DNA of 35,963 bases from positions 1 to 35,963 of IMG/VR virus record IMGVR_UViG_3300024346_000239; one strand, 5' to 3'. The notes under the pieces are model-generated. The model did no database searches. It was not told the origin of the DNA and worked only from the letters and a program-made list of their open reading frames with translations. A program made the translations under genes and the position numbers. Positions 1 to 35,963 of the stretch are shown here, piece by piece. Origin of the DNA: a virus. Numbering within the stretch: the stretch's first letter is position 1; the number at the start of each line of letters is the position of its first letter.

Positions 1-2
1 AT

Positions 3-641
3 ACTAACAGTACAAACAAGAACAATGATGGTTCTGAAAAAGGAAAGGCTAAATCTAAGTATGCTTTAGTAATACAAAGAATAACAGGAGCTAATCAATA
101 CATAGACGTTGCTAATATCTGCATACGCCCAGACAAGAGAGCTATGGTAGAGAAGGCTGCTTTGTGGTTATGTATGTACTATAATAAATTTGGAGGGCTT
201 AGAGCTTATCCAGAGAGGAACGCAAGTGCTGGTAGTACTATTTCAGATTTATTTGAGACCGAGGGGCAGCAAAGATTATTAATTCGTCAGCTAACAAAAC
301 ACAATACAGAAAAGCTATTAGAAAAATCTACTAATGCGTACGGAATCTATATCGATGGAAATAATAAGGTGTATAGAACTTCTGTAATGAATAAGTACTT
401 AAGACTGTACGGACATCAAATCAATTCATTAAGAATAGTTCAAGACTTACTAATCTATGGTTCAGCTAACTCCGATTTAAGTGATGCTTACGGAGTAGGA
501 TGTATGGCGTGTGGAAACTTCGACCCAGAGACTCAGCAAGAAGTTAAAAAGAAGACAAGGAGACCTACTATACTTAGTAAAATAGAAAATGGCGTAACTA
601 TTTGGTACGAACTAGAGAGTGGTAAACCTATAGAAGCCTAA
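3..641 (+). CDS. Terminase large subunit, C-terminal part (partial at the left edge)
   Basis: The reading frame is open from the first bases of the window, so the start lies upstream; about 212 residues are present. It precedes the portal gene, the usual place for the large terminase. The visible part would be the nuclease half, which cuts the concatemer during headful packaging. An acidic stretch near the end (SDLSDA, about 50 residues before the stop) resembles the last acidic motif of terminase nucleases (D-x-x-D-A), and the tail is basic. An internal ATG at 144 is in frame but the frame is coding before it. Terminase is inferred from position plus this one motif; the ATPase half is not in the window. 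Confidence 0.62.
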   Translation, partial: TNSTNKNNDGSEKGKAKSKYALVIQRITGANQYIDVANICIRPDKRAMVEKAALWLCMYYNKFGGLRAYPERNASAGSTISDLFETEGQQRLLIRQLTKHNTEKLLEKSTNAYGIYIDGNNKVYRTSVMNKYLRLYGHQINSLRIVQDLLIYGSANSDLSDAYGVGCMACGNFDPETQQEVKKKTRRPTILSKIENGVTIWYELESGKPIEA

Positions 642-648
642 AAAAATT

Positions 649-677
649 TTGTAATTCATTTAAATATGTTAATTTTG
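649..677 (+). promoter_or_regulatory. Bacteroidota-type promoter of the portal gene
   Basis: TTG at 649-651, an 18-nt spacer and TAATTTTG at 670-677 match the Bacteroidota primary sigma factor pattern (TTG, N17-23, TAnnTTTG). The portal ATG lies only 8 nt further on, so the mRNA would be leaderless or nearly so. Confidence 0.6.
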
Positions 678-685
678 TAGTATAT

Positions 686-2815
686 ATGCAATTAGATATT
701 AATACATACCCTGCGGTTCAACCCTTACAAACAGTTGAAAACGAAAAGTGGGATGACGAAAATTACTGGAGACAGAATGTTCGTTGGGTTTGTTCTATGT
801 ATAATCAATTGGTAGTAACACCTCAATTAATTGGACTTCCTAACCAAGACCCTTTTTACGGTCTTCAGAACAGATATGTTCCACAATATGTAAAGTACGC
901 TAGATACGTTTTTGGATGGCAGTACGGAACTTCTTACGAGCTAACAGCAAAGGACGGAAACAACAACAATACTCAAATTCCTTTGTATAGAGGTAAGGAT
1001 ATTATTGCCTTATTTAATTACTTTAGAGGCAAGTTCGGATATTTAATTAAACCTATTCCAGATATTATGCAGGCTGGATGTATAGCTGGCGATGCTTTAA
1101 GCAGAAAGACTACAGAAAAGAATGTAATGAAGTACATGATGGACGGTAGAAACTTCTTAAAACAACAACAACTATTAGGCAACATTCAAGTAGAGGCAGG
1201 AACAGATTTAGACATTACAGACGAACAAGATATAGAGGCTCTATACACAAACTTCGTAGAGGCAAGTGAGAAGACTTATGTTAAGTTTGGTAAGAGTTTC
1301 TACATCTCAAACGAGTGCTACGACCAATTTATAAAAGGAGCTCAATACTGTTTTATCGGAGGAAGAGCAACATCATTCATCACAGAAAGAAATGGTAAGG
1401 TATATATGGATTTAGTTCCACCTGAGTACGCTGTTGTTGACATGAATAAGAATGATGACCAACATAGAGATGATGATTATGCTGGACAAATTAAACCATA
1501 TTCAGTATCTGATGTTGTTTCTAAATGGAAGTTAACTCAAGAAGAGGCTGAAGACCTTGAAAGAATTGCAAGAGATGGAACAAGTCAAGCCCCTTATGTA
1601 ACAGGATGGGTTAACTTTAACTGGTACAGTAATTATAATGGTGTGCCTAAAGTTTGGGTAGCAGAAAAAGTACAGTGGCAATCAATTACTTATGTTGACA
1701 AAGTCCCTGTATCTTGCATAAGAGAGGCTACATTAATTGGTAATAAGTACTTAAAAGACCAAAAGATTGTTCCTAACTCTATATTAGACAAAAGAGATAA
1801 AAGAAGAAAGAGATTGAGCTATATTACTTGTACTCCTAATACAATTCTAGGTGCAAACCAAGGTGTAATTGGTATGGTAAGTGATATGCAGGATATTAAG
1901 GATAGTTTAATTACTATGATGCTTAACTCTGTAGCTAGAAGTATAGGCAAAGCAATATATATTGACACAGCTCAACTTCCTGAGGGAATGAGAAGTCCTG
2001 AGTTTTTATCACAGCTAAAACAAAATGGTGTGATTGCAGCTAACAGGTCTGAAATTGATGCTGACCAGAAAATGAACCCTCTAATCGAGGTAATGGACTT
2101 AACACTAGACCCTAATATTAACTCACTCTTAAATCAAGTAGCGTACTTTGACAATGCAATAGCAGATGTTTTAAATATGCCTAAGAATGTAAGACTAGGA
2201 AGCGGTTCATATCAATCAGAAGGACAGAGAACTAGTAACGCTGAGAATAGTGATACAGGTAATCAGTGGTTGTACGGAAGTTTAACTAAGTGGATTGAGA
2301 ATAATATAGAATTTGCTGCTGACTTATGGATTAAGATAGCTGCCGAGGGTGGTGAAGACATAGCTGTTATGGTAGGTGATACTATGGCTGAGATGCTAAC
2401 CAATAAAGAAATTCAAGACTGTTACGATAGTGACTATAAGATGTACTTAAACTTTGACAATACCGTAACTCAAGAAGCCAAGGTAACCTTACAAGGAATG
2501 GCAGTACAAGAGGCTGGTGTTAACCCTGATGCTAAGTTAGAGTTCTTAAATATATTAGAACTTAAAACTATTTCTGGAATGAAGAGCTACTTACAGAACG
2601 AGAAACGTAAGAGACAACAAAGAGAAGACGCAGCTATCAGACAACAGCAAGAAGCAGCAGCGGCTAACTCACAGATGCAGGCAGAAGCTCAACAGAACAT
2701 AGCAGCACAGCAAGCAAATGCTTCTCTAGAGAATTCAGCAATGAATAACAATGCGAAGCAAGAGGAGATGATGTTGCAGAATGAAATGAATAATGCACAA
2801 CCACCACAACAATAG
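686..2815 (+). CDS. Portal protein
   Basis: This 709-residue protein follows the terminase and precedes the head genes, the standard portal position. The portal is the dodecameric ring at the packaging vertex through which DNA enters and leaves the head. Its length suits podovirus and crAss-like portals (700-800 residues). The middle has the mixed, aromatic-rich composition of a portal clip and wing. From about residue 640 it becomes a Gln/Ala/Asn-rich, probably coiled tail (many QQ pairs), as is common at portal C-termini that form the barrel. No transmembrane segment is seen. The identification rests on size, order and composition; it is the best fit in this module. Confidence 0.8.
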   Translation: MQLDINTYPAVQPLQTVENEKWDDENYWRQNVRWVCSMYNQLVVTPQLIGLPNQDPFYGLQNRYVPQYVKYARYVFGWQYGTSYELTAKDGNNNNTQIPLYRGKDIIALFNYFRGKFGYLIKPIPDIMQAGCIAGDALSRKTTEKNVMKYMMDGRNFLKQQQLLGNIQVEAGTDLDITDEQDIEALYTNFVEASEKTYVKFGKSFYISNECYDQFIKGAQYCFIGGRATSFITERNGKVYMDLVPPEYAVVDMNKNDDQHRDDDYAGQIKPYSVSDVVSKWKLTQEEAEDLERIARDGTSQAPYVTGWVNFNWYSNYNGVPKVWVAEKVQWQSITYVDKVPVSCIREATLIGNKYLKDQKIVPNSILDKRDKRRKRLSYITCTPNTILGANQGVIGMVSDMQDIKDSLITMMLNSVARSIGKAIYIDTAQLPEGMRSPEFLSQLKQNGVIAANRSEIDADQKMNPLIEVMDLTLDPNINSLLNQVAYFDNAIADVLNMPKNVRLGSGSYQSEGQRTSNAENSDTGNQWLYGSLTKWIENNIEFAADLWIKIAAEGGEDIAVMVGDTMAEMLTNKEIQDCYDSDYKMYLNFDNTVTQEAKVTLQGMAVQEAGVNPDAKLEFLNILELKTISGMKSYLQNEKRKRQQREDAAIRQQQEAAAANSQMQAEAQQNIAAQQANASLENSAMNNNAKQEEMMLQNEMNNAQPPQQ

Positions 2816-2859
2816 AAAAAATAAAAACACACAAATAAATAATAAATAAAAAAAAAACA

Positions 2860-4050
2860 ATGGATAAGAAAGCACACGTTGAAGTCTACAAACTTCGCAC
2901 AATTGAGAGATGTGAGACATCGCCTCAAATTAAGTTAATGAGTATGAACAACTCAAAAAATATGTATGAATACCTAGCTAATATTGATGGTACATATCAA
3001 TCTTTTTTAGGCTTCCCACAGGAAGAGCATTTGAGAGAAATTGTTGCATTCTACCCTAATATGCCAACAGACCAAAAAGGTTCTAGGTACATTTGGGAAT
3101 ACAGTTTAGAGGTTGCTACAGATGAATACTTGTTATTCTTAGAGCAAAATCCTACAGTAGACAGATTAAGCGTTGTAAATTACAAGAATAATAAGTCTAT
3201 AGTTCAGTTATTAAAGAGCCACAGACAAGTTATTTGGAAAGATGGCGGAAGAGAAAATAAGAATAACAATATTAAGAGTGACGTAGTTATTTTTGAATTA
3301 GTTAATACAACTGAAATTACAAGTGTAAAAACTAAATTAGAGAAGTTAGCTATCGAGGCAAGTGCTAAAATTAACTTCTGGAGCGAGTTTGATAGTAAAA
3401 CTTATTTAAACTTCTGTTACTTATGGGGTGTTCAAGGAATTGAGACTTTTACAAAAGAAGCTTTATTTAGTTCTATGATTAATAGCGTAAAAAGTAATTT
3501 GGATAAGTATAGAGAAGTAATAGGTTGGTTAGATAACGAAACTAGAATCTATATCAGTATGGGTCTAGCTACCTTATTAAAAGATGAGAGCAAGAAGACT
3601 ATCATAACAAAAGATGGTAATTACTATACCTTTAATAAGGAGTTAGCAGGAGTTACTATAGACGAGGTAGTTAATTACTTTACTACTCATCCTCAATCAT
3701 ATAGGTTATTAAAGAACTTATTAGATGTTAAGGATAATATAGATGTTGAATTGCCTAGCGCACCAAAAGTGTCAATGGACAAGAACGAAATAACTCCAGC
3801 TATTTCACTTGCTGAACAGGAAAAAGAAAAGGAGAAGCACATTGCTGAAATTGAGCGTAAGTTAACTCAAGTAAAAGAAGGCAAGAATGTAATGGGTGAG
3901 AAAGAAAAAGGAAGATTTCCTTTGATAGATAACGTGTTGATTACCACTACAGACGTGTTGGCTCAATTGGCTAGTACTGAAATAGTTGTTAAACATGGCT
4001 TACAAACTCATTACTGGGCTAAAGCAAAAGAATACAAACTAACAAATTAA
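2860..4050 (+). CDS. Structural-module protein of unknown function after portal
   Basis: This is a 396-residue protein that I do not recognise. It starts behind an A-rich leader (aaaaaaaaacaATG), the Bacteroidota substitute for a ribosome-binding site. Residues 1-300 look globular and residues about 318-350 are a charged helix rich in Glu and Lys (EQEKEKEKH), probably a coiled coil. It is followed after 10 nt by a connector-like gene, so it belongs to the portal-to-capsid operon. A role as head-assembly factor, internal protein or maturation protein is possible from position only. Confidence 0.6.
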   Translation: MDKKAHVEVYKLRTIERCETSPQIKLMSMNNSKNMYEYLANIDGTYQSFLGFPQEEHLREIVAFYPNMPTDQKGSRYIWEYSLEVATDEYLLFLEQNPTVDRLSVVNYKNNKSIVQLLKSHRQVIWKDGGRENKNNNIKSDVVIFELVNTTEITSVKTKLEKLAIEASAKINFWSEFDSKTYLNFCYLWGVQGIETFTKEALFSSMINSVKSNLDKYREVIGWLDNETRIYISMGLATLLKDESKKTIITKDGNYYTFNKELAGVTIDEVVNYFTTHPQSYRLLKNLLDVKDNIDVELPSAPKVSMDKNEITPAISLAEQEKEKEKHIAEIERKLTQVKEGKNVMGEKEKGRFPLIDNVLITTTDVLAQLASTEIVVKHGLQTHYWAKAKEYKLTN

Positions 4051-4060
4051 AAAATAAAAA

Positions 4061-4756
4061 ATGAATAACGAGATAGGTTTATTTGACACGATAAGTGCGG
4101 ATTATATAGTAGCAGGTGTAAAGATGGAGTTAGACTTGACTTCAACTACTACCCAAGACTTTTACTTAGAAAATAAAGTAAATGAGGGGATAGGAGCTTT
4201 ACGCAGTGCATACACATTAATTCCAAGTATTGCTGTATTAAATATAGACCCTGATACGTTTTCAGCAAAACTACCTAAAGGCTTTGTTAGGCTAGTAGGT
4301 AAGAACTCAGTAAGAATATTAGATAACACAAGGAATCAGAGTGACAATGGGACGGTTGTATTAGGTACGACCTCTCCCATTGGTAACTCGAACGGTTTCT
4401 TTAAGGGAGATTTAGCTATTAACTTTACCGCACAGGTAGTTGATGGTTACTTGTACTTTGGTAGTGCTATTACACAGACAATGTGTGAAATAAGTTATAT
4501 TGGAACGAACATAGATGCAAACGGAGAATTAAAGATACCAGCCTTGGCTTACAGACCTTTATTAGCTTTTGTTTGTTCTGAATGGCTATTTAAAAACAAT
4601 GACCCTAAGAGTCAAAAATGGGATTTAAGATGGAAGCAAGGTAAGAGCTGGTTCAAGGGAATAATGGCTCAACCTGATGCTATGGAAGCACAATTATTAG
4701 GATACATGAATAACCATATGCCTACCTACGGTCAAGGCGGTTATTGGATGTTCTAA
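4061..4756 (+). CDS. Probable head-tail connector / neck ring protein
   Basis: This 231-residue protein lies between portal and capsid genes. It begins with a helix-rich segment (residues 10-60), continues with a beta-rich middle and ends in helices with aromatic residues (about 165-220). This resembles the tail tubular A / P22 gp4 type adaptors that stack under the portal, although most such genes lie after the capsid gene. No catalytic motif is seen. It shares 4 bp at its 3' end with the opposing gene at 4753-4995. Connector is a fold-level guess; a structural role follows from the operon. Confidence 0.5.
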   Translation: MNNEIGLFDTISADYIVAGVKMELDLTSTTTQDFYLENKVNEGIGALRSAYTLIPSIAVLNIDPDTFSAKLPKGFVRLVGKNSVRILDNTRNQSDNGTVVLGTTSPIGNSNGFFKGDLAINFTAQVVDGYLYFGSAITQTMCEISYIGTNIDANGELKIPALAYRPLLAFVCSEWLFKNNDPKSQKWDLRWKQGKSWFKGIMAQPDAMEAQLLGYMNNHMPTYGQGGYWMF

Positions 4757-4995
4757 AGCTTTAAGAAATTATTTTTATATCTAGTAAGGCTTCCTTTTAT
4801 TATGGAGGTCTTATCTAAACCTAGAAGAGCACATAACTCAAATAGCTCTACAACCTCACGTTGGGTACACCTAAAATTTATTATGGAACTTCCGTTCTTA
4901 GAGTTATTAAGAACCTTGATGCATTGCTCACTTAATTTTTGACTAGGGAGGTTTGCAATTCTCTCTAACAACCTAATATCTATCGTTTTATCCAT
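4753..4995 (-). CDS. Small antisense-oriented protein, candidate DNA-binding regulator
   Basis: An 80-residue gene set against the direction of the whole structural module. It begins MDKTIDIRLLERIANL and ends with a helical segment LDKTSIIKGSLTRYK, which could be the recognition part of a helix-turn-helix or ribbon-helix-helix fold; I do not recognise the family. It has its own Bacteroidota-type promoter on the minus strand, with a perfect palindrome at the expected transcription start, which suggests autoregulation. Its 3' end overlaps the connector-like gene by 4 bp. Independent promoter plus intact frame make it more than a chance frame. Confidence 0.6.
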   Translation of the reverse strand: MDKTIDIRLLERIANLPSQKLSEQCIKVLNNSKNGSSIINFRCTQREVVELFELCALLGLDKTSIIKGSLTRYKNNFLKL

Positions 4996-5000
4996 TAAAT

Positions 5001-5020
5001 GTTTTACCTATATGTAAAAC
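5001..5020. promoter_or_regulatory. Palindromic operator candidate at a minus-strand transcription start
   Basis: GTTTTAC, six bases, GTAAAAC: a perfect 7-bp inverted repeat. It lies between the minus-strand TAnnTTTG box (5022-5029) and the start codon at 4995, so it covers the expected transcription start of the 80-residue gene. This is a classic position for a repressor site. Confidence 0.45.
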
Positions 5021-5021
5021 A

Positions 5022-5050
5022 CAAAGGTAGTTATAATTTTATATAAACAA
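5022..5050 (-). promoter_or_regulatory. Minus-strand promoter of the 80-residue antisense gene
   Basis: Read on the minus strand: TTG (5050-5048), an 18-nt spacer and TACCTTTG (5029-5022), a full match to TTG-N17-23-TAnnTTTG. It fires leftwards, against the head genes. Confidence 0.6.
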
Positions 5051-5100
5051 ATATAAATATAATCTTTGCAAGAGAAAAAAACATTAATACAATAAACATT

Positions 5101-6156
5101 ATGGAAGAAAGAGTATTAGACGCAATGGAGCAGTTGCGCCATGACGAGCTAAATGCAGCACTAGGTGGTGTAAAGAAGCAAGAAGAACAAGACGCAGCAA
5201 CTGAGTTATTAAACTCACAGAATGCAGAAGCAGAACAAAAAAGATTAGACGCAGTAGCAGCTGAAAACTCAGAAGAAGATAAAACTGATGAATCAGCAGC
5301 AGAAGAAGTCGTAGAATTATCGTTCATTGAAAAATTAAATGCAGACCCAGCAGTAGAAGCTACTGAAACTGAAAATGTATCTGAATCTATTAAAGCTCAA
5401 TTAGAGGCTTACGAAGCACTAAAGAAGCAAGTAGAAGAGCAAGAGAACTCAGACGTAGCTAAATTACTAAAGAGTGGTTTAACATTACAACAAATTGCAG
5501 ATGGCATAAAGAAGATAGATTACTCTAGCCACTCTATAGAAGACTTAATAAAGTTAGAACTAGAGAAGGAAGGAATAACAGGAGACGACTTAGAAACAGC
5601 TCTAGACGAAGAAGTTTCTAATTACAACTCACTATCAATATTAGCAAGAGCAAAGTATGATTCAGCTTTAAAGGCTAATTATAAATCAGAAGTTGTAGTT
5701 GACGATGCAATAAAGCTATTAAACGACAAACTAAATGAGAATGCTAGTGTCTTAGACCCTAAACAAAAACAATTAGCGATTGAGGCAATGGCTAAAGAAG
5801 ACTTAGGAGCTGTAGACCAAGTATTTGATACCTTAAGAAAGCAGAACTACGAAGTTAATAACGATGTAGTAGCAGCCATAAAAGAAAGATATAACCCTAT
5901 AATGGCTGAGTTATATGTAACAAAAGAAGGTGGTTTTGACGTAAAGAAATTTATTGAAGAGAGCTACACTTTGAAGTATCATAAACAAGAAAAAGAATCG
6001 GCAGTAGCAGCCGCAGAGAAAAGAGCCTATGATAAGGCTAAAAAAGAATTTGCTAACCCCGATATGAGTAGTAGAGGTGGAGGAGCAACAGGAACTGGGA
6101 AGTCGGTTGAACAACAACTTGAAGAACAGGAAATGAAAAGATTTAAAGGACAATAA
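5101..6156 (+). CDS. Probable capsid scaffolding protein
   Basis: A 351-residue protein directly upstream of the major capsid gene. The first 130 residues are very acidic and rich in Ala, Glu and Gln (helical, probable coiled coil); the rest stays helical and charged; the C-terminus is Gly-rich then Gln/Glu/Lys-rich and ends MKRFKGQ. This composition and position fit an internal scaffold that guides procapsid assembly and leaves before or during packaging; basic C-terminal helices often bind the shell. No protease motif is visible, so removal by proteolysis cannot be argued. Scaffold is inferred from position and composition. Confidence 0.65.
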   Translation: MEERVLDAMEQLRHDELNAALGGVKKQEEQDAATELLNSQNAEAEQKRLDAVAAENSEEDKTDESAAEEVVELSFIEKLNADPAVEATETENVSESIKAQLEAYEALKKQVEEQENSDVAKLLKSGLTLQQIADGIKKIDYSSHSIEDLIKLELEKEGITGDDLETALDEEVSNYNSLSILARAKYDSALKANYKSEVVVDDAIKLLNDKLNENASVLDPKQKQLAIEAMAKEDLGAVDQVFDTLRKQNYEVNNDVVAAIKERYNPIMAELYVTKEGGFDVKKFIEESYTLKYHKQEKESAVAAAEKRAYDKAKKEFANPDMSSRGGGATGTGKSVEQQLEEQEMKRFKGQ

Positions 6157-6193
6157 TAACAACAAAAACAAATAATAATAAATAAAAAAAACA

Positions 6194-7519
6194 ATGAGTA
6201 ATCAAACAATTATCAATGGTAATACCTCAAGTGTCAATATTTTTGATGCTTTGAATTTAACTCCACGTCAAATTGAACGCCAAACTGTTATGACACAGCC
6301 TGCGTACGCAATGGGACAAGCTAAAATTCCTTTAGCTATGAGCAACTACGGTGAATCATCAGCTTTCAAATCTGGTTCTAGAACTTGGGATATCCCTCGT
6401 ATGAACAACCAATTCAAAAAGGCTAATGTTCAAAGTGCTACAGGTTCAGGAACTTCTGTATTACAAGTAACTTTAACTGACCCTATTTTTAGTGCAATCC
6501 CTGCTGGAACTTTAGTTCAAGACCCTACAAGTGGTACTTACGCTACAGTATCTAACACAGCTAACGGTCAATTAACTTTAGTTTATGATACAAACTCAAA
6601 CTCTAGTGGAACTACTTTTGCTGCTACAGATTTTGCAACAGGTAACTTAATCTCTCCTAGAGGTGTAGTAGGTAATATTTCAACTCGTCAAGAGGTAGAA
6701 GGTACTTACACAATTCCAGAAGTTGATACTTACCAAATTGGTTCATGGGACAAAACTTGTACAATGTCTTTAGAGGAATTAAAAACTCAAACTTACATTG
6801 CTTCAGTTGATGGCACAGACTACTACGCTAAGAACAAACAATTAGAAGTATTAAACGAGTTCTACACTTCGTACTATGCTTTCTTATATTCTGATGCAAA
6901 AGGTGTAACTAGTGCTACTAGCCCTCGCTCTCCTTCTTTAATCAACCAAATCAAAACTTTTGCTCCTAACAACATCGTAATGAAGTCACAAGCTGACATC
7001 ACATTATCAGAGTTCGAAAGCACTGCAAAAGAATTTGTTCGTAATGGTTCATTAAACTCAAACGAAATATTAGTATTTGGTGGTTTAGACTACTTATCTA
7101 ATATGTACAACATCTTACGTCCTTACATCTTAACAGCTGGTAAAGACAACGTATTAGGTGGAGACTTAGTAAAAGGTTTAGACGTACAGTACTACCAAGC
7201 TTTTGGTTTAACTTTCAAATTCGTATTGGATATGTTTGTTGAAAACCAAAACATCTGGGGTAGAACTCGTACAAACTCAGCTATGTGGGTTGATGCTTCT
7301 AAAGTTCAATTACAAAACGGTTCTATGGCAGCTCCAATCTACAAAGTGTATAAAGCAGTAGACGGCTTACACGCTTGGAACATCAATGGCGGTAGCGATA
7401 TCAACGGTAACTTGGTTAAAACAGGTTCTACTGGTCAGTTAGCTGCTTCTACTCAATTCCATATGGAAGGTTCTTATATCATTGCTAACCCTAAAGCAGC
7501 TTTATATCACTCATTTTAA
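6194..7519 (+). CDS. Major capsid protein
   Basis: A 441-residue protein after the scaffold candidate, expected to have the HK97 fold and to form the shell. The N-terminal 50 residues look like an extended arm; residues about 75-150 are a Thr/Ser/Gly-rich beta region (insertion or E-loop type), followed by mixed alpha/beta segments. Codon choice differs visibly from neighbours: the gene prefers CGT for Arg and AAC for Asn where the portal and scaffold genes use AGA and AAT. This is a common sign of very high expression. A hairpin follows the stop. The start is set by the A-rich leader (aaaaaaaacaATG). Identity rests on order, size and codon bias. Confidence 0.8.
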   Translation: MSNQTIINGNTSSVNIFDALNLTPRQIERQTVMTQPAYAMGQAKIPLAMSNYGESSAFKSGSRTWDIPRMNNQFKKANVQSATGSGTSVLQVTLTDPIFSAIPAGTLVQDPTSGTYATVSNTANGQLTLVYDTNSNSSGTTFAATDFATGNLISPRGVVGNISTRQEVEGTYTIPEVDTYQIGSWDKTCTMSLEELKTQTYIASVDGTDYYAKNKQLEVLNEFYTSYYAFLYSDAKGVTSATSPRSPSLINQIKTFAPNNIVMKSQADITLSEFESTAKEFVRNGSLNSNEILVFGGLDYLSNMYNILRPYILTAGKDNVLGGDLVKGLDVQYYQAFGLTFKFVLDMFVENQNIWGRTRTNSAMWVDASKVQLQNGSMAAPIYKVYKAVDGLHAWNINGGSDINGNLVKTGSTGQLAASTQFHMEGSYIIANPKAALYHSF

Positions 7520-7527
7520 TTAATAAT

Positions 7528-7558
7528 AATAGCACTTGGGTTCTTCCTGAGTGCTATT
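7528..7558 (+). terminator. Hairpin after the capsid gene (terminator or attenuator without U-tract)
   Basis: AATAGCACT (7528-7536) pairs perfectly with AGTGCTATT (7550-7558). No run of T follows, only taatc, so it may attenuate or protect the capsid mRNA 3' end rather than stop transcription fully. Confidence 0.5.
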
Positions 7559-7598
7559 TAATCAAAAACATAAAAATAAATAATAAAAAAATAAAAAA

Positions 7599-8843
7599 AT
7601 GATATCAAATATTTCAGTTTTAAATACAGTTAAGGACAATGCAGCAGACTTTTTTGTTGATGCAGACGGATTCCTTAACATTACAGGATGCCCTAAAATA
7701 AAGGCTAAAACAGCTAAGGTTAACACTACAGCTATTGTTGCATCAACTCCAGCTGTTAATACAGTTACTTTCACAGCAGTAAATAGCTACACTTATAACT
7801 TTAGGGTTACAGGTTACGATGCTACTAACACTTTAGTAACTTTAACTATGGCTTACACTTCTCCTTCTTCTGGAGCTACAGCAACTACAATTGCTACAGC
7901 TATAGCAGCTAGAATTAACGCTAGTCCTATTGCTGCTCAATTCGCATCAGTAGTAGGTGGTGCAACTTTAGTTTTAACAGGTACATCTGCTAACCCATTA
8001 ATCTCTTTCCAAAACTTTAGTGCTGACCCTAATATTGCAGTAGTAATAACTACAGCTGGTATTGAAGCTCAAGGTTTAGGTTCAGATTTATTGCTTGCTT
8101 ATGGTGGATTTGTAGGTGGAAGCTCAATTGTTGCAGCAAACTCTTACACTCAACACGAGATTACTTTAAACCCTGATATTATCAATGCTGGACAAGCTGC
8201 ATACGAAACAGGTTTAACTACTTACATCGTATTGGTTAACGCTTCTGCTGTAACAGGCGGAATAGATAACGTAGCAATCAATATTGATTTAATCAACAAT
8301 GCTAATTACGGTACAGTTGCATTATTAAAAGCTAATTACAGAGCAATAGTGGCTGACGGCTTGTCTAGCACAGCAGCAATAACAACTGGTGCGGCAATTA
8401 CGTTAGCAGCAGCAGCAACTGCAACAGTAACAGGCTCTATCACAGGAACTACAATGACGGTTACTGCTGTAACAACTGCACTAATTGTAAAAGGTATGAC
8501 AATAACTGGAACTGGAGTAACAGCAAGTACAGCTGTTCTAGGTCAGTTAACAGGAACAATAGGCGGTATAGGTACTTACTTAGTAGACAGAGCTTCATCG
8601 GCTACATCGACAACTTTAACAGGTACATCAGGTACAGCAGCAACAACAGCTAATTTGGGAGTTCAAAGTGGTGATTATTTTGTATCAACAACAGCATCAG
8701 CTACATTACCTTTCAATGCATTTACAAGTACAAAAGTAACTGGCGTAACTTCACTTACAGCAGGTTTTGGTACAGGAGTAACAGCAGCAGCAGCAACAAC
8801 AGCTGTATTTAAATACATCGCAGTAAGAAATATTGCTAACTAG
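7599..8843 (+). CDS. Thr/Ala-rich head decoration or head-fibre protein
   Basis: A 414-residue protein encoded just after the capsid gene. It is dominated by Thr, Ala, Val, Gly and Ser, has no charged core and is predicted almost entirely beta. Residues about 268-345 (from VTGSITGTTMTVTAV to TTLTGTSG) match a module often seen inserted in phage surface proteins, with alternating Thr/Val strands and a GIGTYLV turn. Position after the capsid gene suggests a decoration or head-fibre protein on the capsid surface. A strong terminator follows. Exact role is inferred; the family of residues 1-260 was not recognised. Confidence 0.6.
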   Translation: MISNISVLNTVKDNAADFFVDADGFLNITGCPKIKAKTAKVNTTAIVASTPAVNTVTFTAVNSYTYNFRVTGYDATNTLVTLTMAYTSPSSGATATTIATAIAARINASPIAAQFASVVGGATLVLTGTSANPLISFQNFSADPNIAVVITTAGIEAQGLGSDLLLAYGGFVGGSSIVAANSYTQHEITLNPDIINAGQAAYETGLTTYIVLVNASAVTGGIDNVAINIDLINNANYGTVALLKANYRAIVADGLSSTAAITTGAAITLAAAATATVTGSITGTTMTVTAVTTALIVKGMTITGTGVTASTAVLGQLTGTIGGIGTYLVDRASSATSTTLTGTSGTAATTANLGVQSGDYFVSTTASATLPFNAFTSTKVTGVTSLTAGFGTGVTAAAATTAVFKYIAVRNIAN

Positions 8844-8893
8844 TATATAGTTAACATATAACAAGAAACTTTCCATGTGTTTTCTTCGCAATT

Positions 8894-8923
8894 AAGCCCC
8901 CTAAAAAGGGCTTTTTTGTTTTT
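8894..8923 (+). terminator. Rho-independent terminator
   Basis: AAGCCC (8894-8899) pairs with GGGCTT (8908-8913) over a short A-rich loop, followed by a T-rich tract to 8923. It closes the portal-to-decoration transcription unit. Confidence 0.85.
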
Positions 8924-8961
8924 ATAAAAAAATAATAGTACAATATAAAAAATAAATATAT

Positions 8962-8969
8962 TACATTTG
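8962..8969 (+). promoter_or_regulatory. Promoter -7 box upstream of the LRR protein
   Basis: TACATTTG matches TAnnTTTG and lies between the terminator and the start codon at 9001. No TTG is seen at the expected upstream distance, so it is a half-site match. Confidence 0.45.
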
Positions 8970-9000
8970 TAGAAACAATATTAAAACAAAACAAAACAAA

Positions 9001-9495
9001 ATGTCAAACATACCTTACCTAAGACAATTAGACGATAATTCAACAGTTATCGCAAAAGATTTAACAGCTATGGCTACGGCTTTATCTACAATACCTGCTT
9101 CATTTAATATTTATACTTTATATGAAAGTGGTGTAATTTATGATTTTGGGTCATCAAATGCACAATCACAAGTTCCGTATCCTATTACTTTTTCAAATGT
9201 AGTTGTAAATATAATTGGGCTTGGTGAACCAACTAGATATAAAAGTCTCACTTTAGGACAAAGAAGTATTGCTCAAATAAAAAATGCAAATTTATTGACA
9301 AATCTTGAAGATGTAGGAACTTTAAGCGCTTTAATTTTGCACTCAAATTCTTTAACTGCAATTGAAATAAATAGTTTATTTGCTCAACTTCCAAAAACAA
9401 CTAAAACAGCTACTATAAATATTAGTAATAATTCTGGTACTGCAACTTGTAATACAAGTATAGCAACAAGTAAAGGATATACAGTAATAATTTAG
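9001..9495 (+). CDS. Leucine-rich-repeat virion-module protein
   Basis: A 164-residue protein. The first 95 residues are unrecognised. Residues about 98-155 read as leucine-rich-repeat turns (LSALILHSNSLTAIEINSLFAQL, followed by an INISNNSGTATC turn) and end in the motif TSIATSKGYTVII, which often closes LRR modules in Bacteroidota phage and surface proteins. Such modules bind proteins or glycans, so a surface or adsorption role is plausible. The following glycosyltransferase starts one base after its stop, which implies co-translation. Its codons are more AT-rich than those of the capsid genes, which suggests a later acquisition of this pair. Confidence 0.6.
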   Translation: MSNIPYLRQLDDNSTVIAKDLTAMATALSTIPASFNIYTLYESGVIYDFGSSNAQSQVPYPITFSNVVVNIIGLGEPTRYKSLTLGQRSIAQIKNANLLTNLEDVGTLSALILHSNSLTAIEINSLFAQLPKTTKTATINISNNSGTATCNTSIATSKGYTVII

Positions 9496-9496
9496 T

Positions 9497-10132
9497 ATGA
9501 AGTTATTTTCAGTAGCAATAGGAAATCAATATGAATTAGAATCAGAGCGTTTAAAGCGTACTATTTCTAATAATATTGAAGTTTTTACTAAAGCAAATAG
9601 AAAATATATTGAAATAAGTAGTGACCCTCTTATAAATGGGTTGTGGCATAAATGTAATTTTGCTAATTATATAGATAAAACTAAAGAACCTGTTGTTTTT
9701 ATGGATGCTGATATGTTTACACTAACAAAAAATCCTTTTGAAACATTTAGTGTAAAAGAAAGTACTGAATTTGCTTATGTACCATACATAGGGAAATGGT
9801 ATCTTCCTGATACTATTAGACAAGATGCTTTTGATTTTCATGGGCATAAGATTAATAGTGGTTTTATGTATTTTAAAAATTTAGAAATTGCTAAAGATAT
9901 TTGTAATCAATGGCAATATGAATATCTTGAAAGAGAAAAATTATATAATGTTTATAAAGGGATTTCAAAAGATGAATATGACGAGTGGGCTTTAATGATA
10001 GCTCTTATGAAAAAAAATTACAATATAGAGTTACTTGATAGTAAATGGAATAATTGGGAACTTAAAACAGAAGATGAAATTAAAGCATCAGATTCAGTAT
10101 TTTTTCAATCACATAATTTTTTATACTTATAA
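9497..10132 (+). CDS. GT-A fold glycosyltransferase (GT8-like)
   Basis: A 211-residue protein with the marks of a GT-A sugar transferase. A hydrophobic strand runs into DAD (residues 70-72), the metal- and nucleotide-sugar-binding DxD motif. NSGFMYF follows at 120-126, the NxG acceptor-site motif of GT8-like enzymes, and DEWALMIAL at 162-170, the helix after the second substrate loop. It would transfer a sugar from a nucleotide donor in the host cytoplasm. It follows an LRR protein gene by one base and sits between capsid and neck genes, so a virion protein or a host surface polymer could be the acceptor. No membrane segment is seen. A terminator follows. Confidence 0.75.
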   Translation: MKLFSVAIGNQYELESERLKRTISNNIEVFTKANRKYIEISSDPLINGLWHKCNFANYIDKTKEPVVFMDADMFTLTKNPFETFSVKESTEFAYVPYIGKWYLPDTIRQDAFDFHGHKINSGFMYFKNLEIAKDICNQWQYEYLEREKLYNVYKGISKDEYDEWALMIALMKKNYNIELLDSKWNNWELKTEDEIKASDSVFFQSHNFLYL

Positions 10133-10147
10133 ATAAATAATACAAAT

Positions 10148-10179
10148 AGCCCTTCTGCAAATGCTAGAGGGGCTTTTTT
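10148..10179 (+). terminator. Rho-independent terminator
   Basis: AGCCCTTCT (10148 onward) pairs with AGAGGGGCT (to 10174, one G-T pair) and is followed by six T. It ends the LRR-glycosyltransferase pair as a separate transcription unit. Confidence 0.8.
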
Positions 10180-10194
10180 GTTTGTTAAAAATCG

Positions 10195-10202
10195 TATATT
10201 TG
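10195..10202 (+). promoter_or_regulatory. Promoter -7 box 4 nt before a start codon
   Basis: TATATTTG matches TAnnTTTG. The ATG at 10207 follows after 4 nt, so transcription would start at or inside the start codon region, giving a leaderless mRNA. Confidence 0.5.
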
Positions 10203-10206
10203 TACC

Positions 10207-10458
10207 ATGAAATCGCCATATGTAATTACAATATTTTCTAGAGCTAATATAAGCACAACTCTACTTAACTTATCTATCTTTGTCTCAAGTATTGATAATT
10301 TAAGCGGATTAACAATATTAGACTCAATTACAGGGACTAAGGGGATACTTAGCTTCATCGGTAACGGTGTTTATTCGTGTCAATTTATTGAAAATAGTAG
10401 CGGAAGACAATCATTTATAGCAAACGATTTCTCGACCCCAGAGTGCATATTTTTTTAG
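10207..10458 (+). CDS. Small protein of unknown function in the neck module
   Basis: An 83-residue protein, not recognised. It is mostly beta and hydrophobic without a clear transmembrane helix, with Gly/Ser turns (SFIGNGVYSCQF). It has its own promoter box four bases upstream and a second promoter box follows it, so it forms a one-gene unit between the glycosyltransferase and the neck genes. A minor structural protein is the most likely role, from position only. Confidence 0.55.
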   Translation: MKSPYVITIFSRANISTTLLNLSIFVSSIDNLSGLTILDSITGTKGILSFIGNGVYSCQFIENSSGRQSFIANDFSTPECIFF

Positions 10459-10482
10459 TAAAGAGAATATAAATTATTTTTG

Positions 10483-10490
10483 TAACTTTG
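10483..10490 (+). promoter_or_regulatory. Promoter -7 box 4 nt before the neck operon start
   Basis: TAACTTTG matches TAnnTTTG; the ATG at 10495 follows after TAGT. No convincing TTG lies upstream. Again the mRNA would be leaderless. Confidence 0.5.
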
Positions 10491-10494
10491 TAGT

Positions 10495-11118
10495 ATGACT
10501 GGTGCAGATATTAAACGCATATTTTACTCAAAATATGATGAAATTACAAATGGTGTTATAAGCAATACAAGACTTAACGACCAATTCCTTCAGGCGACAA
10601 CTGAATACTTTATGCCTTTACTAAGAGAGTACGGTAGAACTGGTGCAATAAATGATGAGTTAAGATGCTTACAAACGACTGTGACCGTAACAAGTCCTGC
10701 TAACTACTTAATTGCATTCTCATCAATGCCATCATACCAAAGTTTAACTAGTATAGAGACTACCTACACTGAAAATGGGCAAACATATGTAAAGACAGCT
10801 ACACAACTACCGTACAACGCTATGAACAAGAGTTATAGTGATGGTAAGGTATACGCTCCTAGATATGAAATTATGGGAACTAATGTAAGAATATATCCAA
10901 AATCAGGGACTCTGTCCAAAGTAGATATTGAGTACCTTACCACTCCTCCTGTTATTGACGTGACAAGTGCTACCCAGTTGACATACAGCGACCAGAACGT
11001 ATCAGGAATAATAGATAAGGTAATGAGTATATACGCATCTTCTTTAGGAGATATGGAAGCTTACAACGTAGCAGAGAGAAGCGAAGTTCAAAACACAAAT
11101 ACAGCACCTAGGAGATAA
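10495..11118 (+). CDS. Probable neck / head-to-tail ring protein
   Basis: A 207-residue protein that begins with a helical segment (MTGADIKRIFYSKYDEITNG) and continues with beta-rich stretches; residues about 150-200 are helical again. This alternation and its place just upstream of the giant muzzle-like gene resemble the ring proteins of crAss-like and P22-type necks, which stack below the portal. It is spaced 5 nt from the next gene. The assignment is by order and predicted architecture; a direct family match was not verified. Confidence 0.55.
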   Translation: MTGADIKRIFYSKYDEITNGVISNTRLNDQFLQATTEYFMPLLREYGRTGAINDELRCLQTTVTVTSPANYLIAFSSMPSYQSLTSIETTYTENGQTYVKTATQLPYNAMNKSYSDGKVYAPRYEIMGTNVRIYPKSGTLSKVDIEYLTTPPVIDVTSATQLTYSDQNVSGIIDKVMSIYASSLGDMEAYNVAERSEVQNTNTAPRR

Positions 11119-11123
11119 ATAAA

Positions 11124-11768
11124 ATGACTTTATACGAAATAACAGAAACTCTAATAAGAGCAGCAAACGGAGGTAATTTCTCCTCAGATATGAAATGGGA
11201 TATTCCCTACATCGAAAGTATAGTACATCAAGTTAGGGAGCAGGCTATAATAATTTCGTATAATGGTAATCAAGCTACTGGTGCTAATAAGACTATATCG
11301 CCAGATTGGTTGCAGAAGAATACCTACACATCTTTTACTAAAGTAGAAAATGAAAAAGAGCCATCTTATTTAACTACATCAGCACTACCTGTAGTAAGAG
11401 TTAACTCTAATCAAACAGGGGTAGCATACCAAGGAACAGCAGGAGCAACACAGAAATTCTACGAGGCACTTACTAAAGGACAAATCAACACTTGGTACAC
11501 ACAAGGATTCTTTAAGAGTAATAAGAGAGTGGCTATACTAAGAACAGGCGAAAAGATGGAAATATATGGCAACACTTTATTGTCTTCTATAAGCGAAGAG
11601 GCTATGTATCAAAGACCTGATTTAGTGGCTGGATGGAATTACGATACAAGTAGATACCCGATAAACGAAGGTTTAGTACCAATGATGAAAATGTTATTTG
11701 TACAACAAGTTAGACCTGAGATGATGGTAGGTAAAGATAATGTGTCAGATAGAACAATAACTCCATAA
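11124..11768 (+). CDS. Probable second neck / ring protein
   Basis: A 214-residue protein encoded 5 nt after the previous neck candidate. It starts with helices (MTLYEITETLIRAANGG and an amphipathic segment at 28-45), then has a mixed middle with the conserved-looking strand KRVAILRTGEKMEIYG (about 132-147), and an Arg/Met-rich end. Two consecutive proteins of about 210 residues before a protein of more than 1500 residues is the arrangement seen in crAss-like neck modules (ring, ring, muzzle). No enzyme motif is visible. Structural role is likely, exact layer unknown. Confidence 0.55.
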   Translation: MTLYEITETLIRAANGGNFSSDMKWDIPYIESIVHQVREQAIIISYNGNQATGANKTISPDWLQKNTYTSFTKVENEKEPSYLTTSALPVVRVNSNQTGVAYQGTAGATQKFYEALTKGQINTWYTQGFFKSNKRVAILRTGEKMEIYGNTLLSSISEEAMYQRPDLVAGWNYDTSRYPINEGLVPMMKMLFVQQVRPEMMVGKDNVSDRTITP

Positions 11769-11799
11769 AATCCTTAAGCATAATATCAAAATAAAATAG

Positions 11800-11807
11800 T
11801 ATTTTTG
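11800..11807 (+). promoter_or_regulatory. Promoter -7 box that decides the muzzle gene start
   Basis: TATTTTTG matches TAnnTTTG. Its last base is the first base of an in-frame GTG at 11807, so that GTG cannot be used from this promoter. The ATG at 11813, 5 nt downstream, fits the leaderless pattern of the other promoters. Confidence 0.5.
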
Positions 11808-11812
11808 TGGTC

Positions 11813-14800
11813 ATGGCACAGGACACCACAATTAACTCTTTTGAGGGCGGCTTAAATAAAGACGTAGCCCTAGTATCTTTACCTTCTAATCAATATGACG
11901 AGGCTAATGATGTAGAATTTATATCTGATGAAATAGGCAAATTAACGACTCTAGAAGCTAAAAAGGGTACAGGACTTGCTAAGACCACTGTTCCTAATGC
12001 AACTCCTCAATTACAGATATGGAGAGTTAAAACTTATAGCGATGCTACTCAAATAGCTTTACCAGATTATGCCAGTACTCAAACTTTTTTTCTAGACCAA
12101 TTAGATGGTTTAGCACCTATAAGTGTAACTATAGGAGCTGGTGATAATGCTTATTTTGTGTCTACATTAAATGCCGCATTTGCTTCTGCTGGTGTTTCGG
12201 CAACAGTAGCGTCAATAACCTTATCAGAATTATATACAACCATCACTTTTAACGGACTATACTCTTACAAAGAATTAAGACAAAGAGTTACATTTGCAAC
12301 AAGTGGAACTATAATAAATGTAATACCAACACTTATTCAGGAAAAAATTACTACAGAAACTCAATTAGAACCCATAGCTTATGTTAACAGTCAAAACTTG
12401 GGTTTTGTATTAAGTGTAAGCGAAGATAATACTATAACCGAGATTGGAGTAGCAGACGAAGATAATAATTGGGCTTATACAAGATTATTAAGAACAAAGA
12501 ACTTCATAGTAAGCAAAAACCATCCAATTGAAATGTTAGTAGAACAGCAAAACGATGGTGTCTATACTCTCTATTTTACTGACAATACTATCAAAGACAA
12601 ATGTATATATATACCACCTGCCTTAACTCAAGATTGCTGTCTAACATATACACCTACTAATATTCAAATACCTAGCAAGGGAATATATGATTTAAACAAA
12701 ACTGACAATCAGACTAATAGTCAATTAATAAATAATATTGGTTACGTTAGCTACAAAAATACTTTAAGTAGTGGAGGAGGTTTATTAACAGGAGGAAAGA
12801 GATATACTTGTAGGTTTGGAATAAATGGTTCTAATATAACTACTCAGTGGAGTATATTAAGCAATATTGTTCCTGTTATAGCTGCAAGTGCTGACAGTGG
12901 ACTTGCTTGGGTAACAGTACAGGGAACTCCAAGCGGAGAAATGACCAGTAAAAGAAATATATTGACTATCAATAACGCTCAGTCAGATGTATTTAACTTT
13001 GTTGAGCTAGGAGTTGTTAATTATGCAGGAGAAAATGCTACGTCAGCAGAGTTAATAGGAAGATATGATATACCTTCAAATACCTTTGATATAACTCACA
13101 CAGGATTAGAACAAACAACATTACTTGATGTAATAAGTTTAATAGAAGCAGAACCAGTTTTATTAAAAGTAAAAGATATAGAGGTAAAGAAAAATAGATT
13201 AAATAGAGCTAACGTAGTAGTAGCAAATGAAGATGCTAAGTGGCAAACAATTGCTGAAGGAGCTACAGTAGGTACTCAAAGATTTCAAGATATAGGGAAC
13301 ACAGGGGCTCTTCCATATTTTAGCAATGTTGATTTCTTTTCTGCTAATAAAGGAGGAAGTAATTTATTTAACTCAACTACAGATTGGACTACTCAAAATA
13401 TATTTACTTCTTCAAGTAATGTTACTGTAGGAAATTCTTTTTATGACCCTTCTACTGGCTACTATACAGTACAAGCGGCTGACGGAAACAATGCCGAGGC
13501 AATATTAAGCGGTAGTTTTAATATAGATATTGGAAACGGTATTAATATATATAAAGACATAGCTACTACCGCAGGAGTAGTAGTTGCTGTAACTGCTGGA
13601 AATATTGTTACTGGAGGTTTAGCTTCAATTCCATTAGCGGCAGCTGGTGCTGCTGTAATAGCTGACCAAGGGTTTAATGTAAATTCTTTTTTTAGTCTTA
13701 GTGTTATGGTCTTTAAGAAAGAGGCTGGAGCGGCTGCTGAGGAATTAGTAATTGAAAAATTAATAGGTAGTAGGGGAAATATTGACGACCAAAGTTCTAA
13801 TTACCTAGCTTATTTTAATGAAACTGTACAATTATCTTATAATGCAGGTGATAAAATCCGTTTTATGTTTGTATTTTATCAAGGTACAGGAACTGCTAAG
13901 TTAAGCACAATGGGTAATAACTTTACTATTGCTATGCATCAAACAGCTAATAGTGGAGCTTTACAATTCAAAGGAACAACTGTAGGAGAATATCAAATTC
14001 CATATAACGTGGCAAACAGAGCTGGTTATATGCTATATGAGTACTACCTAACATATGTTAGATTTCATTTAAAGAATGGATATATAACAGCACCTTACCC
14101 TTTAGGTAAAAAATATATAGATGCCGCTACATACATAAGAGGGTTGGTGCAGATAACCCCATCAAACGAGTTAACTCCATTTACAGATTTAGATGTTTCT
14201 TCTGCAAGAAAAGTATATAATTACGCACCAAGGGTAAGTGGGCTAAACCTAACAAGCGTACTTGGCGAATTAGCTGGTGTTTCATTTGAGAGAAGCGAAC
14301 CACTTAATACCGTAATAGGTAGCGGAATATATCACAATGCTAGAAAAATAAAAGGTGATATTTATACTTCTGGAACAGGCTACGCACCAAGTACTCCGTA
14401 TCCAGCAATTGATATCCCTTCGCTTACCTCTGACCGTAGATTATTTGGTTTATTTATATCTAACGATTTGGATAATAACCCTATAAAATATAGTACAGGC
14501 GATTATCTTAAATTAATAGGAATACCTTCTGTATTATCTTATAACCCAAATTGGCAAAGCGGACTTAAACAAACTGGAGTTGTTACCGAGTTTTTAGGAG
14601 CAGTTCAGGCAGGTAATAACGAAAGAGTTATGTATGACCCTATTACTCCAACAGTAACTCACAGAGACATAGCTATATCTGATAGTCGTAGCGTTAGCTT
14701 TAATAGTGTTGGAGATTATTTAAGTAATACAGGTGCGGATAGATATTATAAACCTAGCACAAGTGTTCTTAATACTGCTTGTCAAAATTCATCTGCTGTA

Positions 14801-16552
14801 GCTATAACTACTTCAGATTATGTTAGAACAAAAAACACAACTGCTGTGGATGATTCTAATACTTATGTAGCTTTTTATATTAGACCAATAGACTTGTCTA
14901 GTATTGATTACAGAAATTATAAACCAGTTCCAACAGGAGAAATTATAGCCTTAACAAATGCTTCTAATCCAATAATAACCAGAACTATTTATGGTGGAGA
15001 TACTTATACTCAAAAAGTAGTAAGAAAAGAATCTTTTTGGTTTCCAAGCCCTTACGATTATACCAAAAACGTAAATACTGTAATTACGTTTTATGCACAA
15101 AACAGATTGAATAGTCAATTATTTTATACAAACAATAATGCTCCGTCTTCAACATGGAATTTACAGGGCAGTAGAAGTATATACCAATATTTATTCCCTT
15201 TTAAATCAGCAGCAGAGATAGTAGATGAGCAACATAACTTTGATAAAAGCTATATAGGAGCAAATCAGGTAAACAGAATAGCTCCGTACAATGCTAGGCT
15301 TCCTTATCCAACAGCTAATCCAACAAGAATTTATTATAGCGAAGAAAAGGCAGTAGGTAGCTTATACGACAACTACAGAAAAATTAAACCTTTAGACTTT
15401 GTAGATTTAGAATTAAAGAATGGAGCTATATCAGCAATATATGATATCAGAGACGTTATGGTAGTAATACAGCCTACATTCGTGGGTGCAATTCCTTATG
15501 CTGCCGATACATTAATTCAGAGCGACAGTACAGCTAAGATATTAGTTGGTAGCGGAACTGTGTATAGTAATAGGGTATATCCTTTATCAAGCTTTGGAAC
15601 TAGCTTAAAGACAATGAGCTGTAAAGGGTATAACTCTAATGGTAATCCTCAGGTATATTGGATGTCAGATGATTTTGCTAACTTTAATCGTTATGATTAC
15701 AGCGGAGTTAAAATATTGAGTTCTGATAACAATATGAGAACTTGGTTTTTAAATAATACAGTTAATATTAAGAACGAGTTTGATGTAAATATATACTATA
15801 ACACCAAGAAGGAAGACCTAGTAATGACATCAAGAGCAGTTAAGGCTTTTCCTACATGGAATCCTGCAACAACATACACTCCATTTACTTATGTTTCTTA
15901 TGGAGCAGCAGGAAGATGGAAAAACTTCGAGCAGATTCCTTCTATATACGTTTCTAATACGACCAATACAAACTCTAATCCTTACGACTATCCTAGCGAT
16001 TGGGCTTTTGTAGACCCTGCTAGTAGTACATTTTACAATATGTGGAGCTTAATCTTTAACGAGAAAAGGAATAACTTCACTACATTTATGAGCCCTTTAC
16101 AGAAGAGATATTTCAAGCATAATAACTTAGTTCTAACTCCTAGAGGAGTAGACGTTAAGGGTAATATCTATCAAATGGATAATGTAAATGGTAATTATTT
16201 GCAATGGTTTCCTTTAGCAGGAAATACAGACTTTAAATTAGGTAATTTTATTTTATCAACCGTATTTAATAAGTTCGGAACAGACAGAAAAATGATTAAT
16301 GTCAATTTTGAAAGAGGAGATGATGTTGCGGTACAGCCAACAACTGTAACAGCTATAACACCAACACAAAGTGTAGATTTGCCAATTAACGAAACTAGAT
16401 TAGGAGTAACTTACTACCCATCTTATTACGATAGTAATGGCGATACTCCTTACGGACAGTTCATTAAGATACTTATTAAGAAGGCTTCTTATTTGAAAAT
16501 AAGGACTATAGCAATGAAATTCAAAAATAAATTTCCATTGAGGATGAAATAG
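11813..16552 (+). CDS. Giant muzzle / tail stabilisation protein
   Basis: At 1579 residues this is the largest protein of the window. The N-terminus (TINSFEGGLNKDVALVSLP and then YDEANDVEF) has the form of the P22 gp10-type stabilisation proteins and the crAss-like muzzle: a short lead-in describing a Gly-rich turn, then N-x-D-V/A and a beta-propeller-like array. Most of the chain is beta-rich with many Tyr, Asn and Thr. Residues about 585-620 contain a hydrophobic Ala/Val/Gly stretch (TTAGVVVAVTAGNIV onward) that could act in membrane contact or gating. It would close the tail tip and hold the fibres. It has its own promoter and ends 64 nt before the fibre operon. Confidence 0.7.
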   Translation: MAQDTTINSFEGGLNKDVALVSLPSNQYDEANDVEFISDEIGKLTTLEAKKGTGLAKTTVPNATPQLQIWRVKTYSDATQIALPDYASTQTFFLDQLDGLAPISVTIGAGDNAYFVSTLNAAFASAGVSATVASITLSELYTTITFNGLYSYKELRQRVTFATSGTIINVIPTLIQEKITTETQLEPIAYVNSQNLGFVLSVSEDNTITEIGVADEDNNWAYTRLLRTKNFIVSKNHPIEMLVEQQNDGVYTLYFTDNTIKDKCIYIPPALTQDCCLTYTPTNIQIPSKGIYDLNKTDNQTNSQLINNIGYVSYKNTLSSGGGLLTGGKRYTCRFGINGSNITTQWSILSNIVPVIAASADSGLAWVTVQGTPSGEMTSKRNILTINNAQSDVFNFVELGVVNYAGENATSAELIGRYDIPSNTFDITHTGLEQTTLLDVISLIEAEPVLLKVKDIEVKKNRLNRANVVVANEDAKWQTIAEGATVGTQRFQDIGNTGALPYFSNVDFFSANKGGSNLFNSTTDWTTQNIFTSSSNVTVGNSFYDPSTGYYTVQAADGNNAEAILSGSFNIDIGNGINIYKDIATTAGVVVAVTAGNIVTGGLASIPLAAAGAAVIADQGFNVNSFFSLSVMVFKKEAGAAAEELVIEKLIGSRGNIDDQSSNYLAYFNETVQLSYNAGDKIRFMFVFYQGTGTAKLSTMGNNFTIAMHQTANSGALQFKGTTVGEYQIPYNVANRAGYMLYEYYLTYVRFHLKNGYITAPYPLGKKYIDAATYIRGLVQITPSNELTPFTDLDVSSARKVYNYAPRVSGLNLTSVLGELAGVSFERSEPLNTVIGSGIYHNARKIKGDIYTSGTGYAPSTPYPAIDIPSLTSDRRLFGLFISNDLDNNPIKYSTGDYLKLIGIPSVLSYNPNWQSGLKQTGVVTEFLGAVQAGNNERVMYDPITPTVTHRDIAISDSRSVSFNSVGDYLSNTGADRYYKPSTSVLNTACQNSSAVAITTSDYVRTKNTTAVDDSNTYVAFYIRPIDLSSIDYRNYKPVPTGEIIALTNASNPIITRTIYGGDTYTQKVVRKESFWFPSPYDYTKNVNTVITFYAQNRLNSQLFYTNNNAPSSTWNLQGSRSIYQYLFPFKSAAEIVDEQHNFDKSYIGANQVNRIAPYNARLPYPTANPTRIYYSEEKAVGSLYDNYRKIKPLDFVDLELKNGAISAIYDIRDVMVVIQPTFVGAIPYAADTLIQSDSTAKILVGSGTVYSNRVYPLSSFGTSLKTMSCKGYNSNGNPQVYWMSDDFANFNRYDYSGVKILSSDNNMRTWFLNNTVNIKNEFDVNIYYNTKKEDLVMTSRAVKAFPTWNPATTYTPFTYVSYGAAGRWKNFEQIPSIYVSNTTNTNSNPYDYPSDWAFVDPASSTFYNMWSLIFNEKRNNFTTFMSPLQKRYFKHNNLVLTPRGVDVKGNIYQMDNVNGNYLQWFPLAGNTDFKLGNFILSTVFNKFGTDRKMINVNFERGDDVAVQPTTVTAITPTQSVDLPINETRLGVTYYPSYYDSNGDTPYGQFIKILIKKASYLKIRTIAMKFKNKFPLRMK

Positions 16553-16584
16553 TTGTATAATCAACCAAAAAAAACTTAAATTTG
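16553..16584 (+). promoter_or_regulatory. Promoter of the fibre operon
   Basis: TTG (16553-16555), a 21-nt spacer and TAAATTTG (16577-16584) form a complete Bacteroidota-type promoter. The first fibre gene begins 32 nt later behind an A-rich leader. Confidence 0.6.
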
Positions 16585-16616
16585 CAATACTAATAATATA
16601 TAAAAAAAATACTACA

Positions 16617-16913
16617 ATGAGAGGCGATAATAACGAATCAATACTTTTAAATACTTTCCAGAGCGCATTTGGAGCACAAGCAGGTAATTTAAACTTTACA
16701 GGAACTTCTCCTTCAGGATTAGGCTCTTGGTCTTCTTTTCAAGTAATAAGCGATACAGCTACTATAGCATCTATCACTATGGACGGAATTGTTAATACTT
16801 CTTGGAGTGGTTTCACATTGCCAGCAGGTATGATTGTTTACGGACAAATTACAAATATAACCCTTTCAACAGGTTATGTAAGACTATACGGAACAAACCA
16901 AAATCCTCAATAA
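16617..16913 (+). CDS. Small tail-fibre-module protein
   Basis: A 98-residue beta-rich protein, Gly/Ser/Thr-rich, opening with MRGDNNESILLNTFQSAFGAQ and closing in short strands (VYGQITNITLSTGYVRLYG). The end resembles domains that bind at the base of fibres or decorate virions in Bacteroidota phages; I do not recognise a named family. Its stop overlaps the start of the large fibre gene (TAATG), which ties their production together and suggests direct partnership, for example as an adaptor. Confidence 0.6.
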   Translation: MRGDNNESILLNTFQSAFGAQAGNLNFTGTSPSGLGSWSSFQVISDTATIASITMDGIVNTSWSGFTLPAGMIVYGQITNITLSTGYVRLYGTNQNPQ

Positions 16914-18487
16914 TGTTAGGAATAGGATTAGGCTTAAACAAATTAAGGTCTTCAGGGCTTGCCAATTACCTTGCAGGAGCAATGGTATGGGGTTTTAAAT
17001 CCAAATTTAAGTGGAATCAAACCTCTACTGATATATGGGGATTTGCTAATCCTAATGATATAGACCCTGAAGCACAAGCAGTCTATAATAGAATTATTGC
17101 AGATGGTGGTGTGTCTAATTTGATTCGCCTAAATTATTTTGTAGTTGGTTTAAAAACTATCTATGGTGATTTAGCAAACGTGCCAGTGTGTTACGATGCT
17201 CATTGGATTGGGTATAAATTAGGTTCAGGAACAGGTGCAACAGCAGGTCAAGCAGCAGCGAAATTATATAGTTTAACAGTAGCAGGTGATGCAGTTCAGA
17301 CAACAGCAGCAAGTCAGCCATTGTTATTAGCGCATAATGGAGCAAGTAGTGATAATTATTGGTGGGGTAGTGGGGTAAATGGGAATTTTGCAAGTACTCC
17401 AAGTGCAAGTGCTAATCAGATTACAGGTGATATTGAAATAATTTCTTATATTAATTTACCAAATCCGACAGGTTATAATAATATTGTTACTAAAGACGAT
17501 GCGACATCAAATAGAATTTTTATATTTTCATTAGGTTCAAATGTATTGTCATTTTCTACAAATTTTGGTGCAGGATTGGTTACATATTCTTCAACTATTT
17601 CATTACCATCTTCAGTTAATAGATGGATTAGAGTAACAAGAAATTCGAGCAATGGTGAAATTAAGTTTTTTTATTCTGCTGATGTAGTAACTACAAATCC
17701 AAATTCAGTAACTTGGATTCAATTAGGAACAACAGTAAGTGGAACAGTAGGTGCATCAGTAACAGGAACTTCTATTGTAGCTATTGGAGCACAAACATCA
17801 GCAGGAGTAAATGCAGTCCAAGGTCGTATATATCGTGCAACAATTTCCAACTCAATAGGAGGCACACCTGTAGTTGATTTTAATCCTGCAACATACAACG
17901 CAAGTACAAGTCAAACTGCTTGGACAAGTGCAACAGGTGAAGTTTGGACAATTAACACAGGAACTGCAGCCACAGGTTATAAAGGTGTATTGGTGGATAG
18001 AACGATAGTTCAAAGTGATGGTGTGGATGATTTTGTTCAAAATGCAACTGTTTTAAGAGGTGATGTATGTTCACAATATTTAGCATATAAAACTGAAAAT
18101 GCAAGTGCATCAGGTTATCCGTTTATAGATTCGTCAAGTGGTATTTATTTAAACTCTTTTTCTCCTGAAGGTGCTAATATGAAATTATATATGAATGGTT
18201 CTGTGTCGGGTTTGCAAAAAACTTTAGGAACAACACTTGCTTTATTTACTGCTACAAATAATCAAGGTGTATTAAATACTTTGCAAAAAAATAATGATAC
18301 ACAAATTTCAAATACTTATACACCTGCATTATCAGGAACAGGAGTAACTATTGGAAAATCGGGAACAGGTTTCTTTTATCAAAAGGGAAATATAAATACT
18401 TATATATGTATAACAGGTGTTGATAATTCAACTGTAAGAACTGCAATGTACAACCTAATTCGCTCACTTAATAACAACGCATTCTAA
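16913..18487 (+). CDS. Tail fibre with a lectin-like (LamG/concanavalin-type) region
   Basis: A 524-residue protein. The chosen ATG overlaps the previous stop (TAATG); a longer in-frame start at 16802 lies inside the previous gene and is unlikely. The N-terminal 60 residues, MLGIGLGLNKLRSSG then a hydrophobic WGF segment, look like an anchoring part. Residues about 170-310 read as a jelly-roll of the LamG/concanavalin type (NRIFIFSLGSN, RWIRVTRNSSNGEIKFFYS). A second lectin-like half may lie between 380 and 510 (VQSDGVDDFVQN, KLYMNGSVSGLQ). This layout suits a receptor-binding protein that recognises host surface glycans. Codon use is AT-rich and repetitive, as in fast-evolving fibres. Confidence 0.7.
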   Translation: MLGIGLGLNKLRSSGLANYLAGAMVWGFKSKFKWNQTSTDIWGFANPNDIDPEAQAVYNRIIADGGVSNLIRLNYFVVGLKTIYGDLANVPVCYDAHWIGYKLGSGTGATAGQAAAKLYSLTVAGDAVQTTAASQPLLLAHNGASSDNYWWGSGVNGNFASTPSASANQITGDIEIISYINLPNPTGYNNIVTKDDATSNRIFIFSLGSNVLSFSTNFGAGLVTYSSTISLPSSVNRWIRVTRNSSNGEIKFFYSADVVTTNPNSVTWIQLGTTVSGTVGASVTGTSIVAIGAQTSAGVNAVQGRIYRATISNSIGGTPVVDFNPATYNASTSQTAWTSATGEVWTINTGTAATGYKGVLVDRTIVQSDGVDDFVQNATVLRGDVCSQYLAYKTENASASGYPFIDSSSGIYLNSFSPEGANMKLYMNGSVSGLQKTLGTTLALFTATNNQGVLNTLQKNNDTQISNTYTPALSGTGVTIGKSGTGFFYQKGNINTYICITGVDNSTVRTAMYNLIRSLNNNAF

Positions 18488-18750
18488 TGGAAGATTCAAT
18501 TATATACCCACGATTCTACAAATGCAAAACACTTGCAAAATTTAAAGAATTAGACACAAAATGCTGTGTTCTTTTAGGCTTACCAAATGATGAAGATACA
18601 ATTGATTACGCAAATCCAATAGTTGACGTTGATGGTAAAAACTGGCTAATTGTAAATCAAGACACGAGTAGCTTGTTTAGTAAAAAAGAAATAGCTGAAA
18701 TGATTCAATACGATGAAATAGTTTTACCAAATAATAATATAATTAATTAA
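18487..18750 (+). CDS. Small protein coupled to the fibre gene
   Basis: An 87-residue acidic protein whose ATG overlaps the fibre stop (TAATG). It contains CCVLLGLPNDEDTIDYANPIVD and a C-terminal helix; no signal peptide. It might be a fibre chaperone or a cap, as small cytoplasmic helpers are often encoded after fibres, but the family is not recognised. Similar short proteins recur next to fibre genes in Bacteroidota phages, in my recollection. Confidence 0.6.
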   Translation: MEDSIIYPRFYKCKTLAKFKELDTKCCVLLGLPNDEDTIDYANPIVDVDGKNWLIVNQDTSSLFSKKEIAEMIQYDEIVLPNNNIIN

Positions 18751-18752
18751 TA

Positions 18753-19679
18753 ATGAGCAATTTATATAATCAAAATATCGGAATCAACTATAAAGGGATT
18801 CTAAACTTAGACACAACAATCAACACACCTTTAGACGCTACTCTTAGGGCGGTTACTGATGGAATGGGTACTTCAAGTCCTTTGCAATTAAGCACAGACC
18901 AAGTAGGTATAAGTAGAACAGTTGCTTTAAGTGCAGGTGCTACTAATCCACGTTTATTTAATGAGGTTTATACTATCAATAATAGCGGAGCGCAAACAGG
19001 TGCTTTAACAGGATTTTTCTTAAATGCAACTGAAACGGCATTAAATGGAATTACGCATAATTTAATGGATTTGCAAGTTGGTGGGGTTAGTAAAGTTAAG
19101 GTTAATAATATTGGTTCTCAAACCTTAGCTTATTCATTGACAGTTGGTAGTAGTTCTGCTCATTATATACAATTAGGTGTTGGACTTGTATTGAGAAGTG
19201 CTACTGATGGACAAGCTACTTTTTTAAACGGAGCAGAAACAGGATTTACTCGTATAAATTTAGGCGGCACAACGTCAAGTTTTCCCGCAATTAAACGCAA
19301 CGGGGCAGTGATTGATTTTCGTTTGGCTGATGATAGCGGGTATGCCAATGTAACTGGTCAAGAATTGGGGGCTAATGTTGGATTTTTTGCGCCAAATTCT
19401 ACCGAATTAAGAGGAACATATTTAAGAGCAAGGAGTTCGACTTTTATTGGATTTGCAGATTCAACACAAGGCATTGTTTTAGATAGTAGCGCAACTACTC
19501 CAAGTGCGTCAGCAATACTTCAAACCAATAGCACAACAAAAGGATTTTTGCCACCACGAATGACAACTACCCAAAAGAACGCCATCGCAACACCAGCAGC
19601 AGGATTAGTTGTGTTTGATACAACATTAGCAAAACTTTGTGTTTATACAACAGCGTGGGAAACAGTAACAAGTGTATAA
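18753..19679 (+). CDS. Second tail fibre / tail spike-like protein
   Basis: A 308-residue fibre. Residues 1-60 (MSNLYNQNIGINYKGILNLD) look like a trimeric attachment region; the middle is Gly/Thr/Ser-rich beta repeats. The C-terminus has the common Bacteroidota fibre ending: LQTNSTTKGFLPPRMTTTQ at about 256-274, then GLVVFDTTLAKLCVYTTAWETVTS. This KGFLPPRMT block precedes tip domains or ends fibres in many Bacteroidota phage and surface proteins. No intramolecular chaperone domain is visible. It starts 2 nt after the previous stop, so it belongs to the same operon. Confidence 0.7.
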   Translation: MSNLYNQNIGINYKGILNLDTTINTPLDATLRAVTDGMGTSSPLQLSTDQVGISRTVALSAGATNPRLFNEVYTINNSGAQTGALTGFFLNATETALNGITHNLMDLQVGGVSKVKVNNIGSQTLAYSLTVGSSSAHYIQLGVGLVLRSATDGQATFLNGAETGFTRINLGGTTSSFPAIKRNGAVIDFRLADDSGYANVTGQELGANVGFFAPNSTELRGTYLRARSSTFIGFADSTQGIVLDSSATTPSASAILQTNSTTKGFLPPRMTTTQKNAIATPAAGLVVFDTTLAKLCVYTTAWETVTSV

Positions 19680-19695
19680 TTAAATAAAAAATAAA

Positions 19696-19995
19696 ATGAT
19701 AAAATTAAATCAAGCAAGTTTCATTTATACAAGCAATGAAACACAAACAAGTAGTAAGGTAGAATTATTAACGGTTAATTATACTAATTATTTAGGCACA
19801 AAAGAAGTTGATGGTGTAATTGTAAATCAAGGGTACATTCAATCATTTGTTTACACTGAAACAATGAATTCTATAATGAATGATGTACAAGAGGATTTGG
19901 TATTCACAAGTAATATTTTAAATGAATTGACAAATCAATACATTACTAAATTACAGTTATTAAACCCTACAATTACATTTACTAATACTTTATAA
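19696..19995 (+). CDS. Small tail-module protein of unknown function
   Basis: A 99-residue protein behind an A-rich leader (aaataaaatg). It consists of short strands (KVELLTVNYTNYLG, GYIQSFVYTETMNS) followed by a helical end. No membrane segment or catalytic motif. It sits between the second fibre and a 49-residue gene in the fibre operon; a fibre accessory protein or assembly factor is possible. The family is not recognised. Confidence 0.6.
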   Translation: MIKLNQASFIYTSNETQTSSKVELLTVNYTNYLGTKEVDGVIVNQGYIQSFVYTETMNSIMNDVQEDLVFTSNILNELTNQYITKLQLLNPTITFTNTL

Positions 19996-19997
19996 TT

Positions 19998-20147
19998 ATG
20001 ATTACATTAAGCGAAGAAAAGTTAAAAGAATTAGATGCATTCTTTCAAGAAATGCCTACTAAATTTGGTTTACCATTATTGCAATTCTTTAGCAAATTAG
20101 CTGAAGAGCAAAAGCCAAAAGTAGAAGAAGCAGAAGTAGTAAATTAA
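19998..20147 (+). CDS. 49-residue helical protein
   Basis: The ATG follows the previous stop (taattATG) and the frame runs to TAA at 20145-20147. The product opens MITLSEEKLKELDAFFQEM and is one amphipathic helical hairpin with an acidic tail (EEQKPKVEEAEVVN). It is the last gene of the fibre operon, immediately before a terminator. Very similar small acidic helical proteins end fibre operons in some Bacteroidota phages in my recollection; function unknown. Confidence 0.6.
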   Translation: MITLSEEKLKELDAFFQEMPTKFGLPLLQFFSKLAEEQKPKVEEAEVVN

Positions 20148-20156
20148 CTAATAGAA

Positions 20157-20180
20157 AAGGGGTTAATAGCCCCTTACTAT
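20157..20180 (+). terminator. Terminator between fibre operon and holin
   Basis: AAGGGG (20157-20162) pairs with CCCCTT (20170-20175) over a 7-nt loop, then ACTATTTTT. It separates the fibre operon from the lysis genes. Confidence 0.65.
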
Positions 20181-20194
20181 TTTTAACTCAACCA

Positions 20195-20563
20195 ATGAAA
20201 GAAATATTTCAAAAATACTCGTTACCAATAGCTGCATATCTTACCAGCTACTTTAGTCCTGCTTTCCCTATGATGGTAGCTATTATCTTTTTCTTAATTG
20301 CAGATTTTATTACAGGAATAATGGCAGCTCAAAAAAGAGGAGAAGAAATATTAAGCAAGAAAATGCGCCCAACTATTACAAAAGGAATAGGATATATGGT
20401 TGCTATCTTAGTGGCTCATGTCTTTCAAAAGAATTTTTTAGTTGACATAGAGGTACTAAAGATAATAAGTGGATTAATAGCTTTTATTGAGGTTAAGAGT
20501 TTAGATGAGAATTTTAGAATTATTACAGGTAAGAGTTTATTTAAACAATTTTTAAAGAAGTAG
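20195..20563 (+). CDS. Holin (toxin secretion / phage lysis holin type)
   Basis: A 122-residue inner-membrane protein. Two clear hydrophobic segments lie at about 11-45 (passing through PMMVAIIFFLIADFITGIMAA) and 66-80, with a third weaker one at about 87-100. The motifs DFITGIMAAQKRGE and, near the end, EVKSLDENFRIITG are typical of the Holin_4 family, which forms lesions that time host lysis. The N-terminus is cytoplasmic and short. It opens the lysis cassette right after a terminator, so either read-through or an unseen promoter serves it. Confidence 0.8.
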   Translation: MKEIFQKYSLPIAAYLTSYFSPAFPMMVAIIFFLIADFITGIMAAQKRGEEILSKKMRPTITKGIGYMVAILVAHVFQKNFLVDIEVLKIISGLIAFIEVKSLDENFRIITGKSLFKQFLKK

Positions 20564-20568
20564 AAATA

Positions 20569-20676
20569 GTGAAAGAGATTCCTGCAACAAATAAGGAAGT
20601 AGTCAAGGTAGTACTAATCCTTACAGCGTTGTGGTCTATATTTTTTTACATAATACATTTATATGAAAGTAAATAA
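20569..20676 (+). CDS. 35-residue single-span membrane peptide
   Basis: GTG start at 20569, five nt after the holin stop; the frame ends at TAA 20674-20676. The product, starting MKEIPATNKEVVKVV, has a short polar N-terminus, one hydrophobic span (VVLILTALWSIFFYIIHLY) and a basic end, and could be an antiholin or a lysis accessory. It is short, uses GTG and has no recognised family. Position beside a holin makes it more believable than a random frame. Confidence 0.45.
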   Translation: MKEIPATNKEVVKVVLILTALWSIFFYIIHLYESK

Positions 20677-20691
20677 AATAAATAAAAAATA

Positions 20692-20724
20692 TTGTAAGTA
20701 ATTAGTACAATTTGCTTATATTTG
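20692..20724 (+). promoter_or_regulatory. Private promoter of the AP2/HNH endonuclease gene
   Basis: TTG (20692-20694), a 22-nt spacer and TATATTTG (20717-20724); the ATG at 20729 follows after 4 nt. The promoter arrives with the invading gene and gives a leaderless mRNA. Confidence 0.55.
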
Positions 20725-20728
20725 TATT

Positions 20729-21334
20729 ATGAAAGTTATAGATTTAAAAGGCAAAAAATTTGGGAAATTAACAGTAATAGAGCAATTATTACCAAAAGAA
20801 AAAGGATACGCAAAATGGATATGTAAATGCGATTGTGGTGGAGAGAAGACAGTACAAAGTGGTCATTTAAAAAAGGGGGATGTCAAGTCTTGCGGATGTG
20901 CAAATGTAACACATGGGCATACAAGAGGAAGAATATATACAGCAGAATATAATACATGGATAAGTATGAAGGACAGATGTTGTAACCCTAAAAATAAAAG
21001 ATATGACAGATACGGAGGGAGAGGTATTACTGTCAGTAATGAGTGGCTGAATAACTTTGATGTTTTTTATAAAGACATGGGGGATAAACCGACACCAAAG
21101 CACAGTATAGATAGAATTAATAACGATAAGGGGTATTGCAAGGAAAACTGCAAATGGGCAACCGATAAAGAGCAAGCTAGAAACCAAAGTTCCAACGTAA
21201 TGGTACTTAATTTAAATACTGGAATATTTTTTTCGTCTATAAATGAAACGGTTGAAGCACATAATTTAAATAAAAATGTTTTTAACGGAAAACTAGCTAG
21301 AGGGAAAATAAAAGATTTTATAAAAATAATATAA
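20729..21334 (+). CDS. AP2-domain / HNH-like homing endonuclease
   Basis: A 201-residue protein of the common phage AP2-HNH mobile gene type. Residues 7-60 form the typical entry (GKKFGKLTVIEQ, then a Cys-rich knuckle CKCDCG at 32-37 and SCGC at 54-57). Residues 75-150 carry the signature TWISMKDRCCNP, YGGRGI (95-100), SIDRINN (126-132) and NCKWAT (140-145). The tail (residues 158-200) resembles a NUMOD1-like DNA-binding module (GIFFSSINETVEAHNL). Such enzymes cut DNA at specific sites and spread their own gene. It splits the lysis cassette, with a promoter of its own, and the next gene starts 1 nt after its stop. Confidence 0.8.
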   Translation: MKVIDLKGKKFGKLTVIEQLLPKEKGYAKWICKCDCGGEKTVQSGHLKKGDVKSCGCANVTHGHTRGRIYTAEYNTWISMKDRCCNPKNKRYDRYGGRGITVSNEWLNNFDVFYKDMGDKPTPKHSIDRINNDKGYCKENCKWATDKEQARNQSSNVMVLNLNTGIFFSSINETVEAHNLNKNVFNGKLARGKIKDFIKII

Positions 21335-21335
21335 T

Positions 21336-21728
21336 ATGGAACTAAAATTAATTAGAGAAACAAAAACAAACGATTCTACGATAGGGAAATTATATATTAA
21401 TGAAATATATCATTGCTATACATTAGAGGACAAAGAACGTGAAGTAAAGGTACAAAATGTAACAGCTATTCCAAAAGGAAAGTATGAAGTAATTGTAAAT
21501 TTTAGCAATAGATTTCAACAGCAAATGCCATTACTTTTAAACGTACCAAACTTTGAAGGTGTAAGAATTCATTGGGGTAATTATTCAAAAGATACTGAAG
21601 GTTGTATTTTGCTTGGAACAACAAAAGCAGTAAATATGATTGGTAATAGTAGGACTGCTTATGCTAAATTTATGTCAATTATAAATAAAGTTGGTAAAAA
21701 AGAAAAAATATACATTACTATTGAATAA
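21336..21728 (+). CDS. DUF5675-type protein, candidate peptidoglycan-acting lysis enzyme
   Basis: A 130-residue protein that fits the DUF5675 family of Bacteroidota phages. It opens MELKLIRETKTNDSTIGKLY and has CYTLEDKEREVK and AIPKGKYEV, both typical for the family. VRIHWGNYSKDTEGCILLG (77-95) contains H79, G81, G89 and C90 in the spacing of the H-x-G ... G-C core of L,D-transpeptidase/YkuD-like enzymes. It lies between holin and spanin candidates where an endolysin would be expected; no lysozyme or amidase is encoded in the cassette. Lytic activity is inferred. No signal peptide is present, so export would depend on the holin. Confidence 0.7.
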   Translation: MELKLIRETKTNDSTIGKLYINEIYHCYTLEDKEREVKVQNVTAIPKGKYEVIVNFSNRFQQQMPLLLNVPNFEGVRIHWGNYSKDTEGCILLGTTKAVNMIGNSRTAYAKFMSIINKVGKKEKIYITIE

Positions 21729-21764
21729 CAAACTTTATTTTAAACCTTGTTAATAAATAAATAT

Positions 21765-22034
21765 ATGGCATCAGAAATTTGGCAGAAGAAAGAAGGGCAG
21801 AATAAAAATGGAGGTTTGAATAAAGCTGGAGTAGCATCTTACAGAAAATCTCATCCTAATAGTAATTTAAAGACAGCCGTTACTACACCGCCATCTAGAT
21901 TAAAAGCAGGGAGCGAAGCTGCTAATAGAAGAAAATCATTTTGTGCTCGTATGAAGGGGGTAGAAGGTGCTATGAAGAAGCCAAATGGAGAGCCAACAAG
22001 AAAAGCATTGGCACTTCGTAAATGGAACTGCTAA
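21765..22034 (+). CDS. DUF6321-like small basic protein
   Basis: An 89-residue basic protein. The ATG at 21765 is preferred over an upstream in-frame TTG at 21747. The C-terminal half holds RKSFCARMKGVEGAMKKPNG and TRKALALRKWNC, a pattern found in many unrelated phages (DUF6321-like, function unknown). The N-terminal half holds KKEGQNKNGGLNKAGVASYR and a HPNSNLK segment. The many Arg and Lys residues and one or two Cys suggest nucleic acid or virion association. It lies within the lysis cassette after the DUF5675 gene. Confidence 0.65.
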   Translation: MASEIWQKKEGQNKNGGLNKAGVASYRKSHPNSNLKTAVTTPPSRLKAGSEAANRRKSFCARMKGVEGAMKKPNGEPTRKALALRKWNC

Positions 22035-22055
22035 CAAAATAATAACAAAAAAATT

Positions 22056-22355
22056 ATGATAGTATTCGCAATCTTATTATTACTACAGACCTGCTTAAAT
22101 GCAATGTCGGACTCAATAGTGCATCATGATGCTTACAAGAACTACGGATACTTCTTTTCAAAGAAGGCAGCAGAAGCACCTAAGTTTGATTGGTTTCATA
22201 GATACTTTCCGATGTTCCATGATTTTTGGCACTTATCAAAAGTAGGTCAAACCTTATGTACCGTAGGAGTGATTTATATTGCTACAGGTTCATTTATATT
22301 TGTTGCTGCCATACTTGTGGCAAGAGGCTTACTATTTAATATCGTATACAAATAA
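22056..22355 (+). CDS. Small membrane protein with His-rich loop
   Basis: A 99-residue protein with an N-terminal hydrophobic segment (residues 1-15, MIVFAILLLLQTCLNAM) and a C-terminal one (about 68-90, VGVIYIATGSFIFVAAILVA). The loop between carries HHDAY, a KFDWFHRYFPMFHDFWHL stretch and many aromatics, which suggests metal binding or interface embedding. Its stop overlaps the next start, so it is coupled with the spanin-like gene. It could be a lysis accessory; the family is familiar from Bacteroidota phage lysis regions but has no known function to me. Confidence 0.6.
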   Translation: MIVFAILLLLQTCLNAMSDSIVHHDAYKNYGYFFSKKAAEAPKFDWFHRYFPMFHDFWHLSKVGQTLCTVGVIYIATGSFIFVAAILVARGLLFNIVYK

Positions 22356-22855
22356 TGAAAAGAATAACAAAACTAATTCTATTACTGTTAGTAATATCAT
22401 CGTGCTCAAGTGATTTTTATTTGCGCATGGCATTGAAGAAAAATCCTAAGTTAGGAGATTCAACTACTGTTCTAGTTCCTTACTATAAGGACACTACGAT
22501 AACATTTACTATTGTGGGGGATACTTCTGACCAAGCAAAGAAGTTTAAGGAATGGTACAAACAGGCATCGGATTCGATGACTATAGCTTTTAATGATAGC
22601 TTTGTACAGGTGAGCCAAGTAATTGACTCTCTTGGTAATTTAAAGACTAAGGTTATAAGAAAACCTTTCTTACATACTATTCAAGTAATTATACACGACA
22701 CAGTAAAAGTGCAAGTGCCACCGAGAATTGTATTACAAGAAAAACAAACCATGTGGCAAAAGATTAAGTCTTATACTATCGATTGGCTTGCTTTTCTTGG
22801 TATTATTTTTATTGTTATTTTACTATTTAGAAAATTAGTTAGTATGCTTAGCTAG
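22355..22855 (+). CDS. Lipoprotein with C-terminal anchor, candidate unimolecular spanin
   Basis: A 166-residue protein. Residues 1-17 form a lipoprotein signal: KR, a hydrophobic run ILLLLV, then ISSC with C17 as the lipidated cysteine. Residues about 144-160 (LAFLGIIFIVILLF) form a transmembrane helix near the C-terminus, followed by RK. The periplasmic part between them (about 125 residues) is beta-rich with short coils. An N-terminal outer-membrane lipid anchor plus a C-terminal inner-membrane anchor is the architecture of one-protein spanins such as T1 gp11, which fuse the two membranes in the last lysis step. Placement at the end of the lysis cassette agrees. It converges with the minus-strand genes by an 8-bp overlap. 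Confidence 0.65.
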   Translation: MKRITKLILLLLVISSCSSDFYLRMALKKNPKLGDSTTVLVPYYKDTTITFTIVGDTSDQAKKFKEWYKQASDSMTIAFNDSFVQVSQVIDSLGNLKTKVIRKPFLHTIQVIIHDTVKVQVPPRIVLQEKQTMWQKIKSYTIDWLAFLGIIFIVILLFRKLVSMLS

Positions 22856-23123
22856 TCCTATTAGCAGCATTAGTCCTATCCACCAAGAACTTCCACATAG
22901 CCTGTAGCTTTGCTAATTTGTCTGCGAATGGGAGCTCTTTAGCTTCTGTCCTAACATTACTGTCATCATACCTTTTAAAGGAGCTACAATGCTCTTGTAG
23001 GTGGTAAAAAGATATAGAGGTGTTCTCTTGATGATTCTTCATGAACCTCGCACATTCGTGTCTATCCTTGCACAATCTTCTTGTGTCGTGGTCTTCTGCG
23101 TTACATGGTTTAAGTTTTCCCAT
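22848..23123 (-). CDS. Small Cys/His protein, candidate zinc knuckle
   Basis: A 91-residue protein. The first half has four Cys residues (7, 18, 24 and 46) and several His residues (KPCNAEDHD, LCKDRHECARF, LQEHCSSF), the pattern of small zinc-binding phage proteins. The second half is a helical, charged tail. It is the last gene of the long minus-strand block, ending inside the 3' end of the spanin-like gene. Function unknown. Confidence 0.6.
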   Translation of the reverse strand: MGKLKPCNAEDHDTRRLCKDRHECARFMKNHQENTSISFYHLQEHCSSFKRYDDSNVRTEAKELPFADKLAKLQAMWKFLVDRTNAANRTS

Positions 23124-23134
23124 AATATTATTTT

Positions 23135-23404
23135 TTATTGTTGCTTTTTTGGTTTTAATATATTTACTGGTTCTTGTCCTTTTTCTATTAGCTTTATATC
23201 AACAGACTTGGCAGCCTCTTTTTCAGTAAGGAAGAACACAGCCCAATTATACTTGCTTATTTGAGCCTTATAATAAACTTGTCCCTTATAATCAAATAAA
23301 GAGACGTGTGCGTACTCTTCTGACTTACGAATATACTTCTTGTCTTTTTTTGTTCTTACAATTAAGACTACGTCCTCTCTCTTCTCTAATTTTTTAATTC
23401 CCAT
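23135..23404 (-). CDS. AP2-like DNA-binding domain protein
   Basis: An 89-residue protein. Residues about 32-80 read as an AP2-type three-strand plus helix fold: HVSLFDYKGQVYYKAQI, a turn, WAVFFLTEKEAAKSVDI, then GQEPVNIL. The EAA helix and the closing N-I/F-L pattern are characteristic. The N-terminus is basic. Free-standing AP2 domains in phages bind DNA. It belongs to the minus-strand block, 11 nt before the zinc-knuckle gene. Fold assignment is by eye. Confidence 0.5.
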   Translation of the reverse strand: MGIKKLEKREDVVLIVRTKKDKKYIRKSEEYAHVSLFDYKGQVYYKAQISKYNWAVFFLTEKEAAKSVDIKLIEKGQEPVNILKPKKQQ

Positions 23405-23408
23405 ATTT

Positions 23409-23606
23409 TTACTCCTCCTCCATTTCTACTTCATCTATTGAATGTGATAGCACTAAGAACTTTTCTCCTGTTTCAAGGTTCATTAGTACTATATCATATA
23501 TTGGTCTTAGCTCCTTCATTGTTGCACCTACTTTTGTGGCATCTATCAGAACCTTCATATCAGGATGTTCGTCCTTTAGTACTTGTATTAGTTGTGTAAC
23601 ATCCAT
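23409..23606 (-). CDS. Small acidic protein of unknown function
   Basis: A 65-residue protein starting MDVTQLIQVLKDEHPDM, with two strands in the middle (YDIVLMNLETGEKFLVLS) and an acidic tail (DEVEMEEE). It lies 2 nt after the YqaJ-like nuclease gene and 4 nt before the next. No family recognised. The tight spacing supports a real gene. Confidence 0.6.
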   Translation of the reverse strand: MDVTQLIQVLKDEHPDMKVLIDATKVGATMKELRPIYDIVLMNLETGEKFLVLSHSIDEVEMEEE

Positions 23607-23608
23607 TA

Positions 23609-24295
23609 TTACAGTATAGGTCTAACAAATATTGATATTAATAAATCTCTTTGCTCTACAGCCTTCTCTATCTCTTCCATCATCTTCTTCTGAACAGCAA
23701 TATCCCTCTTAATTAGCTTGTAGAATATTCTAGCTTCTAGGGGTAAATTTATTTCAATCTTGTTTCCATCATCATCATACTGAGTGCTTGTCAAGTAACG
23801 CACTAGGTAATGCTCTTCTACAGGAGAATGTCCTAGTGCCTCATTGGACTTAGATAGAGCCATCATCTGACACTGTGCTTGGTAGAAGTATTCTTTAGGC
23901 ACGTCTTGGTACTCAGAATTCTTATCATCAAACATCATCATCTTCTGCTCAAAGAACTTCTCTGTAGGGCACTTGATATCTCCACTAGCTATGATAACAT
24001 CACCATCCATAACTGCGAAGTCGGGAGTAGCTCCACTATTCTCGTTGATAGGATAGTAACGCTCCTCTAGGTATATAGCATTAATTCCTGTTGTTGCAAC
24101 AAAGTTCTCTAGAGCCTCTGACTCGTTTAGAATACCATGGTCGGTGTGTCTGCTACTGAAAGACTTAGAGTAACCCTTAACACTCTCCTCTGCTTTATTA
24201 AATATGTACTTATCCTTGGTAGCACCCTTGCCACCTATGAATAAATTGTGAATACCCGATGCGGTAAATCTTCCTAGTCTCTCGTTGCTTAGCAT
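23609..24295 (-). CDS. YqaJ-like PD-(D/E)XK recombination nuclease
   Basis: A 228-residue protein of the size of phage YqaJ/lambda-type exonucleases, which resect double-stranded ends for recombination. The N-terminus has RLGRFTASGI, then the helix HGILNESEALENF (E58/E60, motif I). GATPDFAV gives D92 (motif II), and ASGDIKCP gives D106-x-K108 (motif III, D in place of the usual E). EYFYQAQCQMMAL (136-147) is the Q-rich motif that holds the active site. The SSB-like and RusA genes are close by, which makes a recombination module. No annealing protein (RecT-like) is recognised. Confidence 0.75.
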   Translation of the reverse strand: MLSNERLGRFTASGIHNLFIGGKGATKDKYIFNKAEESVKGYSKSFSSRHTDHGILNESEALENFVATTGINAIYLEERYYPINENSGATPDFAVMDGDVIIASGDIKCPTEKFFEQKMMMFDDKNSEYQDVPKEYFYQAQCQMMALSKSNEALGHSPVEEHYLVRYLTSTQYDDDGNKIEINLPLEARIFYKLIKRDIAVQKKMMEEIEKAVEQRDLLISIFVRPIL

Positions 24296-24303
24296 ATGTA
24301 TTT

Positions 24304-24423
24304 TTATTTTTTATCTTGTTGATATTGTTCTTCTACTATCCTTTGTTTTATTAAGGCTACTTCTTCTTTGGGCAAGGAAGCTATCTCTAACTCCCTTGCT
24401 TGTCCAAATAAATCTTTACTCAT
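24304..24423 (-). CDS. 39-residue helical protein between SSB-like and nuclease genes
   Basis: ATG at 24423-24421; stop at 24306-24304. The product begins MSKDLFGQARELEIASLPK and continues as one charged helix ending in QQDKK. The ATG lies 2 nt after the SSB-like stop and the stop 8 nt before the next start, so it fills the gap exactly as a coding gene would. It may bind the SSB-like protein or the nuclease; family unknown. Confidence 0.6.
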   Translation of the reverse strand: MSKDLFGQARELEIASLPKEEVALIKQRIVEEQYQQDKK

Positions 24424-24424
24424 A

Positions 24425-25096
24425 TTAGAAAGGGAGGTCACTAGATTCCTCATCATCAGCCACTTTCGGTGCTTCTGCTTTTGCCTTTTCTACTTTTGAA
24501 GCATACTCAGGGGCAGGTGCTCCACCTAACTTAGGAACGATAGTAGTCATAACTAAATTCTCTAACCACTCCATCTGTTTTGTGTCATCCCACACCAAAG
24601 AACCTTTAACTTTAATCTGCTCCATAGGAGGTAAGCCATTAGGGTTCTCCTTAGGGAAAGCAGTCTCAACCTTGTGTCCTTTAGTCATTCCACCTTGGTA
24701 CACTACTAGGTAATCCTTGTCCTTCTTGCTAACCTCGTTAAAGATTCTAAAAACCTTTAAGATAACGTCCTTAGAGAAGTCAATGTTTGGTAACTTATTT
24801 AATAAGCCCATTGTTGTTCCACCCGAGTACGATAGGTGTAAGTAATAGAAGTCGATACCATCACGAATTGTTACTACCCATACCTTAGGTGCGTAAGGAG
24901 AAGGTTCTATGTGTATGTTAACGATTTGACCCGATAATGTGTCAAAGTGTAGTTCCGATACCTCGACACCCATCTTGTTAGTTCTTACTACTGCACCTGT
25001 TGTGCCTGCCTTAACCTTCTGAGTGATTTTACCACCTGTAATGTTAAGGTAGTTCTTGATTGAGCCATTAGGCTCTTCTGTTGTTGATAATCCCAT
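24425..25096 (-). CDS. Single-stranded DNA-binding-like protein
   Basis: A 223-residue protein. Residues 20-190 are beta-rich with alternating basic and aromatic positions. The last ten residues DDEESSDLPF (214-223) are the acidic hydrophobic tip of SSB proteins (compare DDDIPF), which binds replication and repair partners. The linker before it is Ala/Lys/Glu-rich, as in SSBs. The gene is followed by a small helical gene and the YqaJ-like nuclease and preceded by RusA. The OB fold itself was not verified, but tail, size and context agree. It would protect single-stranded DNA during phage replication and recombination. Confidence 0.65.
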   Translation of the reverse strand: MGLSTTEEPNGSIKNYLNITGGKITQKVKAGTTGAVVRTNKMGVEVSELHFDTLSGQIVNIHIEPSPYAPKVWVVTIRDGIDFYYLHLSYSGGTTMGLLNKLPNIDFSKDVILKVFRIFNEVSKKDKDYLVVYQGGMTKGHKVETAFPKENPNGLPPMEQIKVKGSLVWDDTKQMEWLENLVMTTIVPKLGGAPAPEYASKVEKAKAEAPKVADDEESSDLPF

Positions 25097-25117
25097 CTGT
25101 TTTTTTTATTTTTATTT

Positions 25118-25444
25118 TTATTTAATTGTTAATATTTCAAAGAGTATGAATTCGCCACCCTTGACAGTCTTCTCCTTCTTTACGTTTAGCTCTACGATAT
25201 CTTTATCGTTAAACTCGTACCTTTTCTGAAGGATGTCAATGAATGGCTTTAGCCCATTGTCTATATCTGCTAGAGGCGATGAGAATCCAAAGACTATGTT
25301 TAATAAGTACGGAGGCACACCAACTTTTATTTTTGGTAATAATAGTATGCACTTCTTCTCGTATAAGAGGTACTCTTTTGTCTTGAACCTTTTGCCTTGC
25401 CAACACTTATTGACACTGAGCGGTTTTATATCTAACTTTTTCAC
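25118..25444 (-). CDS. rusA: RusA-like Holliday junction resolvase
   Basis: A 108-residue protein with the RusA signature. PLSVNKCWQGKRFKT is the entry motif. ADIDNGLKPFIDIL carries D60, D62, K66 and D70, the metal-binding acidic residues and conserved lysine, and FNDKDIVELNVKK (D80) closes the active site. RusA cuts four-way junctions as a dimer and prepares branched phage DNA for packaging. The start is GTG, overlapping the previous stop by one base (TAGTG), so translation is coupled to the upstream gene. Confidence 0.88.
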   Translation of the reverse strand: MKKLDIKPLSVNKCWQGKRFKTKEYLLYEKKCILLLPKIKVGVPPYLLNIVFGFSSPLADIDNGLKPFIDILQKRYEFNDKDIVELNVKKEKTVKGGEFILFEILTIK

Positions 25445-25647
25445 TACCGATTGTATTCAATTGGTACTATGTTTATACTATCAAAGCCTTCACCTTCGTA
25501 ATCTAATTCAATGTCAATCTTAAAAGCAAAGGATTTTTCTGCTATTCTTGCGTCACACCAATCTCTTAGGCTTCTTACTGTAATATGGTCTCCATATGTA
25601 TGAGCCATATCAATAATTTTTTCTTGAGGATTTATTACTGTTAGCAT
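25444..25647 (-). CDS. Small protein coupled to the resolvase
   Basis: A 67-residue protein opening MLTVINPQEKIIDMAH and containing RSLRDWCDARI and FKIDIELDYEGEGFD. Its stop overlaps the GTG of the resolvase gene. It is acidic at the C-terminus. No family recognised. It lies 5 nt after the 96-residue gene. Confidence 0.6.
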   Translation of the reverse strand: MLTVINPQEKIIDMAHTYGDHITVRSLRDWCDARIAEKSFAFKIDIELDYEGEGFDSINIVPIEYNR

Positions 25648-25652
25648 ACTAA

Positions 25653-25943
25653 TTATAAATTAAACCATAAGTAATCTAGAATGTATATAGGATACCCTTC
25701 TCCTTTGCTACCTTGGATGTTGTAGTCGAAGTACTCGATTGCTTCCTCCCAAGTCATCTCACTATCCTTAATTAGCTTCTCTAGCATAAGTTGTGTGGAG
25801 TAGACTAGGATAGTGTCACCTGTACTTTCTACACCTACGATACAATCATCAAAGCCATCAGCCTTAATAATTTCTTCCTCGCTAAACATCTCTAATATGC
25901 TTTCAAGGGAAATTGTTGTTGTTGTTTTTTTGTTTTTCTTCAT
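25653..25943 (-). CDS. Conserved phage protein of unknown function, first gene of the recombination unit
   Basis: A 96-residue acidic protein. A longer in-frame ATG at 25991 lies upstream of the promoter box at 25968-25975, so the ATG at 25943 (MKKNKKTTTTISLES) is chosen. The stretch DGFDDCIVGVESTGDTILVYS and MTWEEAIEYFDYNIQGSKGE, followed by PIYIL, matches a conserved protein found in very many phages (usual form YS-x-EEA-x-EYF-x-N, then TPI), whose function is not known. It is the promoter-proximal gene of the unit ending at 22848. Confidence 0.7.
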   Translation of the reverse strand: MKKNKKTTTTISLESILEMFSEEEIIKADGFDDCIVGVESTGDTILVYSTQLMLEKLIKDSEMTWEEAIEYFDYNIQGSKGEGYPIYILDYLWFNL

Positions 25944-25967
25944 GTGTATGTTATTTTTTTGTCTTTG

Positions 25968-25996
25968 CAAAGATAATATTTCATATCGCAATACAA
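25968..25996 (-). promoter_or_regulatory. Minus-strand promoter of the recombination unit
   Basis: Read on the minus strand: TTG (25996-25994), an 18-nt spacer and TATCTTTG (25975-25968), a full Bacteroidota-type promoter. It drives the genes from 25943 down to 22848 and lies back to back with the plus-strand promoter at 26009-26038. Confidence 0.65.
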
Positions 25997-26008
25997 AATA
26001 TATTATTC

Positions 26009-26038
26009 TTGTTTTGTGGATTTATTTAAATATATTTG
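26009..26038 (+). promoter_or_regulatory. Plus-strand promoter of the winged-helix / HNH island
   Basis: TTG (26009-26011), a 19-nt spacer and TATATTTG (26031-26038). It lies about 12 nt from the opposing minus-strand promoter, so one bound regulator could control both. Confidence 0.65.
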
Positions 26039-26057
26039 CAACTATAGTTTATATAAT

Positions 26058-26393
26058 ATGAAAATAAGTAATTTTGAATCTTATAGGGAGAACCCTATGA
26101 ATAGTGATAGTAAGAGCAGTGCCAAGGATAGTATACGAATAAATAAGAGAGCATTTGCAGTTATCAAGGACTTTAGCACATCATCTTTTAAAGTTTGGTG
26201 TTATATAGCCTCGGTTAAGGAGCATAATAATGATGAGGTTCATATCAGTATAGACGACTGCGCTGAGTTCTGTAATTACAGTTCCAAGGTAGCTGTGTAT
26301 AAAGGAATAATTGAATTATTAGAGGCTAACTTTATATTCAGAAAGACTGGGTCTAATTCTCTTTACTTTGTTAACATTGAAAAGTTGTTCTGA
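26058..26393 (+). CDS. Winged-helix (RepL-like) DNA-binding protein
   Basis: A 111-residue protein. The ATG at 26058 is chosen because an earlier in-frame ATG at 26016 lies upstream of the promoter box. Residues 25-105 read as a winged helix: INKRAFAVIKDFSTSSFKVWCYIAS, then IDDCAEFCNYSSKVAVYKGIIEL as the HTH pair, then IFRKTGSNSLYFVN as the wing. This arrangement resembles the RepL/MarR-like replication and regulatory proteins of plasmids and phages. Position between divergent promoters suggests that it controls them. It could instead be a replication initiator. The HNH gene follows after 2 nt. Confidence 0.65.
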   Translation: MKISNFESYRENPMNSDSKSSAKDSIRINKRAFAVIKDFSTSSFKVWCYIASVKEHNNDEVHISIDDCAEFCNYSSKVAVYKGIIELLEANFIFRKTGSNSLYFVNIEKLF

Positions 26394-26395
26394 AA

Positions 26396-26851
26396 ATGAG
26401 CAGTACAATTATACCAAAGAAAAAACTATGCAAGTGTGGATGCGGTAAACTAGGATACATATGGGCTAGAGGCTTCATTAAAGGACACGAGAATAAAGGT
26501 AGTGCAAAAAGGATAAAGAAGGTAAGCGACAAGCAAAAGAGTCGTATAATAGCAAATAAAAGCTACTATGCTCAAGAGATTGCTCGACATATGGAAGAGA
26601 ACAAGGGACAGTGCCCATGTGAGAACTGCGGTGTTGAGATAATTAATCCTAGTGGAAGGAACGTGAGCCATATTATATCAGGCTCAGCAAATAGTGCCTT
26701 GTATCATCATCCCCTGAATAGATTCATCCTATGTCACGACTGCGAGAGGATATGGACTAACGAGGATAAGACAAAACTAAAAATCTACCATAGCTCCGAG
26801 GAACGTATGATAGATTTAAAGAATTTCTACTACACCACAATGATGGTCTAG
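26396..26851 (+). CDS. HNH endonuclease-like protein
   Basis: A 151-residue protein with a zinc ribbon at the front (CKCGCG with C12, C14, C16 then HENKG) and the HNH core in the back: CPCENCG (73-79), NVSHIISGSAN (89-99), PLNRFILCHDCERIW (106-120). The first H (SHII) and the N of PLNRF are present; the last metal ligand is probably H114 or C116. Such proteins nick or cut DNA and can be mobile or take part in packaging. It shares a plus-strand unit with the winged-helix gene inside the minus-strand block. Confidence 0.7.
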   Translation: MSSTIIPKKKLCKCGCGKLGYIWARGFIKGHENKGSAKRIKKVSDKQKSRIIANKSYYAQEIARHMEENKGQCPCENCGVEIINPSGRNVSHIISGSANSALYHHPLNRFILCHDCERIWTNEDKTKLKIYHSSEERMIDLKNFYYTTMMV

Positions 26852-27015
26852 CTACCACAAGATAAACACTCATCGTCATCCAATTCGGGACGTAGTGCAA
26901 TCTCAGGATTTAGCTTTAGCTTTAGTTGGTATATCTCATCGTGGATTTCACCATCAATGAATAGGTTGCCAACGAGTTTGGTTTTTAGTTCTGCTATCTG
27001 CTCTTGTATTGTCAT
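26848..27015 (-). CDS. 55-residue protein with C-terminal Cys pair
   Basis: ATG at 27015-27013, stop TAG at 26850-26848, 4 bp into the convergent HNH gene. The product starts MTIQEQIAELKTKLVGN and ends DDDECLSCGS: a helix, a short second helix and a CLSC knuckle that might bind zinc. It lies 7 nt after the DnaA-like gene and ends the upstream minus-strand unit. Not recognised. Confidence 0.6.
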   Translation of the reverse strand: MTIQEQIAELKTKLVGNLFIDGEIHDEIYQLKLKLNPEIALRPELDDDECLSCGS

Positions 27016-27022
27016 ATTATTA

Positions 27023-27403
27023 TTACCTCCATTTTGTTATTAAGTTATACTTATCTTGGACTTCCATCCAAACTTTATACTTTACATCTCTTGAGCCAAG
27101 GTCTTCTATATTCTCAATATTCTTACATTGAGCCAATATACTAGTATGGTCGTATGTATGTATAAATAATTCTCCTATAGCTTTTAAACTTAGCTTAGTA
27201 TGTTTTCTTACTAGAGCACTAAAGCACTGCCTAGCAAATGTTAAATCATGTTTTCTGCATACTCTATCATATTCCTCAAAACTAATCCCTAGCACCATTC
27301 TAACAGCATCTTTGGATGCCTCTATAGTTTGCACCTCACTCAACTTAATTCTATTTGGTAAAGGGACGTGCGTATTCCACCACATTGCGTAAACTCCTTT
27401 CAT
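27023..27403 (-). CDS. Free-standing DnaA domain IV-like protein
   Basis: A 126-residue protein. Residues 57-100 match the DNA-binding domain of DnaA: FARQCFSALVRKHTKLSLKAIG, then YDHTSIL (84-90), the counterpart of the DHTTV signature that reads DnaA boxes, then a closing helix. There is no ATPase domain. Bacteria and phages use such proteins to bind origin DNA or to compete with host DnaA. It starts 2 nt after the upstream gene ends and belongs to the early minus-strand train. A perfect DnaA-box sequence (TTATCCACA) occurs at 32084-32092. Confidence 0.75.
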   Translation of the reverse strand: MKGVYAMWWNTHVPLPNRIKLSEVQTIEASKDAVRMVLGISFEEYDRVCRKHDLTFARQCFSALVRKHTKLSLKAIGELFIHTYDHTSILAQCKNIENIEDLGSRDVKYKVWMEVQDKYNLITKWR

Positions 27404-27404
27404 A

Positions 27405-27644
27405 CTAGCTTAAATCCTCCTCGTGTTCTGGGTTTATTGGTTTGTAAATGTTCTTGGTCTTCGTGTTTTTCGGTGGCAGTATCGTGTCTACTATATCCTT
27501 TGCCATTGCTATAGCAATCTTTTCTAGGCTCTTGCCACCAAGACCTCCGCTATTGTTTAGTGCGTACAAGCAACTAGGGATGTAGTAAGTTACTAGATAT
27601 TCTCTATAACTTTCTTCTGATGCGAAATCATTCTTTGCTTTCAT
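27405..27644 (-). CDS. Conserved small early protein of unknown function
   Basis: A 79-residue protein starting MKAKNDFASEESYREYLVT, with a central Gly-rich turn (NNSGGLGGKSLEKIA) and a C-terminal basic-acidic linker (NTKTKNIYKPINPEHEED). It looks helical and soluble. Similar short proteins with GGL/GK turns are common in Bacteroidota phages, in my recollection. It is spaced 1 nt from the DnaA-like gene and 12 nt from the next upstream one. Confidence 0.6.
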   Translation of the reverse strand: MKAKNDFASEESYREYLVTYYIPSCLYALNNSGGLGGKSLEKIAIAMAKDIVDTILPPKNTKTKNIYKPINPEHEEDLS

Positions 27645-27656
27645 TATATTTATTTA

Positions 27657-27833
27657 TTATTTTTTTAATTGATTTGAATAGAATGCGTGTAGCTCATCTT
27701 TATTAACAACCTCTAAATCATTCTCATTACAGTAATGAACTGCTTTCTGAGGGTCGCTAAACCTAATGCTCTCACCCTTGCTTATTGGGAATACATACGA
27801 TACCGTTCCTTTAGTCACTATCTTAACCTTCAT
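27657..27833 (-). CDS. 58-residue early protein
   Basis: ATG at 27833-27831 overlaps the stop of the upstream gene (TAATG), and the frame ends at 27659-27657. The product begins MKVKIVTKGTVSYVFPISK and contains FSDPQKAVHYCNENDLEVV, a strand-helix-strand shape like small single-domain phage proteins. Function unknown. The coupling with its neighbour supports it. Confidence 0.65.
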   Translation of the reverse strand: MKVKIVTKGTVSYVFPISKGESIRFSDPQKAVHYCNENDLEVVNKDELHAFYSNQLKK

Positions 27834-28039
27834 TATTTAAATTCTCCTACACTGTTTTTAGGGCTATCTAATAGCTTAACTTTCATTCTATCTGATATGA
27901 ATAGCACTTGTCTATCTAAAGGGCTTAAATCAACGTAAAAATCTACTGTATGGCTAACCTTTGGCTTAGGATATTCTGCTCTTAATATATCACTAGCTAC
28001 TTTCAACTGTTCTGATGTTGCGAATTTAATCATTCTCAT
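27833..28039 (-). CDS. 68-residue early protein of unknown function
   Basis: It begins MRMIKFATSEQLKVASDIL (a second ATG follows at 28033 and could also be used). The middle holds HTVDFYVDLSPLDRQVLFIS, and the end LLDSPKNSVGEFK. It overlaps the upstream 55-residue gene by 14 nt and the downstream gene by one base. Not recognised; probably a regulatory or inhibitory early protein, from context only. Confidence 0.6.
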   Translation of the reverse strand: MRMIKFATSEQLKVASDILRAEYPKPKVSHTVDFYVDLSPLDRQVLFISDRMKVKLLDSPKNSVGEFK

Positions 28040-28193
28040 ATAATTTAATTATTAACTTTTTGACTTGTTTCTTGAATTCTTCGTGGTGCTTTACTCTAAC
28101 ACTTATTGTCACCCCTTTAACCTCGAACCCGAAGCCCTTGCGCCCCGAGTTCTCTCTCTTACCACCCCAACTACCTTTGTTTTTTATTTCCAT
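28026..28193 (-). CDS. 55-residue basic protein with WGGKRxxxGRK motif
   Basis: The ATG overlaps the previous stop (TAATG at 28193). The product, MEIKNKGSWGGKRENSGRKG then a strand VTISVRV and a basic helix, has the Arg/Gly motif WGGKRENSGRK often found at the N-terminus of small phage DNA-binding proteins (AT-hook-like). The strand followed by a helix is the shape of a ribbon-helix-helix fold. It may bind DNA as a dimer. Function inferred from these motifs only. Confidence 0.65.
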   Translation of the reverse strand: MEIKNKGSWGGKRENSGRKGFGFEVKGVTISVRVKHHEEFKKQVKKLIIKLYEND

Positions 28194-28456
28194 TATAATA
28201 TTATTTCATTAAAATACTGTGATACTTTGTAGAATACGGTGTCGAACTCTTTTTCAGTAATAATCTCCCACTTACCATGCAAGGCAATACTTACTGACAC
28301 CTCGGTAATACTATTATTACCAAACTTTGATTGACACACTTGAATGACCTCACCTTCACTTATTATCTTATAGAAGTAAATATCACTATTCTTTACATAC
28401 ATCGGGAGACTCATCTCAACCATTTCCGTTACTGTTTTTCTTATTTCTACTTTCAT
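28193..28456 (-). CDS. 87-residue early protein of unknown function
   Basis: It opens MKVEIRKTVTEMVEMSLPMY and is rich in strands (YFYKIISEGEVIQVCQ, NNSITEVSVSIALHGKWEIITE), then an aromatic helix. It has no membrane segment. It is coupled to the basic 55-residue protein downstream. Proteins with such a beta-rich front end recur in Bacteroidota phages without known role. Confidence 0.6.
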   Translation of the reverse strand: MKVEIRKTVTEMVEMSLPMYVKNSDIYFYKIISEGEVIQVCQSKFGNNSITEVSVSIALHGKWEIITEKEFDTVFYKVSQYFNEIIL

Positions 28457-28490
28457 ATTGTTTATTTATTTTTATTTTTATTATTTTTTA

Positions 28491-28580
28491 TTATTTATTG
28501 AATGCTACTAGGTATATGTAAAAGAATAATATTAATCTACATATCCACATTACTATGTGAAACTTTATCTTGTGTATCAT
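28491..28580 (-). CDS. 29-residue membrane peptide
   Basis: ATG at 28580-28578 overlaps the TGA of the upstream gene (ATGA), frame ends at TAA 28493-28491. The product MIHKIKFHIVMWICRLILFF and nine more residues (YIYLVAFNK) is a basic start plus one long hydrophobic span. The overlap and the clean stop make it credible. It resembles the tiny early membrane peptides of many phages that modify host membrane or exclude other phages. Nothing more can be said. Confidence 0.55.
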   Translation of the reverse strand: MIHKIKFHIVMWICRLILFFYIYLVAFNK

Positions 28581-28810
28581 TGTTGAAGACTAATTAAATT
28601 GTCCTCGTACCATCCGTACCACATATTGAAACTATCTTGGATAAAGTCCTTATACACTAGGTATTCTGGGTCATCCTCAGATGGCTGATACATATTTTCT
28701 TCTTCATCTTCTAGAATGTCTCTAAACTCATCGAATACTCTCGCATGAGCAAGTTCACAAGCTACTTCTATTACACTTATGGTTATTAATTTATTTGCTG
28801 ATTCCATCAT
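28577..28810 (-). CDS. 77-residue acidic early protein
   Basis: It begins MMESANKLITISVIEVACEL and is strongly acidic in the middle (FRDILEDEEENMYQPSEDD), followed by an aromatic helix (FIQDSFNMWYGWYED). It is coupled on both sides: ATGA with the 29-residue gene upstream and ATGA with the peptide gene downstream. No family recognised. Acidic early proteins can act as DNA mimics, but this is a guess. Confidence 0.65.
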   Translation of the reverse strand: MMESANKLITISVIEVACELAHARVFDEFRDILEDEEENMYQPSEDDPEYLVYKDFIQDSFNMWYGWYEDNLISLQQ

Positions 28811-28896
28811 TTGTTACTATCGTTAATTGTTTTAATTAATGTTCCTACCATAACCGCTAGGATTATGAATAGGCTAAACTCTATTATTTCTTCCAC
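28807..28896 (-). CDS. 29-residue membrane peptide (GTG start)
   Basis: GTG at 28896-28894; stop TGA at 28809-28807, which overlaps the next ATG (ATGA). The peptide MEEIIEFSLFIILAVMVGTL and nine more residues has an acidic front, one hydrophobic span and a polar end. It starts 4 nt after the upstream gene ends. Position and overlap suggest translation; the GTG start and small size keep confidence moderate. Confidence 0.5.
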   Translation of the reverse strand: MEEIIEFSLFIILAVMVGTLIKTINDSNK

Positions 28897-28900
28897 AATA

Positions 28901-29104
28901 CTATTCTATTATATGTATTCTATTTGAGTCAGGAATTTCAGTGACAAACAACTTATTGTCACATCTTCTGAATAGTTCATCATAACTAAATTCGTATTCT
29001 TTAATCCTCTTGATATCTTCTTCACTCTTAGCATAGAAGAATTGTGTTCCCATGTAGTCTCCATTACAAATATGAACGACTGCGAATAATTTATTACTTT
29101 CCAT
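28901..29104 (-). CDS. 67-residue early protein
   Basis: It begins MESNKLFAVVHICNGDYMGT and has two strands, an acidic helix (AKSEEDIKRIKEYEF) and a C-terminal strand (KLFVTEIPDSNRIHII). This alpha/beta arrangement resembles small phage proteins that bind host enzymes, but no named family is recognised. It is followed after 4 nt by the GTG-start membrane peptide. Confidence 0.6.
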   Translation of the reverse strand: MESNKLFAVVHICNGDYMGTQFFYAKSEEDIKRIKEYEFSYDELFRRCDNKLFVTEIPDSNRIHIIE

Positions 29105-29140
29105 ATTATTTTTTATCTCTCCTTTTTTTTTATTATTTTA

Positions 29141-29584
29141 TTAAATTGTTGATGGTGTTCTCTGAGCTAGTTTATCGCATTCTTCTTTAGTTATAAAGCC
29201 ATACCTACAAAATGAATGCATGATAGAGTAGTTAGTGTGGAATATCATATCCATCCCACATCCACTTATTGTAAAGTAACCATAGCTATTTTTACTTTCC
29301 TTGTACCCTAGGGCTCTGAATAAGCAAGAATAATTCCTTTGATAGTATTCGTTATTGTTATGTGGGGATTTCTCACAGCTAGTAAACTTAATCTTTCTAC
29401 TCATGCCACTTGAAGACACCGACCCGATTACGTTAATCATCCTGTTTTCTTTAACTGCTTTAACGTATGCCTCTGCGTCAGATATAAAAGTATCTACACT
29501 GTAGTAAGGCACGTTGTTTATGTCTTTAACTAAAGAAGTGTCAGACATAATGTTTTCTTTGATTCTTTCAATTTGATTTTCCAT
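29141..29584 (-). CDS. Conserved phage protein with GMSRKI and GCGMDMIF motifs
   Basis: A 147-residue protein. Residues 28-55 are VDTFISDAEAYVKAVKENR; then comes SSSGMSRKIKF (58-68), YQRNYSCLFRALGY (80-93), and ISGCGMDMIFHTNYSIMHSF (105-124), ending in an Arg/Thr-rich tail. These motifs belong to a protein that recurs in phages of Bacteroidota and others as a hypothetical protein. The strongly conserved Cys, Asp, Met and His residues suggest a functional site. It lies 15 nt after the 51-residue membrane peptide gene, in the early train. Confidence 0.7.
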   Translation of the reverse strand: MENQIERIKENIMSDTSLVKDINNVPYYSVDTFISDAEAYVKAVKENRMINVIGSVSSSGMSRKIKFTSCEKSPHNNNEYYQRNYSCLFRALGYKESKNSYGYFTISGCGMDMIFHTNYSIMHSFCRYGFITKEECDKLAQRTPSTI

Positions 29585-29599
29585 GATTGTTATTTTTTT

Positions 29600-29755
29600 T
29601 TAAACTAATTCTTCAATAATTCCTATACCTTCACTTGCTACTAATACTGCGACTGCTATCTCAATATCTACTACCAATAGTATGTAACCTACTATTCTTA
29701 TTACTGATTTAAATAGGCTTATTTGTAAGTGCCTCTTTGCGTTTGGATGATTCAT
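29600..29755 (-). CDS. 51-residue hydrophobic peptide
   Basis: ATG at 29755-29753 overlaps the upstream TGA (ATGA); stop TAA at 29602-29600. The peptide begins MNHPNAKRHLQISLFKSVIR, with basic residues before one hydrophobic region (IVGYILLVVDIEIAVAVLVA) and ends EELV. It is a likely inner-membrane peptide with N-terminus inside. No family recognised. Confidence 0.55.
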   Translation of the reverse strand: MNHPNAKRHLQISLFKSVIRIVGYILLVVDIEIAVAVLVASEGIGIIEELV

Positions 29756-29940
29756 ATTTTTTCCTCCTTTTCTTCTTTTATTAAATAAATGTTATTTTCT
29801 TCTATCCACTCATCGACTACTCTCTCTGATTCGTCTATGCATGAACCCATTTCTCCTAGTCCAAAGTCCTCATTGGACATCAGTGTTTCGTATATTTTAT
29901 ATACTAATTTGTCGTAACTTTTTTGCGTTATTGTATCCAT
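29752..29940 (-). CDS. 62-residue acidic early protein
   Basis: It begins MDTITQKSYDKLVYKIYETL, has the central segment DFGLGEMGSCIDESERVVD and ends KEEKEEKI. The helices are acidic. It lies 18 nt downstream of the 268-residue gene and is coupled to the membrane peptide that follows. Not recognised. Confidence 0.6.
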   Translation of the reverse strand: MDTITQKSYDKLVYKIYETLMSNEDFGLGEMGSCIDESERVVDEWIEENNIYLIKEEKEEKI

Positions 29941-29958
29941 ACTTTCTATTATTTTTTT

Positions 29959-30765
29959 TTATCTTGGTTCTAAATCTTTATTTACTTTACTAAATGGCAG
30001 TGCTGATATTAACTCACTATACCCTATCTCTACTAGCTCCTCTATAAAGTCAGTAGCTAGTAAGATTGATTTTGCCCTAGCCTCCTCTGATAATATTTTT
30101 AAGTAACCATACTCCAAGTCAATAGAGTCGATATTATCTCTGATTAGCTTGATTTTATCATAACTATTTAGCTCCTCGATATTAATGTAGTTTATAGTAG
30201 CAAATTCATCGAAACAAACATCGCTAATTATATCGCAATAAAAATCGTGCTCACTTAAATCTTCATTTACTAAGGCAAAGTCTAGCAAAGCACCTAGCAC
30301 ATGACTATCCTTACCTAAGGCAGTGAAGTTTGACGTGTCCTCAGCCCATTCTACTGCACTATTAAATCTAAAAGATATAAAGCCATCCCTAGAGGTGTAT
30401 CTTTGTTTTAAATAGGTGTCAAAAGCATCGTAATTACTATGTATGTATGAAACAATACCATCTACTATAGGAACAATATTCACATCTATAGAATCATTCA
30501 CAAAATTGTAGTAGTTAGGGGAGATGATAGTCTGATATTTTACCGACTCAACTAATCCTAATTCTATTAACTTGCTCTCTATCTCAGATGTTATTGCTAC
30601 TGCTACCTTTTGTCTATAGCCTAGCCAATCTACATCCACCTCATCTGCATCTACCTCATGGTATTCACAAAAACTATCTAACTCACTGTCTCCATCCCAT
30701 ATTGTACCATAGAATCCTCTGAATAATGGCAACCATGTATCGATTGCTTTTGCTTGACTATCCAT
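29959..30765 (-). CDS. 268-residue acidic early protein of unknown function
   Basis: It begins MDSQAKAIDTWLPLFRGFYG and continues TIWDGDSELDSFCEYHEVD. The WLPLFRGFYGTIWD motif near the N-terminus is found in a group of phage proteins of unknown role (usual form P-x-F-x-GFY-x-S/T). The whole protein is rich in Asp and Glu and mostly helical, without transmembrane segments. Overlaps with the 131-residue gene by 8 nt imply translational coupling, so the two may form a complex. Acidic proteins of this size can be DNA mimics that block host restriction; that is a guess. Confidence 0.65.
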   Translation of the reverse strand: MDSQAKAIDTWLPLFRGFYGTIWDGDSELDSFCEYHEVDADEVDVDWLGYRQKVAVAITSEIESKLIELGLVESVKYQTIISPNYYNFVNDSIDVNIVPIVDGIVSYIHSNYDAFDTYLKQRYTSRDGFISFRFNSAVEWAEDTSNFTALGKDSHVLGALLDFALVNEDLSEHDFYCDIISDVCFDEFATINYINIEELNSYDKIKLIRDNIDSIDLEYGYLKILSEEARAKSILLATDFIEELVEIGYSELISALPFSKVNKDLEPR

Positions 30766-31153
30766 ATACCACCTCCCCTAAAACTATGTACTGAAAAACA
30801 ACATCACTACTAGTGGCATCTCCATCTTCCTTTAGCTCATTCTCTAGAGCCCATGCATCAGAGCTATTAGCTAGTAACTCTAGCCTTTCAATTAGTGTGC
30901 TTCTAGTGATTACTCCTAGCACTACATCCTCATCCTCGGCATCGTTTATCTCCACCTCTACGTTATGCTCTAGAACTGCCTCTAAAATGGCTGATGCAAT
31001 GTAAGGATAATTTGACTTGGGCACTGCTTGTCTAACCTTCTGAACTTGTTCATCGGTTATGTAGTACCAATAGTTACTTCCACCCTCTAAAGCGGTGGTA
31101 AAGATGTTATCTAAAACATCCTTGCTGATTTTTCTTTTGATTGTAATTTCCAT
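30758..31153 (-). CDS. 131-residue early protein with EGGSNYW motif
   Basis: It begins MEITIKRKISKDVLDNIFTT; ALEGGSNYWY (residues 21-30) is a conserved motif of a widespread phage family of unknown function. The middle helix region is acidic (EVEINDAEDEDVVLG) and the end is GDATSSDVVFQYIVLGEVVYG. It is small, soluble and coupled to the 268-residue gene downstream. It starts 26 nt after the 263-residue gene ends. Confidence 0.7.
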   Translation of the reverse strand: MEITIKRKISKDVLDNIFTTALEGGSNYWYYITDEQVQKVRQAVPKSNYPYIASAILEAVLEHNVEVEINDAEDEDVVLGVITRSTLIERLELLANSSDAWALENELKEDGDATSSDVVFQYIVLGEVVYG

Positions 31154-31179
31154 GATTGATTTATCTCCTGTTTTTTAAA

Positions 31180-31971
31180 TTATGATTTTGTACTCCAAGC
31201 AAGTGATTCATTACTATTTAAATCACAAGCAATCTCTATGTTGTTTAAGTGTGTTATTGCGCTATCGCATTGAATAGTTGGCTTATTGAATATGTCTGAA
31301 GCATTGATATTAATAAAATCTCTTATAAATACTTGGTCTTCTAGAATAAATCCTAATCTATGCTTTAAAGACTCATTCTCTACTCTTAAAAGGTAGCCTA
31401 ACTGTGAGAGCATTTGGTCTTCCATGTTTACATTCTTAATAATAAACTCCATGGTTTCGCCATCGATGTCTATAGTCTTTAACTCATTAATTGCATTGTG
31501 AACGATATCTCTAACACGTTTGTCATTCATGATGTATGTGCCACTATTTAAGAATTCCTGTCTATCTTTATAATCTTTGTAGAATAACTCCATGCAATCT
31601 AGCTCAGACATTGTATCCACGTTAAACTTGCTCTCAGCAAATATGTTATAGACTTCAATTGCTTTGTCCCAAATAATGTCTAGCTCTCTAGTGTTAACAC
31701 CAATGATGTTAGCCATGCAGAATACACCATACGAATTATGGTGATTGATTATCACTTCTTCAACTACAATATCTTCATCTTCACACTTTACATTGTATCT
31801 GCCAATGTTTAAATGGTTAATGATAGCTTGAATTTGAGCACAGTCATCTTCCGCCTCCCATCCCTTGCCTAAGACATTTTCTGCTACTTCTTCTAGATTG
31901 TTAATACCCACGAATGCGTTGGTTGAAAAGTAATTTCCTTCGATTGATTTTTTAATTTGATTGTTTGTCAT
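31180..31971 (-). CDS. 263-residue early protein downstream of hammerhead 2
   Basis: It begins MTNNQIKKSIEGNYFSTNAF. The middle carries EEVIINHHNSYGVFCMANII and DTMSELDCMELFYKDYKDRQEF, and the end is helical with IQCDSAITHLNNIEIACDLN. No family recognised, no transmembrane segment, acidic overall. Its start codon is 35 nt downstream of the predicted cleavage site of hammerhead 2, so its mRNA would begin with a self-made 5' end. The A-rich leader (ttaaaaaaaacaatcattATG) remains after cleavage. It heads the rest of the early train to 26848. Confidence 0.65.
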   Translation of the reverse strand: MTNNQIKKSIEGNYFSTNAFVGINNLEEVAENVLGKGWEAEDDCAQIQAIINHLNIGRYNVKCEDEDIVVEEVIINHHNSYGVFCMANIIGVNTRELDIIWDKAIEVYNIFAESKFNVDTMSELDCMELFYKDYKDRQEFLNSGTYIMNDKRVRDIVHNAINELKTIDIDGETMEFIIKNVNMEDQMLSQLGYLLRVENESLKHRLGFILEDQVFIRDFININASDIFNKPTIQCDSAITHLNNIEIACDLNSNESLAWSTKS

Positions 31972-32000
31972 AATGATTGTTTTTTTTTAAGTGATTAATT

Positions 32001-32060
32001 GTTTAAGACAATTGGCGATTAAACCAATTGTTTCGACTATTAAAGTCTCGTCAGCTAAAC
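32001..32060 (-). ncRNA. Hammerhead ribozyme 2 (type I)
   Basis: Read on the minus strand. Stem I 5' strand GUUUAG (32060-32055); core CUGACGA (32054-32048); stem II GACU/AGUC with loop UUAAU (32047-32035); GAA (32034-32032); stem III ACAAUUGG/CCAAUUGU with loop UUUAAUCG (32031-32008); C17 at 32007; stem I 3' strand UUAAAC (32006-32001), which pairs with GUUUAG (five Watson-Crick pairs and one G-U). All core bases of the hammerhead (CUGANGA, GAAA, UH) are present, so self-cleavage after C17, between 32007 and 32006, is predicted. It begins 2 nt after the DUF932 stop codon and cuts 35 nt before the next start. Confidence 0.92.
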
Positions 32061-32061
32061 T

Positions 32062-32964
32062 CTATGCGAAAGTGAATATTTTATTATCCACAGTATTCTC
32101 GTTTACAAATTTCATAACCTCATCAAATGCAAGATTATTCATTTTGTATCCACCACCACTAACCAAGTAGTGTAGTTTGTCGTTCTCATCCTTTGGCGCA
32201 CTAACGTGATTTGTGTAACGTGTAACGGCATTAAACAATCCCCATATCGTTTTACCTTCCAAGTTAATCTCGGTTTGTAAGGAGTCAGCAAAAGCGGTCA
32301 CTTGGTTTAGCTTTCTACTGCTCACATCTTTTTTGTTTGTAGTCACGTCAATTGTGAATAACTTTCTGATTACACGTTCTACCATCTCATCTTTTAACTC
32401 GATATCCGCCATCTTTTTAAAATTACCCATCAATACTTCATCTAGATGCAAAGCCTTGCGTAAATCAGCCATGGCAGTCTCAATTCTAGACTTTGCTGAT
32501 TCAGTATGTCTGAACTTGTCTAAATCTTTGTAGGCACGATGGAAAGTATTTTTGCATACTACCACTTGACTTGTTGACCCGAATCCGATGGATGCACTAC
32601 CATCGTTAGAATTCAAGGCAGTAATCCATCTCATGATAGATGATTTGCCTATGTACATAGATGGTAATGCGGCTTGTAAGTAAACCTTCTTACCACCATC
32701 TAATTCTCCACCTCTCGTGGTTTCTAAACCGATGCCTTCAGTAGCTCCTACAATGGTTTCTGCTAACTCCCAATTCTGCATTGGCACATAACGATTACCT
32801 ACACTGCCTAACCATGCATCAGTATCGTTTCTGAAGATACCAAATGTCTCAGTAGCTTTGCCATCTTTAGCGATTAACTCTTCTTTGCTTACTGACCAAT
32901 TTAAATTAGTGCTTTCTAATAAATTGAAAGTCTTTTCTTGGATTGATTGATTGTTGTTTTTCAT
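32062..32964 (-). CDS. DUF932 domain protein
   Basis: A 300-residue protein of the DUF932 / phage-plasmid-like family. It has GSVGNRYVPMQNWELAETI (about 53-71), the best conserved family motif (V-G-x-R-Y-x-P/V-x-N-x-E), then GGELDGGKKVYLQAALP, ALNSNDGSASIGFGSTSQVV, CKNTFHRAYKD and a helical C-terminus. Members occur on plasmids and phages and are often encoded near anti-restriction or recombination genes; the molecular role is not established. It is flanked by hammerhead 1 (upstream) and hammerhead 2 (downstream), so its mRNA would be released as a free unit. A DnaA box sequence lies inside its 3' end (32084-32092). Confidence 0.85.
   Translation of the reverse strand: MKNNNQSIQEKTFNLLESTNLNWSVSKEELIAKDGKATETFGIFRNDTDAWLGSVGNRYVPMQNWELAETIVGATEGIGLETTRGGELDGGKKVYLQAALPSMYIGKSSIMRWITALNSNDGSASIGFGSTSQVVVCKNTFHRAYKDLDKFRHTESAKSRIETAMADLRKALHLDEVLMGNFKKMADIELKDEMVERVIRKLFTIDVTTNKKDVSSRKLNQVTAFADSLQTEINLEGKTIWGLFNAVTRYTNHVSAPKDENDKLHYLVSGGGYKMNNLAFDEVMKFVNENTVDNKIFTFA
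32084..32092 (+). promoter_or_regulatory. Perfect DnaA-box sequence inside DUF932 gene
   Basis: TTATCCACA, identical to the consensus DnaA box, in coding sequence. A phage DnaA domain IV-like protein is encoded at 27023-27403. A single nonamer can occur by chance; the nearest related site seen is ATATCCACA at 28541-28549. Confidence 0.3.
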
Positions 32965-32987
32965 GTTGTTTATTTATTTTTTTAATT

Positions 32988-33043
32988 GTTTAAGACAAGG
33001 CTTTTATACCTTGTTTCGCATATTAAATGCTCATCAGTTAAAC
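32988..33043 (-). ncRNA. Hammerhead ribozyme 1 (type I)
   Basis: Read on the minus strand. Stem I 5' strand GUUUAA (33043-33038); core CUGAUGA (33037-33031); stem II GCAU/AUGC with loop UUAAU (33030-33018); GAA (33017-33015); stem III ACAAGG/CCUUGU with loop UAUAAAAG (33014-32995); C17 at 32994; stem I 3' strand UUAAAC (32993-32988), a perfect 6-bp match to GUUUAA. Every core base is canonical. Stem I can extend past a 1x1 A-A mismatch (AAU with AUU). The first G is the last base of the TAG stop codon of the 53-residue gene upstream. Cleavage is predicted between 32994 and 32993, 29 nt before the DUF932 start codon. Confidence 0.94.
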
Positions 33044-33204
33044 TATTGGACATTGTCTCTATAATAGTTAGCTATACTTATTACTTCCAATGCTAACTGC
33101 TCACTAGACATCTTTGCCAAGCTAACTACATCTTTTACTGTCTCGAATTCGTCAGATGCTAAATCCATAATAGCATCAATTAATTTTTCTCTTATTGTTT
33201 CCAT
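33043..33204 (-). CDS. 53-residue helical protein upstream of hammerhead 1
   Basis: ATG at 33204-33202; stop TAG at 33045-33043. The product METIREKLIDAIMDLASDEF continues ETVKDVVSLAKMSSEQLALE and is entirely helical and acidic. The last base of its stop codon is the first base of hammerhead 1. It follows the previous gene by 5 nt. Family unknown. Confidence 0.6.
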   Translation of the reverse strand: METIREKLIDAIMDLASDEFETVKDVVSLAKMSSEQLALEVISIANYYRDNVQ

Positions 33205-33209
33205 GTGAT

Positions 33210-33371
33210 TTATCCTCCTATTTTAATGATTGAATAATAGCCATCAATGAATTCATTATTAATTGAATCGAATTGATAGTACTCGTTAACTCTTGCTTGT
33301 GCCAATTCCAATGTAGGAAATGCACTAATAATACTGCCGTTTGCAGTGTTTTGAATGATGTAATTTGTCAT
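33210..33371 (-). CDS. 53-residue early protein
   Basis: The ATG at 33371-33369 is preferred, 1 nt after the upstream gene ends; a longer frame from 33416 would run inside that gene. The product MTNYIIQNTANGSIISAFPT continues LELAQARVNEYYQFD and ends with a strand. Two strands, a helix and a final strand make up a minimal alpha/beta domain. Not recognised. Confidence 0.6.
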   Translation of the reverse strand: MTNYIIQNTANGSIISAFPTLELAQARVNEYYQFDSINNEFIDGYYSIIKIGG

Positions 33372-33372
33372 A

Positions 33373-33705
33373 CTATTTAATTGTTTTTTTTTTAGGTTTG
33401 ATAAAATATGCTCCATTTGGGCTATATACTTCGTAATTCATAGCATCTGCTATCTTAGTTAAATCTAGCAGTCTTTGAGCTATTTGCTGAGGAAGAAATG
33501 AGTACTTTGTACCTACATTCCACTGCTCTTTTTTACTGCTCTGCTCCTCTAAGCACTTATACTTATTGAATTGCCATTCCAATTCACATTTCAATTCTCT
33601 AGCATTCTCGCAGTCATTTATTATACGTTCTGCAAATTTTGTTGATGCTAATGATGGACTGTTTTTTAATCTTAAGAAAGATTCCTTTTGAGTGATTGTT
33701 TTCAT
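33373..33705 (-). CDS. 110-residue early protein
   Basis: It begins MKTITQKESFLRLKNSPSLA, has a helical middle (INDCENARELKCELEWQFNKY), the stretch WNVGTKYSFLPQQIAQRLLDL, and ends in KPKKKTIK, a very basic tail. Helix-rich with a basic end, so nucleic-acid contact is possible. Family unknown. Spacing of 1 nt to the next gene supports operon membership. Confidence 0.6.
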   Translation of the reverse strand: MKTITQKESFLRLKNSPSLASTKFAERIINDCENARELKCELEWQFNKYKCLEEQSSKKEQWNVGTKYSFLPQQIAQRLLDLTKIADAMNYEVYSPNGAYFIKPKKKTIK

Positions 33706-33742
33706 AGTGATTTTGATTGTTTTTTAGTGATTGATTAATTAA

Positions 33743-34030
33743 TTATTGTGAGCACAAGTCCCATGACTCTAGCTCGTTTACTCTTTTAACATTTAAGCCT
33801 AATTCCTTATAGATGAAATTAGCTAGTTTGGTATTACCTACAGTGCCCTCAGCTATCTGATTTGTGCCTATAGATGCTACAACATCTGATGTGCTCATGC
33901 CTAATATCCTACTGCAAAATTTAACATCTTGCCCAAGGAAGAACTGCTTTACATATTTTTTGTTGTAAATTACTAATGACCAATTGTGACAAAAGCCATA
34001 TTCCGATGTGATTAAGATTGTTTTCTTCAT
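33743..34030 (-). CDS. 95-residue early protein
   Basis: It begins MKKTILITSEYGFCHNWSLV and has the central region FLGQDVKFCSRILGMSTSDV, then IGTNQIAEGTVGNTKLANFI (a strand-turn-helix), and ends LESWDLCSQ. Residues Cys and His in the front could bind metal. It has an A-rich leader (tattatcATG region). Function unknown. Proteins beginning with this M-K-x-I-L-I-T-x-E-Y/F pattern occur in Bacteroidota phages, as far as I recall. Confidence 0.6.
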   Translation of the reverse strand: MKKTILITSEYGFCHNWSLVIYNKKYVKQFFLGQDVKFCSRILGMSTSDVVASIGTNQIAEGTVGNTKLANFIYKELGLNVKRVNELESWDLCSQ

Positions 34031-34059
34031 GATATTTATATTTAATTAATTGTTTTTGA

Positions 34060-34105
34060 GCATAGCATAGGAATCGAACCTATGCCTTGAACCATTTATG
34101 CTATG
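34060..34105 (-). other. tRNA T-arm-like hairpin with short acceptor-like stem
   Basis: On the minus strand, GCATAGG TTCGATT CCTATGC (34085-34065) forms a hairpin whose loop and inner stem are the exact T-arm (B-box) form GGTTCGATTCC. Flanking CATAGC (34105-34100) can pair with GCTATG (34066-34061), giving an acceptor-like second stem. No D-arm or anticodon arm fits; the upstream sequence is the 3' end of the 77-residue gene. It might be an att core copied from a host tRNA 3' end or a tRNA-like RNA element. Confidence 0.4.
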
Positions 34106-34329
34106 AAGTATTTTCTATCGTAAAATAGTTTACCATCTACTCTAGTATATTCCTCAATATTTGATAGAAACATAAAGCCACGATAACTATTTGCAGTATG
34201 TAAAATGTCGGTTAACATCTCACATAAACCTTTTTTATATTCTTGTGAGTGATGCCATAGTGATAACTGATAGTTAACACGAGTAACAATAGCTACTATT
34301 TGCGCAGTTTTTTTAGGTTTTTTATTCAT
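34096..34329 (-). CDS. 77-residue basic early protein
   Basis: It begins MNKKPKKTAQIVAIVTRVNY and has QLSLWHHSQEYKKGLCEMLT, HTANSYRGFMFLSNIEEYTR and a basic end. The N-terminus is rich in Lys. It overlaps the 52-residue gene upstream by 8 nt. Its stop lies within the T-arm-like hairpin's 3' flank. Similar small proteins with NSYRGF-type motifs are known in phages; function unknown. Confidence 0.6.
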   Translation of the reverse strand: MNKKPKKTAQIVAIVTRVNYQLSLWHHSQEYKKGLCEMLTDILHTANSYRGFMFLSNIEEYTRVDGKLFYDRKYFIA

Positions 34330-34480
34330 GTGATTTAAGTTTAGTTATTAATTCATTAATATAATTGATTCTTTTTTCGCCAAAATTAAAGCGAATTGCC
34401 ATTGTTAATTGCGTTTGCAATTCTTCTAGAGACAATAACTCTAAAGTTCTAGGTGATTCTAATTCATTGTAGTGATTCAT
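34322..34480 (-). CDS. 52-residue helical early protein, first of the early train
   Basis: ATG at 34480-34478; stop TAA at 34324-34322, inside the start of the next gene. The product MNHYNELESPRTLELLSLEE continues LQTQLTMAIRFNFGEKRINY and ends in a helix with KLKSHE. It is a small helical hairpin, not recognised. It is the promoter-proximal gene of the long minus-strand train (34480 to 26848). Confidence 0.6.
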   Translation of the reverse strand: MNHYNELESPRTLELLSLEELQTQLTMAIRFNFGEKRINYINELITKLKSHE

Positions 34481-34510
34481 ATGATTGATTGATTTTTTAA
34501 ATGTGATTGG

Positions 34511-34560
34511 TTAGCCAATAGATGAATCGACATCTGATGAATTCCAAATTAATTGGCTAA
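34511..34560 (-). promoter_or_regulatory. Inverted repeat with nested hairpin in the early leader
   Basis: TTAGCCAAT (34511-34519) and ATTGGCTAA (34552-34560) are perfect 9-bp arms; inside, AGATG (34520-34524) pairs with CATCT (34531-34535). It lies upstream of the first early gene (start 34480), downstream of a minus-strand TAATTTTG box (34585-34578), so in its probable 5' leader. It may be an operator or an RNA switch. Confidence 0.4.
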
Positions 34561-34577
34561 TATATTTTATTAATGGT

Positions 34578-34585
34578 CAAAATTA
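34578..34585 (-). promoter_or_regulatory. Candidate -7 box of the early train
   Basis: On the minus strand TAATTTTG matches TAnnTTTG. The nearest upstream TTG (34601-34599) is only 13 nt away, which is short, so the match is partial. It would give a leader of roughly 90 nt before the ATG at 34480. Confidence 0.35.
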
Positions 34586-35147
34586 TTTACTTGTTAGGCA
34601 AATAATAAAAACATCATGGTATTTCCCTCCATGATAGGTTTATTCGATTGATTCGTAGCCTATTATACGATATCAGTATCTATTTTCAACTGTATTTCAG
34701 TGTTTATTGGTTTATAGTCGTAAATGATTCGAGATTATAATAGATTCGCAATGTTTCACAACAAACTAACTACTATAATAACTTACTCAATGATTAGCAT
34801 CTTTATGTATACATACTAATTGACTAAAAGAACGATATTTTCGAGAATTTTACTGCTTGAAAACATTGGCAATATACGAGCACTATCTATAAATGCAAGC
34901 ACTATTCAAGATGAAATTATAATTATTTTTCAAGTGATTGATTATCAAGATGATTATTTTTAGTATAATTCAAGATAATAATGCAAGTAGCTAATAATGA
35001 GGGGAATAAAATATAGTGTTGATAATCAATGATATAGCAAGTAGTATTCAAGAGTAAAAACTAAATAGCTGAAAATGAGCACTATAAGTTAATAAACTGA
35101 ATGTGAGGGAATTGCATTACTGAAAATGAGCAACAAATAACCAAATT
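34586..35147. repeat. Gene-free AT-rich region with short degenerate repeats
   Basis: No credible gene. It contains CTGAAAATGAGCA twice (35069-35081 and 35120-35132), RAGCACTAT three times (34878-34886, 34897-34905, 35077-35085) and ATTCAAGA three times (about 34904, 34968 and 35047). It lies between the early train and a Xre-type gene, so it may hold operator sites or a replication origin. Confidence 0.4.
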
Positions 35148-35402
35148 TTAGGCTAAATAATCAGATAAATTGAAAGGGAAATTATAACGTCTAGAGAGCA
35201 GTATAACAATGTCCAAACTGATAGGATATGTTCTATAACCTTTACGCAAGTTACTAACGAATGACGATGGAAGATTACAGTCTAGTAATAGTCTATATAC
35301 ACTAATGTTTTTAGCTAGGCACAATGCATCGATGTAACGTAAGAATGCCAATTGTCCATCCTTGGTTAATTGCTTCCGCTCTGCGCTTATTTGCTTGGTC
35401 AT
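35148..35402 (-). CDS. Xre-type helix-turn-helix regulator
   Basis: An 84-residue protein with one helix-turn-helix of the Cro/CI (Xre) type: residues about 24-80, containing NISVYRLLLDCNLPSSFVSN (helix, turn, recognition helix), then RKGYRTYPISLDIVILLSRR. The order of helices and the S/N-x-L-x-K-G after the recognition helix are typical. The N-terminus is basic. It faces the repeat-rich, gene-free region in front of the early genes, and would be well placed to repress them. Its own promoter is not clear. Confidence 0.72.
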   Translation of the reverse strand: MTKQISAERKQLTKDGQLAFLRYIDALCLAKNISVYRLLLDCNLPSSFVSNLRKGYRTYPISLDIVILLSRRYNFPFNLSDYLA

Positions 35403-35596
35403 TAATAGTAATAGTGTTTTAGTGATGCAATGATAAGGATAAATTGACGTTATTAGTCTCTTTTAGGCATAAAAAAATCATGCTCTCAAAAACTTGTCTC
35501 CGAGCGGTGAGCAATTGGCATTTTGCATCTGACATTCAGCAGTTTATATTTTGACAAGGATTTTATAATGTGCTGATTATCATTCAACCATTTCAT
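35403..35596. other. Gene-free stretch upstream of the Xre gene
   Basis: No credible gene on either strand. It should contain the promoter of the Xre-type gene, but no TAnnTTTG with a correctly spaced TTG is seen. TCAGCA and TGCTGA (around 35540 and 35570) form a short inverted repeat. Confidence 0.4.
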
Positions 35597-35677
35597 TGCA
35601 TCTTCGAGGATTGTATGCTAGATATATTTACCCATGCGAAACGTTCCTTTCGTATAGTACAAACGATGGAAGATGCA
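35597..35677. ncRNA. Structured element with three nested helices
   Basis: P1 is TGCATCTTC (35597-35605) with GAAGATGCA (35669-35677), nine perfect pairs. P2 is TTGTA (35611-35615) with TACAA (35658-35662). P3 is ATGCGAAA (35634-35641) with TTTCGTAT (35648-35655), eight pairs with one G-U, closing the hexaloop CGTTCC. A weak 70-codon plus-strand frame crosses it but its codons and hydrophobic mix do not look coding. Strand and class are unknown. Confidence 0.4.
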
Positions 35678-35896
35678 TCTATGTTTATGCTTGTATGGTC
35701 ATTGGCTTTGCTCAGTTTCTTTGGTTTCTATTTACCAAATTATTATTATTTGTATGTAGTATGTATGTGTAATGGCTTTTAAATCAATGTGGTAGCAGTG
35801 GTTACGATGGGATGGCGGGTATTTTTTTGAGCGGATTTTTTTTTGTAATTATTATGGTTACCGCACATTTTCACCACCATACCCTCTTTTCAAGAA

Positions 35897-35915
35897 TGCA
35901 CGCACCTGCACGCAC
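35897..35915. repeat. Tandem copy of TGCACGCAC
   Basis: TGCACGCAC at 35897-35905 and 35907-35915, period 10, beside the terminator at the right edge. It is GC-richer than its surroundings. Confidence 0.6.
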
Positions 35916-35949
35916 AAAAAACCCACCGCCCTAGTTGTCAGGGGGTGGG
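35916..35949 (-). terminator. Rho-independent terminator for minus-strand transcription from beyond the window
   Basis: On the minus strand CCCACCCCCT (35949-35940) pairs with AGGGCGGTGGG (35932-35922) with one bulged base and is followed by six T (35921-35916). It would end a minus-strand operon lying to the right of the window. Confidence 0.7.
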
Positions 35950-35963
35950 GCTATTTAAACGGG

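Follow-up and report, generated by a model that had tools for sequence, protein, structure and literature searches.

A candidate autorepressor gene divergent from the scaffold and capsid genes in a relative of Flavobacteriia phages

What does a single small gene do on the opposite strand of a phage structural operon, and which of its neighbours does it serve? The question is raised by a virus record of 35,963 bases (the window, taken at its full length), in which the apparent genes from position 1 to about 22,850, as judged by eye from the list of open reading frames (ORFs), all lie on the plus strand with the sole exception of an 80-residue gene on the minus strand at 4753-4995, here called the regulator. 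On one side it meets, tail to tail and with a 4-nt overlap, a plus-strand ORF at 4061-4756 that is putatively a connector or adaptor gene, a name taken from a first-pass annotation of the sequence. On the other side it diverges from a plus-strand ORF at 5101-6156, which encodes a scaffold-like protein of 351 aa named by its position, between portal-type and capsid-type genes. The gene for the probable major capsid protein (441 aa, plus strand, 6194-7519) was named by position and size, and no significant Pfam or PHROG family was found for its product. The related contig L018 carries homologues of both proteins, 45% and 33% identical respectively; beyond the groups of the window and of L018, the scaffold and capsid names follow position, size and record annotation and not similarity to the proteins of the window.

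Since the window itself carries only a terminase fragment, its place among other phages was assessed with the terminase of L009, a close relative. Among annotated phages this protein comes nearest to those of Flavobacterium elemo phages, Cellulophaga phages, Maribacter phage Panino and MW202828, with about 25-29% identity across about half of its length; a search of 50,697 phage records at E 1e-5 matched none of the portal, capsid and connector-like proteins of the window. The terminase gene of one relative, at L022:8492-11605, has an intein-like insert, seemingly in the Walker A region when inspected by eye, and encodes 1037 aa compared to the usual 670-680 or so. The genome of L054 is mosaic: its terminase is 49% identical to that of the window group (81% in the case of L018), and its regulator, scaffold and capsid proteins are 89-96% identical to those of L018. 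Within the structural block of the window, positions 9497-10132 hold a nucleotide-diphospho-sugar transferase-like gene (PF03407, E 9e-7), and at the early-gene end an 84-aa protein encoded on the minus strand at 35148-35402 has, by eye, the look of a small HTH regulator, with no Pfam match and a weak PHROG match (E 0.05).

The regulator gene and its protein

The reading frame of the regulator is under purifying selection. Between the window and contig L002, the gene shows 9 differences at its roughly 49 synonymous sites and none at its roughly 191 nonsynonymous sites. The corresponding counts are 10 and 3 for the window against L003 and L004, 4 and 1 against L005 (without the first two codons), 23 and 7 between L018 and L019, and 20 and 10 between L018 and L054. 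Since the distant homologues (L018, L019, L020 and L054) are also about 30% identical in protein, we count the regulator as a real gene, and the 80-residue gene that the first-pass annotation had placed against the structural operon is borne out. Scans of cellular genomes found no copy of the protein. Three close contigs (among L003, L005/L006 and L011/L021) have an end in the gene or no more than about 250 bases away, and the gene is also where contig 3300027759_000080 overlaps itself end to end, with two mismatches; this may reflect strain variation at that spot or an assembly effect.

Searches of Pfam, NCBIfam and PHROGs assigned the protein to no significant family. The Pfam ribbon-helix-helix (RHH) profile RHH_1 (PF01402) matched none of the 10 records at E up to 10, the library cut-off not being reached, and matched 14 of 14 control genomes, 9 of them above the cut-off. 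A profile built from seven homologues gave a weak PDB match to CopG (E 0.82, the second of three matches), and the window protein alone gave none. CopG, picked after this weak match, was then represented by an alignment of eight CopG-family plasmid proteins and compared with the homologue profiles by hhalign. The profile A2 matched it with 87% probability and a score of 31.7, ungapped, over residues 39-75, and none of 200 column shuffles did as well (best 17.7); the profile A6 gave 83%. Profile A2 is shallow (Neff 1.6, about two effective sequences), and single sequences scored far lower (8.9% for the window, 21% for L018 and 3.4% for L054). Even as a single sequence, the regulator ranked first against CopG among 72 ORFs of the window (18.2, the next 15.0); the L018 copy ranked first among 86 ORFs of L018 and L023 narrowly (20.7 vs 19.9) and over 17 columns only. 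The match spans beta1-alphaA-alphaB and is, at the level of sequence profiles, that of an RHH domain.

Structure prediction was less informative. Two AlphaFold monomer models of low confidence (mean pLDDT 69 and 67) placed helices at the expected alphaA and alphaB and had no confident strand, and fold searches with both listed no RHH chain. With Foldseek, the best E was 3.8 for the first model and the top match of the second was a DUF1048 protein (E 0.52); this likeness (VIA Z 5.3, 4.6 A, 69 residues) was discarded, as values in this range were counted as common. Thus, of the RHH or HTH fold suggested as a check by the first-pass annotation, the RHH fold finds support in the hhalign match to CopG but neither in Pfam nor in the fold searches. 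The C-terminal half of the regulator is likely a CopG-type RHH domain, and the protein as a whole is probably a small DNA-binding protein.

The regulator promoter and the dyad at its predicted start

On the minus strand, the regulator is preceded by TTTG-N18-TACCTTTG, directly followed by TGTTTTACATATAGGTAAAACA, four bases and the start codon. The two motifs are a -33 element (TTTG, minus strand, 5048-5051) and, 18 nt away, a -7 element (TACCTTTG, minus strand, 5022-5029) that fits the consensus given in excerpts of PMC6847099; by motif, the predicted promoter is of Bacteroidota type. The full motif is common, with 6 matches in the window compared to 5.7 expected under a Markov model, and conservation was therefore used as evidence in place of the motif itself. 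Wherever the contig of a relative covers this region (L002, L003, L004, L006, L018, L019 and L054), the motif is kept upstream of the regulator. The perfect TTG-N18-TACCTTTG promoter of the first-pass annotation thus stands, in the form TTTG-N18-TACCTTTG. Because the -7 element of F. johnsoniae occupies -12 to -5 (PMC6847099, in excerpt), the first base of the regulator transcript is predicted at 5017.

This position falls inside a palindrome, as had been proposed from the sequence of the window. The core, GTTTTAC-N6-GTAAAAC at 5001-5020, occurs once in the window and extends to a 22-bp dyad, TGTTTTACCTATATGTAAAACA, at 5000-5021 (10 of 11 pairs), from about -4 to +18 of the predicted transcript, where it is a probable operator. 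Its letters are identical in the four other close contigs. The dyad by itself is unremarkable, as about 2.6 20-mers with at least 9 of 10 pairs are expected by chance per window, and it is its placement that counts. Among 283 TAnnTTTG sites pooled from six sequences, the site of the window included, only one (0.35%), that of the window, has so strong a dyad immediately downstream.

In distant relatives, the architecture of a -7 element followed by a dyad is kept and the letters differ. In L018 and L019, TACCTTTG is followed after one base by GTATG-N7-CATAC (6 of 8 pairs in L018); in L054, TATCTTTG is followed after one base by GTAATACATTGTAATAC (7 of 8 pairs). By eye, L018 and L054 retain the dyad centre with changed letters, including one G-C to T-A pair change. 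L023, which has a different regulator protein, carries TAGTTTTG and then TATGTTTTTAAATACATA (8 of 9 pairs), and L022 has a regulator promoter and no convincing dyad in the leader. In shuffle tests of the dyad beside the -7 element, p was 0.002 for the window, 0.06 for L018, 0.008 for L054, 0.015 for L023 and 0.66 for L022; shuffling of the whole intergenic region gave 0.009, 0.18, 0.036, 0.019 and 0.53 in the same order, with a combined Fisher p of 0.005 across the window, L018, L023 and L022. An operator-like dyad at the regulator's own promoter or start is thus strong in the window, L023 and L054, weak in L018 and lacking in L022. The reading of the regulator as an autorepressed gene, made by the first-pass annotation, gains from the dyad at the start point and from this comparison, but not from L022 and little from L018. 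We infer that the regulator would repress its own promoter through the dyad.

Two further ideas about this leader were dropped. A second dyad over the -33 region, the positions of which seemed shared, gave shuffle p values of 0.12-0.98 in all six sequences, and as a 5' RNA hairpin the dyad would be poor, the predicted leaders folding weakly (0 to -1.0 kcal/mol) in six of six.

The divergent scaffold gene and the spot beside it

The regulator and scaffold genes are adjacent and divergent in all nine contigs that show both at least partly, namely the window, the four close contigs, L018, L019, L020 and L054 (the regulator, scaffold and capsid proteins of L018 and L020 are identical, and contig 3300028027 has only the start of the scaffold gene). 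This linkage has survived rearrangement. Relative to the terminase and portal genes, those for scaffold and capsid are inverted in L018, L019, L020 and L054; in L018, where the scaffold copy is likewise divergent, and in L019 and L054, the regulator homologue lies 88 nt from the scaffold start. The 3' side of the regulator varies: L018 has an 87-aa ORF there, L019 the beginning of a different one and L054 an ORF of 356 aa. As the divergent scaffold gene is kept while the 3' neighbours change, the scaffold-capsid pair becomes a more likely partner of the regulator than the connector-like gene. This tie, together with the unrelated regulators found in some relatives (below), is a point beyond the first-pass annotation.

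The same synteny bears on the antisense RNA that the first-pass annotation had expected to run into the connector-like gene. In the window the arrangement would allow it: the two genes are tail to tail with their 4-nt overlap, no terminator-like site turned up at the junction when 3800-6300 was scanned, and the nearest minus-strand terminator-like site (4614-4600) lies within the connector-like gene. However, the ORFs 3' of the regulator in L018, L019 and L054 share its strand, so that no gene is read antisense there; in L018 about 11.6 kb separate the regulator from the start of the connector homologue, which in L019 also lies elsewhere. Antisense RNA as a conserved function was therefore rejected on synteny, and as the sequence of the regulator is moreover selected as protein, we consider control of head expression by an antisense transcript running into the connector-like gene very unlikely.

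Other regulators occur at the same spot. A terminase-profile search listed 44 loci, of which 23 were laid out, and the junction from portal to scaffold was judged visible in 19 (L032, L034, L054 and L061 being excluded). Five of these 19 (L022, L023, L055, L059 and L064) carry a minus-strand Cro/CI-type HTH gene directly upstream of the scaffold-position gene. The HTH_3 domain is clear in L055 (E 3e-13) and L059 (5e-9; L064 has the same protein), L022 matches HTH_19 just below the Pfam cut-off (1e-6), and the match of L023 is weak (HTH_3, 0.01; the PHROG_8 regulator, 0.002). The regulators of L022 and L023 are related over the HTH part (24% identity, 83 residues, E 0.001), and those of L055 and L059 had no match to other groups at E 0.01. 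L053 has at this spot a 59-aa minus-strand ORF without a Cro/CI-type HTH domain, and the remaining 13 loci show no minus-strand ORF of at least 50 aa at the junction, L060 having an extra plus-strand gene. Grouped by eye, HTH regulators occur in 4 of about 12 lineages, besides two RHH groups. PADLOC gave no matches for the RHH proteins, and its matches of the HTH genes resemble generic HTH matches. Six annotated records (one elemo phage, Panino, MW202828, phi18:3, phi38:1 and Calle_1) have no annotated DNA-binding gene at the junction, and none of the literature matches listed, from open-licence papers seen in excerpt, describes a divergent regulator next to the capsid genes. Going by the domain matches, the divergent spot need not hold a regulator, and where it does, at least two folds occur, RHH and Cro/CI HTH.

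Two small elements near such junctions were seen by eye. At L059:18063-18110, and also in L064, a terminator-like hairpin (GGCGAAC...GTTCGCC and a run of seven T) immediately precedes the start codon of the HTH regulator and points into it, a possible attenuator. In phi18:3, the annotation places a 37-aa minus-strand ORF (gp102, L073:7056-7169) immediately before the scaffold-position gene; this ORF shares sequence with a hairpin that has a T run, and may be a terminator and not a gene.

Do the scaffold and capsid genes have a promoter of their own? Among the loci without a regulator, 7 of 11 have TAnnTTTG 24-37 nt before the scaffold start (L036, L037, L038, L043, L045, L057 and L065, of which L037, L038, L043 and L045 resemble one lineage; L048, L050, L053 and L060 have none at that distance), and so have all six annotated records at 23-39 nt. 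Against a plus-strand background of about 0.05 motifs per 60 nt in sequences of this kind, these frequencies make it appear that the scaffold-capsid genes of this phage group are served by a promoter of their own. The regulated phages have the elements AATCTTTG at -40 in the window (plus strand, 5061-5068, a putative scaffold-capsid promoter with one mismatch to TAnnTTTG), GACATTTG at -27 in L018, L019 and L054, CAATTTTG at -24 in L023, TAATTTTG at -32 in L022 and at -30 in L055, and TATATTTG at -60 in L059; none of them has a matching -33 element. With a mismatched -7 element and no -33 element, the scaffold promoter may be weak or absent in the groups of the window, L018 and L023. On the regulator side, L055 and L059 show no full promoter motif.

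A possible switch, its alternatives and known systems

In the window, the two -7 elements stand back to back 31 bp apart, so that both polymerase footprints should overlap, and from this a switch can be proposed. We favour it tentatively, with somewhat less than an even chance: the regulator would be an autorepressor that times the firing of a weaker scaffold-capsid promoter, which lies back to back with its own and overlaps it. Early in infection, occupancy of the strong host-type promoter of the regulator would exclude the scaffold promoter. As the repressor builds up, a dimeric CopG-like RHH protein would bind the dyad over its own transcription start, shut its own promoter and free, or help, the scaffold promoter, so that scaffold and capsid expression would be delayed or held to a defined level. 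The RHH fold, DNA binding and autorepression are what we infer from the sequences; the effect of the regulator on the scaffold promoter is hypothetical. Timing of head gene expression, one of the two roles offered by the first-pass annotation, would be plausible by way of the scaffold-side promoter. That most of the related lineages seen have no such regulator was counted against the switch.

The other role offered, a small moron gene, is quite possible, if on the doubtful side. The regulator would be an autorepressed, stand-alone gene in a tolerated insertion spot beside the capsid genes, leaving the scaffold promoter unaffected; its strong host-type promoter would be on at once upon infection and then shut by its own product, as with the Aca repressors, of which Aca1 and Aca2 bind inverted repeats on their own promoters (PMC8434428, in excerpt). 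The gene's own promoter and dyad, its small size and opposite strand within a structural block, the many relatives without it and the varying regulators at the spot, which look like insertion-site traffic, all agree with this. Yet the gap holds no second same-strand ORF of at least 60 aa, leaving the window without a visible cargo gene, and the regulator has stayed by the scaffold gene despite rearranged head genes and changed 3' neighbours. An improbable alternative is that the regulator is the first gene of an operon or an orphan repressor acting on distant sites. The L018 regulator does head a same-strand run that includes terminase and portal genes, but this run is absent in the window, where the dyad has one match at up to 3 mismatches (0.71 expected by chance). 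Each of the four close contigs has one exact match; in seven related records all other matches had 3 mismatches, and a reversed control pattern also matched in three of the seven. A regulon of many operators was therefore set aside. Many RHH proteins are antitoxins, and the RHH-like domain and autorepression-like operator would suit one half of a toxin-antitoxin pair. However, the flanking genes of the window are connector-like and scaffold-like, with no partner-like gene, and the flanks in L018, L019 and L054 are varying structural-looking ORFs, making an antitoxin the least likely of these alternatives.

Should the switch hold, the back-to-back promoters would time capsid synthesis locally and independently of the usual late-gene activator, and capsid and scaffold dosage would be a separate control point in phage development. 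It is possible, but doubtful, that Bacteroidota podoviruses have repeatedly put the scaffold-capsid promoter under a divergent autorepressor of at least two unrelated folds; a capsid-specific switch would then have been reinvented with different DNA-binding folds at one promoter. To our knowledge, late-gene timing in Flavobacteriia phages has been little studied, and the locus supplies precise promoters and proteins for testing.

Among known systems, the Elemovirus, Pervagoviridae (phi38:1, Calle_1) and Pachyviridae (phi18:3) phages of Flavobacteriia are related by terminase. They share the order terminase-portal-scaffold-capsid, by annotation and position, and TAnnTTTG before the scaffold-position gene, but in the records covered (one elemo record of 68, phi18:3, phi38:1 and Calle_1) no gene annotated as DNA-binding diverges at that junction. 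The Aca repressors resemble the role proposed for the regulator, as small phage autorepressors acting on inverted repeats on their own promoter (PMC8434428, in excerpt). They differ in their HTH fold and in sharing an operon with an acr gene; no second gene of such an operon was seen between the regulator and the connector-like gene. We know of no signature common to acr genes. CopG, the copy-number autorepressor of plasmid pMV158/pLS1, is the nearest sequence relative found, by the RHH profile match over the beta-helix-helix stretch, and, as proposed for the regulator, comes from a small autoregulated gene (PMC5717011, in excerpt). In contrast to the regulator, CopG controls plasmid replication and is cotranscribed with a downstream gene and not divergent from its target; the eight aligned members have 40-51 aa and lack the N-terminal extension of roughly 35 residues.

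The nearest analogue is the arc/mnt locus of P22. Arc and Mnt are RHH repressors. They differ from the regulator in controlling an antirepressor and not capsid genes, in lying about 10 kb from the scaffold and coat genes, and in showing no profile similarity to it (129 of 200 shuffles as good, in a weak test in which CopG itself reaches 4.8% against Arc/Mnt). An antirepressor of the P22 immI type was not seen, the only other ORF of at least 60 aa in 4756-5101 being one that lies on the strand opposite the scaffold gene and overlaps it. The working principle is nevertheless alike: arc and mnt are coded within a structural gene block with the operator on the regulator promoter, their divergent promoters overlap (14793-14821 plus and 14798-14826 minus in the record annotation), and, as here, the spot varies among related phages (PMC8022706, in excerpt).
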